NCBI RefSeq assembly: GCF_003309065.1
Contig: NZ_POAF01000004.1
Coordinates: 1 to 64,000 of the forward strand
Direction: 5' to 3'
DNA from: Glutamicibacter soli
GTDB lineage: Bacteria > Actinomycetota > Actinomycetes > Actinomycetales > Micrococcaceae
Length of the DNA stretch: 64,000 bases
Shown: positions 1-64,000 of the stretch, one piece after another
Numbering within the stretch: the first letter of the stretch is position 1
Layout: every line of letters starts with the position of its first letter
The notes under the pieces: model-generated
What the model was told of the DNA's origin: nothing
The model's database searches: none
What the model saw: only the letters and a program-made list of their open reading frames with translations
Position numbers and translations under genes: made by a program

Positions 1-1
1 C

Positions 2-91
2 CCGGACCTGCTCACCCAGTCCAAATGGGTGCGCGGGAAACCCTGGACCCGGGAGGAACTCGAAGACCCCCTCGAAGACCCCGACCCGTAG
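2..91 (+). CDS. C-terminal end of a protein running in from the left edge (unknown)
   Basis: An open frame enters from the left edge and ends at a TAG at 89-91, giving a 29-residue tail rich in Asp, Glu and Pro. The acidic, proline-punctuated end is compatible with the tail of a real gene, and it converges on the HAD gene with a single base between the stops. There is too little to assign a family, and it could be chance open frame. Not recognised. Confidence 0.4.
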   Translation, partial: PDLLTQSKWVRGKPWTREELEDPLEDPDP

Positions 92-92
92 G

Positions 93-923
93 CTATCGCT
101 GCAGAAGCTCTTCGAGGACCACTGCCAAACCGTCGTCATCTACGCCGTCGGTAATCGCGTCCGCGACATCCTTGACCTCGTCCGGGGCCTGGCCCATGGC
201 AACGCCGAGCCCTGCCCACTGGAGCATCTCGATGTCGTTGCGCCCGTCGCCCACGGCCAGAGTGTCGGCCGTGTCGAATTTCAGGATCGCGCGCAGGCGT
301 TCCAGGCCGCTGGCCTTGGTGGTTCCCTCGGCGGCGATATCCAGCCACGCGGTCCAGCCCACCGAGTAGGTGACGCCGGAGAGGCCAAGCCCCTGCACCG
401 CCTGGCCGAAGTCCTCGGCGGTGGCGTCCGTGGAAAACACCACCACGCGCACTGCCTTGCTGTTGACCAGCTCCTCGAAGTCCACGACCTGGGATTCGGC
501 GCCGAAGCTTGCGTCCGTGAAAACATCGCTGGACAGGAATTCTCCGCGTTCGTTCTCCAGCGCGTATTTGGCGTTGGGCAGCGAACGCCATAAGGCGGCC
601 AACGCCAGCGACGGATCAAAAACTTCTCGATGGAAGACGTCGACGTCCTCGCCGGTGATTTTCGCCAGGACGCCGCCGTTGCTGGCGACGACATATCCGT
701 GGTCGATGCCCAGTTCGCGGACGATCGGAAGGGCCGCGCCCAGCGAGCGTCCGGTGGAAATGACGACCTCGTGGCCGCGCTCGACGACGTCGCGGGCGGA
801 ACGGCGTACCCGCTCACTCATCTGTCCCCGGTGGTTGACGATGGTTCCGTCCACATCGAGGCAAATCATCAATTTTCGTGTATTCAACCGGTCATCGTTG
901 CCGGTTCTAGTTAAAACTGTCAT
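93..923 (-). CDS. HAD-superfamily (Cof-type) hydrolase
   Basis: Predicted Mg2+-dependent cytosolic phosphatase of the Cof/YidA HAD class, which usually acts on sugar phosphates or nucleotide-like phosphates. Motif I DVDGTIV lies at about residues 23-29, motif II is the STGR stretch near 56, and motif IV reads VGDGRNDIEM near 222-231. The long insert between motifs II and III is the C2 cap typical of this class. At 276 residues it is normal in size. An ATG at 869 would start right before motif I (MICLDVDG) and remove 18 N-terminal residues, so the start is uncertain. It lies directly downstream of serS on the same strand with a terminator between. The substrate cannot be read from sequence. 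Confidence 0.85.
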   Translation of the reverse strand: MTVLTRTGNDDRLNTRKLMICLDVDGTIVNHRGQMSERVRRSARDVVERGHEVVISTGRSLGAALPIVRELGIDHGYVVASNGGVLAKITGEDVDVFHREVFDPSLALAALWRSLPNAKYALENERGEFLSSDVFTDASFGAESQVVDFEELVNSKAVRVVVFSTDATAEDFGQAVQGLGLSGVTYSVGWTAWLDIAAEGTTKASGLERLRAILKFDTADTLAVGDGRNDIEMLQWAGLGVAMGQAPDEVKDVADAITDGVDDDGLAVVLEELLQR

Positions 924-1012
924 GTCCCCAGTGAACCATCACCTGCGAAATATTGCGATGATCCGTGGCACAGGCACAGGTGAACTTCGGGTGAAGCGCA
1001 TTGTTCCTTGAA

Positions 1013-1044
1013 CAAGTAAACCGGCCCGAAGGCCGGTTTGCTTG
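1013..1044 (-). terminator. Rho-independent terminator of serS
   Basis: A near-perfect inverted repeat begins five bases past the serS stop: arms AAACCGGCC/GGCCGGTTT with a CGAA loop, extended by CAAG/CTTG beyond one mismatch. On the minus strand the hairpin is followed by a T-containing tract (TTCAAGG). Confidence 0.8.
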
Positions 1045-1049
1045 TGGTT

Positions 1050-2327
1050 TTACTTGAGGACTTCGAGTCCGCCGAGGTACGGCTGCAACGCCTTGGGCAC
1101 ATTCACGGTGCCGTCCTCGTTCTGGTGGGTTTCCAGGATGGCGACGATCCAGCGGGTGGTGGCCAGCGTGCCGTTCAAGGTGGCGACCGCACGGGTCTTG
1201 CCCGGCTTGCCGTCGACGATCTCGCGTTCGCGGATGTTCAGGCGGCGCGCCTGGAAGGTGGTGCAGTTGGAGGTCGAGGTCAGCTCGCGGAAGGTCTCCT
1301 GCGTCGGCACCCAGGCCTCGCAGTCGAACTTGCGGGCCGCGCTCATGCCCAGGTCGCCGGCGGCGGTGTCGATCACGCGGTAGGCCAGCTCCATGCGGCC
1401 GAGCATGTCCTCTTCCATGGCCAGCAGCTTCTCGTGCTCAGCCTCGGCGTTCTCCACGCTGGTGTAAATGAACATCTCCAGCTTGTTGAACTGGTGCACG
1501 CGGATGATGCCGCGGGTGTCCTTGCCAGCCGAACCTGCCTCGCGACGGTAGCAGGAGGACCAGCCGGCGTAGCGCAGCGGGCCCTCGGACAGGTCCATGA
1601 TCTCGTTCGCGTGGTACCCCGCCAGCGCCACTTCGGAGGTGCCGACCAGGTACAGGTCGTCGCGCTCGAGCTTGTAGATCTCGTCGTCGTGCTCGACGTC
1701 GAAGCCGGTGCCCTGCATGGTTTCCGGGCGGACCAGGGTCGGTGTGATCATCGGAGTAAAGCCGTGGTCCATGGCCACGTCAAGGGCCATGTTCATCATG
1801 GCGATTTCAAGGCGTGCGCCGATGCCCTTGAGGAAGTAGAAGCGGGAGCCGGAGACTTTGGCGCCGCGCTCCATGTCGATGGCGTCGAGCTTCTCGGCGA
1901 TCTGCAAGTGGTCCAGCGGCTCGAAGCCCTCTGCCTTGAAATCGCGCGGGGTGCCCACGTGCTTGATGACGGTGAAGTCGTCCTCGCCGCCGGCGGGGAT
2001 GCCGTCGATGATCAGGTTCGGGATGGAACGCTGCAGCGCCACGGAAGCGGCCGCCGCGGCGTCGGCCTCGGCCTGCGCTGACTTCACGGAGGCGGCCAGT
2101 TCCTTGACCTCGGCCAGCAGCGCGGCGCGCTCCTCGCCCTTGGCTTGGCCGACCTTCTTGGAGAACGCATTCTGCTCTGCGCGCAGGCGTTCGAAGGTGG
2201 CGATGGTCTCGCGACGGGCTGCATCAGCTTCAATGAGCTGATCGATCAGCGACTCGTCGGCACCGCGGGCACGTTGCGAAGCGCGGTACAAATCCGGATT
2301 TTCGGTGAGCATTTTCAGGTCGATCAC
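1050..2327 (-). CDS. serS: Seryl-tRNA synthetase
   Basis: Charges tRNA-Ser (and tRNA-Sec where present) with serine; cytosolic class II aminoacyl-tRNA synthetase. The first ~105 residues form the expected two-helix coiled-coil arm that grips the long variable loop of tRNA-Ser. Motif 2 is visible as [20 protein letters not shown] (about 264-283). Motif 3 is near the C-terminus as [14 protein letters not shown] (about 387-400). Length of 425 residues is normal. The gene starts at GTG 2327 ([11 protein letters not shown], a typical SerRS N-terminus). Only 38 bp separate it from the divergent diacylglycerol kinase gene, so both promoters are packed there or overlap the coding ends. Confidence 0.97.
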
Positions 2328-2365
2328 GCATTAAGCGTAGCAACCATGAGTACGATGAGAGCACT

Positions 2366-3412
2366 ATGCAGACAAATAGGGCGATCATTCTCTCTGCCGC
2401 GGCCGCAGCAGCTGCCGCCGCGGCAACCAGCTGGTACTCGGTGCGCAAACTTTCGCAGTCAAGCAAGCCGCTGAGCAGGCCTGCCGAGGAGGTGGCCCAG
2501 ACAGAGCCGTCCAAGGTTGCGTTGATCGTCAATCCCTCCAAGTCAGGAGGGGGTGACGCGGAAGAGGCGGTGGCCCGGGTCTGTGCCGAAGCGGGCATGG
2601 AGGCGCCGCTGGTTTTCCATACGACCCCGGAGAACGCCGGGCAGGATGCGGCCCGCAAGGCGCTGGACGCCGGATGCGACACGATTGTCGCCGCGGGCGG
2701 CGACGGCACCATCCGCGCCGCGGCCGAGGTGCTCGAAGGCACCGAATCGACGCTGGGCATCATCCCACTGGGCACCGGAAACCTGCTGGCGCGCAACGTG
2801 GAGGTCCCGCTGGAGGACCTGCACACCGCCGCGCTGGTGGCAGTGCGCGGCACGGTGCGGCGCATCGACGTGGGGCACATGAAGCTGAACCTGCTGGACG
2901 GCACCACCGCGGACCATGCGTTCCTCGTGATCGCCGGCGTGGGCACCGACGCCGACCTGTTCGACGACACCGACGAGGAGATGAAGTCCAAGGTCGGCTG
3001 GCTGGCCTACTCGCAGGCTGGCCTGCGCCAGCTGCCGGGCCGCCGCAAGCGCGTGCACTTCAAGCTCTCGGGCGATTCCAACTGGCAGACCCGCAAGGTC
3101 CGCTCGGTGCTGTTCGCCAACGTGGGCAAGCTGCAGGGGCTGGACTTCGTGCCTGACGCGAAGCTGGATGACGGCGTGCTGGATGCCGTGGTGCTCTCCC
3201 CGCGCTCGGCCGCGGGCTGGACCTGGATCCTGCTGAAGACCGCGTTCCGCGCGAAAAACAAGATCCCGGTGATGAGCTTCTACCAGACCAGCGGGATCTC
3301 CCTGCGCTGCGCCGAACCCATGAACACGCAGATCGACGGGGATCCCACCGGCCAGGTCAACGAACTCGAAGTCTCGGTGAACGCCGGTTCGCTGCGCCTG
3401 CGCACCCCCTAG
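2366..3412 (+). CDS. Diacylglycerol kinase family lipid kinase, membrane anchored
   Basis: Phosphorylates diacylglycerol or a related lipid with ATP (DAGK_cat family, YegS/DgkB type), probably at the inner face of the membrane. Residues ~8-20 are an almost uninterrupted alanine run that can act as a hydrophobic anchor. The catalytic fold begins near residue 50 (VALIVNPSKSGGG), followed by the nucleotide-binding GGDGTIRAAAEVL (~110-122) and IPLGTGNLLARN (~132-143). Length 348 is typical. A TACGAT hexamer at 2351-2356 sits 9 nt before the ATG and no Shine-Dalgarno sequence is visible, so the message may be nearly leaderless. The stop codon overlaps that of convergent pheA through CTAG. Confidence 0.9.
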   Translation: MQTNRAIILSAAAAAAAAAATSWYSVRKLSQSSKPLSRPAEEVAQTEPSKVALIVNPSKSGGGDAEEAVARVCAEAGMEAPLVFHTTPENAGQDAARKALDAGCDTIVAAGGDGTIRAAAEVLEGTESTLGIIPLGTGNLLARNVEVPLEDLHTAALVAVRGTVRRIDVGHMKLNLLDGTTADHAFLVIAGVGTDADLFDDTDEEMKSKVGWLAYSQAGLRQLPGRRKRVHFKLSGDSNWQTRKVRSVLFANVGKLQGLDFVPDAKLDDGVLDAVVLSPRSAAGWTWILLKTAFRAKNKIPVMSFYQTSGISLRCAEPMNTQIDGDPTGQVNELEVSVNAGSLRLRTP

Positions 3413-4332
3413 AGGCGTGCGCGCACGGCGTCGACCCACGCGCGCGCTTCGATGAACGCGTCGTCGGAGTTGTGCGTGTCGACGAACGGGGCGGCACCCT
3501 GGGCGGCCGGGTAGGACCCCAGGAACCTCAGCTCCGGGCACAGCCGGTGCAGGCCCGACAGCGCCGCGGCGACCCGCTCCTGCGCCACGTGGCCTTCCAC
3601 GTCGACCGAGAAGAAGTACTTGCCCAGGCCCTCGCCGGTGGGGCGCGACTCGATGCGCGAGAGGTTGACCCCGCGCGCGGTGAACTGCTCCAGGATGCCC
3701 ATCAGCGCGCCCGGGCGGTCCTCCGCCAGCGGCAGGATCAGCGTGGACTTGTCCACGCCGGTGGGCTGCGGGATGCGTCCCGGGCGGGTGACCACGATGA
3801 ACCGGGTGACCGCGCCGAGGTTGTCCTCCACGCCGCGCACCAGCACGTGGAGGCCGCGCTCCTCGGCGACCAGCGGGCTGCAGATGGCGGCGTCGTGGTG
3901 CTGCTCGGGATCCTGCAGGCCCAGCGCGCCGGCCGCCGTGGAGGACGCCGGGGTAAAGACCGCCGCCGGGATGTTCGCCTCGGCCCACAGCCGGCACTGC
4001 GCCCAGGCGTGCCCGTGCGTCGATACCTGCCTGATCTGGCCCAGCTCGGTGATGCCCTCGCGCACCGCGAGCACGAACGTGATCGGCACCAGGATTTCGG
4101 CCACGATCTGCAGCGAGTCGCCGGTGGCGATGGAATCCAGCGTGGCCGACACCCCGCCTTCCACCGAATTCTCGATGGGCACGACGGCGGCGTCGACGTC
4201 GCCCTCGCGCACCATGGACAGGGCGGCGTTCACGTTGGCTGCGGGGATGCGTTCCGAGTCGCGCGCGCCGTCAAGCTGCAGCAGCGCGGATTCGGTGAAG
4301 GTTCCCGAGGGGCCCAGATAGGCGTATTTCAT
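3409..4332 (-). CDS. pheA: Prephenate dehydratase
   Basis: Converts prephenate to phenylpyruvate, the committed step of phenylalanine synthesis. The catalytic domain runs from MKYAYLGPSGTFTESAL through STHGHAWAQCRLW, and the C-terminal ~90 residues form an ACT domain with the Phe-binding signature GALMGILEQF and SRIESRPT. There is no chorismate mutase domain, as usual in actinobacteria. The ATG at 4332 is chosen because the family's N-terminus begins there and it overlaps the rhodanese stop in an ATGA, implying translational coupling. The 307 residues match the family. Feedback inhibition by Phe through the ACT domain is expected. Confidence 0.95.
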   Translation of the reverse strand: MKYAYLGPSGTFTESALLQLDGARDSERIPAANVNAALSMVREGDVDAAVVPIENSVEGGVSATLDSIATGDSLQIVAEILVPITFVLAVREGITELGQIRQVSTHGHAWAQCRLWAEANIPAAVFTPASSTAAGALGLQDPEQHHDAAICSPLVAEERGLHVLVRGVEDNLGAVTRFIVVTRPGRIPQPTGVDKSTLILPLAEDRPGALMGILEQFTARGVNLSRIESRPTGEGLGKYFFSVDVEGHVAQERVAAALSGLHRLCPELRFLGSYPAAQGAAPFVDTHNSDDAFIEARAWVDAVRARL

Positions 4333-4655
4333 CGAACGGTCGGCTCCTGACCGTTTTCGGATTCCATTGGCAGCTTGGCCTCGATCCAGGCGTCGGATCC
4401 GCCGGCGATGTTGAAGGCGGTGTAGCCCATGCCGGTCAGCCAGGCGGCGGCCTGCGCCGAGCGCCCGCCGGTGCGGCAGATGACGTAGGTGTCCACGTCC
4501 GGGTCCAGCTCGGAAACGCGCTCCGGCAGGGTGCCCAGCGCGACGTGGGTGGCGCCCGCGGCGTGGCCGGCTTCCCACTCGAAGTCCTCGCGCACGTCCA
4601 GGATGAAGGCGTCCTTGGGTACGTTGGTGACCGTGACGGTCTCGAAGTCGCTCAT
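4329..4655 (-). CDS. Rhodanese-like domain protein
   Basis: Small single-domain sulfurtransferase, 108 residues, cytosolic. It has the rhodanese fold signatures FILDVREDFEWEAGH (~17-31) and an active-site loop CRTGGRSAQAA with the catalytic Cys at about residue 60 present, so it should be enzymatically competent for persulfide transfer. It is the first gene of a two-gene unit with pheA (4-nt ATGA overlap); the link to Phe synthesis is not obvious and may only be co-expression. A rich purine tract (GAGAGGAATT) precedes the ATG on the minus strand. Confidence 0.88.
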   Translation of the reverse strand: MSDFETVTVTNVPKDAFILDVREDFEWEAGHAAGATHVALGTLPERVSELDPDVDTYVICRTGGRSAQAAAWLTGMGYTAFNIAGGSDAWIEAKLPMESENGQEPTVR

Positions 4656-4721
4656 GGCTGGAATTCCTCTCAGATTGGGTGTTTGCTTAAAAGACTAGTC
4701 ATTCCTCCGTCGAAAGCCGAC

Positions 4722-6074
4722 ATGTTGCCCCTTAGCGCCGTGAAATTGCGCGACCAGCTGGCCGCCGGAGAAATCTCCAGCCGCGAGGCCACCGCCCACC
4801 ACCTGCAGCGGATCGACGAGCAGCGCTCCTTGGGCGCTTTCGTCCACGTTTCCGAGGCCGCGCTGGATGCCGCGGCCCGGGCCGACGAGGCCTTCGTGAA
4901 AAACCGCGGGCAGCTGGGCCGGATGCACGGGATGCCCACCGCGTTCAAGGACCTGGGGGACGTAGCGGGCATGCCGACCACGCATGGCTCGGCCGCCGTG
5001 GAACACCCGGTCGCGACCCGGGATTCGGCGCTGGCCGCCCGGCTGCGCGCCGAGGGCGTCATCGTGCTGGGCAAGACCCAGGTGCCCGAGTTCGGATTGA
5101 GCAGCTATTCGGAGAACCTGATCGCCGCGCCCTCGCGCAACCCCCTCGCCCCGCAGCGCTCCTCCGGCGGTTCCTCCGGGGGGCAGGCCGCCGCGGTGGC
5201 CGCCGGGATGATTCCGGTGGGCCCGGGCTCGGACGGCGGCGGCTCGGTGCGCATCCCGGCGGCCGCCTGCGGCCTGGTGGGCCTCAAGCCCTCGCTGGGT
5301 CGGATCCCCAGCGACGTGCTGGAAGGCTACAGCGACGGCTTCGGCGCCCCCAAGCTCACGGTCTCCGGGCCGCTGGCCCACGACGCGCTGGATGCGGCCC
5401 TGCTGATGGATGCGATGCGCGGAACCGACCACTACCTGCCGCTGCTGCGCGGGCGCTACCCGGAAGAGCTGGCGAACCTGCGCATCGGCTACAGCACCCA
5501 CTCGCCGTTCCAGAGCGTCTACGAGATCACCGTCTCCCCCGACGCCCAGCAGGCGTTCAGCGCCGGGCTGAAGCTGCTGGCGCAGCGCCACCAGGTCGAG
5601 CTGGCCAAACTGGCCTATGCGGAGGACTACCCCGAGGCCTTCGGCGCGGTGTGGACCAACGGGCTGAAGGACATCCCGCTGCAGGACGAATCGAGGCTTG
5701 GGGCCCTCGCGCGGGAATTCCGGCGCCGTTCGCAGCAGCGCAGCCTGCAGGCCGCAACCCAGGCGGCCACCCGGATCCGGCAGATCGCGGCGGACTTCAT
5801 CCGGCAGTGGTCGGCCTACGACGTGATCGCCACCCCGGCGCTGTCAGGTGTCCCGCCGATGGTGGGGCACTATACCCAAGGATCGGCGGAGCGCGATTAT
5901 ATGTTGCAGTGCCAGTACTCCCCGTACAGCTCCATGGTCAACGTCTCTTCCGCGGCCGCGATTACCGTACCTACGGGTACCAGCAAAGAAGGCCTCCCAC
6001 TGGGAATCCAGCTGATTTCACCGCGTTCGGACGAGGGGATGCTCCTGGCTTTAGCGTTGCAGATCTCAGTGTGA
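4722..6074 (+). CDS. Amidase signature family amidase
   Basis: Hydrolyses an amide bond using the Ser-cisSer-Lys triad of the amidase signature family (GatA/AtzF/aryl amidase relatives). The catalytic Lys lies in TAFKDLGDVAG, the cis-Ser in the SSGGSSGGQAAAVAAGM loop, and the nucleophile in GSDGGGSVRIPAA. Length is 450 residues from ATG 4722, chosen because residues from MLPLSAVKLRDQL onward match the usual N-terminus; longer in-frame starts would run back into the rhodanese gene. No gatB or gatC lies nearby, so it is a stand-alone amidase rather than part of the Glu-tRNA amidotransferase. Substrate unknown. Confidence 0.9.
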   Translation: MLPLSAVKLRDQLAAGEISSREATAHHLQRIDEQRSLGAFVHVSEAALDAAARADEAFVKNRGQLGRMHGMPTAFKDLGDVAGMPTTHGSAAVEHPVATRDSALAARLRAEGVIVLGKTQVPEFGLSSYSENLIAAPSRNPLAPQRSSGGSSGGQAAAVAAGMIPVGPGSDGGGSVRIPAAACGLVGLKPSLGRIPSDVLEGYSDGFGAPKLTVSGPLAHDALDAALLMDAMRGTDHYLPLLRGRYPEELANLRIGYSTHSPFQSVYEITVSPDAQQAFSAGLKLLAQRHQVELAKLAYAEDYPEAFGAVWTNGLKDIPLQDESRLGALAREFRRRSQQRSLQAATQAATRIRQIAADFIRQWSAYDVIATPALSGVPPMVGHYTQGSAERDYMLQCQYSPYSSMVNVSSAAAITVPTGTSKEGLPLGIQLISPRSDEGMLLALALQISV

Positions 6075-6126
6075 GCTTTCCGACAGAAGTAGGTACTCGC
6101 CTCCGGAAAAGCGAAAAATATTACGT

Positions 6127-7584
<1,458 letters not shown>

Positions 7585-7599
7585 AGCCCGGACACCCAA

Positions 7600-7630
7600 G
7601 CGGCGCGGATTCCTCCGGGATCCGCGCCGC
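7600..7630. terminator. Bidirectional terminator between the POT gene and xre
   Basis: Perfect 11-bp inverted repeat GCGGCGCGGAT/ATCCGCGCCGC with a 9-nt loop, between two convergent genes. It should serve both transcripts. Confidence 0.75.
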
Positions 7631-7636
7631 AGCCGT

Positions 7637-7846
7637 TTAACGAAGGACCAGCAGCTCGCCGATCTCGCAGTCCAAGGCCTGGCAGATGGCCACCAGGGTG
7701 CTGAAGCGGATGGCCTTGGCCCGGTCGTTCTTCAGCACCGACAGGTTCACCACCGAGACGTCGACCAGCTCGCTGAGCTGGACCAGGGTCATAGCGCGCT
7801 CGGCCAGCAATTCGGTCAGCCTGCAGTGCACCGTGCGCAGCTCCAC
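7637..7846 (-). CDS. Xre-family helix-turn-helix regulator (YozG type)
   Basis: A 69-residue, single-domain Cro/C1-type DNA-binding protein. The HTH spans about residues 9-60 (RLTELLAERAMT followed by LSELVDVSVVNLSVLKNDRA). It has the characteristic C-terminal FSTLVAICQALDCEIGELL of small YozG-like regulators. It follows the DUF2975 gene with 3 bp between, so the two form one transcript; this regulator/membrane-protein pairing is widespread in Gram-positives. The palindromes upstream of the DUF2975 gene (8614-8645) are a plausible binding site for autoregulation. Confidence 0.9.
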   Translation of the reverse strand: MELRTVHCRLTELLAERAMTLVQLSELVDVSVVNLSVLKNDRAKAIRFSTLVAICQALDCEIGELLVLR

Positions 7847-7849
7847 GGA

Positions 7850-8605
7850 TCAGACCAGCCCATCGGTCTCGGCCCGCAGCCGTTCGTTCTGCCGCGCCAT
7901 CGCCATGCCGGCATTAACCAGCTCAACCACCACCAGGATGGCCAAGGCCATGAGGAACGGCGCGAAGTCGTAGTCGATGGAGAAGGCCGGGACCGGCCAC
8001 GGGGAGAAACCCGGAAATTCCTGGTCTCCCGTGCTGGTGTAGCTGTCCACCCGCAGCGTTTCCTCGCCCGCCCGGTAGGCGCCGATGCCGGTGAGCGTCT
8101 GGCCGACCAGCGTCCCGAGGGCCAGCGCCGAGGCGGCGATCCGTCCGGCGCGGCGCAGCGAATCGCTGAACGGCTTGGCGGCCAGCAGCTTGCCGCACAG
8201 GGCGATGAGGGCCGCCAGCACCGCGATAACGGCCAGACCGGAAACCAGGGAGCCCGCGGCGAGCAAGCCGCGGGTTGCGGCGCCAAGGTTCGTGGCGGTC
8301 ACCGTCACCGTGGTGATTTCGCTGCGCACGGCGTCGCCGTGGTCCGGGGTCACGTCGCTGACCGCGGGAAATTCAGGCCAGTACGGTTCGACCGGCACCT
8401 GGAGCGTCGATTCGCCATTCGCGATCGCCGCCACAGCGCCGACAAGCAGGGAGCCGCCGATCAGCACCACGCCAATCCAGGCGACGATCCGGGTGAAGGC
8501 GACGACTGCGCTGCTATCGGACGATTTGCGGCGCAGCACGTAGACAATCCCGAGGACTGTCACGGGCAGGACCAAGACCAGCAGCAGTGGCAATATCGCG
8601 AGCAT
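7850..8605 (-). CDS. DUF2975-type membrane protein
   Basis: A 251-residue integral membrane protein with four clear hydrophobic segments: residues ~2-24, ~42-62, ~117-142 and ~213-237. Extracytoplasmic parts lie between them. The arrangement and the adjoining Xre gene fit DUF2975, a family of unknown function. An AGGA at 8610-8613 on the minus strand serves as ribosome-binding site a few bases before the ATG. The promoter region is made of overlapping palindromes (see 8614-8645). Confidence 0.75.
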   Translation of the reverse strand: MLAILPLLLVLVLPVTVLGIVYVLRRKSSDSSAVVAFTRIVAWIGVVLIGGSLLVGAVAAIANGESTLQVPVEPYWPEFPAVSDVTPDHGDAVRSEITTVTVTATNLGAATRGLLAAGSLVSGLAVIAVLAALIALCGKLLAAKPFSDSLRRAGRIAASALALGTLVGQTLTGIGAYRAGEETLRVDSYTSTGDQEFPGFSPWPVPAFSIDYDFAPFLMALAILVVVELVNAGMAMARQNERLRAETDGLV

Positions 8606-8613
8606 GGCGATCC

Positions 8614-8645
8614 TATCGATAGTCGTTAATAACGATTATCGTTAA
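8614..8645 (-). promoter_or_regulatory. Overlapping palindromes in the DUF2975-xre promoter
   Basis: Three symmetric elements are packed in 32 bp: TATCGATA (8614-8621), TCGTTA-A-TAACGA (8623-8635) and TAACGAT-T-ATCGTTA (8630-8644). The last two share the TAACGA half. The AT-rich composition stands out from the surrounding GC-rich sequence. Best read as the operator/promoter of the downstream DUF2975-xre unit, probably bound by the Xre protein; binding is inferred. Confidence 0.6.
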
Positions 8646-8669
8646 GTTAGCATCGCTCCGACTGCGGGT

Positions 8670-8999
8670 CTAGGTGTAATTCAGGTCGTTGTAGGCGTAG
8701 TCGGTGTATTCGTAGATCGCCCCGGGCATCCAGAAGACCAGCCAGATCACGACCGCGTAGAGAAGGGCCGCGATCACCAGCGCGATCCACGAGGTGATCA
8801 GTCCGGCCAGCGACAGCGCCCGCGAGTTCGGTTCGCGCCGATAGCCGAGGTGTCCGGTGATGACTCCGGCCAGCGGAACTAGAATGATTATGGCGAAGCC
8901 CAGCATCGAGAGGATGCCGAGCACCAGCGAGGCCACCGACAGCCCGGTCGATTCCGGCGGGCGCTGGTAGGGGTTTTGCGGGTATGGGTAGTAGCTCAT
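8670..8999 (-). CDS. DUF4190-domain small membrane protein
   Basis: A 109-residue protein with a Tyr/Pro/Gln-rich cytosolic N-terminus (MSYYPYPQNPYQRPPEST) followed by two hydrophobic segments (residues ~20-46 and ~58-86). The loop GVITGHLGYRREPNSRALSLAGLITSW between and at the start of the second segment is the hallmark of DUF4190. Function unknown; such proteins are common in actinobacterial membranes. The start is the ATG at 8999, where the YP-rich tail begins; a longer frame to 9038 would add a basic, non-conserved stretch. Confidence 0.82.
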   Translation of the reverse strand: MSYYPYPQNPYQRPPESTGLSVASLVLGILSMLGFAIIILVPLAGVITGHLGYRREPNSRALSLAGLITSWIALVIAALLYAVVIWLVFWMPGAIYEYTDYAYNDLNYT

Positions 9000-9054
9000 C
9001 ACTATCCATTGTCTACGACCCCGCGGACATCGCACCAACTAGGAGATACACGCA

Positions 9055-10656
9055 GTGGCACACGAACGAGCCGGCCAGCCGGCGCAGGAAACCGACCTGA
9101 TCGACCTCAAGGCGGTCCTCGACGCCTACACGGGCATCGTGCCCTCCAGCGCGAACCCCGACCAGGCGGTCGTCTTCGGCACCTCCGGCCACCGCGGCAG
9201 CTCGCTGAACGGCACCTTCAACGAAGCGCACATCGCCGCGATCACCCAGGCCGTCGTGGACTACCGCACCGCCGCCGGCATCACCGGCCCGATGTACGTG
9301 GGCAAGGACAGCCATGCGCTCTCCGAACCGGCCTACCGCACCGCACTGGAGGTGCTGGCGGGCAACGGCGTCACGGTGCTGGCCGAGGACGGGCTGACCC
9401 CCACCCCGGCGCTGAGCCACGCCATCCTGGTGCACAACGCGCGCGGCGGCGCGCAGGCGGACGGGCTGATCATCACCCCCTCGCACAATCCCCCGGCCGA
9501 CGGCGGCATCAAGTACAACCCGCCGCACGGCGGCCCGGCCGAATCCGAGATCACCGGCCCCATCGCCGCCCGCGCCAACGAGCTGCTGGCCGGTGGCGGG
9601 CAGATCAAGCGCGGCACCCCGGACGCGCAGCGATTCGACTTCCGCGAGCTGTACATCGCGGACCTGGCGCAGGTCATCGACTTCAAGGCCATCGCGGACT
9701 CCGGCATCTCGATCGGCGCCGATCCGCTGGGCGGCGCCTCGGCGCACTACTGGGGCGAGATCGGACGGCGCTACGGGCTGAACCTGAGCGTCGTGAACGA
9801 GACCGTGGATCCGCGCTTCGGCTTCATGACGCTGGACAAGGACGGCAAGATCCGCATGGACTGCTCCTCCGCCCACGCCATGGCCTCGCTGGTGGCCAAC
9901 CGCGAGAAGTACGACATCTCCACCGGCAACGACGCTGACGCGGACCGCCACGGCATCGTCACCCCGGACGCCGGGCTGATGAACCCGAACCACTTCCTGG
10001 CAGTGGCCATCGACTACCTGCTCACCCACCGCCCGCAATGGCCCGCCGACGCAAAGGTCGGCAAGACGCTGGTCTCCTCGGTGCTGATCGACCGCGTGGT
10101 CGCCGCCCACGGGCGCGAGCTGCTGGAGGTCCCGGTGGGCTTCAAGTACTTCGTGGAGCCGCTGGCCTCCGGCCAGGTGGGCTTCTGCGGCGAGGAGTCG
10201 GCAGGCGCCAGCTTCCTTGACTTCGCAGGCCGTGCCTTCAGCACCGACAAGGACGGGCTGATGCTGGCTCTGCTGGCCAGCGAGATCCGCGCGGTGACAG
10301 GCAAGAGTCCCAGCCAGATCCACGCCGAGCTGGTCGCCCGCCACGGCGGCAGCTTCTACGACCGCTTCGACGCCCCGGCCGGCCGCGAGCAGAAGGCGGT
10401 GCTGGGCAAGCTGAACCCGGGTATGGTCAGCGCCACCGAGCTGGCCGGCGACCCGATCACCGCCAAGGCCACGCAGGCCTCCGGCTTCGCGATCGGCGGG
10501 CTGAAGGTCTCCAGCGAGCACGCCTGGTTCGCGGCGCGCCCGTCGGGCACCGAGGATATCTACAAGATCTACGCGGAATCGACAAAATCACCCGAGCATC
10601 TGCAGCAGGTGCTGGCAGAGGCCCGGGTGATCGTGGATGCGGCGCTGAACGCCTAG
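9055..10656 (+). CDS. pgm: Phosphoglucomutase (alpha-D-glucose-phosphate specific)
   Basis: Interconverts glucose 1-phosphate and glucose 6-phosphate in the cytosol, linking glycogen/trehalose and cell-wall sugar nucleotide synthesis to glycolysis. Substrate-positioning GTSGHRGSS is near residue 42-50. The phosphoserine loop is [11 protein letters not shown] with the catalytic Ser near 143, the Mg2+ loop is [10 protein letters not shown], the sugar-specificity loop is [11 protein letters not shown], and the C-terminal phosphate-binding loop is [10 protein letters not shown]. Length 533 fits the Pgm class. It starts at GTG 9055 with AGGAGA at 9041-9046. The stop overlaps that of the convergent permease by CTAG. 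Confidence 0.96.
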
Positions 10657-12101
10657 TGCAGCTTTGCGGTCCAGGGGTCGATCTTCACGGCTGGCTGCTT
10701 GCGGGTAGCCAGCCAGTGGCCCAGCCACAGCAGCAAGAAGATCGGCAGGCCGATGTAGGAGGAGACCACCTGCAGCAGGTTGCCCTCGATGACCGCCTGG
10801 TAGTTCTGGCCGGCGATGACCACGATGAGGATCACGAACGCCAGGATCGGGCCCAGCGGGAACAGCGGCGCCTTGTAGGGCAGCTTGGCCAGGTCCTGGC
10901 CGCTGGCGATGTACTGCTTGCGGAACTGGTAGTGGCAGACCGCGATGCCCACCCAGGCGATGAATCCCGACAGGCCTGAGACGTTCAGCAGCCAGGTGTA
11001 GGCTGCGCCCTGCCCGATGATGGCCGTCAGGAAGCCGAACAGGCCCACCGAAGCGGTCAGCAGCATGGCGGGCATCGGCACGCCGCGGCGGTTCAGCCGC
11101 CCGAAGATCTTCGGCGCCTTGCCGTCCAGCGCCATCGAATAAAGCATGCGCGCAGAGGCATATAGCCCTGAGTTGCCCGCGGACAGGATGGCGGAGAGGA
11201 TCACTGCGTTCATCAGCGCCGCGGCGAAAGCGATGCCGGCGCGCTCGAAGACCAGGGTGAACGGCGAGGTCGCAATGTCGGATGCCTCGGAGGAGAGCAG
11301 CGAGGGATCCAGGTACGGGATCAGCATGCCGATCACGAAGATCGCGCCGATGTAGAACAGCATGATGCGCCAGAAGATCGCCTTGATGGCCTTCGGGATG
11401 TCGCGCTTGGGGTTCTCCGCCTCGCCGGCTGCCACGCCGATCAGCTCGGTGCCCTGGAAGGAGAAGCCGGCGATCATGAAGACCGAGACGATGGACAGCC
11501 AGCCGCCGACGATCGGCGCCTCGCCTTCGGTCCAGTTGCTGAAGCCGGGCGAGGTTCCGCCGATGATGCCGAAGATCATCGCCACACCGCAGATCAGGAA
11601 CACGATCACGGTGACGACCTTGATCATCGCCAGCCAGTACTCGCCCTCGCCAAAGGCCTTGGCGGACAGGGCGTTCAGGCCAGTGAGCAGCGCCAGGAAG
11701 AGCGCCGCCCAGATCCAGCTCGGGGAATTGGGGAACCAGTAGGACATGATGATGCCCGCGGCGACCAGCTCGGCGGCGACGGTGATCGCCCAGTTGAACC
11801 AGTAGTTCCAGCCAATGGCAAAGCCGAAATGCCGGTTCACGAAGACAGTGGCATAGGTCTGGAAGGAGCCGGCGACCGGGAGCCGCGCGCTCATTTCGCC
11901 CAGCGACTGCATCAGCAGCAGCACCATGAGGCCGATCAGGCCGTAGGCAATGAGCGCTCCCCCGGGGCCCGCGTCGGCGATGGCTCCGCCGGAGGCGACG
12001 AACAGTCCGGTTCCGATCGATCCGCCAATTGCAATCATCTGCAGGTGGCGGGCCTTGAGACCACGCTTCAGACCGTCTTGGGACGGTGCGGGCTCACTCA
12101 T
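10653..12101 (-). CDS. Amino acid permease (APC superfamily, AAT family)
   Basis: Proton-coupled amino acid uptake across the cytoplasmic membrane. The protein has 482 residues with 12 hydrophobic segments and the AAT-family N-terminal signature [20 protein letters not shown] (~14-33), followed by [19 protein letters not shown] and a conserved [15 protein letters not shown] (~211-225). The family includes LysP, GabP and aromatic permeases; the sequence alone does not settle the substrate, though the SYWFP/FEGTEL-type regions resemble lysine/arginine and GABA permeases. It ends in a CTAG shared with pgm. Confidence 0.9.
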
Positions 12102-12180
12102 GCGTTACAGCTCCTGGTGCATAGAAAAATCCAACCTTTCAATCCAAGCACCCCGGCGAGCTCAAAAGCTATGAACCGCG

Positions 12181-13614
12181 CTACAGTAAGCGATCAATAA
12201 TCTTTCGCTTAGCCCAAGAATATGGAGGATATATCGCGCTCAGAGTATCGACCACCGTAGTTTTGCTCAGTTCCGAGCGCATTTGCGAAAGACGGTCGAA
12301 GCCGTGCTTGCCGTGGTAGGAGCCCATTCCGCTGGCCCCGACACCGCCGAACGGCAGGGACGGAACGATCATCTGGGCCAGCGGCGCGTTGTGCACGATC
12401 GCGCCGGCACGCACCCGGTCGGAGAAGATCGACTGCAGCCGCGGGCTTTCGCTCATCAGGTAGGCGGCCAGCGGGGTGGGCCGCGCAGCGATGAATTCCA
12501 GGGCCTCCTCGAAGGTGGCCACTTCGATCACCGGCAGGATCGGGCCGAAGATCTCCTCCTGCATCAGCGTGCCTTCGAGGTCGACATTGCGCATGATGGT
12601 CGGCGCGATGCGCAGGGTCTGCTCGTCGTACTGCCCGCCGTGCACCACCTCGCCCTGCTCGAACATGTCCAGCAGGCGCTGGAAATGGCGGTGGCTGGCG
12701 ATGCGCCCGAAGTCCGGGTGCGTCAACGGGTCCTTGCCGTAGAAGCTGTGGATGGTCTGGCCCAGGCGCTCGATCAGCGGCGCCGAGTCGCCGATGGTCA
12801 GCACGTAGTCCGGGGCCACGCAGGTCTGGCCCGCGTTCATGAACTTCGCGTAGGCCAGGCGCTTGGCGGTGGCCGGCAGCTGGTTGTCGACCACTGCCGG
12901 GGACTTGCCGCCCAGCTCCAGGGTCGTGGGGGTCAGGTGCTTGGCGGCTGCGGCGGCGACCACCTTGGCGACCTTCTCGCCTCCGGTGAAGAAGATGTGG
13001 TCCCAGCGCGCGGCCAGCAGCTCGGTGGCGGTGTCCACGCCGCCCTCGATGACGGCGAACACGCGGTTGTCCAGGTACAGCGGCAGGAACTTGGCCAGTG
13101 CGCCGGAGGTCGCCGGCGCGATCTCCGAAGGCTTCAGCACCGCGGCGTTGCCGGCGGCGATGGCGGCGACCAGCGGGGCGAGCATGAGCTGCAGCGGGTA
13201 GTTCCACGGGCCGATGATCAGCACCAGGCCCAGCGGGCGGGGCTCGACCTTGGCCATGGCCGGCTGCAGCGCCAGCGGCACCTTGACGTTGGTGTGGTCC
13301 ATCCATTCGGCCAAGTGGCGCAGAGCGAAGTCGATCTCCGCGCGGACCACGTCCACCTCGGAGAACTTCGCTTCGGTGGCGCCCTTGCCTAGGTCCTCGT
13401 TCAGCGCGGCGAGGAAGTCGTCCAGGTGCTCTTCGAGCATCTTCTCCAGCGCGCGCAGCTGCTGGACGCGGAAACGGCGCGGGTGGGTGATGCGGGTATC
13501 GGCGGAGTGGCGCAGGTTCGCCAGCGTGGCGGCGATTTTCGACGGATGCTCATCCACGGGCGGCGCGAAGTCGCCGACGGGATCGGGCAGCGGAGTGGAA
13601 GTAAACAGACCCAT
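12181..13614 (-). CDS. Aldehyde dehydrogenase, class 3 type
   Basis: NAD(P)+-dependent oxidation of aldehydes to acids. Catalytic Glu lies in LELGGKSPAVV (~232-242) and the nucleophilic Cys in MNAGQTCVAPDYV (~259-271). The C-terminal tail MGSYHGKHGFDRLS and the hydrophobic-basic YPPYSWAKRKII end are features of the ALDH3/fatty-aldehyde type. Length is 477 residues, usual for the class. Fatty or aromatic aldehydes are likely substrates. The 79-bp gap to the downstream permease is AT-rich; no shared function is evident. Confidence 0.93.
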   Translation of the reverse strand: MGLFTSTPLPDPVGDFAPPVDEHPSKIAATLANLRHSADTRITHPRRFRVQQLRALEKMLEEHLDDFLAALNEDLGKGATEAKFSEVDVVRAEIDFALRHLAEWMDHTNVKVPLALQPAMAKVEPRPLGLVLIIGPWNYPLQLMLAPLVAAIAAGNAAVLKPSEIAPATSGALAKFLPLYLDNRVFAVIEGGVDTATELLAARWDHIFFTGGEKVAKVVAAAAAKHLTPTTLELGGKSPAVVDNQLPATAKRLAYAKFMNAGQTCVAPDYVLTIGDSAPLIERLGQTIHSFYGKDPLTHPDFGRIASHRHFQRLLDMFEQGEVVHGGQYDEQTLRIAPTIMRNVDLEGTLMQEEIFGPILPVIEVATFEEALEFIAARPTPLAAYLMSESPRLQSIFSDRVRAGAIVHNAPLAQMIVPSLPFGGVGASGMGSYHGKHGFDRLSQMRSELSKTTVVDTLSAIYPPYSWAKRKIIDRLL

Positions 13615-13642
13615 GAGTCGAGACTACGTCAACGGGCTGGAC

Positions 13643-13689
13643 TTGACCTGATTGCGACCACCTTTATTTTGTATCAACTAGTTGGTACA
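13643..13689 (+). promoter_or_regulatory. Promoter with 20-bp palindromic operator before the GntR operon
   Basis: A near-consensus -35 TTGACC (13643-13648) is spaced 16 bp from an AT-rich -10 TATTTT (13665-13670). The 20-bp sequence TGTATCAACTAGTTGGTACA at 13670-13689 reads as its own reverse complement except for one symmetric mismatch pair. It begins at the last base of the -10 and covers the likely transcription start, so a bound repressor would block RNA polymerase. The GntR protein at the end of this operon is the natural candidate ligand. Confidence 0.65.
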
Positions 13690-13711
13690 TTCTTTTCGAA
13701 AGGCGGGACCA

Positions 13712-15307
13712 ATGAATAATTCGTTGACTTCACAGTTCGGCAGCTTCGCGATTGCGGCCTTGGTCATCTACGTGATCCTGCGCAACCTCGCGTCCAAGGA
13801 GGGCGGAGACCGGCTGGCTCTGGCCCGCCGGCACGCCTTCTGGTGCGCGCTCATCGGATTTTTCGCCAGCACGTCGGCCGACTGGTTCAGCACCCTCGCG
13901 GCAGTCCCGTACTACGACGAATCGCCGCTTCGCATTCCCGAGGCCATCGGGGTGGCCGCGACCCCGGCGCTGTGGGTCGCCTTCATCTACATCGCAGGGC
14001 AGTTCACCTGGCCCCACAAGCTCCGGCCGAAGCGCACGGCCTCGCTGCAGCCTCGGACCTTGTCCGGGCTGGTGCCCAAGTCCCTGGTCGGAATCATGGC
14101 GGCAACCTTCGCCGCCGGCATGCTGGCGATTTACAGCGTCCGCGACGTCACGGGCTTCGCCCCCACGCCGGAGGTCATCGAGGACGACGGCGACGGCTAC
14201 TACATGACCGCCGATGCCCAGGACGGGTTGCGTTCGGCCGCAGAGGTCCTGCCCTATCTGGCACTGAGCCTGGTCCTTCTGCTGGTCGCCGCCTTCGCCG
14301 CCACCATCCTCATCCTGCGGCGCAAGCCGCTGGACGGCATCAGCGAGCACGACAACCGGCTGCTGCGCATCACCTGGCTCAATCGCCTCTACCGCACGGT
14401 GACGGTGCTCCTGGCCGGCCTCGCCGGCGAAGCCCTGCACTTCAAGGCACGGTGGATCTCCGATGACGCCGACAAATCCATGGGTGGCGAAGGCATCGAG
14501 TACTGGGAACGGATGAACGACCTCGCGGGCCGGTGGGACCAGACCGCCAACTACATCGCCCTGGCCATCACCGTCGTCATGTTCTTCTGGCGCCCGCCGG
14601 TGAACTTCGAATCCCTGCGGCCGGCCGTCTCCAGCGCCTTCAACCGGCTGCGCGAGCAGCTGTTCGCGGTGCAGTATCTGAGCGCCATGGCTGCCATCCT
14701 GCTGGTCGCCGTCGGATGGCCAATGCTGCCGAGCTCCGAGACGCAGGAGATGCCGACCGCCGAACGCGCCACCGCCATCCTGGCCCTCCTCGCGGGCGCG
14801 ACGCTGTTCTACCTACTGGTCAACGCCGCCTACCTGGCGTACATGGCGATCAAGACCCGCGCGGCCGCGCGAATGCCCAAACCCGCCGCACGGCTGCCGC
14901 TGTGGACCTATGTCGTTGCCGGACTCCTGATGGCGGCCGGCCTGTACTTCCTGCTCTTCCCTCCGCTGGATCTGCTGTGGGGATTTGTCGCGCCGAACCG
15001 GTGGATCATTGCCGGGCTGGCCGCGGCACTGCTCGCCGCGCATGCAGGATTCGTCCTGCTCGTCCGCTCCGTGGCGATCCCTTGGCAGGTGGGCGCAGAG
15101 GTGGAAATCTGGTATCGGCAGGTGCTTGAAATCCGCTCGCTGCGCGTAGTCGCCGGCGCGTTCGTGGCCATGCCAATGATGGGATACCAGTTGTTCGCCG
15201 AATTCTCCCTGTTCGGCCTGCTGGTCTTCTGTGCGCCGGCGGTGCTGGCGCTGCCGCGCCCGCAAGGTTCGATGCGGCCGGAGACCAGTGACGCGGGCCG
15301 CCGATGA
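13712..15307 (+). CDS. Large polytopic membrane protein of unknown function
   Basis: A 531-residue protein with about 11-12 hydrophobic segments spread along its length (for example near residues 8-21, 40-58, 73-92, 123-142, 178-205, 280-296, 323-343, 354-384, 403-425, 435-455 and 487-512). No catalytic or transporter motif is recognisable. It starts at ATG 13712 with a purine-rich GAAAGGCGGG ribosome-binding site. It is translationally coupled (ATGA) to a small GntR regulator. In known YtrA-type operons the regulator is paired with ABC-transporter or other membrane proteins acting in envelope stress; this protein replaces them here, but that role is inference. Confidence 0.75.
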   Translation: MNNSLTSQFGSFAIAALVIYVILRNLASKEGGDRLALARRHAFWCALIGFFASTSADWFSTLAAVPYYDESPLRIPEAIGVAATPALWVAFIYIAGQFTWPHKLRPKRTASLQPRTLSGLVPKSLVGIMAATFAAGMLAIYSVRDVTGFAPTPEVIEDDGDGYYMTADAQDGLRSAAEVLPYLALSLVLLLVAAFAATILILRRKPLDGISEHDNRLLRITWLNRLYRTVTVLLAGLAGEALHFKARWISDDADKSMGGEGIEYWERMNDLAGRWDQTANYIALAITVVMFFWRPPVNFESLRPAVSSAFNRLREQLFAVQYLSAMAAILLVAVGWPMLPSSETQEMPTAERATAILALLAGATLFYLLVNAAYLAYMAIKTRAAARMPKPAARLPLWTYVVAGLLMAAGLYFLLFPPLDLLWGFVAPNRWIIAGLAAALLAAHAGFVLLVRSVAIPWQVGAEVEIWYRQVLEIRSLRVVAGAFVAMPMMGYQLFAEFSLFGLLVFCAPAVLALPRPQGSMRPETSDAGRR

Positions 15308-15669
15308 GCGCCCAGATCACCGTTGACCTGGACTCGGCGCTGCCGCCCTATGAACAGATCCGCGCCCAGGTGGCTTCGCTGATTTCGCTGGGCGAACTGG
15401 CCGCCGGGAGCAGGCTGCCCACGGTGCGCGCGCTGGCCGCCGATCTGGGTGTGGCCGCCGGCACCGTGGCCCGCGCCTACAAGGAACTGGAGGCCGAAGG
15501 GCTGATCTCCTCGCGCCGCCGGGCGGGCACCGTGGTCAATGAGCTGCCAGGGCAGCCAGCGCTGGACGAGCACCTGGTCGAGGCAGTGGACAGGGTCTGG
15601 GCACTGGCCGCGGAGCTGGGGGTGGACGCGGCGACGGTCAAGGCGCTGGTTGCGCGGAGGACGCGATAG
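15304..15669 (+). CDS. GntR-family transcriptional regulator (YtrA subfamily)
   Basis: A 121-residue protein: N-terminal winged HTH (YEQIRAQVASLISLGELAAG, then LPTVRALAADLGVAAGTVARAYKELEAEG at ~38-66) and only ~45 residues after it. Short GntR proteins of this form belong to the YtrA subfamily, which lack a large ligand-binding domain and normally repress their own operon. Its ATG overlaps the stop of the upstream membrane protein. The palindrome at 13670-13689 is the likely operator. Confidence 0.9.
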   Translation: MSAQITVDLDSALPPYEQIRAQVASLISLGELAAGSRLPTVRALAADLGVAAGTVARAYKELEAEGLISSRRRAGTVVNELPGQPALDEHLVEAVDRVWALAAELGVDAATVKALVARRTR

Positions 15670-15786
15670 CTCGGTAACCCTGTCACCACCGCATCATTTC
15701 CCGAGCAGCCGGGATTCGGTTGACGGTGTCCGCCCCTCTTTGTAGGCTCAGCCTAAGCTCACCGCAATGCTTGGAATGGATAACCT

Positions 15787-15981
15787 GTGGATCCGGTTTC
15801 GATTTTGATCGTCTGCGTTTTGGTCATACTTTGCGCGCTGCCGTTTGCCATAGGCGCCATGCGCAGTCTCGACCGACGAGCCGACGACCTCGAAGGATCT
15901 GACCCGGAAATCTCCAGGGCACTTCGAGAAGCACGGAAGAATATCGATCGCGGCAGGGGCTACGAAGATCCGAGGCTCTAG
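15787..15981 (+). CDS. Small single-pass membrane protein
   Basis: A 64-residue protein starting at GTG 15787. It has a hydrophobic N-terminal segment (VSILIVCVLVILCALPFAIG, residues 4-23) followed by a charged, helical tail rich in Arg, Asp and Glu. No family recognised. Coding support is moderate: it has a typical membrane-anchor-plus-charged-tail layout and is followed by a GC-rich inverted repeat at 15983-16000, but no strong ribosome-binding site is visible. Confidence 0.5.
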   Translation: MDPVSILIVCVLVILCALPFAIGAMRSLDRRADDLEGSDPEISRALREARKNIDRGRGYEDPRL

Positions 15982-15982
15982 C

Positions 15983-16000
15983 GGCCGGCACGGGCCGGCC
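15983..16000 (+). terminator. Possible weak terminator after the small membrane protein
   Basis: GGCCGG/CCGGCC inverted repeat with a 6-nt loop, two bases after a stop codon. There is no T-run behind it, so it could be a Rho-dependent or non-functional stem. Confidence 0.35.
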
Positions 16001-16022
16001 AACTTCCAACGGCGTTAAGGAT

Positions 16023-16051
16023 TTGTCCTTGCGCAGATATCTGCGTACCCT
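16023..16051 (+). promoter_or_regulatory. Promoter of the thi operon with a palindrome in its spacer
   Basis: TTGTCC (16023-16028) and TACCCT (16046-16051) are separated by exactly 17 bp, and the predicted start of transcription falls a few bases before the TPP aptamer. The spacer contains a perfect 14-bp palindrome, CGCAGATATCTGCG (16032-16045), ending right at the -10. It could be an operator for an unknown regulator. Confidence 0.5.
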
Positions 16052-16061
16052 CGGGATCAGT

Positions 16062-16137
16062 GACACGGGGTGTCGGAGAAGCCGACTGAGATGAGACCCG
16101 TTGAACCTGAACTAGGTCAAGCTAGCGGAGGGATGTC
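16062..16137 (+). promoter_or_regulatory. TPP riboswitch (THI element)
   Basis: Senses thiamine pyrophosphate and lowers expression of the thi genes. The universal blocks are all present in order: CGGGGTG (16067-16073), the pyrimidine-sensing CTGAGATGAGACCC, GTTGAACCTGA, CT-GGTCA and AGCGGAGGGA. GACA (16062-16065) and TGTC (16134-16137) can close the P1 helix. The 3' strand contains the Shine-Dalgarno GGAGGGA (16127-16133), 6 nt before the thiM ATG. Ligand binding would therefore hide the ribosome-binding site directly; control is most likely at translation initiation, with no separate terminator hairpin visible. Confidence 0.95.
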
Positions 16138-16139
16138 GC

Positions 16140-16934
16140 ATGACTCTGCCTATTGTTGCCCGCAATTACCGGGAACAATCCCCCTTGGTGTTCTGCCTGA
16201 CAAACACCGTGGTTACCAACTTCACCGCCAATGTACTGCTGGCTTCCGGCGCGGCCCCGGCCATGACTGACCTGCCCGGGGAAGCCAGGCCGTTCGCCGC
16301 GGCCGCCTCGGCCGTGCTGGTCAACCTGGGCACGCCCACCACCGAGCAGCTGCGCGCCATGGAAGAAGCTGTCGAGTCGGCGAGCGCCGCAGGCACCCCC
16401 TGGGTGCTGGATCCGGTGGCCGTCGGAGCGTTGCCGGTCCGCACGGAATTCGCCCGGCGCATCGTCGCCCGCCGCCCCACGCTGATCCGCGGCAACGCCT
16501 CGGAAATCATGGCGCTGGCCGGCTGGGAGTCCTCCGGCCGAGGTGTGGATTCGCTGGACAGCGTGCAGGAAGCCATCGCCGCCGGGCGTGAGCTGGCAGT
16601 GAAATACGGTTCGGTGGTCGCGATCTCCGGCGAGGCGGACGCCATCATCGACGCGCAGCGCACCGTGCTGGTGCACACCAACGGCATCGGCCTGACCCGC
16701 ATCACCGGCGGAGGCTGCGCCCTGGGTGCGGTGTGCGCGGGCATGCTCGCGGTGCATGAGGACCCGTTCGAAGCCGCCGTGGCGGCCCATGGTTACTACG
16801 GCCTGGCCGCCGAAAAGGCGCTGGCCGCCAGCTCCGGGCCGGGCAGTTTTGCCGTGGCCTTCCTCGATTCCCTGGCGGCCGTCGAGCCCGCCGCACTTGA
16901 GACCCTGAACTGTGAGGAAAAGACCTATGCGTGA
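16140..16934 (+). CDS. thiM: Hydroxyethylthiazole kinase
   Basis: Salvage enzyme that phosphorylates 4-methyl-5-(2-hydroxyethyl)thiazole with ATP, giving the thiazole phosphate for ThiE. The 264-residue protein shows the substrate loop [20 protein letters not shown]-type N-terminus (residues ~21-40), VLDPVAVGA and the anion-hole/catalytic stretch [14 protein letters not shown] with the family's conserved Cys. It is first in a riboswitch-controlled operon and its end overlaps thiE by 8 nt. With ThiE, ThiD and TenA here and no thiC or thiG, this locus looks like a thiamine salvage unit. Confidence 0.96.
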
Positions 16935-17568
16935 TCTCGGAGCCTACCTGGTGGCCAACACCGCCAGCTGCAGCCCGCATAGCACCCTTGAGGTGATCGA
17001 GGCAGCCGTGGCCGGCGGGATCCAGTGGATCCAGCTGCGCGCCAAGGAGGAAAGCGCCCGCGAGTTCTTCGAGCTGACGCTTGCGGCCGCAAAGCTGACC
17101 GAGGGCAAGGCGCAGCTGCTGGTCAACGACCGCATCGACGTATTCCTGGCGGCCCGCGCCGCCGGGGCCGCGGTGGCCGGCATCCACATCGGGCAGAAGG
17201 ACGTGCCGGTGTCCCTGGCCCGCCAGCTGATCGGCGAGGGCATCATCGGGCTCAGCGCCTCCACGCGGGAGCAGATCGCCCAGGCCAACCTGGATGCCGA
17301 GTTCATCGACTACCTAGGTGTTGGCGCGGTGCGCGCCACCCCGACCAAGAAGGACCACCCCACCCCGCTGGGCCTGGACGGCTTCGCGGAACGCACCGGC
17401 TGGACCGCGCTGCCCTGCGTGGCCATCGGCGCGGTGACCGCCGATGACGCCGCGGCCATCCGCGCCGGCGGCGGCGCCGGGATGGCCGTGGTGCGCCCAG
17501 TCTGCCAGGCAGATGATCCGCGCAGCGCCAGCGCCCAGCTGGTTTCCGCCTGGGAGGAGGCCAAGTGA
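16927..17568 (+). CDS. thiE: Thiamine-phosphate synthase
   Basis: Joins HMP-PP and thiazole phosphate to form thiamine monophosphate. A TIM-barrel protein of 213 residues with the family motifs IQLRAKEE (~38-45), LLVNDRIDV (~66-74), [10 protein letters not shown] (~87-96), [14 protein letters not shown] (~139-152) and a C-terminal phosphate-binding [20 protein letters not shown]. The ATG at 16927 is preferred over the GTG at 16912 because GAGGAAAAG at 16914-16922 gives it a ribosome-binding site and the [11 protein letters not shown] start matches the family. It overlaps thiM by 8 nt and thiD by 4 nt. Confidence 0.95.
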
Positions 17569-18989
17569 ACATCCTTTCCATCGCGGGCTCCGACCCGTCC
17601 GGCGGCGCCGGCATCCAGGCCGATCTGAAGGCCATTGCCGCCAACGGCGGCTACGGCATGGCAGTGATCACGGCGCTGACCGCGCAGAACACCCGCGGGG
17701 TCAGCGGAGTGCAGGCCATCGACGGGGATTTCGTCACCGCGCAGCTTGAAACGCTCAGCGCGGATGTGCGCATCGACGCGGTGAAGATCGGCATGCTGGC
17801 AAACCAGGAGATCATCGGCGCTGTCGCCGCCTGGCTGGATACCGTCAACGCCCCGGTGGTGCTGGACCCGGTCATGGTGGCCACCAGCGGCGATGCCCTG
17901 CTGGAGGACGCCGCCGCGCTGCACCCGCTGCTGGCCCGCGCCACCGTGATCACCCCGAACACCGCCGAGCTCGGCGCGCTGCTCGGCGAAGCCGCCGCGC
18001 AGGACTGGGAGCTCGTGCTGGAGCAGGCCCGGCGTCTGGCCTCCGCCCACGACGTGCTGGTGCTGGCCAAGGGCGGGCACCTGGCCGGGGCGCAGTGCCC
18101 CGATGCGCTGGTCTCCGCCGCCGGGGTGCTGGCCGAGTTCAGCTCCCCGCGCCTGGCTACCAAAAACACCCATGGCACCGGCTGCACCCTGTCCAGCGCG
18201 CTGGCCACCCGCTTCGCCGCCACCGGCGACTGGGCGACCGCGCTGGAACAGGCCAAGGGCTACATGTTGCGCGCCATCGGCGCCGCTGACGAGCTGCAGG
18301 TGGGCTCCGGGCACGGGCCGGTGCACCACTTCGTCGACTTCTTCGGCGCCGCGGATCCGATGGCCGCCTGGTGGGAGGACATCGCACCGCTGCGCGCGGG
18401 CATTGACGAGCTGGAGTTCATCGTGCAGCTGGCCGACGGCAGCCTGGAGCGCGAGAAGTTCGAATACTACCTGGCGCAGGACGCCCTGTACCTGCAGCGC
18501 TACGCGCAGGTGCTGGCGCAGGCCAGCGCGCTGGCCCCTGAGCTGGATTCCCAGCGCTTCTGGGCCAAGGGCGCCGGGGAAATCCTGGAGGGCGAGCTGC
18601 AGCTGCACCGCAGCCACCTGGTGGAAGGACTGGCGAACCCGTCGGCCACCACGCTGAACTACGTGAACCACCTGTCCTCCTGCAATTCCAGCTACCCGGA
18701 GCTGATCGCCGCGATCCTGCCGTGCTACTGGCTGTACCAGGACATCGGCAAGCGGCTTGCGGCGGCCAACTACGAAGGCCACCCCTACGGCGACTGGCTT
18801 CAGACCTACGCCTCGGAGGAGTTCGACGAATCCACCGCGCAGGCCATCGGGATGGTGCGCGCCGCATGGAAACTGGCGGACCCGGCGCAGCGCGAGCGGA
18901 TGCGCCAGGCGTTCCTGCGTTCCAGCGAGCACGAGCTGGCCTTTTTCGCGCAGGCCCATGCCGAGAGCGTAGAATTCTCTACGGCCTAA
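17565..18989 (+). CDS. thiD-tenA: Bifunctional HMP(-phosphate) kinase ThiD fused to TenA
   Basis: A two-domain 474-residue salvage enzyme. Residues ~1-255 are ThiD (successive phosphorylation of hydroxymethylpyrimidine): GSDPSGGAGIQADLKAI, LDPVMVATSGDALLEDA, ITPNTAELGALLG and the anion-hole KNTHGTGCTLSSALA. Residues ~268-474 are a TenA domain, which hydrolyses thiamine or aminopyrimidine breakdown products: EKFEYYLAQDALYLQRY, SSCNSSYPELIAAILPCYWL (containing the Cys expected of classical TenA) and the glutamate-bearing EEFDES. The fusion is known in some actinobacteria. GTG 17565 overlaps the thiE stop. Confidence 0.95.
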   Translation: MNILSIAGSDPSGGAGIQADLKAIAANGGYGMAVITALTAQNTRGVSGVQAIDGDFVTAQLETLSADVRIDAVKIGMLANQEIIGAVAAWLDTVNAPVVLDPVMVATSGDALLEDAAALHPLLARATVITPNTAELGALLGEAAAQDWELVLEQARRLASAHDVLVLAKGGHLAGAQCPDALVSAAGVLAEFSSPRLATKNTHGTGCTLSSALATRFAATGDWATALEQAKGYMLRAIGAADELQVGSGHGPVHHFVDFFGAADPMAAWWEDIAPLRAGIDELEFIVQLADGSLEREKFEYYLAQDALYLQRYAQVLAQASALAPELDSQRFWAKGAGEILEGELQLHRSHLVEGLANPSATTLNYVNHLSSCNSSYPELIAAILPCYWLYQDIGKRLAAANYEGHPYGDWLQTYASEEFDESTAQAIGMVRAAWKLADPAQRERMRQAFLRSSEHELAFFAQAHAESVEFSTA

Positions 18990-19022
18990 AACGCGTTGGG
19001 GCCGCAGAGTCTGGAGGACTGC

Positions 19023-20294
19023 ATGAGTTGGAGCATTCACGGCAACGGCAAGACCATCACCCCCGGTGAGGTTGTTGCCCCGGATGAGCGGCTGCATTGG
19101 CCGCAGACGATCTCCATCGGCACGCAGCACATCCTGGCCATGTTCGGCTCCAGCATCCTGGTTCCCACGATCACCGGGTTCCCGGTCACCACGACCCTGC
19201 TCTTCACGGGCGTGGCGACCATCCTCTTCCTGCTGATCACCAGGAACAAGGTGCCCAGCTACCTGGGCTCCTCCTTCGCGCTGATCGCCCCGGTGGTCGC
19301 GACCACCAAGGCCCACGACATGTCCGCGGCGCTGGGCGGCATCGTGATGACCGGCGCGCTGCTGTTCCTGGTGGGCCTGGTGGTACAGAAGACCGGCACC
19401 GGCTGGATCCACGCGCTGATGCCGCCGGTGGTCATGGGCACCATCGTCGCGCTGATCGGCCTGAACCTGGCCGGCGCCACCTTGGAACCCATGCAGAAGT
19501 TCCCGGCCACCACCTTCCTGACGGTGATCGCCACGGTGCTGGCCACCGTTGTGTTCAAGGGCCTGCTGGGGCGCCTGTCCATCCTGGTGGGGCTGGTCGC
19601 CGGCTACCTGATCGCGCTGGCCCAGGGCCAGGTGGACTTCGCCAAGGTCGGCGAAGCCGCGTGGTTCGGCCTGCCCGAATTCAACACCCCGAGCTTCCAC
19701 CTGGACACCGCGCTGATGTTCCTGCCGGCGGTATTCGTGCTGATCGCGGAGAACATCGGCCACGTGCGCACCGTGGGCGTGATGACCGGCCGCGACCTGA
19801 CCGCGTTCAACGGCCGCGCGCTGATGGCCGACGGCGCCGCCAGCATGGTGGCGGGCTTCGGCGGCGGCTCGGCCACCACCACCTACGCGGAGAACATCGG
19901 CGTGATGGCTGCCTCCCGCGTGTACTCCACCGCCGCCTACTGGGTGGCAGCGATCGCCGCGATGGCGCTGGCGTTCATGCCGAAGGTGGGCGCGCTGATC
20001 GGCACCATCCCCGAGGGCGTGATCGGCGGGCTGGGCATCGTGCTCTACGGCATGATTGGCATCGTGGGCGCGCGCCTGTGGATCGAGTCGAAGGTTGACT
20101 TCGGCAACCCGATCAACCTGATGACCGCCGGCACCGGCCTGATCATCGCGATCGCGGTGACCAGCGAAATCGCCTTCGGCCAGTTCAAGCTGGGCGGCAT
20201 CGCCCTGGGCACCATCGCCACCCTGGTGGTCTTCCACCTGATGAGCGCCGCGGCGAAGCTGCGCGGCAACGACCTGTCCCAGACCGGAGCCTAG
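19023..20294 (+). CDS. NCS2-family nucleobase:cation symporter, putative thiamine-pyrimidine uptake
   Basis: Membrane transporter of the uracil/xanthine permease family, 423 residues with about 13-14 hydrophobic segments. Signatures include QHILAMFGSSILVPTITG (TM1), SFALIAPVVATTKAHD and the family motif FGGGSATTTYAENIGVM (~278-294) with the NxG-like Asn and the substrate-binding Glu in VLIAENIGHVRTVG. It starts at ATG 19023 with GGAGGA at 19013-19018; a start at 18996 would lack one. It lies 33 bp after thiD-tenA in the riboswitch operon. Uracil is the family's usual cargo; the context instead suggests uptake of the thiamine pyrimidine (HMP) or a thiamine breakdown product. Confidence 0.88.
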   Translation: MSWSIHGNGKTITPGEVVAPDERLHWPQTISIGTQHILAMFGSSILVPTITGFPVTTTLLFTGVATILFLLITRNKVPSYLGSSFALIAPVVATTKAHDMSAALGGIVMTGALLFLVGLVVQKTGTGWIHALMPPVVMGTIVALIGLNLAGATLEPMQKFPATTFLTVIATVLATVVFKGLLGRLSILVGLVAGYLIALAQGQVDFAKVGEAAWFGLPEFNTPSFHLDTALMFLPAVFVLIAENIGHVRTVGVMTGRDLTAFNGRALMADGAASMVAGFGGGSATTTYAENIGVMAASRVYSTAAYWVAAIAAMALAFMPKVGALIGTIPEGVIGGLGIVLYGMIGIVGARLWIESKVDFGNPINLMTAGTGLIIAIAVTSEIAFGQFKLGGIALGTIATLVVFHLMSAAAKLRGNDLSQTGA

Positions 20295-20316
20295 GTCCGA
20301 TCTTCTCCACCGCTGC

Positions 20317-20350
20317 GGCGGCCGGAATCCCCCATCGGGTTCCGGCCGCC
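20317..20350 (+). terminator. Terminator of the thi operon
   Basis: Inverted repeat GGCGGCCGGAA/TTCCGGCCGCC, 11 bp, with a 12-nt loop, 22 bp after the permease stop. Only a short T-poor tail (GTTCCCGCTT) follows. Confidence 0.7.
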
Positions 20351-20425
20351 GTTCCCGCTTAAGCCGCTGAGCTGAGCTTATAGTAAGGGTACTTTCCAAA
20401 AAGTGACGCGGACCCGTAATTCCGC

Positions 20426-20431
20426 TACGAT
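20426..20431 (+). promoter_or_regulatory. Probable -10 hexamer for a leaderless sugar-porter transcript
   Basis: TACGAT at 20426-20431 lies 8 nt before the ATG at 20440, with GTGACG (20403-20408) 17 bp upstream as a four-of-six -35. No Shine-Dalgarno sequence fits in between, so transcription probably starts at or next to the start codon. Confidence 0.45.
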
Positions 20432-20439
20432 GAGCAACT

Positions 20440-21846
20440 ATGACTGCGACCACATCTGATGGAAAGATCTCTGCACGCCTGATCTTCGTCGCCCTCGGGG
20501 CGGCGCTGGGCGGTTTCGTGTTCGGCTACGACTCGTCGATCGTCAACGGCACGGTCGACGCCGTGGAACATGAATTCTCGCTGAACGCGGTAGCCGTCGG
20601 CTTCACCGTGTCCTGCGCGCTGCTCGGCGCGGCACTGGGCGCCTGGGTGGCCGGCGTAGTCTCCGAACGCGTAGGCCGCGTGCGCACCATGCTCATCGCC
20701 TCGATCCTGCTGCTTGTCTCCGCGATCGGCTGCGGGCTCTGCTTCAGCGCCGTGGACCTGGTCATCTGGCGCATCGTCGGCGGCATCGGCGTGGGCTTCG
20801 CCTCGGTGATCGCCCCGGCCTACATCGCCGAGATCTCCCCGGCGGCGCACCGCGGCCGGCTGGGCTCCATGCAGCAGATGGCCATCGTGCTGGGCATCTT
20901 CGTGGCCTTCCTGGTCAGCGCGCTGCTGGTGTTCGTGATGGGCTCGGCGGACGCGGTGGGGCTGTTCGGCCTGGCCGCCTGGCGCTGGATGTACCTGTCG
21001 CTGGCCGTTCCCGCTGTGCTCTACGGCCTGATGGCGCTGCGCCTGCCCGAATCCCCGCGCTATCTGGTGGAGCGCGGGCGCTATGTCGAGGCCGCCTCGG
21101 TGCTCACTGGCGATATGGGCCTGGAACCCGGCAAGCCGACCGAGGACAAAATCGAGGAAATCCGCGCCACCGTGCATGTGGAGCGACGCCAGCAGTTCAA
21201 GGACCTGCTGGGCCGCTTCGGCTTCCACCCGCTGGTCTGGGTGGGCATCCTGCTCTCGGTCTTCCAGCAGTTCGTTGGCATCAACGTCATCTTCTACTAC
21301 TCGACCACGCTATGGAAGTCGGTGGGCTTCGCCGAATCCGATTCCTTCACCATTTCTCTGATCACCTCGGTGATCAACGTGCTGGCAACGATCGTGGCGG
21401 TGCTGCTGATCGACGTGCTGGGCCGCAAGCTGCTACTGATGATCGGCTCCGGCATCATGACGCTCTCCTTGGGCGCGATGAGCCTGGCCTTCGCGCAGGC
21501 GGTCACCGTGGACGGCGCGGTCTCGCTGCCCGGCTCCTGGGGCATGGTCGCTCTGGTCGCGGCGAACCTGTTCGTGATCGGCTTCGGCGCCACCTGGGGC
21601 CCGGCGGTATGGGTGCTGCTGGGCGAGATCTTCCCGAACTCCATCCGCGCCATGGCCCTGGGCGTGGCGGCCTCCGCGCAGTGGATCGCCAACTTCGTCG
21701 TGTCCACGACCTTCCCGGCGCTGGCCGAGGCGGGCCTGGCCCTGGCCTACGGCATCTACGCGTTCTTCGCGCTGCTGTCCCTGGTGTTCGTAGCCTTCCT
21801 GATCCGCGAGACCAAGGGGCGCACACTGGAGGACATGACGCTGTAG
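20440..21846 (+). CDS. MFS sugar porter
   Basis: Proton-coupled sugar uptake (sugar porter family, like XylE/AraE/GalP). The 468-residue protein has 12 predicted membrane helices and the family signatures: FGYDSSIVNG in TM1, ERVGRVRTMLIAS after TM2, YIAEISPAAHRGRLGSMQQ (~128-146), the central PESPRYLVERGR (~198-209) and the C-terminal ETKGRTLEDM. The QQFVGINVIFYYS stretch in TM7 corresponds to the sugar-binding QQxxGxNxxxYY motif. The specific sugar cannot be read from sequence. No operon partner; a strong bidirectional terminator follows. Confidence 0.94.
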   Translation: MTATTSDGKISARLIFVALGAALGGFVFGYDSSIVNGTVDAVEHEFSLNAVAVGFTVSCALLGAALGAWVAGVVSERVGRVRTMLIASILLLVSAIGCGLCFSAVDLVIWRIVGGIGVGFASVIAPAYIAEISPAAHRGRLGSMQQMAIVLGIFVAFLVSALLVFVMGSADAVGLFGLAAWRWMYLSLAVPAVLYGLMALRLPESPRYLVERGRYVEAASVLTGDMGLEPGKPTEDKIEEIRATVHVERRQQFKDLLGRFGFHPLVWVGILLSVFQQFVGINVIFYYSTTLWKSVGFAESDSFTISLITSVINVLATIVAVLLIDVLGRKLLLMIGSGIMTLSLGAMSLAFAQAVTVDGAVSLPGSWGMVALVAANLFVIGFGATWGPAVWVLLGEIFPNSIRAMALGVAASAQWIANFVVSTTFPALAEAGLALAYGIYAFFALLSLVFVAFLIRETKGRTLEDMTL

Positions 21847-21868
21847 CGGCCGGCATCACGGCGCAGGC

Positions 21869-21904
21869 AAGGAGGCGGGAACCCAGCACAGTTCCCGCCT
21901 CCTT
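21869..21904. terminator. Bidirectional terminator, sugar porter / catabolic cluster
   Basis: Perfect 14-bp inverted repeat AAGGAGGCGGGAAC/GTTCCCGCCTCCTT with an 8-nt loop between convergent genes. Confidence 0.85.
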
Positions 21905-21917
21905 GGGTCGTTAAAAC

Positions 21918-22652
21918 CTACTGCGCCGTGTAGCCGCCATCCACGGCCCAGACCGCGCCGGTGACCAAGCTCGCCTCAGGCGAAGCGAGAAACCCGATGA
22001 CGTTCGCGACTTCCTGAGGGGTGCCGAGCCTGCCCAGCGGCTGCCGGCTGGTCATCCGGGAACGCACTTCCGGCGGCAGCCTCCGCAGAAGTTCGGTGTC
22101 CACGTAGCCCGGGGCTACGGCATTGACCCGGACCCCTTGCGCGGCGTAGGTCAATGCCGTGGAGCGCACCAAATTCACCACCCCGGCCTTCGCCGCCGAG
22201 TAAGCGGCGGAATTCGCCTGGCCGACCAGCCCGAGGATCGATGAGATGGCCACGATGGAGCCGGATCCCTGCGGAACCATATGGCGCAGCGCATGCTTCA
22301 TGCTCAGCGCGGTACCACCGAGGTTGATGTCCAGCACCCGGTTCCAGGAGGAACTGTCCAGCTCATGCAGCGGCCCCTTGGTTTCGGCGATGCCGGCGTT
22401 GGCGACCAGTACATGCAACGGGCCGATGTCCCGTGCCGAGGCGAAGAGCCCGGCCACTGAATCTTCGTCGGAGACATCGCAGCAGACCGCCAACGCGTGG
22501 TGTCCTTCGGCCCGGATCCCGGCAGCGACATCCTCAGCCCGGGCATCGACATCCCCGATGACCACCCGATACCCGCGCGAGGCGAGCAGCCGCGCGGTGG
22601 CGGCCCCGATGCCGGTTGCCGCCCCGGTGACCACTGCGGCATCGGGGCTCAC
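21918..22652 (-). CDS. Short-chain dehydrogenase/reductase (FabG-like)
   Basis: NAD(P)-dependent oxidoreductase of 244 residues. The cofactor loop VTGAATGIGAATARLL (~8-23) is followed by the acidic D after VVIGD, which suggests NAD(H) preference. NAG is present at VLVANAGIA, the catalytic Ser in IVAISSILG, and Tyr-Lys in AAYSAAKAGV (~150-159). It is the last gene of the leftward catabolic cluster and overlaps the upstream flavoprotein by 4 nt. Its likely job is oxidation or reduction of an alcohol/ketone made by its neighbours; the substrate is unknown. Confidence 0.9.
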   Translation of the reverse strand: MSPDAAVVTGAATGIGAATARLLASRGYRVVIGDVDARAEDVAAGIRAEGHHALAVCCDVSDEDSVAGLFASARDIGPLHVLVANAGIAETKGPLHELDSSSWNRVLDINLGGTALSMKHALRHMVPQGSGSIVAISSILGLVGQANSAAYSAAKAGVVNLVRSTALTYAAQGVRVNAVAPGYVDTELLRRLPPEVRSRMTSRQPLGRLGTPQEVANVIGFLASPEASLVTGAVWAVDGGYTAQ

Positions 22653-24367
22653 CGCTGGCGCACCTCGCGGGTTTCACCGACCAGCTCGAGGATGTCACGC
22701 CCCAGCCGGTAGCCGAACACCAGCGCGGGGCCGATGTGCGAGCCGTAGCCCGGGTAGCCTCCCCCGAACACCGACACCGCGGCGGCGCCCACCGAGTACA
22801 GGCCGTCAATGCGGCTTCCGTCCTCGCGGATGACCCGCGACCGGTCGTCCACGTCAATGCCGGCAAAGGTGCCGATGTCCCCCATCTGCACCTTCGCGGC
22901 ATAGAACGGGCCCTTGGCCAGAGGGGCGAGGTTCGGGTTGGGCTTGTGCTCCATGTCCCCGCGGAAGTGGTTGTAGGCGGTGGAGCCGCGGCCGAATTCG
23001 GTATCCTTCCCGGCGAGCGCATCGCGGTTGAAGCGCTCGATGGTCTGCTCCAGGCCCTGGGGGTCCACACCGATCTTCGCCGCGAGGTCCGCGATGCTGC
23101 GTCCCTTGTGCAGGTAGCCGATCCGATGGAAGAAGCCGCGCGGCACCGGCCACGGCTTGGCGTAGCCGATGCCGTACTTGTCCATAAGCCGCTTGTCGCC
23201 GATGATCCAGGCGTAGACGTCCTGCTCGTTGGCGTGGTGGTCCAGCATCTGCCGGCCGAAGTCGTGGTAGCTCAGTGCCTCGTTGCCGAAGCGCTTGCCG
23301 TCGCGGTCAACGGTGATCATGCCCGGCAGGCCGATCTGCCGCAGGTGCGGGAAAAGCCGCTGCGCGCCGCCGCGAAGGTACTTGAAGACCGTGACCGGAG
23401 CCCAGGAGGCCACCGAGGAGACGTTGTCGTTGATCCGGCCGCCGGCGGCCATGGCCATGCGGGCCGAGGAGCCGTCATGCCCCTGGGTAGGGGTGAAGTG
23501 CTGGCCGCCGAGGGTGTCATGGGCGAAGTACTTCTGGCGCAGCTCGTCGTCGGCCGAGAACCCTCCGCCGGCCAGGACCACACCCAGCTTGGCGTTGACC
23601 AGACCGGCGTGCTTGCCGCCGAGCACCGCGCCGGTCACGGAACCGTCCGCAGCGGTGCGCAGCTGCTGCACCGGGGTGCCGGTCCAGACCCGCACCCCGG
23701 CATCCAGCGCGGAGCGGACCATGCGCACCATCAGCGCCGAGCCGTTGGTGCGCTTGATCGGCTGGCCGTGCAATGCGATGTCCTTCCAGGTCTTCAGCAG
23801 CTTGGCGGCCACGTAGGTGAAGGACTTAGGGGACTGGTTGGCGTGCAGGAACTGGGTCAGGTCCGGCCCGACCTGCGGCATGTAGCCGAAGACCGTGTAG
23901 GAGCTGAGGTAGGGCTGGATTTCCTTGCGCCGGTCGCCCAGCATGCGCACATCGGCGTCGGAGGGCAGGATCGCCCGGCCCCCCAGCTTCGCCCCGGGCA
24001 GGTCCATCTGGTAGTCCGGCGCCTTCTCCGGGTAGGAGAAGACCACGTCGGTGTCGTTCTCGAAGAAGTCGATGGCCTCCGGCACGGTATCCAGAAATCC
24101 TGCGACACCCTTGGCGTTGTAGCTGTCCGGGGCCAGCGCCCTGAGGTATTCCTCCGCTTCGGCGCGGGTGTCGCCGGTGGCGGCGGCTCCCTTGCGGTTG
24201 CCCGGAACCCAGGACCAGCCGGCAGAGAGGGCGGTGGTGCCGCCGAAGTGCGGGGACTTCTCCGCGACGATCACGTTCAGCCCGTCGTGGGCGGCGCGGA
24301 TGGCGGCGGCCAGGCCGGCCACTCCGGATCCGACAATCAGCAAGTCGCAGTTGTAGGTGGTAGTCAT
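22649..24367 (-). CDS. FAD-dependent oxidoreductase, 3-ketosteroid delta1-dehydrogenase-like
   Basis: Flavoprotein of the FAD_binding_2 family (fumarate reductase/KstD group), 572 residues. The N-terminal FAD loop is LIVGSGVAGLAAAIRAA (~9-25) with Glu at the strand end (VAEKSPHFGG). The C-terminal GGGYPGYGSHIGPAL carries the Tyr-x-x-x-Gly pair that in KstD polarises the substrate carbonyl, so alpha,beta-desaturation of a cyclic ketone is plausible. Its closest partner is the second flavoprotein at 26065-27735. It overlaps the SDR gene by ATGA and follows the MHS transporter by 9 bp. Steroid specificity should not be assumed. Confidence 0.85.
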   Translation of the reverse strand: MTTTYNCDLLIVGSGVAGLAAAIRAAHDGLNVIVAEKSPHFGGTTALSAGWSWVPGNRKGAAATGDTRAEAEEYLRALAPDSYNAKGVAGFLDTVPEAIDFFENDTDVVFSYPEKAPDYQMDLPGAKLGGRAILPSDADVRMLGDRRKEIQPYLSSYTVFGYMPQVGPDLTQFLHANQSPKSFTYVAAKLLKTWKDIALHGQPIKRTNGSALMVRMVRSALDAGVRVWTGTPVQQLRTAADGSVTGAVLGGKHAGLVNAKLGVVLAGGGFSADDELRQKYFAHDTLGGQHFTPTQGHDGSSARMAMAAGGRINDNVSSVASWAPVTVFKYLRGGAQRLFPHLRQIGLPGMITVDRDGKRFGNEALSYHDFGRQMLDHHANEQDVYAWIIGDKRLMDKYGIGYAKPWPVPRGFFHRIGYLHKGRSIADLAAKIGVDPQGLEQTIERFNRDALAGKDTEFGRGSTAYNHFRGDMEHKPNPNLAPLAKGPFYAAKVQMGDIGTFAGIDVDDRSRVIREDGSRIDGLYSVGAAAVSVFGGGYPGYGSHIGPALVFGYRLGRDILELVGETREVRQR

Positions 24368-24376
24368 GTGCTGGTC

Positions 24377-25741
24377 CTATCGTTTGGAGGCGACGGCCCG
24401 CAGGTAGGGCTCGCCGAGCTCGGCAATGTTCGTGTGGGCGGTTTCGCGGGCGGAAAAGGCTGCAATGGCGGCCAGCAGGGCACAGACGCTGCCGAAGACC
24501 GCGACCGGAACCCAGCCGAATTCGCCTTCGGTGAGCAGCAGTCCGCCGATCATCGGGCCGAAGCCCGCCACCAGCAGGCCCAGCTGGTTGCCCATGGCCA
24601 TGCCGGTGTAGCGCACCGGGGTGGCGAACAGCTCGGCGAAGAACGACGGCCAGATCCCGTTGAATCCGGAGTAGAACACCGTCATGAACAAGAAGCTCGC
24701 GGCGAAGACCAGCCAGATGTTCCCGGTGCCCAGCGCCAGGAAGTACAGGTAGAGGCTCACGGTGCTGCCAATCATTGCGGTCAGCATCAGCGGGCGGCGC
24801 CCGATCCGGTCCGAGAGCCGGCCGCACAGCGGCATCGCCACCATGGACAGTCCGATGGCCACCGCGTTGACGGCCAGGATGGAAGTGCGCTCGATCCCGC
24901 CGTGCTGCACCGCGTAGGACAGGCCGAAAACGGTGAAGATGGTTTGCATGACCGAGAAGATCGACATCAGCAGCACACGCAGCACGTCGGAACGCTGATA
25001 GCGCAGCACCTCGCGTGAGGGGAGCTTGCGCGGCTGGTCCTCGGCGACCTGCTCCTCGAAGGCAGGGGTTTCATCCAGCCGGGTCCGGACCCAGAAGGCC
25101 AGCGCCAACACGAGCACCGAAAGCAGGAACGGGATGCGCCAGCCCCAGCTCATCAGCTGCTCCTGGGGCAGCGCAGTAACCGGGATGAACACCAGCGTAG
25201 AGAGCACCATGCCGGAGGCGTACCCGGTCATCACGAACGAGGTGAAGAAACCGCGGCGGCCCTCCGGAGAATGCTCAAGGGTCAAGGAGGAGGCGCCGGC
25301 CGATTCGGCACCGGCGGAGAAGCCCTGGGCCAGGCGGGCGATCACCAGCAGCACGGTGGCCCACACCCCGATCTGCTCATAGGTCGGCAGCAGGCCGATG
25401 CCCAGCGAAGCCAGGCCCATCAGCATCAGCGTGAAGAGCAGGACGTTCTTGCGTCCCAGCTTGTCGCCGAAGTGCCCCATGACCAGTCCGCCCAGCGGAC
25501 GGGCGACGTAGGCGACGCCGAAGGTGGCGAAGGCCGCGATGGTGGCGATGGCCGGATTGCCCGCCGGAAAAAACAGCTGCGGGAAAACCAGGGCGGCGGC
25601 GGTGCCGTAGATGAAGAAGTCGTAGTACTCCAGGGTCGATCCCAGGAAAGAGGCCAGCGCGGCCTTGACCGGGGTGCGCCGTGGCACGGATCCGCCGTGC
25701 TCGGTGGGCGACTGCGGCGCCACGTCGGGTGAGGTGCTCAT
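24377..25741 (-). CDS. MFS transporter, metabolite:H+ symporter (MHS) family
   Basis: Predicted proton-coupled uptake of an organic acid or similar catabolic substrate (ShiA/ProP/PcaT relatives). The protein has 454 residues and 12 membrane helices. The N-terminal signature FLGSTLEYYDFFIYGTAAAL (~34-53), the GHFGDKLGRKNVL loop motif (~90-102), and the long loop with RLAQGFSAGAESAGASSL (~137-154) are typical of MHS proteins. Its place inside the flavoprotein/SDR cluster makes it the likely importer of that pathway's substrate. It lies 9 bp from both neighbouring genes, so it is probably co-transcribed. Confidence 0.9.
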   Translation of the reverse strand: MSTSPDVAPQSPTEHGGSVPRRTPVKAALASFLGSTLEYYDFFIYGTAAALVFPQLFFPAGNPAIATIAAFATFGVAYVARPLGGLVMGHFGDKLGRKNVLLFTLMLMGLASLGIGLLPTYEQIGVWATVLLVIARLAQGFSAGAESAGASSLTLEHSPEGRRGFFTSFVMTGYASGMVLSTLVFIPVTALPQEQLMSWGWRIPFLLSVLVLALAFWVRTRLDETPAFEEQVAEDQPRKLPSREVLRYQRSDVLRVLLMSIFSVMQTIFTVFGLSYAVQHGGIERTSILAVNAVAIGLSMVAMPLCGRLSDRIGRRPLMLTAMIGSTVSLYLYFLALGTGNIWLVFAASFLFMTVFYSGFNGIWPSFFAELFATPVRYTGMAMGNQLGLLVAGFGPMIGGLLLTEGEFGWVPVAVFGSVCALLAAIAAFSARETAHTNIAELGEPYLRAVASKR

Positions 25742-25750
25742 GGTGCGTCC

Positions 25751-26068
25751 TTAGCTGTGCGAGGGGAGAAGCGAGGAATCCAGCTCGAAATCGACGTAAG
25801 CCAGGTCCAGCACATTCGGCAGGGACAGCGGCTTGATCGCTTCGTGCAGCGGGTGGGTGTTGTAGACGGCGATGTCGCCGGCACTGCGGAAGTCCGCGAC
25901 GATCACGTGGTCCCAGGAGCGGTCGGTCTTCATGACATCCGGCCCGTGGACCAGATCCAGCATGCCGGGGATGTTGCCCTTCATGGCTTCCAGGCCGGCG
26001 ATCCAGCGTTCGCGGATCTGCGGGGTGAATCCCTCGGAGAAGCGGAACATCACGATGTGGCGGATCAT
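25751..26068 (-). CDS. Dabb-family (stress-responsive alpha-beta barrel) protein
   Basis: A 105-residue single-domain protein of the Dabb family, which forms dimeric ferredoxin-like barrels. Family features include the start MIRHIVMFRFSEG, the GPDVMKTDRSWDHVIVADF core and the H-P-x-H-type TRP-like YNTHPLHEAIKPLSLP (~69-84). Some family members catalyse small cyclisation or dehydration steps, while others have no known activity. It overlaps the upstream flavoprotein by 4 nt, so it acts with the pathway, perhaps on an unstable product. Confidence 0.85.
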   Translation of the reverse strand: MIRHIVMFRFSEGFTPQIRERWIAGLEAMKGNIPGMLDLVHGPDVMKTDRSWDHVIVADFRSAGDIAVYNTHPLHEAIKPLSLPNVLDLAYVDFELDSSLLPSHS

Positions 26069-27735
26069 AGGGCCACCGCGCTCAGGTTCTGCGCCGAGTA
26101 CTCGGACGGCTGGCCGGCGATGGCCCGTCCAGCCAGGTAGGCGAGGGTCATCAGCGGCCCGAGGGTCGCTCCGGCGCCAGGGTATCCGGCGGAGTAGGCG
26201 CTTTCGGCGGTATTGCCGGCGGCGTACAGTCCTTCAATCGGGATCCCGTCAACATCCAGCACCTGGCCGCGGCCGTCGGTGCCGATGCCGCCGCAGGTGC
26301 CGAAGGCGCCGTTGAGTACCTCCATCGCGTAGTACGGTCCGTACTGCAACGGGCCGAGCGAGGGGTTGGGCCACTGGTTCCCGGCATCGCCCCAGTAGCG
26401 GTCGTAGGCCGAGGAACCGCGGCCGAAGTCCGGGTCCTCGCCGCGCACCGCGTGCTGGTTGAAACGCTCGACGGTGGCCGCCAGGTTCCCGGCGGGGACG
26501 CCGATCTTGACTGCCAGCTCTTCCAGGGTGTCGGCCTGGACCAGGTAGTCAGGGGTCGGCTTGCCAGCGCGGTGGTCCAAGATGCCGTAGCGCTGCAGGT
26601 ACGACTCGTCGAAGACGACGTGGGCAGGGGTGTTCAGCGTCTGGTTGTTCGGCGAGTCCCAGGACTGCAGCACGCGGGCCAGGTCGTTGTAGTTCTGCGC
26701 CTCGTTGGCGAAGCGCTGTCCGTGGCGGTTGACCATGATGGATCCCGGGCCCTGGCGCTCGAAGCGCAGCAGGGATCCCACCGGCTCGCCGTCGCGCAGC
26801 ATTCCGGTGACCGACATCGGGGCCCACCAGGCTTCGCGGGTGCCGCGGGTCATGGCGCCGATGCGCTGGGCCATCTTCAGCCCGTCGCCGGTGTTCGTGG
26901 GCGGGGAGCACATGGTGTACAGGCGGGAGGCCAGCAGCGAGTCGGCCAACGGCTTGTCCCATTCGAAGCCGCCGGTTCCCAGCATCACGCCGTGGGCGGC
27001 CTCGATGCGGGTGCCGTCCTGCAGGCGCACGCCGGATACGCGGCCTTCGCTGGTTTCAAGTCCGGCCACGGAGGCCTCGACGGCCAGGGTGACCCCGTTG
27101 TCCAGGCAGGCCTTGAGCAACATGGAAACCAGCGCGTGGCCCTTGGCGGCGACGCCGGCATCCTGCCGGGCGGTCAGTTCCTCCCAAGGGAACTTGGTGA
27201 AGGCGCCCCAGTCCTCGTATTCCTGCATGGTGTAGGGGTGGCGGCCGTCGGTGCGCACATGCGCGGCCAGCTTGCCGAGCGCTTCGCGGAAGTTGAACAG
27301 CTCCGGTTCGACGGTGCGTCCGCCGGACACCGCGCCGGGCAGGTCCTGGCGGTAGTCGGGGAAGTTGTCCAGGAAGATGAATTTCACGCCGAGTTCTGTT
27401 TCGGCGAATCGCAACATCGCATCTCCGTAGTCCAGCGCCGCATCCAGCAATTCGGCGCGCCCGCGGCCGCGGGCTACGGCCTGCACGTACTCGCGTCCGG
27501 CCTGCTTGGAATCCTCGATCCCCGCTTCGCGGGCATGGTGGTTGTCGACCACCCAGAGCATGCCCCCGGAAACCGCCGAGGTGCCGCCGAGCAGCTCGCT
27601 CTTTTCCAGGACGATGACCGAGCGGCCGGCCTTCGCGGCGGTGGCTGCGGTGGTCAGCGCGCCGGCTCCGGAGCCTACGACGACGACGTCGTAGCCGGGC
27701 AGCGGCTGCCGGGATTGCGGGTTCAGGATGCGCAT
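26065..27735 (-). CDS. FAD-dependent oxidoreductase, KstD-like (second copy)
   Basis: A 556-residue flavoprotein of the same family as the gene at 22649-24367. FAD loop: VVVVGSGAGALTTAATAAKAG (~16-36, quoted in part), followed by EKSELLGGTSAVSGGMLWV. The C-terminal AGYPGAGATLGPLMTLAYLA carries the KstD-type Tyr-x-x-x-Gly. The mid-section RGREDPDFGRGSSAYDRYWGD-like region mirrors its paralogue. It is first in the five-gene leftward unit and sits about 80 bp downstream of the 20-bp inverted repeat likely bound by the IclR protein. Two such enzymes in one cluster suggest sequential desaturations. Confidence 0.85.
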   Translation of the reverse strand: MRILNPQSRQPLPGYDVVVVGSGAGALTTAATAAKAGRSVIVLEKSELLGGTSAVSGGMLWVVDNHHAREAGIEDSKQAGREYVQAVARGRGRAELLDAALDYGDAMLRFAETELGVKFIFLDNFPDYRQDLPGAVSGGRTVEPELFNFREALGKLAAHVRTDGRHPYTMQEYEDWGAFTKFPWEELTARQDAGVAAKGHALVSMLLKACLDNGVTLAVEASVAGLETSEGRVSGVRLQDGTRIEAAHGVMLGTGGFEWDKPLADSLLASRLYTMCSPPTNTGDGLKMAQRIGAMTRGTREAWWAPMSVTGMLRDGEPVGSLLRFERQGPGSIMVNRHGQRFANEAQNYNDLARVLQSWDSPNNQTLNTPAHVVFDESYLQRYGILDHRAGKPTPDYLVQADTLEELAVKIGVPAGNLAATVERFNQHAVRGEDPDFGRGSSAYDRYWGDAGNQWPNPSLGPLQYGPYYAMEVLNGAFGTCGGIGTDGRGQVLDVDGIPIEGLYAAGNTAESAYSAGYPGAGATLGPLMTLAYLAGRAIAGQPSEYSAQNLSAVAL

Positions 27736-27812
27736 GGAAATGATCCCCTTCGATCAGGTGCATTGCTGGGATGCAGAAGATCATGACATGGGTCACACCA
27801 CGGGCTGGGCGG

Positions 27813-27857
27813 GGTGTTTCATTCAACGGAGCACCGCGCTCCGTTGAATGAAACACC
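27813..27857 (-). promoter_or_regulatory. Inverted repeat with 20-bp perfect arms, likely IclR operator
   Basis: GGTGTTTCATTCAACGGAGC (27813-27832) and its exact reverse complement (27838-27857) are separated by 5 bp. It begins at the iclR stop and lies ~80 bp before the first flavoprotein gene. The inner 14-mer GTTTCATTCAACGG matches, at 12 of 14 positions, the sequence on the other side of iclR (28694-28707). It could also act as an iclR terminator, but no T-run follows. Confidence 0.6.
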
Positions 27858-28654
27858 TAGAACGCAGCAGGCGTACTGCGGCGCTGGATCTCGCGCCCGG
27901 AGGGCTCATAGCCCAGCCGGCGGGTGATGGCGCTGGAGGCGATTTTCAGGTGCGGAACAATCAGGTTCAGCGACTCCTCGCCGCGCGGCACGATGGCCGA
28001 CAAGGTGGCCACCGCATGGTTCTTCTCCGTGAAGATCGGCACCGAGATGCCGCTGGATTCAGGGACGATGATGCCGCGCATGCTCACGTAGCCACGGCCG
28101 CGGATCTCGGCCAGGATGGCACGCAGCTTCTCCGGCTCGGTGACGGTGTCTTCGGTCAGCTTTTCCAGCCGCCGGGACAGGAACATCTCCTGGACCACCT
28201 CCTGCGCATAGGCCATGAACACCAGTCCGGCCGAGCAGCCGTGCACCGGCAACCGCCCCGCGATCTTGGTGATGTTCACGGTGGCGTCGTCCGCCGCCAG
28301 GCGCTCGATGTAGAGCACGTCGTTGCCCTCCAGGACGCCCAACGAGACGTGGCTGAACCCGTGGTTGATCAGGTCTTCCATGGGCGGCAGGGCAGCTTCG
28401 CGCAAAGAGGACGCCCGGGATCCGCGGGAGGCCAGCTCCCACAGCCGGTGCCCGTGGCGCAGCCGGCCCGCGGTATCGCGCACCAGCAGCCCTTCCAGCT
28501 CCAGCTCGCTGACCAGCCGGTAGACCGTGGATACCGGCAGGTCGACCGAGCGGGCGAGCTCCCGGAGGCCCAGGGCGGGGGAATCCTCGCCGAAGGCGGA
28601 CAGGATCCGCACCACGCGGTGGATTACCGATTCTCCAGATGGCGAGTTCGCCAT
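27857..28654 (-). CDS. IclR-family transcriptional regulator
   Basis: Controls catabolic operons in response to a pathway metabolite. The 265-residue protein has an N-terminal winged HTH (VIHRVVRILSAFGEDS, then LGLRELARSVDLPVSTVYRLVSELELEG at ~23-50) and a C-terminal effector domain (VSLGVLEGNDVLYIERL through GISVPIFTEKNHAVATLSA). It separates the leftward flavoprotein operon from the rightward SDR gene, and matching motifs lie on both sides, so it probably governs the whole cluster and itself. IclR members act as repressors or activators; which applies here is not visible. Confidence 0.92.
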   Translation of the reverse strand: MANSPSGESVIHRVVRILSAFGEDSPALGLRELARSVDLPVSTVYRLVSELELEGLLVRDTAGRLRHGHRLWELASRGSRASSLREAALPPMEDLINHGFSHVSLGVLEGNDVLYIERLAADDATVNITKIAGRLPVHGCSAGLVFMAYAQEVVQEMFLSRRLEKLTEDTVTEPEKLRAILAEIRGRGYVSMRGIIVPESSGISVPIFTEKNHAVATLSAIVPRGEESLNLIVPHLKIASSAITRRLGYEPSGREIQRRSTPAAF

Positions 28655-28693
28655 GACGCACCTGCCTCTCTGCCTGCGATCCTCAAGAATATA

Positions 28694-28707
28694 CCGTTGA
28701 ACGGAAC
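28694..28707 (-). promoter_or_regulatory. IclR-like operator half in the iclR/SDR divergent promoter
   Basis: CCGTTGAACGGAAC, containing the perfect palindrome CCGTT-G-AACGG (28694-28704), lies between divergent iclR and the SDR gene. Read on the minus strand it repeats the inner motif of the inverted repeat at 27813-27857 (GTTYCRTTCAACGG). Confidence 0.6.
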
Positions 28708-28748
28708 ATCGGGTTCTGCTGGCCGCACCGGCTCATAGCCTGAGTCGC

Positions 28749-29525
28749 ATGAATGCACAGATTTCCGCCGGCCGCGCAGCCGGCAAAGTAGTCCTCATTT
28801 CGGGAGCCGCCCAAGGCATGGGTGCATCGCACGCCCGGGTGCTGGCAAGCCATGGCGCGAGCGTCGTGATCGGCGACCTGCAGGAGCAGGCCGGGCGCGA
28901 GCTTGCCGCGTCGATCAACAAGGAGACCGGGCGCCAGGCGGCGGTCTTCGCGCCGTTGAACGTCACCAGCTTGGAGGACTGGGAACTGGCGGTGCGCACC
29001 GCGGTGGAAACTTTCGGACGCCTCGACGTGCTGGTGAACAACGCGGGCATCTACACCCCCGGCTCGGTGGAAAGCGCCAGCCTCGACGACTGGCACCGCA
29101 CCCTTGACATCGACCTGAACGGCACCTTCTACGGCATGCGCTCGGCGGTACCCGAACTGCGCAAGCAGGACACCTCGTCCATCATCAACATCTCGTCGAT
29201 CGCCGGCCTGACCGGATTCAAGAACCGGGCGGCGTACTCGGCCTCCAAATGGGCGGTACAGGGGCTGACCAAGACCTCGGCGCTGGACTTCGGCCCGGAC
29301 GGCATCCGCGTGAACTCGATCCACCCGGGCAGCGTGCAGACGCCGCTGACCGCCGGGCTCCAACGCGGTTTCGGCCAGGTGCCGGCCGGGCGTGCGGCGC
29401 AGGTCGAGGAGATCAGCTCCCTGGTGCTGTACCTGGCCAGCGACGAGTCCCGGTTCGTCTCCGGTTCCTCGATCGCCATCGATGGCGGCGAGACCGCGGG
29501 CAACAACCTGCGCCAGGATTCCTGA
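28749..29525 (+). CDS. Short-chain dehydrogenase/reductase
   Basis: NAD(P)-dependent oxidoreductase, 258 residues, resembling 3-alpha/20-beta-hydroxysteroid dehydrogenase and similar SDRs. Cofactor loop LISGAAQGMGASHARVL (~16-32) with Asp following VVIGD, NNAGIY at ~93-98, catalytic Ser in INISSIAGLTG and Tyr-Lys in AAYSASKWAV (~156-165). It is transcribed divergently from iclR across an intergenic region holding the shared motif, so it most likely belongs to the same pathway. Steroid-type similarity agrees with the KstD-like flavoproteins but does not prove the substrate. Confidence 0.88.
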   Translation: MNAQISAGRAAGKVVLISGAAQGMGASHARVLASHGASVVIGDLQEQAGRELAASINKETGRQAAVFAPLNVTSLEDWELAVRTAVETFGRLDVLVNNAGIYTPGSVESASLDDWHRTLDIDLNGTFYGMRSAVPELRKQDTSSIINISSIAGLTGFKNRAAYSASKWAVQGLTKTSALDFGPDGIRVNSIHPGSVQTPLTAGLQRGFGQVPAGRAAQVEEISSLVLYLASDESRFVSGSSIAIDGGETAGNNLRQDS

Positions 29526-29532
29526 GTCCCGG

Positions 29533-32500
29533 CTACCAGGGTTTGATCGGCACCTCGGCTCCGGCCTCGGCCTGCAGCGAGAGTACGTGGTCCAAGGTTG
29601 GACGCCCCTCGCGCAACGGTCCCTGGTCGTCTAGCGGCACCGTGACGGTTTCGTCCACCGGCAGATCCAGCTGCTCGCCGCGCACCCAGACCGGACGCGA
29701 ATGCGGCCCGCGCAGCGTGAAGTCGATGGACCGCTGGCGCAGCGTGATGTAGATGCGAGTGCCGTGCCAAGCCAGGCTGAAGCTCATGGAATTCCACTCC
29801 TGCGGCAGCCGGGGATCGAAGCAGAGCCTGTCGTCGTCGTCCCGCAGTCCGGCGAAGCCGTACACCAGTGCGGCCCAAACCCCGCCGGTGGAGGCGACAT
29901 GGACCCCGTCGGCCGTATTGCCGTGCAGGTTCTCCAAGTCCACGTTCAGCGCATGCTCGAAGTATTCCCACGCCAAATCGCGGTATCCCACCTCGGCGGC
30001 GAGGATCGACTGCACCGTGGCAGAGAGGGTCGAGTCGCCCGTGGTGAGCGGGTCGTAGTAGTTGAAATCGGCGAGCTTCTGCTCCGCGGTGAAATCGCTG
30101 GAGCGCAGCCACAGGGCGAGCACTGTATCGGCCTGCTTGATGACCTGGAAGCGGTAGATCACCAAGGGATGGTAGTGCAGCAGCAGCGGACGCTTGTCGG
30201 CGCCGGTGTTCTCCAGATCCCATACCTCGCGGTTCAAGAAATGCTCGTCCTGCGGGTGGATCCCCACCCTTTCCGAATACGGAATATGTATGCATGAAGC
30301 TGCATGTTCCCAAGTGGAGAGCTCCTCTGGGTGCAGATTCAGACGCTTGGACAAATCTTTGAAAGCCTTGGGATGGCGCTGCGCGAACTCTCCGAGCAAC
30401 TGGGCGCTGCGACGCAGGTTGAAGCGCGCCATGACATTGGTATAGAGGTTGTCGTTGACCACGGCGGTATATTCATCCGGGCCGGTCACCCCATGGATGT
30501 GGAAGCGTTCGTTCTCCCCGCTGCCACGCCAGAAGCCCAACGAAGACCACATGCGTGCGGTGCCCACCAGGATCTCCGCGCCACCGCCGATCAGGAATTC
30601 GTCGTCCTCCATCGCCGTCAGGTACCGGTTCATCGAATACACCACGTCCGCATTGATGTGGTATTGCGCGGTGCCGGCCGGGTAGTAGGCGCTGGCTTCC
30701 TCGCCGTTGATGGTGCGCCACGGGAAAAGCAACCCGTCCTCGTTCATGATCCGCGCACGGCGTTTGGCCGCCGGGATCATCGCCACACGCGCGCGCAGCG
30801 TGTTCCGGGCCCATTGCTGGTTGGTGTACGTCAGGAACGGCAGGACGTAGATCTCGGTGTCCCAGAAGTAGTGCCCCGAGTAGCCGTTGCCGCTGACCCC
30901 CTTGGCGCTGATTCCCATGCCGTCCGCGCGGGCCGAAGCCTGGGCCAGCTGGAACAGGTTCCAGCGGATTTTGCGCTGCAGGGACTTGTCCTTGCTGTCC
31001 ACCACGACATCGCTGCGCTCCCAGTAGGCTGCCATGAAATCGCGCTGGGCCCGGAAGTGCGCATCAATGCCGCGCGGCACCAGGTGGTTCAGCGCGCGGT
31101 TGGCGCGCTGCAGCATCTCTTCGGCGGGGTGGCGCCGCGAGCAGTGGAAGACCGCGAACTTCGCCACGCGCACCCCCTGTCCGGCATCCAGCCGGGCGGT
31201 GGCCACCTCTTCGGCGCGTTCCTCGTTCACCGTGCGGGTGAGGTCCACCAGTGGTGCCCCGCCCCCGGTGGTGGTGACCTGGTGCTCGACCATGGCGGCT
31301 ACCGACATGCCGGATCCGGCCACGTCATAGGAAATGCCCATGCGGGCCCCGTCGCGGCGGTGCCCTGCCGAGCTCAGCGGGTTCACGCTGGCCTCGTCCG
31401 CGCGGCGCGGGTCGAAGGCCGGCCCCGAGGCGTCCAGCTCGCCTGGCGAGGCCACCGCACGCTGGGAGCGGTAGCCGATCAAGGAAGACTGCACGATCAC
31501 GTTGGCCGGGGCGTCCAGCAAGCGCACATGCAGGTCCTGCAGGGCCAGGTGCCGGTCGGAGAAGGAGATCATGGTGCGCGCGGTGACCGCGACGCGGTGC
31601 CCCTCGGCGGTGCGCCAGAGGCTGGTGGCCACCAGCGTGCCGTCCCGGAAGTCCAGCCGCAGGTCGTCGCGCAGCATTTCGGTGCGCCCGATTTCCAGCG
31701 CCTCGTCGTTGATGAATACGCGCAGGGTGCGGAAGTCCGGGGCGCTGATCATGGTCTGTCCGGTCTCGGCCAGACCGAAGGCGCCCTCCGCGTGGCGGAT
31801 CTGCCAGGTCTCGTGCAGCCCGTTGATGAAGGTCCCGCCGACCTGCTCGCCCAGCCCGATCTGCGCGGAGCGGCAGCCCAGGAAGCCGTTGCCCAGCGAG
31901 AAGACGGTGTCCTGGGCCCCGTTCTCGTCGCGCCCGGCGTCGCGGGTGATGGACCACGGGTCGTATTCCCAGGCGTCGGCCGCCTGCTCGGAGACCAGCT
32001 CGGACAAGTCGCCGACCACGAAGTGCGCGCCGGAGGCCATCAGGTCGGCCTCGTTGTCCTCGCGGGCCACGCCGACCACCATGAAGCCGCCGCGCCGGGC
32101 CGCACTGACCCCGCTGGAGGCGTCCTCGATGACCACGCATTCCTCCGGGCGCCAGCCCAAGTCGCGGGCGGTGGCCAGGAAGGTGTCGGGCTCGGGTTTC
32201 CCGGCCAGCTGGCGGGAGGCGGCCTCGGTGCCTCCCATGACCGTGGGGATCAGTTCGCCCAGGCCGGATCCTGCCAGCACTGCCTTGGCGTTGCGCGAGG
32301 AGGAAACCACCGCGACGTCCAGGCCCGCGGCCAGCACCTGCCGCAGGTAGGCCAGCGACCCGGCATAGGGTTCGATGCCGTCGCGCTCCAGCACGGCGGT
32401 GAACACGCTGTTCTTCATGTTGCCCAGGGCGCAGACACTGCCGTAGCCCGGCGCGTCGTCCGGGGTTCCCCAGGGCAGCTCGATGCCGCGCGAACCGAGC

Positions 32501-32721
32501 AGCGCCGCGACCCCGTCGTAGCGGGGGCGCCCGTCCAGCAGGCGGAAGTAGTCGGACTCGGTATAGGGGTCCAGCTCGGGGTGCTCGGCCGCGAGGTAGC
32601 CGGAGAAGAGCTCGTGCCAGGCCGAGCGGTGCAGCAGCGCGGTCGGCGTCAGGACGCCGTCCAGGTCGAACAGGACGGCCTTGTAGTCACGGTGCCGGTA
32701 GCTGGGGCGAAAATCGTTCAC
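29533..32721 (-). CDS. Fused beta-phosphoglucomutase-like HAD and GH65 glycoside phosphorylase
   Basis: A 1062-residue bifunctional protein. Residues ~14-245 form a HAD phosphomutase domain: nucleophile loop LFDLDGVLTPTALLH, VVSSSRNAKAVL, GKPEPDTFL and VIEDASSGVSAARRGG. Residues ~255-1060 are GH65 (maltose, trehalose or kojibiose phosphorylase type). It has YFWDTEIYVLPF, GTAQYHINADV, the catalytic acid in VTGPDEYTAVVNDNLYTN, and the phosphate-binding IKQADTVLAL. Together they would split a disaccharide with phosphate and convert the beta-glucose 1-phosphate to glucose 6-phosphate. Such single-chain fusions occur in actinobacteria. Which disaccharide is used cannot be told. Confidence 0.93.
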   Translation of the reverse strand: MNDFRPSYRHRDYKAVLFDLDGVLTPTALLHRSAWHELFSGYLAAEHPELDPYTESDYFRLLDGRPRYDGVAALLGSRGIELPWGTPDDAPGYGSVCALGNMKNSVFTAVLERDGIEPYAGSLAYLRQVLAAGLDVAVVSSSRNAKAVLAGSGLGELIPTVMGGTEAASRQLAGKPEPDTFLATARDLGWRPEECVVIEDASSGVSAARRGGFMVVGVAREDNEADLMASGAHFVVGDLSELVSEQAADAWEYDPWSITRDAGRDENGAQDTVFSLGNGFLGCRSAQIGLGEQVGGTFINGLHETWQIRHAEGAFGLAETGQTMISAPDFRTLRVFINDEALEIGRTEMLRDDLRLDFRDGTLVATSLWRTAEGHRVAVTARTMISFSDRHLALQDLHVRLLDAPANVIVQSSLIGYRSQRAVASPGELDASGPAFDPRRADEASVNPLSSAGHRRDGARMGISYDVAGSGMSVAAMVEHQVTTTGGGAPLVDLTRTVNEERAEEVATARLDAGQGVRVAKFAVFHCSRRHPAEEMLQRANRALNHLVPRGIDAHFRAQRDFMAAYWERSDVVVDSKDKSLQRKIRWNLFQLAQASARADGMGISAKGVSGNGYSGHYFWDTEIYVLPFLTYTNQQWARNTLRARVAMIPAAKRRARIMNEDGLLFPWRTINGEEASAYYPAGTAQYHINADVVYSMNRYLTAMEDDEFLIGGGAEILVGTARMWSSLGFWRGSGENERFHIHGVTGPDEYTAVVNDNLYTNVMARFNLRRSAQLLGEFAQRHPKAFKDLSKRLNLHPEELSTWEHAASCIHIPYSERVGIHPQDEHFLNREVWDLENTGADKRPLLLHYHPLVIYRFQVIKQADTVLALWLRSSDFTAEQKLADFNYYDPLTTGDSTLSATVQSILAAEVGYRDLAWEYFEHALNVDLENLHGNTADGVHVASTGGVWAALVYGFAGLRDDDDRLCFDPRLPQEWNSMSFSLAWHGTRIYITLRQRSIDFTLRGPHSRPVWVRGEQLDLPVDETVTVPLDDQGPLREGRPTLDHVLSLQAEAGAEVPIKPW

Positions 32722-32782
32722 GATCGAAATCCTTCGACAGAGGGGGCGAATTGCTGGCCGTGATTCCTACGGTAGCAACTCA

Positions 32783-32810
32783 TTGCGCACTTGACCCGGC
32801 ATACTACGAT
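32783..32810 (+). promoter_or_regulatory. Probable promoter for a leaderless transcript
   Basis: TTGCGC (32783-32788), a 16-bp spacer and TACGAT (32805-32810), ending 7 nt before the GTG at 32818. No Shine-Dalgarno sequence is present, so transcription probably starts at the start codon. Confidence 0.45.
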
Positions 32811-32817
32811 TAAGAAC

Positions 32818-33795
32818 GTGGCTCAGTGGATAGATGTGTGGAATAGCGAAGACTGGCGTGAAGCTGCCGCCGAATGGATCGACCAGGCGTGCAGCGCCTA
32901 CAACATTTCGCGGGTTGGCGGCCCGGACTTCTGGCCTGCCAGCCTGCACCAGATCTCGGCGCTGGTGCAGACCGACGCGGCCGACCTGATCTTCAGCGCC
33001 AACGCGCCGGGGCTGGCCGCCGAGGCGGCGGCGACCGTGAAGGCCGGTGAACTGCTGCCGGACCGCGTGGTCATGCCGCTGGCGATCGACCGCATGGCCG
33101 GGTACATGCTCAGCCCCGACTTCGGGCACACCCTGATCGAGCTGGGCAATTCGGTGGAGAACTGGGAGCTGGCGTTGGCCTCGCTCGGCTCCTTCCAGGT
33201 GGCGCTCATGGGCCACGAGGAGGATTTCTTCAACGCCGGGGTGACCGTGGTGGATCCGCAGTTCCTGCCCGAGCAGTTCGAGCAGGCGCTGATGCTGCAC
33301 GTCTCGCTGGACCCCGCCCACCCGCTGTACCTGGATCCCGCCCGCGCCGATGCGCTGGTCGCCAACGTCGACGCGCTCTCCCGCGCGGCCCAGGCCCTGC
33401 ATGCCGGTCCGGTGCCGTTGAGCCTGGAGCACGGCGGCTTCGATTTGGCGCAGGTCGTGGTCCCGGCCGAGCCGGGCGAGCACGGACGCATCCTGAACCT
33501 GGGCGCGGCCCATTGGGCGCACCCGTTCTCCTCGCTGGCAGCCCCGCTGGCGGCAATGAGCGAGGCGTGGAACTGCAGCCTGGAGGACGAGCGGGTCATG
33601 CGCGCGCTGGCGGCCTACCTGAACGAGTTCTCCGCCTACGGCAGCGCGGACGACCTCTACGACCTGGTGGCCCCGGCCTGCCTGGTAGCTCCGCTGTCGC
33701 AGCATGAAACCTGGCTGCGCCTGCTGCTGGACGCCGGGGACGAGCAGCTCAAGGAGAATGCCGCGCTGGTGCTGGATACGCTCGCGCTGGCCTAG
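32818..33795 (+). CDS. Aminoglycoside-phosphotransferase-like protein lacking catalytic residues
   Basis: A 325-residue protein that follows the layout of actinobacterial APH-like kinases. IFSANAPGLAAEAAATV aligns with the usual Lys-containing nucleotide-binding strand, and VMPLAIDRMAGYMLSPDFGHTL with the P-x-P-L-A-V-D...D-G-G-T-L region. The C-terminal LSLEHGGFDLAQVVV lies where HGD-x-x-x-x-N is expected, and ILNLGAAHWAHPFSSLAAPL where DWG-x-x-x-x-x-HPF is expected. The catalytic Asp, the metal-binding Asn and the second Asp are therefore replaced, and the Lys is Ser/Ala. Most likely a pseudokinase or binding protein. GTG 32818 is chosen over TTG 32791 because it fits the leaderless promoter. 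Confidence 0.65.
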   Translation: MAQWIDVWNSEDWREAAAEWIDQACSAYNISRVGGPDFWPASLHQISALVQTDAADLIFSANAPGLAAEAAATVKAGELLPDRVVMPLAIDRMAGYMLSPDFGHTLIELGNSVENWELALASLGSFQVALMGHEEDFFNAGVTVVDPQFLPEQFEQALMLHVSLDPAHPLYLDPARADALVANVDALSRAAQALHAGPVPLSLEHGGFDLAQVVVPAEPGEHGRILNLGAAHWAHPFSSLAAPLAAMSEAWNCSLEDERVMRALAAYLNEFSAYGSADDLYDLVAPACLVAPLSQHETWLRLLLDAGDEQLKENAALVLDTLALA

Positions 33796-34517
33796 GCCTG
33801 CGCGCCGAGCACCTTCACCAGCAGCGCCGCGTCGTCGCTCATGATGGCGTCGACGCCGCGGGCGGCCAGCAGCCGCATGGTCGGCTCGTCGTTGACGACC
33901 CACACGTGCACCTGCGCCCCGGCGCGCTGCACCGCGCGCACGAAGCGGGATGTGGCCATCGGGATGGCGCCCTGTTTCAGCGGGACCTGCACGGCCCAGA
34001 AATCCCTGACCAGCCGGCGCGGAACACGCCCGAACAGGTGCGCGCACAGCCAGATCAGCACCATCTGGCGCCGCCCCGGCGAGCGCCTCACCGGCTTGGA
34101 GAGCAACGCGGCGACCGCGGCGCTGCGCCGGGTGTCGAAGGACGCCAGCGCAATGGAGCCGTGCGCCCGGCGCCGCTCGATGAGCTGTGCCAGCGGGCCG
34201 ATGACGTGATCGTCCTTGACGTCCAGGTTCAGCAGGGCGTGCGGGAAGGCGTCCAGCAGCGTCTCGAGGGTGCACAGCGGCTGGCCCCCGGCGCGCACCT
34301 GAGCCAGCTGCGCATCCGAGTGGTCGTTGAAGCGCCCGGCGGCGTCGGTGACCCGGTCCAGGGTCTGATCGTGGAACAGGTAGACGGTGCCGTCCGCGGA
34401 AGCATGCACGTCGGATTCCAGGTGGTCGATTCCCAGCTCCACCGCCCGCTGGAAGGCAATCAGGGTGTTCTCCTCCAGCCCGGTGCGCACCCCGCGGTGG
34501 GTGAAGGCGCGGGTCAT
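33792..34517 (-). CDS. Glycerophosphodiester phosphodiesterase
   Basis: Hydrolyses glycerophosphodiesters to glycerol 3-phosphate and an alcohol. A 241-residue GDPD/TIM-barrel protein with no signal peptide, so cytosolic. The catalytic set is visible at the N-terminus: THRGVRTGLEENTLIAF (His-Arg and Glu-Asn), HLESDVHASADG (Glu, Asp) and VYLFHDQTLDRVT (second His). ATG 34517 is chosen since the family start MTRAFTHRG begins there and it overlaps the HAD stop by 4 nt. The stop is shared as CTAG with the convergent pseudokinase-like gene. Confidence 0.92.
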   Translation of the reverse strand: MTRAFTHRGVRTGLEENTLIAFQRAVELGIDHLESDVHASADGTVYLFHDQTLDRVTDAAGRFNDHSDAQLAQVRAGGQPLCTLETLLDAFPHALLNLDVKDDHVIGPLAQLIERRRAHGSIALASFDTRRSAAVAALLSKPVRRSPGRRQMVLIWLCAHLFGRVPRRLVRDFWAVQVPLKQGAIPMATSRFVRAVQRAGAQVHVWVVNDEPTMRLLAARGVDAIMSDDAALLVKVLGAQA

Positions 34518-35308
34518 GGCAGCAGGCCCTCGATGACCTGGGCGACGCCGTCCTCTTCCAGCGGCGGGGCCACGTGGCGGGCCGAGGCCAGGGTGAGCGG
34601 GTGCCCGGAGGCCATGGCGTAGCCGTGGCCGGCGAACTGCAGCATCTCGATGTCGTTGGGCATGTCCCCGAAGGCCATCACCTCGTGGGCGCCGATGCCC
34701 AGCCGGCGGCAGTATTCGTCCAGCGTGGTGGCCTTGTGGATGTCCACGTGCGCCATCTCCAGCAGCGAGACGTCGAAGGCGGAGTGGGTCACCGAGAGCA
34801 GGCTGCCCAGCTGCGGGGCGACCGCGGCGTAGAAGTCGTCCATCGCCATGCGCGGGGAGCGGGCCAGGAACTTCACGATGCCCTCGGCCTCGATCTCGTC
34901 GCTGGACAGGTCCAGCGGAGCCTGCACGCCGAAGTTGTGGTGGCGGTCGGCGAAGCCCTCGCCCAGGTGCAGCCCCTTGGTGGTTTCCGCCGCGAACGCC
35001 GCGTGGGGCTCGTGGTCGAGGATGATGCGCGCGGCCTGCCTGGCGGTTTCCACCGGCAGCGTGCGCGACCAGATGACCTGGTCGTGCTCCAGGTCGTAGA
35101 GCAGCGCCCCGTTGGAGCAGATGACGGTTCCCATCTCCCCGAAGGACTCGATCACCGGGGTCAGCCAGCGGAACGGGCGCCCGGTGACGAACACGATCTG
35201 GATGCCAGCGTCCCTGGCGGCGAGGAACGCCTGCCGGGTGCGGCCGCTGATCGTTCCGTCGTGGTTGACGATGGTTCCGTCCAGGTCCGAGGCAATCAGC
35301 TTGATCAT
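34514..35308 (-). CDS. HAD-superfamily (Cof-type) hydrolase
   Basis: Predicted cytosolic phosphatase of 264 residues. Motif I is SDLDGTIVNHDGTIS (~7-21), motif II VTGRPFRW (~41-48), and motif IV MAFGDMPNDIEMLQFAG (~212-228) with the Asp pair for Mg2+. It has the Cof C2 cap and is related in design to the gene at 93-923. It sits between a PfkB sugar kinase (zero bp gap) and a GDPD (4-nt overlap), hinting at dephosphorylation of a sugar or glycerol phosphate; exact substrate unknown. Confidence 0.9.
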   Translation of the reverse strand: MIKLIASDLDGTIVNHDGTISGRTRQAFLAARDAGIQIVFVTGRPFRWLTPVIESFGEMGTVICSNGALLYDLEHDQVIWSRTLPVETARQAARIILDHEPHAAFAAETTKGLHLGEGFADRHHNFGVQAPLDLSSDEIEAEGIVKFLARSPRMAMDDFYAAVAPQLGSLLSVTHSAFDVSLLEMAHVDIHKATTLDEYCRRLGIGAHEVMAFGDMPNDIEMLQFAGHGYAMASGHPLTLASARHVAPPLEEDGVAQVIEGLLP

Positions 35309-36208
35309 CTACAGCTCCTCGCGGCGCGGCGGGTTGGCGCCTGCGCGCTGCACCGTCACCGAAGCGGCGCGCGAGGCGAAGTCCAGCGCCTGGGCCAGCT
35401 GGCCGACCTGCAGGTCCGCCAGCTTGGCGCGGTTTGCCGCGCCGAGCGTGCCGTGCTCGGCCAGCCAGCACAGCAGCGCCGCGGTGAACGTGTCGCCGGC
35501 GCCCACGGTGTCCGCGACCTCCACGGCCGAGGATTCATGGGCGGTGTCGCCGGCGCGCACCACGCCCCAGGAGCCGCGCGAGCCGGAGGTCGCCACGATC
35601 AGCGCCGGTCCCAGCGCCAGCCAGGCGCGGGCCGAATCCTGCACCGAGCGCATCGGGTAGAGCCATTTCAGGTCGATGCCGGAGACGCGGACCACGTCGG
35701 CCTGGCCGACGAACTGCTCCACCTGGGCGACGGTCTGCGCGTGGCTGGAGACCAGCGAGGGGCGCAGGTTCGGGTCGTAGCTGATGGTCGCATGGGCGCG
35801 GGCCGCGGCGAGCAGCGGCAGCAGCTCCTCGGGGCTGAACAGCGTGGCGATGGAGCCGGTGTGCACCAGCTCGGTGTCCTGCGGCAGCTCGGGGCCGATT
35901 TTCGGCATCTGCCAGTAGGCGTTGAAGGTGAAGCTGGCCCCGCCGGCCGGGTCCAGGATGCCGTGGGCCAGCACTGTCGGTTCGCTGTCCTTGCCGCCGA
36001 TGTAGCGCACGTCGTTGCCGGCCAGGTAGGACTCGATCTTGCGGCCGTTCTCGTCGTCCCCCCAGCGGGAGATCAGGGTGCCCGGGTAGCCCAGCCGGGC
36101 CAGCGAAACCGCCACGTTCAGCGGAGATCCGCCCACGAATTCCTGGGCCGGGGCGATGCCTGAGGCCAAGACATCGACGAGCGCTTCGCCGATGACGGTC
36201 GGGTTCAT
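35309..36208 (-). CDS. PfkB-family carbohydrate kinase (fructokinase type)
   Basis: Phosphorylates a sugar with ATP; 299 residues, ribokinase fold. The N-terminal sugar-binding GEALVDVLASG and GGSPLNVAVSLARLG (~27-41) resemble fructokinases. The C-terminal signature VGAGDTFTAALLCWLAEHG (~237-255) holds the catalytic Asp and the anion hole. It is directly followed by the HAD gene with no gap and then GDPD; the upstream alpha/beta hydrolase is 9 bp away, so all four likely share one transcript. Sugar specificity is inferred only from similarity. Confidence 0.9.
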   Translation of the reverse strand: MNPTVIGEALVDVLASGIAPAQEFVGGSPLNVAVSLARLGYPGTLISRWGDDENGRKIESYLAGNDVRYIGGKDSEPTVLAHGILDPAGGASFTFNAYWQMPKIGPELPQDTELVHTGSIATLFSPEELLPLLAAARAHATISYDPNLRPSLVSSHAQTVAQVEQFVGQADVVRVSGIDLKWLYPMRSVQDSARAWLALGPALIVATSGSRGSWGVVRAGDTAHESSAVEVADTVGAGDTFTAALLCWLAEHGTLGAANRAKLADLQVGQLAQALDFASRAASVTVQRAGANPPRREEL

Positions 36209-36217
36209 GTTGCTCCT

Positions 36218-36883
36218 TTAATAGTGCGCGGGGGACAACGCCCGCACGCAGGCGTCCCACTGGCTGCTGCTCGGGTCGATCCAGGTGTAGTGGTCGCCCT
36301 CGAAGATTGTGAAGGCGTGTTCCTGCCCCAGGGCCGCGGCCCGCTGGGCGGCGCGCCGCGCGATCTTCACCGGCACGTCCGCGTCATCCCGTCCATGAAA
36401 GATTATGACACGGGCGCGCACCGGCCATAATTCCACCGGGTCGTAGGCGGCGCGCGGCAGCGGGCCGAGCAGCTCGTCCACTGCCCCGTCGCTGAGCGCC
36501 AGGGCTTGGGCCAGGCCCAGGTCCAGCAGCCCGGCCTGGCTGATCACCTGAGTGATGCGTTCGTCATGGGCGGCGAGCACGCAGCCCAGCTGGCTGCCGG
36601 CCGAATGCCCGATGACCGTGATGGGGCCTTCCTCCTTGATCAGCCCCACGGCCAGCTTGGCGTCGGCCAGCATCTGCGCGGCGCTGCCCGGGCCGCGGCG
36701 GTATTCCAGGTTGTAGGCCGGGATGCCGCGCGCGGCCAGGTCCGCGGCCAGCGGCGCACCCAGGCTGGCGGTGTATTTTTCGCGCCAGTACCCGCCGTGG
36801 ATGATCATCACGGCCCCGCGGGCGGTGACTGCCTCCGGTTCGTAGTACTGGAGCCACTGGTCGGGGTGGGCGCCGTAGTGCAT
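36218..36883 (-). CDS. Alpha/beta hydrolase (kynurenine formamidase/esterase-like)
   Basis: A 221-residue cytosolic hydrolase of the BD-FAE/arylformamidase type. The oxyanion motif HGGYWREK is at ~29-36, the nucleophile elbow GHSAGSQLG at ~93-101, the acid lies in FHGRDDADVPVK (~171-182) and the His in EGDHYTWID (~200-208). All triad residues are present. Formamide, ester or lactone substrates are all possible. It lies between the enoyl-CoA hydratase (2 bp) and the PfkB kinase (9 bp) on the same strand. Confidence 0.85.
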   Translation of the reverse strand: MHYGAHPDQWLQYYEPEAVTARGAVMIIHGGYWREKYTASLGAPLAADLAARGIPAYNLEYRRGPGSAAQMLADAKLAVGLIKEEGPITVIGHSAGSQLGCVLAAHDERITQVISQAGLLDLGLAQALALSDGAVDELLGPLPRAAYDPVELWPVRARVIIFHGRDDADVPVKIARRAAQRAAALGQEHAFTIFEGDHYTWIDPSSSQWDACVRALSPAHY

Positions 36884-36885
36884 GC

Positions 36886-37674
<789 letters not shown>

Positions 37675-37727
37675 ACCCAAACTCTCTCATGAGTTGCGGA
37701 TCACGTCCTAGGAGATTGCGCGGGTGT

Positions 37728-38450
37728 CTAGCGGCGTTTGCGCGGCTTGGAGCCTGAGGCCCGCGCTTTGCTCTTGGCCTGCTGTTTTGCCTTCTTGGCC
37801 GCTTCCTGCGCCTTGGCCTTGGCCTTGGCCTTCGCCTGGTCGTTGACCTTCTTCGCCTGCTGCTGGTCCTGGCGCACCGAGGCCTGGCGCGAGGAGTTGG
37901 CGCTGCGCCCGCGCACGATGCCGATGAATTCATCCACCAGGGCGGTATCTTCCATGGCGGCGGGCCAGGCGATGCCTATCTGGGTCGGGTTGCCGTCCTC
38001 GATGAGGCGGTAGATGACGTCCTTGCGGTGGAAGAGCCGGGCGATGCTCTGCGGCACGCAGGCCACCTGAGCTCCGGAGGCGACGACCTCCATCGCAACG
38101 GGAATGCCGGTGACTTCCTCGGGGTAGTCGGCCAGGTCCAGCTGCGCGAAGCTCCGAACGACCGAGGCCGGGATGGATTCCTCGTAGTACTCCACGTCGT
38201 GGTCCTTGGCCGCGCAGACCACTTCCAGTTCCTCGTACAGCGGGATGACGTGGCGGGTTGCGTCCTTGGGCGAGTCACCGCGGTAGCGCACGAACACCGC
38301 GTCGGCCGTGCCGTCGGCCAGCAGCTGGAGGATATCGCCCTCGTCGTGGCGCGCGGCCACCAGCTGGACATCCGGGTAGCGTTCGGCGAAGCGGTCCATC
38401 CATTTGCCCGGGGTGACGCCTGCGACGTAGGAAACTCGAAGTTTTTGCAC
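37728..38450 (-). CDS. LysR effector domain without a DNA-binding domain, with a Lys/Ala-rich tail
   Basis: A 240-residue protein whose first ~175 residues match the periplasmic-binding-like effector domain of LysR regulators (LRVSYVAGVTPGKWMDRFAE at the start, ADAVFVRYRGDS, then ASGAQVACVPQSIARLFHRK). The HTH domain is absent: the start codon (GTG 38450) precedes the effector domain directly and the upstream 66 bp encode no HTH. The last ~60 residues are a strongly basic, low-complexity Lys/Ala/Gln tail (for example KAKAKAKAQEAAKKAKQQAK) ending in KPRKRR, likely helical and able to bind nucleic acid non-specifically. Similar proteins occur in Arthrobacter relatives; no function is known to me. 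Confidence 0.8.
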   Translation of the reverse strand: MQKLRVSYVAGVTPGKWMDRFAERYPDVQLVAARHDEGDILQLLADGTADAVFVRYRGDSPKDATRHVIPLYEELEVVCAAKDHDVEYYEESIPASVVRSFAQLDLADYPEEVTGIPVAMEVVASGAQVACVPQSIARLFHRKDVIYRLIEDGNPTQIGIAWPAAMEDTALVDEFIGIVRGRSANSSRQASVRQDQQQAKKVNDQAKAKAKAKAQEAAKKAKQQAKSKARASGSKPRKRR

Positions 38451-38516
38451 GGTTAAAGCCTACTTGTCTTTGATCTTCGTCGTTTGGGTTAACCGCCAGC
38501 GGGTGAAGTCTGCTGC

Positions 38517-38948
38517 TTACTTGTCGGTCTTGACGACCAGCACGTCGCATGGAGCCGAGTGGGCTACCGAAGAGGCGACGGAGCCGAGCACGCGGCCCAG
38601 GCCCTTCATGCCCACGTTGCCGACGACGATCAGCGATGCGTTGCGGCCCTCGGCCTCGGAGATCAGGACGTCGCCCGGCTTGCCGTGGCCTGCTGCCGCG
38701 GTGATGTTCACGCCCGGAACTGCGCTCTTGACGTCGTTGGCGACGCGCTGGGCCAGCTTGCGGGCCTGCTCGGCGTCGTCCAGGATCCAGGTGTCGGAAC
38801 CGATGGAGACGACTTCGGTGTTGTCCGATGCGTGCGCGGTGACGACAACCAGTTCGGCGTCCAGCTTGACTGCGAGGCTGGCGGCGCGGCGTGCGGCGCG
38901 CTGGGCGGTTTCGGAACCGTCGACGCCGACAATGATGGTCTCAGACAT
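38517..38948 (-). CDS. Universal stress protein (UspA family)
   Basis: A 143-residue single-domain Usp. It starts with TIIVGVDGSETAQRAARRAA and ends with the ATP-binding pattern GNVGMKGLGRVLGSVASSV (G-x2-G-x9-G-S/T), so it belongs to the nucleotide-binding class. Cytosolic; such proteins help survival under stationary phase and stress. GAGGAGA sits a few bases before the ATG. It is single-gene; the neighbouring dienelactone hydrolase begins on the same strand further upstream with its own promoter region. Confidence 0.93.
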   Translation of the reverse strand: MSETIIVGVDGSETAQRAARRAASLAVKLDAELVVVTAHASDNTEVVSIGSDTWILDDAEQARKLAQRVANDVKSAVPGVNITAAAGHGKPGDVLISEAEGRNASLIVVGNVGMKGLGRVLGSVASSVAHSAPCDVLVVKTDK

Positions 38949-39004
38949 ATTTTCTCCTCTATGTAATGATGCTGCTTGCTGTGATGGATACCACTTTATG
39001 GGTT

Positions 39005-39703
39005 TTAAACGACTTTTTCCTGCAGGAATTCCACGGCGCGCTTCCAGGCGGTGTCGGCCAGCGCAGGATCGTAGTTCCCAGCCGGATTCTCGTCGTTGTG
39101 GAAGGCGTGCTTTCCGTCGTAGTAGAAATAGGTGACTTCGGTACCGGATTCGCGGCGGATCTGCTGTTCCTGCTCGCGCGCCTGGTCGACCGGGTAGATG
39201 TCGTCGAAGTTCGCGTAGTGGCCTTGGACCGCGGCGCTCACGCCGCTGAAGTCGTTGGGCACGCCCTGGCCGACGCCGTAGAATGGCACGGCCGCCGCGA
39301 TCTTCTCGCCCTGCTGCGCCGCCAGCTGCAGGACGAACCCGCCGCCCATGCAGAAGCCGATGGCCCCGAGCTTCTCGCTGGTGACATTGTCGCTCGCCAG
39401 CAGGTAGTCAACTGCACCGGCCAGCAGTTCGGCGCCCTTTTCCTCGGGAAGCTCGGACATCATGCGCCCTGCCTCTTCGCCGTCATGGGTGATGCTGCCG
39501 CCGAAGAGGTCCGGGGCCAGCGCCACGAAGCCCTGGGCGGCCAGGCGGTCTGCGACGTCGCGGATGTGGTCGGTCAATCCCCACCACTCCTGGATCACGA
39601 TAACCCCGGGCCCCTTGCCTGATTCAGGCAGCGCGAGGTATCCGTGCGCTTCGGTCCCGGAGGATTCAAATGCCACGTTCTGGTGCGGGGTTTGTACTGC
39701 CAT
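39005..39703 (-). CDS. Dienelactone hydrolase family protein
   Basis: Cytosolic alpha/beta hydrolase of 232 residues. The nucleophile is Cys in GAIGFCMGGGFVLQ (~112-125), as in true dienelactone hydrolase; the His lies in YDGKHAFHNDENP (~195-207) and the acid Asp in the preceding strand region. The Trp pair in VIQEWWGLTDHIRDVADRLA (~36-55) is typical. Such enzymes open cyclic lactones in aromatic catabolism, but many act on other esters. No aromatic-degradation genes flank it. Confidence 0.9.
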   Translation of the reverse strand: MAVQTPHQNVAFESSGTEAHGYLALPESGKGPGVIVIQEWWGLTDHIRDVADRLAAQGFVALAPDLFGGSITHDGEEAGRMMSELPEEKGAELLAGAVDYLLASDNVTSEKLGAIGFCMGGGFVLQLAAQQGEKIAAAVPFYGVGQGVPNDFSGVSAAVQGHYANFDDIYPVDQAREQEQQIRRESGTEVTYFYYDGKHAFHNDENPAGNYDPALADTAWKRAVEFLQEKVV

Positions 39704-39838
39704 CTCACAACCTTCGTTTCAATGAATACCGCGTTGATTTCAGTCTATAAAACGGATGGCAGAAATTGCATTGACCCTAGTCACATATCAGTGAATCAGC
39801 GGTGTGGTGACGGCTACTTCTACGTGGCGGCGCGGAGC

Positions 39839-40822
39839 TCAGCGGGACGCGGGCTGCGGGAGCTCGACATCACCGATGCGCTCGAGCGCGTCGATGACCA
39901 GATTCCAGAATCCTGCGTGGTCCAGGTCTACCGCCACCGAGGTATGGCAATCCTCTGCCGCAGGGGCCCGGAAATCCGCAACGGTCATGCCCAGAGTGAG
40001 TTCGCCGCGCAGCTCCACGCTGACCGGGGCCTTGACCGTGCGCACGACGTCGGGGTCGATCACATAGGCCACGGCGCACGGGTCATGCACCGGGGGCGCG
40101 TCGAATCCCTGGTTGTCGCGATAGGCCTGGGCGAAGAAATCCATCAGTTCGCGCACGAAGCGGGCCGGGCCGGTGCCGATCTGCTCGATGCGTTCGACGA
40201 CCTCGGCGGTGGCCAGCGCCTGGTGGGTCAGGTCCAGTCCAACCATGACCACCGGCCACGGTTCGTTGAAGACGATGTGCGCGGCTTCCGGGTCGATCTT
40301 GATGTTGAATTCCGCCACGGCGCTCCAGTTGCCGACGTGGTAGCCGCCGCCCATGAGCACCACTTCGCGCACCCGCTGGACGATCCGCGGTTCCTTGCGC
40401 ACTGCCAGGGCGATGTTGGTCAGGGCTCCGGTGGGCACCAGGGTGACCTCGCCCGGTTCGTGGGCCATGATCGTGTCGATGATCAGGTCCACGGCATGGC
40501 GCGGATCGAGCTCGATGTTCGGCACAGGCTGGGCGGGGCCGTCCATGCCCGAATCCCCGTGCACGTCGCCTGCGGTTTCGATGTCGCGCACCAGCGGGCG
40601 GGCGCAACCCGAGGCGAACGGGACGCCGGTGATCCCGGCGATGGTCCCGACGGCGAGCGCATTGGCGGTCACCTTGTCCAGGGTCTGGTTGCCCGCCACG
40701 GTGGTGACCGCCAGCAGATCGATCTTCGGGCTGCCGTGGGCCAGGAGCATCGCGACAGCATCGTCATGGCCTGGATCGCAGTCGAGGATGATCTTGCGAG
40801 CGGCAGGTGCCTCATGAGTCAT
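39839..40822 (-). CDS. Nucleoside hydrolase (inosine-uridine preferring type)
   Basis: Cleaves the N-glycosidic bond of ribonucleosides to base and ribose; cytosolic, 327 residues. The Ca2+-binding signature LDCDPGHDDAVAMLLA (~14-29) and TTVAGNQTLDKVTANAL (~40-56) are at the N-terminus, VLMGGGYHVGNWSAVAEFN (~148-166) in the middle, and the active-site His in PPVHDPCAVAYVIDP (~235-249). It is transcribed divergently from a LacI regulator, which probably controls it in response to a nucleoside or ribose-type signal. Confidence 0.94.
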   Translation of the reverse strand: MTHEAPAARKIILDCDPGHDDAVAMLLAHGSPKIDLLAVTTVAGNQTLDKVTANALAVGTIAGITGVPFASGCARPLVRDIETAGDVHGDSGMDGPAQPVPNIELDPRHAVDLIIDTIMAHEPGEVTLVPTGALTNIALAVRKEPRIVQRVREVVLMGGGYHVGNWSAVAEFNIKIDPEAAHIVFNEPWPVVMVGLDLTHQALATAEVVERIEQIGTGPARFVRELMDFFAQAYRDNQGFDAPPVHDPCAVAYVIDPDVVRTVKAPVSVELRGELTLGMTVADFRAPAAEDCHTSVAVDLDHAGFWNLVIDALERIGDVELPQPASR

Positions 40823-40907
40823 GGTGTGCTGTCCTTCGGGCGCCGGGCGGCGGCCGCCGGCATGGATTACGGTTCTTCCTTGATTCTCCCGGCAACCACC
40901 ACGATCG

Positions 40908-40955
40908 TCAAACGCTTAACTATTGCCTTTCAAACGCGGGAATGCGCACTAGTAT
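40908..40955 (+). promoter_or_regulatory. Divergent nucleoside hydrolase / lacI promoter with direct repeats
   Basis: TCAAACGC occurs twice, at 40908-40915 and 40930-40937, exactly 22 bp apart (two helical turns). A TAGTAT at 40950-40955 lies 6 nt before the lacI ATG, so that transcript may also be leaderless. Confidence 0.4.
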
Positions 40956-40961
40956 GGATCC

Positions 40962-42011
40962 ATGAACATTGGGGAAAAATCTGCGGGCAAGCAGCCTCCG
41001 CGCCGCGTGACCGCCGCGATGGTCGCCGAGCACGCCGGGGTCTCAACCGCCACCGTGTCGTTGGTGGCCAACGGCAAGTCCGCCGGCCGCGTCTCGAAGC
41101 ACAACGAGGAACGCGTCCGGGAGGCGATCCGCGAACTCGGCTACTTCGTGGACGGCATCGGCAGCTCGCTGGCCAAGGGAGTCAGCTCGCTGGTCATCCT
41201 GGTGGCGCCCGATATTTCGAACCCGTTTTTCGCCAAGGTGATCGCCGGCGTTCGCTCGGTCCTGGGCAACGACTACCAGCTGCTGCTCTCAGTGACCGAT
41301 GCGGGCATCTCCCCCAGCGCCACCGAGACCCGCCGCCTGCTGGGGCTGCGCCCGGCCGGGCTGCTGGTCCATGCGCCGACCAAGGTGTTCCTGGAAGACC
41401 TGGCCGGTCCGCTTCCGCTGGTGGCCTTGGATGCGCCGGGCATCGACCCTTCGATTCCCGCGGTGAACATGGATGTGGCCCAGGGCGCCGAGGCAGTTGT
41501 GGCCCATTTCGCCAGCTTGGGGCACACCAAGGCCGCCTATCTGGACGGCAGCACCGGCACCGACACCCTGATGGTTCGCCGCGAAGCCTTCCTCGACGCC
41601 GCCACGCACTACGGCATCGAGGTCCTGCCAGGCAATGTGGCAAGCTCGATGATCGACGTCGGCGCGGCATCCGATGAGTTCAGCCGCAATTGGCCGATGT
41701 GGGAATCCTGCGGGGTGACCGCCTTGGCCTGCGCCACGGACACCCAGGCCTTTGGCGTGCTGCACGCGGCGCGCCACCTGGGCATCCGAATCCCCCACCG
41801 CCTGGCAGTCACCGGATTCGACGACTTGCCGTACTCGGCCACCTCGAGCCCTTCGATCACCAGCGTCCAGCTCCACGCCACCGAGGTCGGCCGGCAGGCC
41901 GCACTCAAGCTGCGCGAACTGATCGACGGCCAGGCGCCGCAGTCGCTGCAGTCGATGCTGCCAAGCTCCCTTGTGGTCCGCGGCTCCACTACCGCCGACG
42001 GCGGGCTGTAG
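40962..42011 (+). CDS. LacI-family transcriptional regulator
   Basis: A 349-residue repressor. The N-terminal HTH is VTAAMVAEHAGVSTATVSLV (~16-35) followed by the hinge helix GRVSKHNEERVREAIRELGY. The periplasmic-binding-like effector domain starts near LVILVAPDISNPFFAKVI (~84-101) and includes AVTGFDDLPYSATSSPSITS (~285-304). Most likely regulates the divergent nucleoside hydrolase. The ATG has no strong Shine-Dalgarno sequence. A tiny membrane-protein gene follows two bases after the stop. Confidence 0.92.
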   Translation: MNIGEKSAGKQPPRRVTAAMVAEHAGVSTATVSLVANGKSAGRVSKHNEERVREAIRELGYFVDGIGSSLAKGVSSLVILVAPDISNPFFAKVIAGVRSVLGNDYQLLLSVTDAGISPSATETRRLLGLRPAGLLVHAPTKVFLEDLAGPLPLVALDAPGIDPSIPAVNMDVAQGAEAVVAHFASLGHTKAAYLDGSTGTDTLMVRREAFLDAATHYGIEVLPGNVASSMIDVGAASDEFSRNWPMWESCGVTALACATDTQAFGVLHAARHLGIRIPHRLAVTGFDDLPYSATSSPSITSVQLHATEVGRQAALKLRELIDGQAPQSLQSMLPSSLVVRGSTTADGGL

Positions 42012-42013
42012 GA

Positions 42014-42178
42014 GTGCGCAATTCACGGTTCTTCACCGTCGCCACCGCGGTCGTGGCCCTGCTGGTGGTGCTGGGCATGGTGGTCATGAGCAGCGGCGTG
42101 CTGGGCCTGATCTTCGATCCCGAGCCGGAGATCGACAGCTACTATCTGCTGAAGGCCGCACTGCCCGGCTGGTCCTAG
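42014..42178 (+). CDS. Very small single-pass membrane protein
   Basis: A 54-residue frame starting at GTG 42014, two bases after the lacI stop. It encodes MRNSRFF, one strong hydrophobic helix (residues ~8-35, containing AVVALLVVLGMVVMSSGVLG) and a short acidic/aromatic tail ending PGWS. It ends at a TAG that shares CTAG with the convergent DUF1905 gene. The hydrophobic pattern and exact fit between two genes argue that it is real and co-transcribed with lacI, but no family is recognised and the start is not certain. Confidence 0.55.
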   Translation: MRNSRFFTVATAVVALLVVLGMVVMSSGVLGLIFDPEPEIDSYYLLKAALPGWS

Positions 42179-42711
42179 ACGATCAGCTTTCCGCCCTTGG
42201 CGACCTCCGGGTCGGTGCAGGAGGACAGGTCGAAGCAGCAGGGGCGGCGCTTGCCGTCCAGCAGCTTGGAGATGCTGACCTCCACGCGACGCTGCCTGGT
42301 CTGCGGATTCTTGGTCGCGCCGACCCAGCGCACCCACTCCCAGCGCGCCATCGGGGTCAGCCCTGCCCAGGTCCCGTCCAACTCCGGGGTGTCCTTCAGC
42401 GCCGCGGAAAGATCCCCCGGCACCTCGGTTTCCGGCCAGCTGCCGCAGAGCTGGGCGGTGAAGGCCAGCTTCGAGCCTGGTTCAGCGTCGATATCCACCG
42501 GCCCGCTGCCGTCGATGGACAGCCAGTGCCCTCTGCGCCCGTCCGGGTCGAGCACGACTGTGACCGTGTCGCAGGCACCCGACAGTTCCACCGCAACCTG
42601 GCCGCGACTGGGCAGCCGATCGCTGGATTCCTGGTCGAATGCGACGATTCGCCGGTCGGCGATTAGCCGCACGATTCCGGTCAGTTCAAATGCTTCGCCC
42701 TTGGCGGCCAT
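42175..42711 (-). CDS. DUF1905 / YdeI-OmpD-associated type protein
   Basis: A 178-residue cytosolic protein. Residues ~1-90 look like a DUF1905 beta-barrel domain (FELTGIVRLIADRRIVAFD, then GHWLSIDGSGPVDIDAEPGSKLAF). The C-terminal half contains ALKDTPELDGTWAGLTPMAR and EWVRWVGATKNPQTRQRRVE, matching the bacteriocin-protection (YdeI/OmpD-associated) helical domain. The tail holds two vicinal Cys (PCCFD) and another Cys. Function unknown. ATG 42711 chosen because the conserved region begins there; longer frames add basic non-conserved sequence from the decayed gene region. Confidence 0.75.
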   Translation of the reverse strand: MAAKGEAFELTGIVRLIADRRIVAFDQESSDRLPSRGQVAVELSGACDTVTVVLDPDGRRGHWLSIDGSGPVDIDAEPGSKLAFTAQLCGSWPETEVPGDLSAALKDTPELDGTWAGLTPMARWEWVRWVGATKNPQTRQRRVEVSISKLLDGKRRPCCFDLSSCTDPEVAKGGKLIV

Positions 42712-42859
42712 CAGCCCATCCCTTCGGTGAATTCCCGAGACTGATTTTATGCCACCGGACCACCGTCGGGAACGCCCCGGTATTGGAACACTCCGCGTTA
42801 CCAGGATTCTTTTCCCGTGGGGATCACGCGCGCGGCCCCAGGGGCTCGACCGGATCAAC

Positions 42860-43544
42860 CAACGCTTCGTGGCTTGCCTGGGCTGCCGTGCGCGGCGTAA
42901 TGGGCCTACTGCTTCCCGCGGCCTTCGCGGCCAGACCCGGGCCACCATCGAAAGGACCGTAGCGCTCGACCGGGATCCGGTCACCACAATGGCCAATTTC
43001 TTCAACTACTGCACGATCCTGTCCAATATCTTCTGCGCCGTGGTGCTGCTGCTTGCCGCATGGCCGTTGACCAGTCAGGGCTCGAGGCCGCGTGGCACCG
43101 CACGGCCGGCCTGCTTGCCTGCGCAACGACCTATATGCACGTCACCGGCGTGGCCTACAACCTGCTGCTCAGGGGCATCATGCTGGATCAGGGCATCACC
43201 GTGCCCCTGGTCAAACGAGGTCATGCACCTTTTAGTTCCGGTCGTCACGCTTCTCGATGCGCTTTTCGACCCCAGGCCCCGCGCGCTGCCCTGGAAATCC
43301 GTGGCCTTGGCGCTCACCTTCCCCCCTGGCCTGGCTCGGATACACCTGGATCGGCTCTCCGTTCGTGACGACCCCGGCGACAACTCCGCGGTGATATCCG
43401 TACTCTTTCCTAGACCCTCATCCGCAGGGCGGCTTCGGCCCGGTCGCGGGATACGTCACCGGCATCGCCGTGGCCATCGCGGTCCGCGCCTGCGCCGTCA
43501 ATGCGCGGGGCCGCTGGCGGCACGCCCGGAAGGCGGCTTCTTGA
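42860..43544 (+). pseudogene. Frameshifted Pr6Pr-type membrane protein gene
   Basis: Fragments of one membrane protein appear in order in different frames. Near 42990-43066 stands NFFNYCTILSNIFCAVVLLL. It is followed by HVTGVAYNLLLRGIMLDQGI near 43138-43197 in another frame, then NEVMHLLVPVVTLLDALFDP near 43219-43278 in the first frame. Next come AWLGYTWIGSPFVTTP near 43330-43380 and finally YPYSFLDPHPQGGFGPVAGY, which ends at a TGA (43542-43544). The order matches Pr6Pr family membrane proteins (FF-YFTILSN ... TG-VYNLLLR ... DNLLHVV-P ... YPYPFLDP). At least four frame changes are needed, so the gene is dead. Boundaries approximate. Confidence 0.75.
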
Positions 43545-43659
43545 TAGCCGACACGCGGCGCCCGTCGGAGTAGTCCGCGCCGGGTGAGATCTGCACGACG
43601 CAAGAAGGTGTTTTTGCAGACGGCCTTGGGCCGCGAAACAGGTGTTCCAAGGCAAAGAA

Positions 43660-43701
43660 ATAACCTCCGGTTCGAGATTCAGATCTCAAACCGGAGGTTA
43701 T
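43660..43701 (-). terminator. Terminator of tRNA-Leu
   Basis: ATAACCTCCGGTT/AACCGGAGGTTAT, a perfect 13-bp stem with an additional inner GAGAT/ATCTC pairing, followed on the minus strand by TTTCTTT. Confidence 0.85.
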
Positions 43702-43709
43702 CCATTTTG

Positions 43710-43793
<84 letters not shown>

Positions 43794-44075
43794 ATATTTA
43801 CTTTTTCGCTGCCCACTCTCGCGGCAACAAGAATTAGCTTACACACACTTTTACCGATCACCTAATCGAAACGGTACTTTGTGGTCAGCAACACATTTGC
43901 AACTTTTTTAAGGCCCTCTCCGTTGGCCTATTGCACCACGTGTTCGCCAGCAAATTTCCGGCAATTGCACAGCTGAAAACAGTAAGATCGACAATGAAGT
44001 TCCGTGTTCTGGTCGTAATGGCCACCTCAATCGGGGCTCGATAGATATCCAAAAAGGTAGGAAGGAGCGCGAGTA
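43794..44075. other. Intergenic region between tRNA-Leu and fhaA
   Basis: 282 bp, AT-richer than its surroundings. It must carry the outward promoters for tRNA-Leu and the fhaA-pknB operon. The only clear element is the strong ribosome-binding site GGAAGGAG at 44060-44067 before the fhaA ATG. No open frame or convincing repeat seen. Confidence 0.6.
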
Positions 44076-44909
44076 ATGGGCTTTCTCGACAAGGTCGAAC
44101 GAGGCTTGGAGAAGGTCGTCACCAGCTTCTTCCGGGGCACCAGCACCAGCGAGATCAAACCCGTAGAGCTGACCACCGCCCTGCGCAATGAGATGGATCG
44201 CGGCATTCTGCCAATTAGCGAGGGCCGCAGCCTGGCGCCGAATGACTTTGTCGTTTCCCTGAGCGAGAAGGACTTCGAGACCGCCAAGGGATGGGGCTCA
44301 TCCGTCGTCAACGAGCTGGCCAAGGTTACCGCGGAACACGCAAGCACCCAGGGCTACTCGGTGCAGAGCGACATCATGATCCATTTCGTCTCCGACCCGA
44401 ACTTCAAGGTCGGCGAGATGGAGATCAACGGTTCCATCAAGGATGCCAGCTCCAAACCGGCCGCCTCTGCCCCGGTTCGCGAACCGGCGCCCAAGCCATC
44501 GGGCGCCGCCGCAATCCCCCGCGAGCCAGCTTCCCCGAAGACGACTGCCCAGCCGCGCCCAACCAGCCGCCCGAAGCCCGAGCCCGCGGCACCTTCCATC
44601 CCCAAGCAGGCGATCTTGGAAGTCGACGGCGAACGTTTCGCATTGCACCATCACTCAATCGTTCTCGGCCGTTCGGCCAGCACCGACATCCCGGTGGACG
44701 ACTCGGGAGTTTCGCGCCAGCACGTCCGCGTCGAGACCCGCGGGCAGAATACCTATGTCGTCTCCGACCTCGGTTCCACCAACGGAACCTACGTCGATGG
44801 AAAGAAAATTTCCTCTGAAACCCGTATATTTGACGGTTCAATCATCAATATCGGACAGACGAAGATCGTCTTCCGACTGATTACCACGAACAACGGAGAC
44901 CATGCATGA
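44076..44909 (+). CDS. fhaA: FHA-domain protein FhaA (DUF3662 + FHA)
   Basis: A phosphothreonine-binding adaptor linking the PASTA kinases to peptidoglycan assembly. Residues ~1-125 form the FhaA_N/DUF3662 domain (MGFLDKVERGLEKVVTSFFR, then PISEGRSLAPNDFVVSL). Then comes a ~60-residue Pro/Ala/Lys-rich linker and a C-terminal FHA domain (~185-270). FHA signatures are GRSASTDIPVDDSGVSRQHV and DLGSTNGTYVDG. The cytosolic protein of 277 residues is shorter than the M. tuberculosis form because of a shorter linker. It is the first gene of the operon and its stop overlaps the fhaB start. Confidence 0.95.
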   Translation: MGFLDKVERGLEKVVTSFFRGTSTSEIKPVELTTALRNEMDRGILPISEGRSLAPNDFVVSLSEKDFETAKGWGSSVVNELAKVTAEHASTQGYSVQSDIMIHFVSDPNFKVGEMEINGSIKDASSKPAASAPVREPAPKPSGAAAIPREPASPKTTAQPRPTSRPKPEPAAPSIPKQAILEVDGERFALHHHSIVLGRSASTDIPVDDSGVSRQHVRVETRGQNTYVVSDLGSTNGTYVDGKKISSETRIFDGSIINIGQTKIVFRLITTNNGDHA

Positions 44910-45385
44910 ATGACCTCGTTCTGAGCCTGCTCCGTTTGGGCTTCCTTGTCCTGATCTGGCTGCTCGTTCTCAGCGTGGTCGGGTCGATGCGCCGCGATCT
45001 GGCCATCGGCTCGCGGTCGCGCACCGGAAAGCCGAGCGCCCGGGCGCTGAAGAAGAACCCCGAGCTGGCCGAGCCGGAACCGACCACCCGCAAACCCGCA
45101 AGCGCATTGCAGATCCTCGAGGGCCCCCTGGCCGGACGCACCATCACCCTGCAGGGGCAGCCGATCCTCTTCGGCCGTGCCCAGGATGCGACGGTGGTCC
45201 TGGAAGACGACTACGCCTCGGGACGCCACGCCCGCCTGTTCCCACAGGGCTCGCGCTGGTTCATTGAAGATCTCGGTTCCACCAACGGAACCTTCGTAGG
45301 AGACAGCCAGCTGACCCGTGCCCAGGCAGTTGAGCCGGGGCAGCGCATCCGCATTGGGAAGACTGTCTTGGAATTGAAGGCTTAG
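44906..45385 (+). CDS. fhaB: FHA-domain membrane protein FhaB
   Basis: A 159-residue protein with one N-terminal membrane helix (LRLGFLVLIWLLVLSVVGSM, ~7-26), a basic juxtamembrane stretch and a cytosolic FHA domain. FHA signatures are LFGRAQDATVVLEDDYASGRHARLF (~88-112, quoted in part) and EDLGSTNGTFVGDSQ. In relatives it recruits phosphorylated proteins of the division/elongation machinery and is a target of PstP and the kinases. The ATG lies in the tail of fhaA (4-nt overlap) and three bases separate it from pstP. Confidence 0.94.
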   Translation: MNDLVLSLLRLGFLVLIWLLVLSVVGSMRRDLAIGSRSRTGKPSARALKKNPELAEPEPTTRKPASALQILEGPLAGRTITLQGQPILFGRAQDATVVLEDDYASGRHARLFPQGSRWFIEDLGSTNGTFVGDSQLTRAQAVEPGQRIRIGKTVLELKA

Positions 45386-45388
45386 CCT

Positions 45389-46786
45389 ATGGCTTTGAAG
45401 CTTAAATTTGCCGCCAAGTCCGACGTCGGACGAATCCGCAAGAAGAATGACGACTCCGCCTATGTGGGTCAGCACCTCGCGGTCCTGGCCGACGGCATGG
45501 GCGGCCATGTAGGAGGCGACGTCGCCTCGGCCTCCACCGTGCTGGATCTGGTGCATCTGGACCGTCCAGTGACGGCCGATCCGCAAAATGCGCTGCCGGA
45601 TGAAATCCAGGCCGCCAATCTCGTCTTGAACGAACTGGTCGGCGCCAATCCCAAGCTTTCCGGCATGGGAACCACCGTGACCTCGCTGCTCCTGTCCGGC
45701 TCGACGCTGCACATGGCCCATATCGGCGACTCACGCGCCTACCGCCTGAAAAACGACGTTTTCGAGCAGATCAGCACCGACCACACCTTCGTCCAGCGCC
45801 TCGTCGAAGAGGGGCGCATCAGCCGCGCGGAAGCGGAAATCCACCCCCACAAGAACGTGCTCCTGCGCGTGTTGGGCGATTCGGATGCTTCCCCCGAGCT
45901 CGACGTCCAGCAGCTCGAGGCAAGCGTCGGCGAACGCTGGATGCTCTGCTCGGATGGCTTGACCGACGCAGTGCCATTGCCGGTCATCGAGGAAATCATC
46001 CGTTCGACCCCGGACATGGATCAGGCGGTCAACGACCTGGTCGCGATCACGCTGAAGAACGGCGCACCTGACAACGTCACCGTGGTGATGTTCGAAATCG
46101 TGGAAGACCAGGCCCCGGACGGCGATGAACCGGAAGCGCTGGAGCCAGCTCCGGATACCGGCCAGCTGGCAATCGCCGCGGAAGGCGATGTCGAGGCCAG
46201 CGCCTCGCTGCTGCGCCACGAGATCTCCCAGCGCCCGCACCTGCTGGTGGGGGCCGCCCAGCTGGCCACGCAGACCGGCCAGATCCCTGTCGTCACCCAG
46301 CACACCGGGGAACGCCGCGCAGCCGCCCTGCTCACGCACCGCTCCCCCGCGGCCAGCGGCGTGCTGGATCCCATCGAGGAATCGCTGCCGCATCGACGCT
46401 GGCTGATGCCGATCCTGTTGACCTTGACGGCCGTGCTGGTGGTGATCCTGGGGGCCTGGGGCTACATGTGGACACAGACCCAGTACTTCGTCGGCCCGGT
46501 GGACGGGAAGGTCGCCATCTACAAGGGCGTGCCGCAGGAGCTCGGCCCGATTTCCCTCTCGGAAATCGACACCGTCAGCTCGGTTCCGCTCGAGGCGCTG
46601 CCGGAGTACTCGCGCCAGCGTGTTGAGTCCACCATTCCGGCAGACAGCCGGGAGCACGCCCAGTCAATCATCCAGGAGCTTCTGGTCACCGCGAAGCAGA
46701 ACTGCCCGGTCCAGGTTCCGGGCAATGCGGACAACCAATCCACGCAAACGCCGTTGCCAAGCTACTGTCAGGAGATCATGCAATGA
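45389..46786 (+). CDS. pstP: PP2C-type Ser/Thr protein phosphatase
   Basis: Reverses phosphorylation by the PknA/PknB kinases. The catalytic domain (~1-235) has the metal-binding motifs VLADGMGGHVGGDVAS (~30-45), HIGDSRAYRL (~112-121), SDGLTDAVP (~190-198) and GAPDNVTVVMFE (~223-234). A ~100-residue acidic linker follows, then one membrane helix (LMPILLTLTAVLVVILGAWG, ~337-356) and a ~105-residue external domain with two Cys. The topology matches mycobacterial PstP. Its stop overlaps the rodA start by 4 nt. Confidence 0.95.
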   Translation: MALKLKFAAKSDVGRIRKKNDDSAYVGQHLAVLADGMGGHVGGDVASASTVLDLVHLDRPVTADPQNALPDEIQAANLVLNELVGANPKLSGMGTTVTSLLLSGSTLHMAHIGDSRAYRLKNDVFEQISTDHTFVQRLVEEGRISRAEAEIHPHKNVLLRVLGDSDASPELDVQQLEASVGERWMLCSDGLTDAVPLPVIEEIIRSTPDMDQAVNDLVAITLKNGAPDNVTVVMFEIVEDQAPDGDEPEALEPAPDTGQLAIAAEGDVEASASLLRHEISQRPHLLVGAAQLATQTGQIPVVTQHTGERRAAALLTHRSPAASGVLDPIEESLPHRRWLMPILLTLTAVLVVILGAWGYMWTQTQYFVGPVDGKVAIYKGVPQELGPISLSEIDTVSSVPLEALPEYSRQRVESTIPADSREHAQSIIQELLVTAKQNCPVQVPGNADNQSTQTPLPSYCQEIMQ

Positions 46787-48180
46787 CCGAAGTGCAAACC
46801 GCACCGGTGCCTCGGCGCAATCTCGAGCTCCTGCTGCTGTTGCTGGCCCTGTGCGTGGGCGGTGCCGCCTTCTTCCTGGTCGGCAGCGCCACCGAGGACA
46901 ACGACAGCAAGAACTTTTTGATCCAGATGGGGATCATGGGCGCCCTGGCCCTGATCATCCACGTTCTTCTGCGGATTTTCGCCAAGTATGCCGATCCGGT
47001 AATACTTCCGATCACCGTGGCGTTGAACTCCCTGGGCCTGGCGATGATCCACCGCATCGACCTGGCCAAGGGCACGTCCCAGTCCAGCCGACAGCTGATG
47101 TGGACGGCCATCGCCATCCTGGTCGCGGCCCTAGTGCTGTGGGCGGTGAAGGACCACCGCATCCTGCGGCGCTTCACCTATATCGCGCTGCTGGCATCCA
47201 TCGTCCTGCTGCTGCTGCCGCTGATTCCGTTCCTGGGCGCCACGATCAACGGCGCGCGCATCTGGATCCATGTCGGCCCGTTCTCGCTGCAGCCCGGCGA
47301 GTTGGCCAAGATCACCCTGTCGATCTTCTTCGCCGGATATCTTTCGTCGAACCGCGACCTGATCCTGATGGCGGGCCGCAAGGTCGGGCCGCTGCAGCTC
47401 CCGCGCATGCGCGACATGGCTCCGATGGTCATCGCCTGGCTGCTGTCCATCGGCGTGCTGGTGGTGCAGCGCGACCTCGGCTCGGCCATCCTGTTCTTCG
47501 GCCTGTTCATCCTGATGATCTACGTGGCCACGGCCCGCATCTCCTGGGTCATCATCGGCCTGCTGATGGTGGTGGTCGGCGGCGTATTCGCCGCGCTGAC
47601 CATGGGCCACGTCGAACGCCGCGTGAACGTCTGGCTCAATGCCTTCGACCCGGAGATCTACCAGGCCCGGGGCGGCAGCGCGCAGATTGTCGAGGGCCTG
47701 TTCGGCATGGCCGACGGCGGCCTGTTCGGCACCGGGCTCGGCGGGGGTTCCCCGTACCGCGTCCCGCTGGCCAACTCGGACATGATCATCGCCTCCTTCG
47801 GCGAAGAGATCGGCCTGATCGGCGTCACCGCGATCGTCTTGCTGTTCATGCTGCTGGTTTCGCGCGGCCTGCGCGCCGCGCTGGGGGCCCGCGACACCTT
47901 CGGCAAGCTGCTGGCCAGCGGCCTGGCCTTCACCCTGGGCCTGCAGTGCGTGGTCATCATCGGTGGCGTCACCCGGCTCATCCCGCTGACCGGCCTGGCC
48001 ACCCCGTTCATGGCCGCCGGCGGCTCTTCGCTGCTGGCCAACTGGATCATCATCGCCCTGCTCCTGCTCATCTCGCACAATGCCCGCCGCCCCATGAGCG
48101 GCATCGTAGGACCTACCGATGAAATCGCAACTCCCTCCACCAGCAGGCTCAAGGACCGGAAGGCGGTGACCAATCAGTGA
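46783..48180 (+). CDS. rodA: FtsW/RodA/SpoVE family peptidoglycan glycosyltransferase
   Basis: A SEDS-family polymerase that builds glycan strands from lipid II together with the class B PBP encoded next. The 465-residue protein has about 12 membrane helices. Conserved stretches are NGARIWIHVGPFSLQPGELAK (~147-167, quoted in part), VLVVQRDLGSAILFFGLFIL (~226-245), GLFGTGLGGGSPYRVPLANS (~308-327, on the extracellular loop) and GVTRLIPLTGLATPFMAAGG (~389-408). Position before pbpA marks it as RodA rather than FtsW. Overlaps pbpA by 4 nt. Confidence 0.95.
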   Translation: MTEVQTAPVPRRNLELLLLLLALCVGGAAFFLVGSATEDNDSKNFLIQMGIMGALALIIHVLLRIFAKYADPVILPITVALNSLGLAMIHRIDLAKGTSQSSRQLMWTAIAILVAALVLWAVKDHRILRRFTYIALLASIVLLLLPLIPFLGATINGARIWIHVGPFSLQPGELAKITLSIFFAGYLSSNRDLILMAGRKVGPLQLPRMRDMAPMVIAWLLSIGVLVVQRDLGSAILFFGLFILMIYVATARISWVIIGLLMVVVGGVFAALTMGHVERRVNVWLNAFDPEIYQARGGSAQIVEGLFGMADGGLFGTGLGGGSPYRVPLANSDMIIASFGEEIGLIGVTAIVLLFMLLVSRGLRAALGARDTFGKLLASGLAFTLGLQCVVIIGGVTRLIPLTGLATPFMAAGGSSLLANWIIIALLLLISHNARRPMSGIVGPTDEIATPSTSRLKDRKAVTNQ

Positions 48181-49640
48181 ATCAGGCAATCAAGCGCGTA
48201 TGGGTCGCCCTGACCGCAATGTTCCTCATCTGCCTCGGCGCGCTGAGCTACATCCAGTTCTTCAACGCCGAAACCCTCAACGACAACGCCCTGAACAAGC
48301 GGCAGCTGTTCCGCGAGTTCGATCTTCCGCGCGGCGCCATCTTGGTGGACGGCAAGCCGATCGCCGAGTCGGTGGAAACCGACGACGGCCAGTTCAACTA
48401 CCAGCGCAAGTACACCGATCCCGAGCTGTATGCGCACCTGACCGGCTACTACTCGCTGGCCAACGGCACCACCCAGCTGGAGTCCGAGCTGAACGACTGG
48501 CTGACCGGCTCGAGCTCCGACCTGCTCTTCGACCGCCTGGCCGGAATGTTCACCGGCCAGAAGGCCGAGGGCGCTTCGGTGGAGCTGACCATCGACGGCA
48601 AGCTGCAGCAGGCAGCCTATGACGCGATCCCTGACGGCCTGCGCGCCAGCGTGGTGGTCACCGACCCGAAGACCGGCGAAATCCTGAGCATGGTCTCCAA
48701 GCCGACCTTCGACACCAACGACCTGGCGGTCCACTCGACCTCCGAAGCGGCCAAGAACATGAAGAAGATCAGCGAGATCGACGGGTTGAGCCCCTACGTC
48801 AACCCGGCGATTGGCGACCTGGTCTCCCCCGGCTCCTCATTCAAGATCCTGAGCACGGTTGCCGCGCTCGAGTCCGAGCACTACGACATGAACACCGTGA
48901 TCAAGAACCCCGCGTCGGTGAACTACCCGGGATCCAGCAATACGATGAACAACTTCTACGAGGGCATCTGCGGACGCCGTTCCGAGGCCACCTTGGAGTT
49001 CATCTTCGCGCAGAGCTGCAACACCCCGTACATGGAGATCAGCCAGAAGCTCGGCCTGGAGAAGTTCGCGGACGTGACCGAACGCTTCGGCTTCGGCCAG
49101 CAGCTGGACATCCCGCAGTCGGTCACCCCGAGCCAGTTCCCGACCAAGGACATCACTGCGGCGCAGCTGGCCCAGATGGCCATCGGCCAATACAACAACA
49201 AGGTCACCCCGCTGCAGATGAACATGGCCGCCATGGCCATCGCGAACGACGGGGTGATCATGAAGCCGAACATGGTCAAGAAGGTCACCGCTCCGGATCT
49301 GCGGGTCATCGAGGAACCGAAGCCGGAGAAGTTCTCCACGGCGACGACCCCGGAGGTCGCGGCGGACCTGAAGTCCCTGATGAAGGGCCCCGTGCAGTCG
49401 GGCACCGCCATGAACGCTGCGGTTCCGGGTGTCGACCTCCGTGCCAAGACCGGCACGGCCCAGGTGAAGACCCTGGAGGACGGCACGCCGATCGTGAACT
49501 CCTGGATCACCGGCTTCGCGCCGGCGGATGATCCGCAGGTCGCCATCACGGTGACAATCCAGCAAGTAGACTACAACACTGGCCACAACACGGCCGGGGC
49601 AATCATGAAGAAGATGGTAGAGGCGGTGTTCAACAAGTGA
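48177..49640 (+). CDS. pbpA: Class B penicillin-binding protein (transpeptidase)
   Basis: Cross-links peptidoglycan with RodA during elongation. The 487-residue protein has a single N-terminal membrane helix ([20 protein letters not shown], ~7-26), a ~125-residue non-catalytic domain and a transpeptidase domain with all three active-site motifs: SSFK (nucleophile Ser, ~221-224), SCN (~280-282, in [11 protein letters not shown]) and KTGTAQ (~423-428). The GTG start at 48177 overlaps rodA. Beta-lactams should bind here. Confidence 0.96.
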
Positions 49641-51453
49641 GGCCAATAACCGGCACCACCTTGGGCGGGCGTTACAAGTTGACCGATCGCATTGCAATCG
49701 GCGGCATGGGCGAAGTATGGAAAGCGCGGGACCAGGTTCTTGGACGCCTCGTGGCGATCAAGATCCTCAAAGAGGAATACACGAACAACGAGTCGTTCCT
49801 GACCCGCTTCCGCGTCGAGGCCCGGCACACCGCGCTGCTGAACCACTCCGGCATCGCCGGCGTCTTCGACTACGGCGAGGAGGAAGGCTCGGCCTACCTG
49901 GTCATGGAGCTCGTTCCAGGCCCGCCGCTGTCCACCATCATCGAGCGCGAGCGCAAGCTCGACGTGGACCGGACGCTGTCGCTGATTGCCCAGACCGCGC
50001 GGGCTCTGGCCGCCGCCCACGAGCACGGGCTGGTGCACCGCGACGTGAAGCCGGGCAACATCCTGGTCATGCCCTCGGGCACCGTGAAGATCACCGACTT
50101 CGGCATCGCCCGCCTTGCCGACCAGGTCCCGCTGACCGCCACCGGACAGGTCATGGGCACCGCCCAGTACCTGGCCCCGGAGCAGGCCACCGGGCAGAAC
50201 GCCACCGGCAGCTCGGACATCTACGCGCTGGGCGTCATCGGCTACGAATGCCTCGCCGGGCGCCGCCCGTTCACCGGCGAATCGCAGATCGCCATCGCCC
50301 TGGCCCAGGTCAACGACGCGCCGCCGCCGCTGCCGGAGACCATCCCGGCCCCGGTGCGCCAGCTGATCATGTCGATGCTGGCCAAGAACCCCGCCGACCG
50401 CCCGGAAAACGCCACGGCGCTGGCCAAGGCTGCCGACGCCCTGCGCGCGGGAGACACCAACACCGCGACGCTGGCAGTGCCCGGCATGCTGGCTGCCGGC
50501 GTCGCCGATGACGCGACCCAGGCGCTGAACCTCGAGGACGACGCGACCCAGGCCTTCTCCGCCGCGGATTCCGCGCCGGCGATGACCAACGCCATGCCCA
50601 CCGTGGTGGCCCCGGCCAACCCGGCGCAGGACGAATTCACCGTCTCCAGCGCCGGCGACGGCGAGGGGTTCGACGACGAGGACGCCGACGTCCAGGAGTA
50701 CCACGAGGACCCGGAGCGCAAGCGCAGCCCGTGGGTGATCCCGCTGGTCGCGATCATCGTGCTCGCCGCGCTCATCGGCCTGGCCGCCTGGCTGATCCCC
50801 GCGTTCACCGGCAACAACGATGGCAAGAGCCCGACGACGGAAACCACGCAGAGCACCGAAGCCACCGAAACCACTGCGGAAACCACCGAATCCAGCGTGG
50901 AAACCACTGCTCCCACGCAGAGTTCCCCCACCGCTTCGCCGAGCGAGACCCAGAAGGAATTCGTCCAGGTCAGCTCCTCGCTCGTGGGCAAGGACATCGA
51001 CACTGTCATCGCCGAGCTGAAGTCGCTGGGCTTGGAGGTCAACGACGTCGCCCAGGAGACCTCGGACGCCGATCCGGGCACCGTGCTCTCCGTGAGCCCT
51101 TCGGGCAGCGTCGAGGCCGGTTCGACCATCAAGGTCGTCTACGCCATGGCCGCGCAAACCGTGCAGGTTCCATCGGTGTCCGGCATGAGCTTCAGCGCCG
51201 CGCAGCAGCTGCTGCAGTCCGCAGGCTTGGCCGCGGTCAAGGGTTCGGAAACCTTCGACGAGTCCGTGGCCGGCACCGTGATCTCCCAGAGCGTCCCCGC
51301 CAAGAGCGAAGTCGCCCCCGGGACCAGCGTGAGCCTGACGGTTTCCAAGGGCCCGGAGCCGGTGTCGTCCCCGACCGCCACCCCGACCGCGACTCCAACG
51401 CAGACCTCCGATTCGACGGACGCTGCGCAGGATGAGGCGCCAGGCGGCGAGTA

Positions 51454-51454
<1 letters not shown>
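49637..51454 (+). CDS. pknA: Ser/Thr protein kinase with two PASTA repeats (pknA position)
   Basis: Membrane kinase that senses muropeptides or lipid II and phosphorylates division and wall proteins. The kinase domain (~8-270) has [14 protein letters not shown] (P-loop), the catalytic Lys in [18 protein letters not shown] and DFGIARLAD, all intact. A membrane helix lies at ~372-392 ([20 protein letters not shown]). Outside are a Thr/Glu-rich stretch (~395-435) and two PASTA repeats (~437-575), then a Pro/Thr tail. Mycobacterial PknA lacks PASTA repeats, so this copy differs. The GTG start overlaps pbpA. Confidence 0.93.
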
Positions 51455-53388
<1,934 letters not shown>

Positions 53389-53396
53389 CCGCCATT

Positions 53397-53436
53397 AAAC
53401 GCATCGCGCCGGACCAAGGTCCGGCGCGATGCGTTT
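53397..53436. terminator. Bidirectional terminator between pknB and pabA
   Basis: Perfect 19-bp inverted repeat beginning AAACGCATCGCGCCGGACC with a 2-nt centre (AA), ending in GCGTTT on both strands, between convergent genes. Confidence 0.9.
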
Positions 53437-53445
53437 GACCGCTGT

Positions 53446-54090
53446 TTATTCGCCGCTGAATAGCGGGCTGAGTGTTGACGCCTTCTCGGCCGCCCCGGCC
53501 AGACCGACGAATTCCAGCCAATTGCCGAGCATCTGGTAGCCCTGCTCGGTCAGCACCGACTCCGGGTGGTACTGCAGGCCCCACAGCGGCGCAGCACGGT
53601 GCGCCAGCCCCATGATGACGCCTCCCTCGGTCTGGGCAATGATTTCAAGTTCGTCGGGGATGCTCTCGCGCACTGCAGCCAGCGAGTGGTAGCGGGTGGC
53701 GGTGAACGGATTCGCCACCTTGGCAAACACCGGATGCTCGTCGTGGGAGACCAGCGAGGTCTTGCCATGCATTAGTTCCTCGGCGTGGGTCACGACCCCG
53801 CCATAGGCCTCGGCTAGCGCCTGGTGGCCCAGGCAGACCCCGAGCATCGGCTTGGACTGCTCGCCGCACCACTTGATCAGCTCGATGCTCACGCCGGCGC
53901 CTGCCGGGTCGCCCGGGCCGGGGGAAACCAGCACCCCGTCATGCTGGGCGGCCAATTCGGCCGCCTGTGCGAAGGAGAGGTCGTCGTTGCGGTAGACGGT
54001 TGTCTGCGCGCCCAGCTCCTGCAAGTACCCCACCAAGGTGTAGACGAAACTGTCATAATTGTCGATCACGAGGATCTTGATGCTGCTCAC
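53446..54090 (-). CDS. pabA: Aminodeoxychorismate/anthranilate synthase amidotransferase
   Basis: Glutamine amidotransferase supplying ammonia to chorismate for p-aminobenzoate (folate) and possibly anthranilate (tryptophan). Class I triad: Cys in GVCLGHQALAEAYGG (~82-96), His and Glu in LQYHPESVLTEQG (~174-186). The start ILVIDNYDSFVYTLVGYLQE is diagnostic. The 214 residues are normal. In actinobacteria this gene (named trpG or pabA) sits beside pknB away from the synthase component I, as here. The GTG start at 54090 overlaps the upstream small gene by GTGA. Confidence 0.93.
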   Translation of the reverse strand: MSSIKILVIDNYDSFVYTLVGYLQELGAQTTVYRNDDLSFAQAAELAAQHDGVLVSPGPGDPAGAGVSIELIKWCGEQSKPMLGVCLGHQALAEAYGGVVTHAEELMHGKTSLVSHDEHPVFAKVANPFTATRYHSLAAVRESIPDELEIIAQTEGGVIMGLAHRAAPLWGLQYHPESVLTEQGYQMLGNWLEFVGLAGAAEKASTLSPLFSGE

Positions 54091-54257
54091 TGGGTGCTTT
54101 GGCCAATCGTCGAGTCGGTGAACGGGCTGATGTACTCATTCAGCCACGGGAAGACATACATCATCAGTAATAGCACGACGGCGGCAATGAGGATCAATGA
54201 TTCGATAATACGAAGCCACATAGGACCGGGCAGGTTGCGGAAAATCCAGGCGTACAT
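54087..54257 (-). CDS. Small conserved-looking membrane protein between sortase and pabA
   Basis: A 56-residue frame with MYAWIFRNLPGPMWLR, one hydrophobic helix (IIESLILIAAVVLLLMMYVF, ~17-36) and a polar tail ending STQ. The ATG at 54257 follows AGGGGAGAA on the minus strand, a good ribosome-binding site. The stop overlaps the pabA GTG by GTGA, and the sortase stop lies 9 bp upstream, so sortase, this gene and pabA form one transcript. I recall similar short proteins at this place in Micrococcales, but no function is known. Confidence 0.8.
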   Translation of the reverse strand: MYAWIFRNLPGPMWLRIIESLILIAAVVLLLMMYVFPWLNEYISPFTDSTIGQSTQ

Positions 54258-54266
54258 TGTTCTCCC

Positions 54267-55043
54267 CTAGCTGGTTGCCTTGGCAACAAGATCGCGAATT
54301 GCCAATGGCGGCCCGGCATCAAGCGGCCGCCAATCGGTCAGCTCCGAGTATGCGATCATGCGCTGGCGCGTCGTGTACTTCGGGTGGCAGGTGGTCATGG
54401 TGAGAATGGAGTCCGTTGGTTCGGCACCCCACTCGTGCGGCACGGGAAGCAGGACCTCCCCAACGGAGGGATTCACGATCTCCGTCTTGGACCAGGTGTA
54501 GGTGTAATAGCCGTCCTTGGTCTGGAGGTAGATCTTGTCGCCCTCGTGGAGCTTGTCGATGTCCCAGAACACCTGGCCATGCGTCTGGCGGTGCGCCGCC
54601 ACCGCGAAGTTTCCCTTTTCTCCGGGCTGCTGGGTGTTCGGGTAGTGCCCGATGCCCAGGTTGTTGATGACGTCGTCCCCCACCCCGTTGGTGACCGGAT
54701 GGTAGGTTCCGTTCGATCCCCACGTCGGGAAATACATGATGCCGAAGGTCTCCCCCGACCCGAATTCGGACACCGGCGCCGGGCCGTAGTCCTTGCCGTC
54801 GTCCTTGACCTCCGGAATGACCACTTCGCCGAGGTTTTGAACCAGATTGTTCGTGACTTCCTGCTGGGCCTGGGCCGAATCGATGTTTGTCCACCACAGT
54901 TCCCACGCCACGTAGAGCATGAGCACGATGCCGAGGGTAATCAGCAGCTCACCGAAGAACCCGGCGATCCGGCTACCCACTGACTGCCGAGGGCGGGTCG
55001 CTCGGCGGCCTGTCGCGGTTGCGGCACGGTTCACGTCGATCAT
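54267..55043 (-). CDS. Class E sortase
   Basis: Membrane-anchored transpeptidase that attaches LAxTG-type surface proteins to the cell wall. A basic N-terminus precedes one membrane helix (IAGFFGELLITLGIVLMLYV, ~26-45). The catalytic His is in AVAAHRQTHGQVF (~148-160), the Cys in LTMTTCHPKY (~213-222) and the Arg in TTRQRMIAY just after. The region GIMYFPTWGSNGTYHPV is typical of class E. It starts at ATG 55043 or, with better spacing from AAGGAG, at the GTG three codons later. Length 258. Confidence 0.93.
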   Translation of the reverse strand: MIDVNRAATATGRRATRPRQSVGSRIAGFFGELLITLGIVLMLYVAWELWWTNIDSAQAQQEVTNNLVQNLGEVVIPEVKDDGKDYGPAPVSEFGSGETFGIMYFPTWGSNGTYHPVTNGVGDDVINNLGIGHYPNTQQPGEKGNFAVAAHRQTHGQVFWDIDKLHEGDKIYLQTKDGYYTYTWSKTEIVNPSVGEVLLPVPHEWGAEPTDSILTMTTCHPKYTTRQRMIAYSELTDWRPLDAGPPLAIRDLVAKATS

Positions 55044-55255
55044 GCTCCTTGTTTAAGGGCGGGCATCGGTAAAGGCGCAAGCTCCTTGGCGAGGAGTCGT
55101 TCCGACTCTCTGGGCAGGACGCATTACCGTTAGTATGGAAGCTACGCAGGAAAACTGGAACGATGCGAACGTTCTCCTGCACCTAGCGTACCGGGAGGAT
55201 CCAATCGTCTCCCACATGTACTACATTATGCGGAAGAAGCTAAGGGAGCATTCGA

Positions 55256-55510
55256 GTGCCGGAGTCAAAGCCACGACGCAAGAACAAGCCACAGTCCCAG
55301 GAGAACCAGGGATCCCATGCCGTGGATAAGCCGATGCCCGCTTGGTACAAGCCGGTGATGTTCGGCCTGATGCTTCTGGGCCTGGTGTGGATCATGGTCT
55401 ACTACATTTCCCAGACCCTGTTCCCGATCCCGAACATCGGCGGCTGGAACATCGTCATCGGCTTCGGCATTGCCATGGTTGGATTCTTCATGACCACAGG
55501 CTGGAAATAG
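55256..55510 (+). CDS. crgA: Cell division protein CrgA
   Basis: Small divisome membrane protein that interacts with FtsZ, FtsQ, FtsI and related proteins in actinobacteria. The 84-residue protein has a basic N-terminus with KPRRKN, a conserved PAWYKPVMFGLMLLGLVWIM first helix (~28-47), YYISQTLFPIPNIGGWN between helices and a second helix IVIGFGIAMVGFFMTTGWK. The GTG start at 55256 follows GGGAG with 7-8 nt spacing. It converges on the SMR gene. The 212 bp upstream, shared with sortase, contain a GCAGGA/TCCTGC stem at about 55146-55181. Confidence 0.95.
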   Translation: MPESKPRRKNKPQSQENQGSHAVDKPMPAWYKPVMFGLMLLGLVWIMVYYISQTLFPIPNIGGWNIVIGFGIAMVGFFMTTGWK

Positions 55511-55517
55511 ACCCACA

Positions 55518-55835
55518 TTAGTGGCTGACGGCTTTCAGGCCGATCACGCATCCAACCAGGCCGAGAATGAAAACCATCTTCAAAATGGTCACCGGCTCCT
55601 GCCCCGTGGCCATCGAGTAGATGACGGTCAGCGATGCACCGATCCCCACCCAGACCGCGTAGGAGGTTCCGGTGGGGATTTCTTTCATTGCGAAGGCTAG
55701 TCCGCCCATGGAAAGCAGCAGTGCCACGAAGAATACGACGGTGGGGACCAGCCGCGACAATCCGTCGCTGAGCCCCAGCGCAGTCGCCCAGACGGCTTCA
55801 AAAATCCCGGAAACAATCAAGACAAGCCAGTACAT
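55518..55835 (-). CDS. SMR-family exporter (SugE/Gdx type)
   Basis: A 105-residue, four-helix small multidrug resistance protein. The essential Glu is in SGIFEAVWATALGLSDG (~9-25), and GLAFAMKEIPTGTSYAVWVGIG (~52-73, quoted in part) is typical of the SugE/Gdx branch, many of which export guanidinium ions while others export quaternary ammonium compounds. ATG 55835 chosen since the first helix MYWLVLIVSG starts there. No guanidine riboswitch could be convincingly folded upstream. Confidence 0.9.
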   Translation of the reverse strand: MYWLVLIVSGIFEAVWATALGLSDGLSRLVPTVVFFVALLLSMGGLAFAMKEIPTGTSYAVWVGIGASLTVIYSMATGQEPVTILKMVFILGLVGCVIGLKAVSH

Positions 55836-55920
55836 CGCCAGATTCCTTCTCTGGCCGTCTTGTCGTGATCCCGGGTACGGCTCCATCGTCCGGATGCGGA
55901 CCGAAGTGCCCGCTTGGCAT

Positions 55921-56805
55921 TCAGGTTAGCAAATCCAGGCCGCTCTCGCTGGCCACCTGAAGCAGTGTGGATTCCAAGCGTCCGAGAATCTCCGAATCCA
56001 CGGACCAGCGCTGAAAATACAACGGGACGTCGATGAACCACCGATCATCGAGCTCTTCGAGCCCGTGAACTTGAGCGAGTTGTTGTTCGGGGACCATCCC
56101 CCATCCCATGCCCGCCTGGATCGCGCGCAAGAACTGCCATGAATCCGGAACCATGTGCACTGCCCCGTGCCGCTGGCCCGGATCCAGCCCCAGCTGCTCC
56201 AGCAAATGGTGCTGCAACCGATCTTCGCGGTCGAAAATCATCATGGGGGCGGTTAGGAATCCATCGGAGGATCCACGGGCGAAGTGCTCCCGGGCCATCC
56301 CGGGGGTGCACGCTGCTCGATAGCGCAACGCGCCGAGCTTGCGGACAGTGCATCCTTGGGCGGCAACCGAGCTATTGGTGACCACCGCGCTGACCCGCCC
56401 GCTGCGCAAGGTGTCGAGGGATCGACTCTCATCCATGCGCAGGATCTCGACCGAAACATCGGTCCAGCGGGCCAGCTCGTCGAAAACCGGCGTAAACCAG
56501 GTCGATAGCGAGTCGGCATTCACTCCCACGGCGATCTGCTGGTGGCCTGTCAGGGAGATCTCGTAGGAGAATTCTGCGCTCAACGCCGCAATTTGCCGCG
56601 CATACCGCAACACCTTGATTCCCTGCTCCGTCGGAACCACAGGACGGCTGCGCACGACCAGCACGGCCCCCAGCCTGTTCTCCAGTGCCTTAATCCGCTG
56701 ACTCACGGCAGAGGCAGTAATCCCCAGATCAATGGATGCATCATCGAAGCTTCCAGCATCCACGACGGCCAACAGCGTCTGCAGGTGTTCCACATCGAAT
56801 TTCAC
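55921..56805 (-). CDS. lysG: LysR-family regulator, ArgP/LysG type
   Basis: Activates the divergent basic amino acid exporter when lysine or arginine is in excess. The 294-residue protein has an N-terminal HTH (HLQTLLAVVDAGSFDDASIDLGITASAVSQRIKALE, ~7-42, read in part) with the ArgP-type AVSQRIKALENRLG. An effector domain follows, with IAVGVNADSLSTWFTPVF (~91-108). The 71-bp intergenic region with lysE is AT-rich. Pairing with LysE and the ADSLSTWF signature support the ArgP/LysG assignment over other LysR types. Confidence 0.9.
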   Translation of the reverse strand: MKFDVEHLQTLLAVVDAGSFDDASIDLGITASAVSQRIKALENRLGAVLVVRSRPVVPTEQGIKVLRYARQIAALSAEFSYEISLTGHQQIAVGVNADSLSTWFTPVFDELARWTDVSVEILRMDESRSLDTLRSGRVSAVVTNSSVAAQGCTVRKLGALRYRAACTPGMAREHFARGSSDGFLTAPMMIFDREDRLQHHLLEQLGLDPGQRHGAVHMVPDSWQFLRAIQAGMGWGMVPEQQLAQVHGLEELDDRWFIDVPLYFQRWSVDSEILGRLESTLLQVASESGLDLLT

Positions 56806-56876
56806 ATTAGATACCCTAATGCAGAATCAGAAACTTAAGTTCGACATCATCTTGTTGATTTTCGTACTGTCATTCC

Positions 56877-57494
56877 ATGATCAACGCTTCCCTCCTTCTC
56901 GGACTCTCGACGGGACTATCGCTCATTGTTGCCATCGGAGCGCAGAACGCGTTTGTCCTGCGACAGGGAATTCGCCGCGAACACATCCTGCTGACGGTGG
57001 TGCTTTGCGCACTGTCCGACGTAGTACTCATTTTCGCGGGCATAACCGGCGTGGGCATGGTTGTGGAGCGAGCTCCATGGATCCTGACGATTGCCCGCAT
57101 CGGCGGAGCAATCTTCCTGATTTGCTATGCTTTTTTTGCACTGCGACGCGCCATCGCTCCATCGGGCATGGATTCGTCGAGCACCTCAGCACCAACCACT
57201 GCATGGTCGGTTGCCGCGACGGCGCTGATGCTGACATGGCTCAACCCCCATGTCTACATCGACACGGTGCTCCTGCTCGGCTCCATCGGCGCATCCCAGG
57301 GCGAAGCGTCTGGCGCCTTCGCGGTGGGAGCGATGCTGGCAAGCGTGCTTTGGTTTACCGCGCTGGGGTATGCAGCGCGCTTCCTGTCCAGATTCTTCGC
57401 CAAGCCCACCGCCTGGCGGGTTCTGGATGGCCTCATCTGCATCTTCATGTCGTCATTCGCCATCATGCTCTTGGCACCACTTTTCACCAGTTAA
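56877..57494 (+). CDS. lysE: LysE/ArgO-type amino acid exporter
   Basis: Exports lysine, arginine or similar amino acids. The 205-residue protein has six hydrophobic segments. The family start GLSLIVAIGAQNAFVLRQGI (~13-32) is diagnostic, followed by ALSDVVLIFAGITGVG and, in the later half, MLTWLNPHVYIDTVLLLGSI (~118-137) with the conserved Asn-Pro. Divergent from its LysR regulator. The DnaA-box-rich region begins eight bases after its stop codon. Confidence 0.93.
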   Translation: MINASLLLGLSTGLSLIVAIGAQNAFVLRQGIRREHILLTVVLCALSDVVLIFAGITGVGMVVERAPWILTIARIGGAIFLICYAFFALRRAIAPSGMDSSSTSAPTTAWSVAATALMLTWLNPHVYIDTVLLLGSIGASQGEASGAFAVGAMLASVLWFTALGYAARFLSRFFAKPTAWRVLDGLICIFMSSFAIMLLAPLFTS

Positions 57495-57501
57495 CCAACA
57501 A

Positions 57502-57954
57502 CTATCCACACCTATCCACAGGCGTTGTGGATAGCCCGTAGTCACAACTTGTTCACAACGTTATCCACAGATGGGGACAACATGGGCATTTGTGTTTAAT
57601 TTAGAGCAAAGCTCCATGTCAGAGGGTTTTTATGCAACAAATTAGTTGTGTACAAAAGTTATTAACACTGTGGATCCCTCTTGTGGAAATGCCCATTTTA
57701 CCGAGCAAGCGGTAGCACTCACCTGTTTCGTTTAAAGATTCGAACCGCAGGTTATTAACAGGTTTCCCGTTCGTAGACGCGATATCTACAGCCGTGTTTA
57801 AAAGTTATCCACAGCTGGGGAGAAAGGTGTGAGTATCTACGATTCGGGAGGCTTATTCCCTGGGATTGCAGTCAATCCGGGCTGTTAATAACTTCGCCGA
57901 CGCAGAGTTACACGGGTGTAAGTTATTAACAGTGTGGATAAGCGGTGTGGATAT
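57502..57954. other. Dense DnaA-box cluster
   Basis: Fourteen DnaA-box-like 9-mers lie in 453 bp of non-coding, AT-rich DNA. Perfect TTATCCACA: 57561-57569, 57805-57813 and 57933-57941 (minus). One mismatch: CTATCCACA at 57502-57510, 57512-57520 and 57526-57534 (minus), and ATATCCACA at 57946-57954 (minus). Further relatives: TTGTTCACA (57549), TTGTCCCCA (57572-57580, minus), GGATCCACA (57669-57677, minus). A second class, TTATTAACA, occurs at 57659, 57752, 57883 (minus) and 57923. A 20-bp compound unit starting AAGTTATTAACA recurs at 57656-57675 and 57920-57939 with one difference. It looks like a replication-initiator binding array. Confidence 0.8.
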
Positions 57955-57975
57955 CTTTGCTGGCGTGTTTTCGAA

Positions 57976-58833
57976 TCAGGCCAGAGGCCACTTAGCCGAT
58001 TCGACGGCGAGATAGGTTGAAACAATCATGACCACGCTCAATGCACCCAAGAGCGAAAGCTGAATCTTCGAACGCTGTGGATTACTCCTAGGAATCAACA
58101 TGATGCAAGAAGCGGCGACAATGCCGGCCACCGCGCCGCCGAGGTGGGCCTGCCATGAGATTCCCGAAACAACGAAGCCGAGGACGACGTTAAGCGCCAG
58201 AATAATCGCCATTTGGCGCAGCGCCTGCTTGTTGCCTCGCAGAACTACGAACGTAGCCAGGAAGAGGCCCGCCAAGGCGCCGGAAGCGCCCAGTGTTGCC
58301 GTCGTGGCCGGGCTCAGAAGCATGACTCCCAACGAACCGCCCAATGCGCTGAGAAGGTACAGCCATGTGAATCGAAGCCTGCCAAGCCGAGGTTCGAGAA
58401 GCATGCCGAAAATGTAGACGCCGTACATGTTCATGAGAATGTGGAGGAACGATCCTGTGGAGTGCGCGAAGGCACTGGTGAGCAGGCGCCATGGTTCGTA
58501 GGCCGCGATGGCCGGGATCAGCACCAGATCCTTGGTAAAGCCGGGAATAATCCACTGCAGCAGGTAGACGAACACATTCAGCCCGATGAAAATCATCGTG
58601 ACCAGGGGTGCGCCGGTGCGCAGACGGCCGCCGAATTGCGTCTTCTGCGTCGGAATATTCTGATTCGCCTGCCTCACGCATTCAACGCACTGAACACCGA
58701 CGGGTGCAGGGACTTGGCACTGCGGGCAAACTGGACGCCCGCAGCGGTTGCATGAGACATACGAGACCGTCTCTGGATGCCGAAAGCAGGTTGGCTGGGA
58801 GTGGCCTTGAGGATTCACTTGCCCGTAAGACAT
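57976..58833 (-). CDS. Rhomboid-family intramembrane serine protease with zinc-ribbon N-terminus
   Basis: A 285-residue membrane protease. Residues ~15-60 contain four paired cysteines (CFRHPETVSYVSCNRCGRPV, then CPQCQVPAPVGVQC and CVECV), a B-box-like zinc-binding domain common in actinobacterial rhomboids. The membrane part has about six helices. The catalytic Ser is in LGASGALAGLFLATF (~181-195), the His in SWQAHLGGAVAGIVAA (~229-244), and the HILMNMYGVYIFG loop (~131-143) is conserved. Substrates unknown. It sits next to ppiA, as in other actinobacteria. Confidence 0.93.
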   Translation of the reverse strand: MSYGQVNPQGHSQPTCFRHPETVSYVSCNRCGRPVCPQCQVPAPVGVQCVECVRQANQNIPTQKTQFGGRLRTGAPLVTMIFIGLNVFVYLLQWIIPGFTKDLVLIPAIAAYEPWRLLTSAFAHSTGSFLHILMNMYGVYIFGMLLEPRLGRLRFTWLYLLSALGGSLGVMLLSPATTATLGASGALAGLFLATFVVLRGNKQALRQMAIILALNVVLGFVVSGISWQAHLGGAVAGIVAASCIMLIPRSNPQRSKIQLSLLGALSVVMIVSTYLAVESAKWPLA

Positions 58834-58877
58834 TTGGTTTTCTACCTAGCGTTGGGTTGAACAGTCGTGGTTAAGCA

Positions 58878-58923
58878 TCGAAGGCCCCGTCGACTCCACT
58901 AAGGGAATCGCCGGAGCCTTCGA
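58878..58923 (-). terminator. Terminator downstream of ppiA
   Basis: Interrupted stem TCGAAGGC-c-CCG-t-CGA / TCG-c-CGG-a-GCCTTCGA (two mismatches) with a loop of about 14 nt, just past the ppiA stop on the minus strand. Confidence 0.6.
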
Positions 58924-58940
58924 ATCGCGGGACGAAGAAG

Positions 58941-59486
58941 TTACAGGGTCTCGATGTCGATCGAGTTGATAACTACGTCTTCCAGTGGCTTGTCGCGGCC
59001 ATCGGTGGCAACAGCATTCAGAGCGTCGACAACCTTGCGGGACTCGGCTTCGGTGACTTCACCGAAGATGGTGTGCTTGCCCTGCAGCCAGGTGGTTGGA
59101 ACGGTGGTGATGAAGAACTGCGAACCGTTGGTGCCGCGGCCCATGCGGATGCCTGCGTTGGCCATGGCCAGCTTGTAAGGCTCGTTGAAGTTCAGTTCCG
59201 GGTGGATCTCATCATCGAACTGGTAGCCTGGGCCACCGAAGCCCTGGCCCAGTGGGTCGCCGCCCTGAATCATGAAGTCTGCAATGATGCGGTGGAAAAT
59301 GGTTCCGCTGTACAGCGGGGTGTTGGTCTTCTTGTCACCGGATTCCGGGTGAACCCACTCCTGCTCACCGGTGGAAAGGCCGACGAAGTTGCTGACAGTC
59401 TTTGGAGCGTGGTTGCCGAAAAGATCGACAACGATGTCGCCCAAAGAGGTGTGAATCGTGGCTTTGTGCGTTGCGTTTGCGGTCAT
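58941..59486 (-). CDS. ppiA: Cyclophilin-type peptidyl-prolyl cis-trans isomerase
   Basis: Catalyses proline isomerisation during protein folding; cytosolic, 181 residues. Cyclophilin motifs are HTSLGDIVVDLFGNHAPKTV (~12-31), YSGTIFHRIIADFMIQGGDP (~65-84, with the catalytic Arg), TNGSQFFITTVPTTWLQGKH (~122-141) and a final FGEVTEAESRKVVDAL. ATG 59486 is chosen because the family begins MTANATHKATIHTSLG; the longer in-frame extension to 59765 is Ser/Cys/Arg-rich and non-conserved. Confidence 0.95.
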   Translation of the reverse strand: MTANATHKATIHTSLGDIVVDLFGNHAPKTVSNFVGLSTGEQEWVHPESGDKKTNTPLYSGTIFHRIIADFMIQGGDPLGQGFGGPGYQFDDEIHPELNFNEPYKLAMANAGIRMGRGTNGSQFFITTVPTTWLQGKHTIFGEVTEAESRKVVDALNAVATDGRDKPLEDVVINSIDIETL

Positions 59487-59656
59487 GCTCTTATTCTTCC
59501 ATGAGCACGGCCCGAGCCGCGAAAAGCGGCCTACGCGGTCAGTGAAAATTTCGGGCAATTTTCGATGCACGGCGGCCAAACGCTGGCTCCGGCAGTGGCA
59601 TGTGCCTAGGCTGGAGGTGTCTGTTCGACAACAGCTTGAATCAAGAGGGAGCAAAC

Positions 59657-59863
59657 ATGAGCAAGAAGAGCAATGCTGGAAAGCTACTAGCCGTAGGCCT
59701 AATTGCCGGACTCGTCGCATTGCTGGTGGCCGCTTGGAAAGCGTCCAAGCCGGTTGAGGACCCATGGGAAAACGAGCCTGCCAGCGCCGAGCCGCAGCAG
59801 CCGGTCGCGTCGCGCGAAGCGACTGTCGACGAAGTACGCGAAATTCTGAGCGAAGACCAGTAA
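59657..59863 (+). CDS. Small anchored acidic protein
   Basis: A 68-residue protein: short basic start MSKKSNAGK, one hydrophobic helix (LLAVGLIAGLVALLVAAWKA, ~10-29) and an acidic, Pro/Glu-rich tail (WENEPASAEPQQP) ending VDEVREILSEDQ. AGAGGGAG before the ATG at 59657 is a strong ribosome-binding site. Divergent from ppiA. The layout resembles short conserved proteins found beside ppiA in related genera. Function unknown. Confidence 0.75.
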   Translation: MSKKSNAGKLLAVGLIAGLVALLVAAWKASKPVEDPWENEPASAEPQQPVASREATVDEVREILSEDQ

Positions 59864-59868
59864 CTGGG

Positions 59869-60738
59869 TCACGCCGCGGTTTTAGGCGGTACTTGGCCTC
59901 TGACCACGAGAACCAGCCCCAACAGGATCACTGCAAGTCCCAGATAGGTCGCTGTCGGCACGACTTGCCCTAGTACCAGCGCCGCAAGCAGAGCGGCGCC
60001 TGGAATCTCGAGCAGGATCAGCGTGGAAACTGTCAGCGGGCCCAGCACATTGAGCAGGTGGTTCATGGCCGTGTGCCCGAGCAGCTGGGCGCAGACGGTA
60101 AGCAGGATGATTCCAAGCCATCCGGTGGCGTTGAATCCCCAGACCGGCTGGCCGGCCACCAGACAAAGCACCAGCAGAATCACCGCGGTGATGCCGTAGC
60201 AGCTGGAGGAGTACGTTGCCGTGCCCATGGTCTTGCGTGCCGTGGCACCCGCCAGTGTGTAAATGGCGGCAAGCACACCGCCAGCAAGGGCGAGCAGGTC
60301 TCCGATAATTGCATCGCAGCCCTGTCCCAGATCGAAACCGGTAATCAGCACGACTCCCAAGATCGCAATGCCCATCCCGAAGAAAACCGGCTTGCGGTAC
60401 CGGACCCCGCGCGATGCCTGGAAGAGCGCGATCCATACACCTTGGATGCACACTAGGGCGGTGCCGGCGGCGACGCTGGTCAGGCGCATCGAGTACATGA
60501 AGCACACGAAATGCAGTGCCAAGGCGACACCGGCGACGCTGGTGAAGAACCATTCACGGCTCGTGATCTGCCGATAGGACTGCCGGTTCCTCTTGAGCAC
60601 GGGAACTGACAGAACGGCGGCAGCTGCGCCATTGCGCCACAAAGCCATGGACAGCACGGGAACCTGGGGAAATGCAGCGATGATCGGGCCGGAGGCCGAA
60701 ATCCCCAGGATTCCCAGTGCAGCAAGCAAAAATGTCAC
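59869..60738 (-). CDS. EamA/DMT-family transporter
   Basis: A 289-residue drug/metabolite transporter family membrane protein with ten predicted helices in two EamA repeats (~1-135 and ~145-280). Repeat two contains DLLALAGGVLAAIYTLAGAT and TLILLEIPGAALLAALVLGQ, followed by GLAVILLGLVLVVRGQ, matching the EamA C-terminal pattern. Export of an amino acid or metabolite is typical but unproven. Its upstream region includes an unusual AT-rich palindrome (60831-60853). Confidence 0.88.
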   Translation of the reverse strand: MTFLLAALGILGISASGPIIAAFPQVPVLSMALWRNGAAAAVLSVPVLKRNRQSYRQITSREWFFTSVAGVALALHFVCFMYSMRLTSVAAGTALVCIQGVWIALFQASRGVRYRKPVFFGMGIAILGVVLITGFDLGQGCDAIIGDLLALAGGVLAAIYTLAGATARKTMGTATYSSSCYGITAVILLVLCLVAGQPVWGFNATGWLGIILLTVCAQLLGHTAMNHLLNVLGPLTVSTLILLEIPGAALLAALVLGQVVPTATYLGLAVILLGLVLVVRGQVPPKTAA

Positions 60739-60830
60739 AGGCTAAGATTACCCGTTGTTGATACCGCTCTTAAATCGTTTGCCGCAATCCCGATGTAGCC
60801 TGCGAACCGGGTCCAGAAAATACATTCTTT

Positions 60831-60853
60831 TATATGCATATATATATGTCATA
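60831..60853. other. AT-rich palindrome upstream of the EamA gene
   Basis: A stretch of alternating AT with the perfect 12-bp palindrome CATATATATATG (60837-60848), striking in this GC-rich DNA. It lies in the 117-bp gap between the symporter stop and the EamA start, so it may be part of the EamA promoter/operator. Confidence 0.4.
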
Positions 60854-60855
60854 AG

Positions 60856-61824
60856 CTATTTTAGGCTATATTGCGCGCGTCGCTTCCTTCGCCAGAAGGC
60901 TGCGATTATGGCTCCTGACAAGTTATGCCACACGGAGAATACTGCAGCGGGAAGAGCTGCTTCGGGCGTGAAATACTGCTTCGCCAGCCCGCCGGCAAGA
61001 CCGGAATTCTGCATCCCGACTTCGATGGCGATCGTCCGCCGGGAAGCCTCAGGTACCCGTAGCAATTTTCCGATGCCGTAGCCGAGCAGCAGTCCGAGAC
61101 CGTTGTGCAGGACAACTGCCACGAAGATCAGCAGCCCTGCGGACAGGATCGCCTCGGAGCTGCCAGCCACGATGATGGTCACCACGATGGTGATGGCCGT
61201 GACCGAGAGCCAGGGCAGGGCCGCCAAGATCCTGAGCACTGCTTTGTTGAGAAGCATCCGAAGCACGATGCCAAGTACCACTGGAATCAAGACGACCTGG
61301 AGGACCGTTCCTGCCATGGACCGGGCGTCCACCGGCAGATACTGGCCGGCAAGCCAGAACGCGAGCAACGGAGTGAGAACGGGTGCAGCAAGAGTGGACA
61401 GCGACGTCATCGCCACGGAGAGCGCCACATTCCCCTTTGCCAGGTAGGCGACGACGTTGGAAGCGGTACCGCCTGGTGCGCAGCCAACCAGGATCAGACC
61501 GGCAGCCAGGGCAGGATCCAGGTTCAGCCCCCACGCCACCAGCCAGCCCATCGCCGGCATCACGACAAACTGGGCAGCGACGCCGCCGAGCACCGGAAGC
61601 GGATTCTTTAAAACCAGTCCGAAGTCCGGCAGGGTGAGCGTTAGCCCCATGCAGAACATGATGATCATCAGCAGTGGATTGATCCATGACGACAGCCCGG
61701 AAAAAGCATGGGGGACCAGGACTCCGGCGACGCCGCCGAGCAGGATCAGAGCAGGGAAGAGCAGCACCGCGATTCGCGAATTGCTCTCGGTCTTCGTCTG
61801 GGTCGCGTCGATGTCTCGGCGCAT
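60856..61824 (-). CDS. Bile acid:sodium symporter (BASS) family transporter
   Basis: Na+-coupled transporter of the BASS family, 322 residues from ATG 61824, with about ten membrane helices. Signatures include LLMIIMFCMGLTLTLPDF (~48-65) and LILVGCAPGGTASNVVAYLA (~107-126, the Na+-site region). The second repeat half carries TIAIEVGMQNSGLAGGLAKQYF (~265-286, quoted in part). Bacterial members carry organic anions such as pantoate, keto acids or pyruvate rather than bile acids. A TTG at 61878 would add an 18-residue polar start and cannot be excluded. Confidence 0.88.
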   Translation of the reverse strand: MRRDIDATQTKTESNSRIAVLLFPALILLGGVAGVLVPHAFSGLSSWINPLLMIIMFCMGLTLTLPDFGLVLKNPLPVLGGVAAQFVVMPAMGWLVAWGLNLDPALAAGLILVGCAPGGTASNVVAYLAKGNVALSVAMTSLSTLAAPVLTPLLAFWLAGQYLPVDARSMAGTVLQVVLIPVVLGIVLRMLLNKAVLRILAALPWLSVTAITIVVTIIVAGSSEAILSAGLLIFVAVVLHNGLGLLLGYGIGKLLRVPEASRRTIAIEVGMQNSGLAGGLAKQYFTPEAALPAAVFSVWHNLSGAIIAAFWRRKRRAQYSLK

Positions 61825-61967
61825 TGCATCGTCATTCAGCACCCTGACATCCTGCCAACTATTGGCGCTTGGTTTCAACTGGGGACAGCACCAGCCGAAT
61901 ATTCCTGTTCATGCGTCCTGCAATTCCAGTTCATTTCATGGCCATCTGCAGGGCCGAAGCTGTAGGT

Positions 61968-63158
61968 GTGAAAGTAGCAATCATCGCTGAATCCTTTCTT
62001 CCACACGTCAACGGGGTTACCAATTCGATCCTGCGGACCCTTGAGCATCTGGCTCTCAGGGGCCACGAAGCCGTCGTCATCGCCCCAGCAGGCTCGCTGG
62101 CCAACGAGTTCAGTGGGAAGGCAGTTCCCAAGCGCTACCGAGGGTTCCGCGTCATCACCGTACCTTCGATACCGCTGCCGACGTATCCCGACGTACGGCT
62201 GTCCACTGCCTCGTGGCATAGGCTGCGAAGGATCCTGCGCCGGGAGCAGGTGGAACTGGTTCATCTGGCCAGCCCGTTTCTCCTGGGCTGGAGTGCGCTG
62301 CGTGCGGCCGGCGAGCTCGGATTGCCGACCGTTGCGATATACCAAACGGAAGTTCCCACCTATGCGGCGCGCTACAAGTTCCCCTGGCTGGCCGACAGGC
62401 TCTGGGAGCATGTCAGGGCCGTCCATAGCGCTGCGGACCTGACGCTGGCCCCCAGCAGCTTTTCCATGGCCCAGCTGGATTCGCTCGGGATCCGCAACCT
62501 GGAATTGTTCCGCAGGGGAGTCGATACCGCGCTGTTCTCGCCCGGCCGGAGGAACGAGGCCTTCCGCAAAACCGTTGCACCATCCGGAGAGCGCCTCATC
62601 GGCTATGTTGGCCGCTTGTCGGCCGACAAGCAGGTCGAGGACCTTCGGGCACTCAGCGAGCTGCCTGGAGCGCGTCTGGTGGTCGTGGGTTCGGGCCCCC
62701 AGTCGCTCGAGCTGCGGGCACTGATGCCTAAAGCCCATTTCACCGGGTTCTTGTCCGGCATCCAGCTGGCCGAAATCATGGCATCCCTTGACGTCTTCGT
62801 GCACCCGGGGGAGTCGGAGACCTTCTGCCAGACCATCCAGGAAGCGATGGCCAGCCGCGTCCCGGTGGTTGCCGTGGGCAGGGGCGGCCCGCTGGATCTG
62901 GTGGATTCTTCGCGAACGGGGTGGCTGTATGAGCCAGGACAACTCGACGAGCTCGCCTACCGCGTCAGCGACCTGGTCTTCGACGATGGCAAGCGCGAGG
63001 CGTTCGCCGCTGCCGCGCTGGGAAGCGTGCAGGGAAGGAGCTGGCAGAAGATCGGCGACGAGCTGCTCGAGCACTACAAATCGGTGCTCAGGCGCCAGGG
63101 CAGCGCAACGGGCCCGGCTCTGGTTGGGAGCCGGCGCTTGGACAAGGGCCGGGGTTAA
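61968..63158 (+). CDS. Glycosyltransferase family 4-type mannosyltransferase-like enzyme
   Basis: A GT-B fold glycosyltransferase of 396 residues. It starts KVAIIAESFLPHVNGVTNSI (acceptor-side signature) and has YQTEVPTYAARYKFPWLAD (~123-141). The C-terminal donor domain carries RRGVDTALFSPGRRNE, VGRLSADKQVEDL, and a Glu-x7-Glu region HPGESETFCQTIQEAMASRV (~275-294). Closest in design to actinobacterial GDP-mannose-dependent alpha-mannosyltransferases that build mannosylated glycolipids. GTG 61968 gives the canonical family start; an ATG at 61938 in the same frame is possible. Confidence 0.88.
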   Translation: MKVAIIAESFLPHVNGVTNSILRTLEHLALRGHEAVVIAPAGSLANEFSGKAVPKRYRGFRVITVPSIPLPTYPDVRLSTASWHRLRRILRREQVELVHLASPFLLGWSALRAAGELGLPTVAIYQTEVPTYAARYKFPWLADRLWEHVRAVHSAADLTLAPSSFSMAQLDSLGIRNLELFRRGVDTALFSPGRRNEAFRKTVAPSGERLIGYVGRLSADKQVEDLRALSELPGARLVVVGSGPQSLELRALMPKAHFTGFLSGIQLAEIMASLDVFVHPGESETFCQTIQEAMASRVPVVAVGRGGPLDLVDSSRTGWLYEPGQLDELAYRVSDLVFDDGKREAFAAAALGSVQGRSWQKIGDELLEHYKSVLRRQGSATGPALVGSRRLDKGRG

Positions 63159-63163
63159 CGAAC

Positions 63164-63196
63164 AAACGACGGAAAGCTTTTGCTTTCCGTCGTTTT
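63164..63196. terminator. Terminator shared by the glycosyltransferase and the left tRNA-Ala
   Basis: AAACGACGGAAAGC/GCTTTCCGTCGTTT, 14-bp perfect stem with a TTTT loop, followed on the plus strand by TTTTC. On the minus strand it ends the left tRNA-Ala transcript. Confidence 0.85.
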
Positions 63197-63202
63197 CTGG
63201 TG

Positions 63203-63275
63203 TGGAGCCTAGGAGATTCGAACTCCTGACATCCTGCTTGCAAAGCAGGCGCTCTACCAACTGAGCTAAGGCCCC
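63203..63275 (-). tRNA. tRNA-Ala (TGC), left copy
   Basis: 73-nt tRNA with acceptor GGGGCCT/AGGCTCC (one G-U pair) and discriminator A. D arm is AGCTCAGTTGGTAGAGC; anticodon arm is CTGCTTTGCAAGCAG with anticodon TGC. T arm contains GTTCGAATC. CCA not encoded. Identical to the copy at 63355-63427. Confidence 0.96.
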
Positions 63276-63322
63276 CGATGGCCGGAATAAACTTACCGGC
63301 CGATCTGGGTTAAAGCAAAAAC

Positions 63323-63340
63323 GGAAAGCTTCCGCTTTCC
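63323..63340 (-). terminator. Terminator of the right tRNA-Ala copy
   Basis: GGAAAGC/GCTTTCC stem with a 4-nt loop, followed on the minus strand by GTTTTTGC. It resembles the inner part of the terminator after the left copy. Confidence 0.75.
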
Positions 63341-63354
63341 ATTTTTCCTTTTTG

Positions 63355-63427
63355 TGGAGCCTAGGAGATTCGAACTCCTGACATCCTGCTTGCAAAGCAG
63401 GCGCTCTACCAACTGAGCTAAGGCCCC
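63355..63427 (-). tRNA. tRNA-Ala (TGC), right copy
   Basis: Identical in sequence to the left copy (63203-63275), including the G-U pair in the acceptor stem and the TGC anticodon. Probably the ancestral copy next to tRNA-Ile, as in other actinobacteria downstream of gyrA. Confidence 0.96.
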
Positions 63428-63434
63428 AAAAGCA

Positions 63435-63554
63435 TTAGGAAACTTTATCGGCTACCTGGTGCCAGGTATCCTTGGTTTCCGAAGAAGCCTTGACCTTCTT
63501 GATCAAAACTGCCGCTGCAGTTGCGATCGTTGCGAGAACCAGGAACTTTTTCAT
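63435..63554 (-). CDS. DLW-39 family peptide
   Basis: A 39-residue conserved actinobacterial peptide: MKKFLVLATIATAAAVLIKK (anchor helix) followed by VKASSETKDTWHQVADKVS. The family is named for an Asp-Leu-Trp motif; here it reads Asp-Thr-Trp, but length and design fit. GAGGAAG precedes the ATG. It lies between tRNA-Ile and tRNA-Ala, its usual place. Function unknown. Confidence 0.85.
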   Translation of the reverse strand: MKKFLVLATIATAAAVLIKKVKASSETKDTWHQVADKVS

Positions 63555-63585
63555 TACTTCCTCTTTCCCTCCAGCAAGGATTCGG

Positions 63586-63659
63586 TGGGCGTACCAAGAC
63601 TTGAACTTGGGACCTCTTCGTTATCAGCGAAGCGCTCTAACCGCCTGAGCTATACGCCC
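63586..63659 (-). tRNA. tRNA-Ile (GAT)
   Basis: 74-nt tRNA: acceptor GGGCGTA/TACGCCC, discriminator A. D arm is AGCTCAGGCGGTTAGAGC; anticodon stem CTTCG/CGAAG holds loop CTGATAA, anticodon GAT. T arm contains GTTCAAGTC. CCA not encoded. Confidence 0.96.
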
Positions 63660-63724
63660 TTGCTTTTGTTTTGTTCCCTTCGGAACGAAATAAAACTTTA
63701 CCGGGGTTTTTACGAAGATACAAA

Positions 63725-63768
63725 TCGAGCCCGGGTGTCATGCGTCACAGCATGAATCCCGGGCTCGA
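63725..63768 (-). terminator. Terminator of the gyrA-DUF3566 transcript
   Basis: Long hairpin: TCGAGCCCGGG/CCCGGGCTCGA outer arms and TCATGC/GCATGA inner arms around a 6-nt loop. It lies 11 bp past the DUF3566 stop and is followed on the minus strand by ATTTG. Confidence 0.8.
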
Positions 63769-63779
63769 CTTGGGTGATT

Positions 63780-64000
63780 CTAGTCGTCTGTGAGGGTGAC
63801 TCCGGCGCCGCCAACCAGCGAGGAAGCGATGTTGTACAACACCGATCCCAGCATGGCGACCACCGAAATCACGACCACGTTGACCACGGCAAGAATGGTT
63901 GCATAGGACGCCACCTGGCCCAGGGACATCGAATCGCGCAGGTCGAAGCTGTCTTCAGCGCCAATGGCATCGCGCATCAGCTGGTTGAAGGCATCGAACG
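63780..64000 (-). CDS. DUF3566 membrane protein (C-terminal part, runs off the right edge)
   Basis: The last ~73 residues of a protein whose N-terminus lies outside the window. Visible are FDAFNQLMRDAIGAEDSFDL, then LRDSMSLGQVASYATI and a hydrophobic helix (LAVVNVVVISVVAMLGSVLY) ending GGAGVTLTDD. This matches the C-terminus of DUF3566 proteins, encoded directly after gyrA in actinobacteria and paired with the ile/ala tRNAs. Function not established. Confidence 0.88.
   Translation of the reverse strand, partial: FDAFNQLMRDAIGAEDSFDLRDSMSLGQVASYATILAVVNVVVISVVAMLGSVLYNIASSLVGGAGVTLTDD

Follow-up and report, generated by a model that had tools for sequence, protein, structure and literature searches.

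The window, as we call the whole stretch of DNA that was analysed, comprises 64,000 bp of Glutamicibacter soli, bases 1–64000 of contig C20 in a 3.84-Mb genome of 25 contigs; Glutamicibacter are soil and cheese bacteria. Within it, the genes for a LysE-type exporter and a rhomboid-family protein converge on a 481-bp spacer with a GC content of 45%, against 65% in the window, and this spacer holds an array of DnaA boxes with the following features:

56877–57494, plus strand: LysE-type exporter gene (Pfam PF01810, E = 1.1e-37), whose end the array adjoins
57495–57975, no strand: DnaA-box array, proposed replication origin, in the spacer on which lysE and the rhomboid gene converge with their 3' ends
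57502–57534, both strands: three one-mismatch boxes CTATCCACA at the lysE end (57502 plus, 57512 plus, 57526 minus)
57557–57580, plus strand: unit A part 1, exact box TTATCCACA (57561–57569) with a GGGGA stretch (repeat family D2)
57656–57690, plus strand: unit A part 2, TTATTAACA (57659–57667), then inverted two-mismatch boxes (repeat family D1)
57752–57760, plus strand: additional copy of TTATTAACA
57801–57824, plus strand: unit B part 1, exact box (57805–57813) with a GGGGA stretch, 244 bp from unit A part 1 (repeat family D2)
57883–57891, minus strand: additional copy of TTATTAACA
57920–57954, plus strand: unit B part 2, TTATTAACA (57923–57931), an inverted exact box (57933–57941) and an inverted one-mismatch box (57946–57954), 264 bp from unit A part 2 (repeat family D1)
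57976–58833, minus strand: rhomboid-family gene (Pfam PF01694, E = 4.9e-30), with DnaA boxes at its 3' end in the relatives examined

A recount of 57495–57975 bears out an earlier note on this DNA, which had listed three perfect boxes, four with one mismatch and four copies of a second 9-mer. Exact boxes start at 57561 (+), 57805 (+) and 57933 (−) and one-mismatch boxes at 57502 (+), 57512 (+), 57526 (−) and 57946 (−), while the second 9-mer, TTATTAACA, starts at 57659 (+), 57752 (+), 57883 (−) and 57923 (+), its four copies being among twelve two-mismatch sites. As expected of an oriC, the cluster is denser than chance: against the seven boxes observed with no more than one mismatch, 1,000 first-order Markov simulations of 481 bp gave at most two, 862 of them giving none, and 1,000 second-order simulations never gave more than three. 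Exact boxes number only 22 in the 3.84-Mb genome, three of them in the array, for which the Poisson probability of three or more in 481 bp is 3.5e-9, uncorrected for scanning. Searches of 57000–58500 returned no Rfam match at the gathering score, and no promoter or terminator patterns were found in 57400–58050. The eight named relatives found with the rhomboid protein comprise five Glutamicibacter and three Arthrobacter sp. records, the closest being from G. protophormiae (94% identity).

The array is built from two spaced copies of one two-part module, in which TTATCCACAG with a GGGGA stretch forms the first part, and AAGTTATTAACA followed by inverted boxes the second. The 20-bp compound unit described in the earlier note, starting with AAGTTATTAACA, is indeed found at 57656 and again, with one difference, 264 bp further on at 57920; a repeat search extends it to 35 bp at 77% identity and adds a second repeat of 24 bp, whose copies at 57557 and 57801 are 244 bp apart. 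Of 18 Glutamicibacter genomes, 17 carry the part-2 core twice and 16 the part-1 core. The two part-2 copies are 264–267 bp apart (16 genomes) and the two part-1 copies 243–246 bp (15 genomes), G003 being the one exception in both cases, with 279 and 258 bp. With 145 of 558 alignment columns invariant and a mean pairwise identity of only 63% across the array, this steady spacing indicates that the register is kept while the intervening DNA diverges. An 18-mer of tandem degenerate boxes near an end of contig C5 (780–797) recurs unchanged 276 bp further on (1056–1073).

We located the remaining replication genes and DnaA-box clusters on contig C20 as follows:

71162–72289, minus strand: dnaN (NCBIfam models)
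72756–74243, minus strand: dnaA (NCBIfam models)
182927–183264, no strand: third DnaA-box cluster, the densest on the contig (one exact box, nine one-mismatch boxes and one TTATTAACA), upstream of dnaB and ~109 kb from dnaA

From dnaN toward the window follow recF, gyrB and gyrA, each above the NCBIfam cut-off in at least one model, so that the order gyrA-gyrB-recF-dnaN-dnaA, guessed in the earlier note, is right, with all five genes on the minus strand (NCBIfam models); its estimate of 13–14 kb to dnaA was likewise close, the measured distance from the array to the near end of dnaA being 14.8 kb, and that to dnaN 13.2 kb. The canonical actinobacterial oriC, as in Mycobacterium and Streptomyces, occupies the dnaA-dnaN spacer, a rule in Actinomycetota from which the placement of the array departs. 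On the far side of dnaA from the array, at 77927–84971, lie seven exact parS-like sites and one with two mismatches.

The second class of sites proposed in the earlier note proved real, and is tied genome-wide to DnaA-box clusters. TTATTAACA occurs six times in the 3.84-Mb genome, four times in the array, once in the dnaA-dnaN spacer (72539) and once at 183220, every copy thus lying in one of three DnaA-box clusters. Because the same word read backward occurs four times genome-wide, a count of six is not high; the confinement is the notable part. Below the third cluster, the first 216 codons of the gene match DnaB models, a partial piece that scores under the full-length cut-offs; the position of this cluster suggests that DnaA controls the helicase gene, or else that the cluster is one more DnaA-binding locus.

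Conservation of position and architecture in relatives, which one would expect of an oriC, is found for the array. Loss of the boxes in syntenic close relatives, which the earlier note had named as evidence against its reading, was looked for: the array is present in all 18 genus genomes searched with its boxes kept, and both it and the dnaA-dnaN spacer retain DnaA boxes together with TTATTAACA in 18 of 18. Overall sequence conservation is higher in the dnaA-dnaN spacer (179 of 622 columns invariant, mean pairwise identity 75%) than in the array. For the family, which held at least 196 genomes drawn in one search, we sampled 33 genomes, one or two per genus, covering 30 of 31 genera (all but g19). 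The stretches of g17, g22 and g14_G030 contained no rhomboid gene, and a rhomboid stretch of g17 was added later. Each of the 30 genomes (28 genera) with the gene in the stretch has 2–10 boxes (0–1 mismatch) within 900 bp past its matched 3' end, and the rhomboid gene of G033, on a different contig from dnaA, has four. Altogether, at least two boxes mark the rhomboid 3' end at 31 of 31 family loci counted, in 29 genera and at varying distances from dnaA, a count that takes in the inverted rhomboid gene of G057 and that of G018, which lies 107 kb from dnaA. Boxes are also present in the dnaA-dnaN spacer of 33 of 33 family genomes, where they number 2–9; comparing the two sites over windows of unequal length, the rhomboid end has more boxes in 23 of 30 genomes, as many in four and fewer in three.

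We then asked where along this region the replication polarity of the strands changes. The hexamer GGGGGA favours the leading strand of C20, G003 and G015 in co-directional genes (119:13, approximately 9:1), in head-on genes (52:19, 3:1) and between genes (40:5, 8:1), and may be a chromosome-orienting (FtsK-type) motif in Glutamicibacter. Sampled at twenty places on the complete G015 chromosome, its majority strand flips only near 0 and at 1.70–1.86 Mb, the sample at 2.04 Mb reading 3:6, and on contig C20 the best change point falls within 56097–61710. Without constraint, the change point of G003 moves to the far edge of the stretch, because the DNA left of dnaA runs the wrong way, and the sites turn between 11849 and 16619 only locally; GC skew there has a local low near 16 kb and its lowest point at −206 kb. 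About 60–200 kb left of dnaA on G003 contig C1, both the polar motif and the cumulative skew are reversed, as if inverted. Set in a dnaA-forward frame, GGGGGA counts over the 18 genus genomes are 0:27 upstream of dnaN, 5:52 between dnaN and the rhomboid gene and 60:14 beyond the rhomboid end, the last region being long in only six of the 18; many sites are common by descent, and distinct positions counted by eye come to about 15 reverse and 5 forward.

To read polarity independently of gene strand, we used 6-mers biased alike in both gene directions, in two sets, one looser than the other. Both sets group the dnaN–rhomboid segment with the dnaA side in all 18 genus genomes (−2.4 to −22.9), as DNA copied from the array toward dnaA. 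In a calibration on 71 partly overlapping windows of the same size, taken from held-out arms of known direction, four scored on the wrong side (three with the looser set), with one or none below −5, and among those with at least 70% co-directional genes the wrong side was scored by 0 of 11 and 1 of 11 for the two sets; some segment scores, such as −2.4 and −3.7 for G015, lie inside this calibration tail, and variant thresholds that leave G015 two words turn it to +2.4, so that 17 of 18 agree. Fitted jointly in the 13 genomes with both flanks, the switch lies 394 bp past the rhomboid end with 10 words (3-nat interval 351–872) and 452 bp past it with 30 (412–490), inside the array; the last few hundred bases of this precision are untrustworthy because conserved TCTCCCCA-like stretches of the array feed the words, and switch points from single genomes scatter from −4.7 to +2.9 kb. 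In the genus, then, the strand-independent words place the replication-polarity switch, the mark expected of an oriC, at the array and not at dnaA-dnaN.

Together, the polarity switch and the conservation favour oriC among the roles that the earlier note had left side by side (titration site, second origin or oriC), although a role shared with the dnaA-dnaN spacer remains among the readings weighed below. We propose, with a probability of about 0.6 and from sequence comparison, that the array serves Glutamicibacter as its main DnaA-dependent oriC, and that the same probably applies to much of the Micrococcaceae. The two spaced module copies would be loaded with DnaA, which would form oligomers on both, low-GC DNA would open at the array, and the helicase would be loaded there before forks depart in both directions. 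The fork toward dnaA would then meet the rhomboid gene, a cyclophilin gene, gyrA, gyrB, recF, dnaN and dnaA head-on, most genes from rhomboid to dnaA being transcribed against it, as would be a PASTA-kinase gene (51454–53388) on the other side. Head-on gyrB-gyrA and dnaN would be unusual, which we count against an origin at the array, as we do the position of the parS-like cluster on the other side of dnaA.

Those two points aside, an origin in the dnaA-dnaN spacer, with the array as an accessory that titrates, reactivates or inactivates DnaA in the manner of datA, DARS or the Bacillus and Streptomyces clusters, has several observations in its favour. Throughout the genus alignment the spacer keeps a near-invariant tandem double box followed by GGGTTATTAACACT, with 3–5 boxes per genome, and the boxes at the rhomboid end accompany that gene even far from dnaA (107 kb in G018). 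An all-6-mer classifier conditioned on gene strand, correct on 35 of 36 held-out windows, gives the dnaN–rhomboid segment the opposite sign in 18 of 18 genomes (+0.9 to +13.2), as an initial uncorrected 14-word model had in 15 of 18. Divided by class over 15 genomes, the classifier score is +107 for forward genes, −2 for reverse genes and −14 for intergenic DNA, and by region +108 from dnaN to gyrA and −17 from gyrA to the rhomboid gene; a likely source of the contrary sign is codon usage in essential genes, a class that elsewhere is mostly co-directional. Signals for unwinding favour neither site clearly. A loose DnaA-trio rule, applied with no null model, finds matches in five of 18 dnaA-dnaN spacers and none of 18 arrays. 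The basal unwinding system is described as DnaA boxes, a spacer and DnaA-trios (PMC8287927); under a rule modelled on that source, also with no null, the best array match, found in 14 of 18 genomes, resembles it in having tandem boxes at a distance of 13 bp, followed by three NTN triplets, and differs in that the triplets are weak matches, while matches in the dnaA-dnaN spacers are inconsistent. The least stable 27-bp windows are alike at the two sites. Outside the genus, the annotation of Kocuria rhizophila puts oriC between dnaA and dnaN (PMC12500396). Since a polarity switch at the array would not be expected from an accessory site, we consider this arrangement unlikely, as we do, with less hesitation, a division of labour in which array and dnaA-dnaN spacer act jointly or by turns, with DnaA recruited at one and the DNA opened at the other. 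Bipartite origins occur in Bacillus and Helicobacter, and such a split origin would be a widely spaced version of them; the boxes and TTATTAACA shared by both sites in all 18 genus genomes, and the third TTATTAACA-bearing cluster upstream of dnaB, agree with it. Frequent firing of both sites, however, should produce a polarity change in mid-segment, whereas the overall trend of the joint profile is downward on the way from dnaN to the array, interrupted by local rises of up to ~8 nats and nearly level from −11 to −8 kb.

Gene direction might also have produced a switch at the array with no link to replication, as genes on both sides converge on it, and gene direction does dominate plain GC skew. 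GC skew on C20 reaches its minimum at 57567, but as the skew follows gene direction it carries little weight, and plain skew was set aside as an origin marker, the coding-strand GC3 skew being negative for both gene directions. We regard this explanation as highly improbable: the polarity words are biased alike in both gene directions, the reverse genes and intergenic DNA of the segment agree with the polarity in most genus genomes, and in other genera the same segment shows no GGGGGA bias (55:57 when pooled over stretches in which dnaN and the rhomboid gene are no more than 16 kb apart), so the bias is not dictated by the genes as such.

Polarity words were applied to 26 stretches from other genera, with g2, whose rhomboid gene is on another stretch, and g13, where it is inverted, left out as well. 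For the segment, 19 of the 26 agree in sign with the genus and seven are opposite (g5, g6, g12, g25, g26, g27 and g28). Where both outer flanks have the expected sign, at thresholds of our own choosing (below −3 and above +3), the segment agrees in seven of seven, weakly in g23 and g31 (−1.0 and −1.5). Given the opposite polarity in g12 (G028) and g25–g28, the active origin may differ between genera. G018, with its rhomboid gene 107 kb from dnaA, was tried as a natural experiment and rejected, as 0–113 kb holds only three GGGGGAG sites, both strands counted together. An interval at ~10.9–99 kb of its contig C1, nearly devoid of GGGGGAG, splits gyrA from the rhomboid gene and adjoins tRNA-Ile and tRNA-Ala genes; it is probably mostly a mobile element, with serine recombinase and conjugation open reading frames read by eye, and as such uninformative for polarity. 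GGGGGA sites outside this putative element point in both directions, leaving the polarity of G018 ambiguous.

Compared with known systems, the array resembles the canonical actinobacterial oriC in being intergenic, low in GC and furnished with DnaA boxes on both strands, and differs from it in its distance from dnaN (13.2 kb) and from dnaA (14.8 kb), in its place between the ends of converging genes and in its two spaced module copies; the Glutamicibacter dnaA-dnaN spacer itself holds fewer boxes than the array. The oriC of Escherichia coli likewise sits apart from dnaA, between mnmG/gidA and mioC, in a different gene neighbourhood and phylum. With datA and DARS of E. coli and the Bacillus subtilis and Streptomyces clusters the array shares intergenic DnaA boxes away from dnaA; to our knowledge none of these marks a switch in strand polarity, unlike the array. 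What is new here is thus most likely an origin apart from dnaA, as in E. coli, within a phylum where the dnaA-dnaN spacer is the rule. If so, Actinomycetota would include a case in which origin and dnaA are apart, the two modules at their fixed spacing would offer a compact origin to study, and the gyrase and sliding-clamp genes would lie head-on to the first fork. In the open-access literature we found no paper joining DnaA boxes, rhomboid and an origin of replication. The available text of the genome paper on Arthrobacter arilaitensis Re117 (chromosome 3,859,257 bp) mentions a replication origin and does not give its position. In Ori-Finder 2022 the principal indicator gene is by default dnaA, used along with GC disparity and DnaA boxes (PMC10225481), and an origin ~14 kb away could therefore be missed across the family.

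A wider reading, which we hold to be doubtful, is that the rhomboid 3' end carries an ancestral or alternative origin of the whole actinobacterial order, so that many assumed dnaA-dnaN origins would be misplaced, and that TTATTAACA is a second initiator element marking the array, dnaA-dnaN and dnaB clusters, through which DnaA might link initiation with the expression of the replicative helicase and of the dnaA gene region. Bifidobacterium dentium speaks against a rhomboid origin across the order, as its presumed oriC, assigned by sequence features, lies near dnaA (PMC2788695). Beyond the family, we examined 19 of 53 genomes with a rhomboid match, one to three for each of 16 families of the order: at least one box lies in the 1,100 bp at 19 of 19 loci, where shuffle means are 0.00–0.20, and at least two at 12 of 19. 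We claim no origin for these spacers, because most hold few boxes. The most among the 19 is in G217, from another family of the order, with 14 boxes, four of them exact, within 1,100 bp past the rhomboid match.
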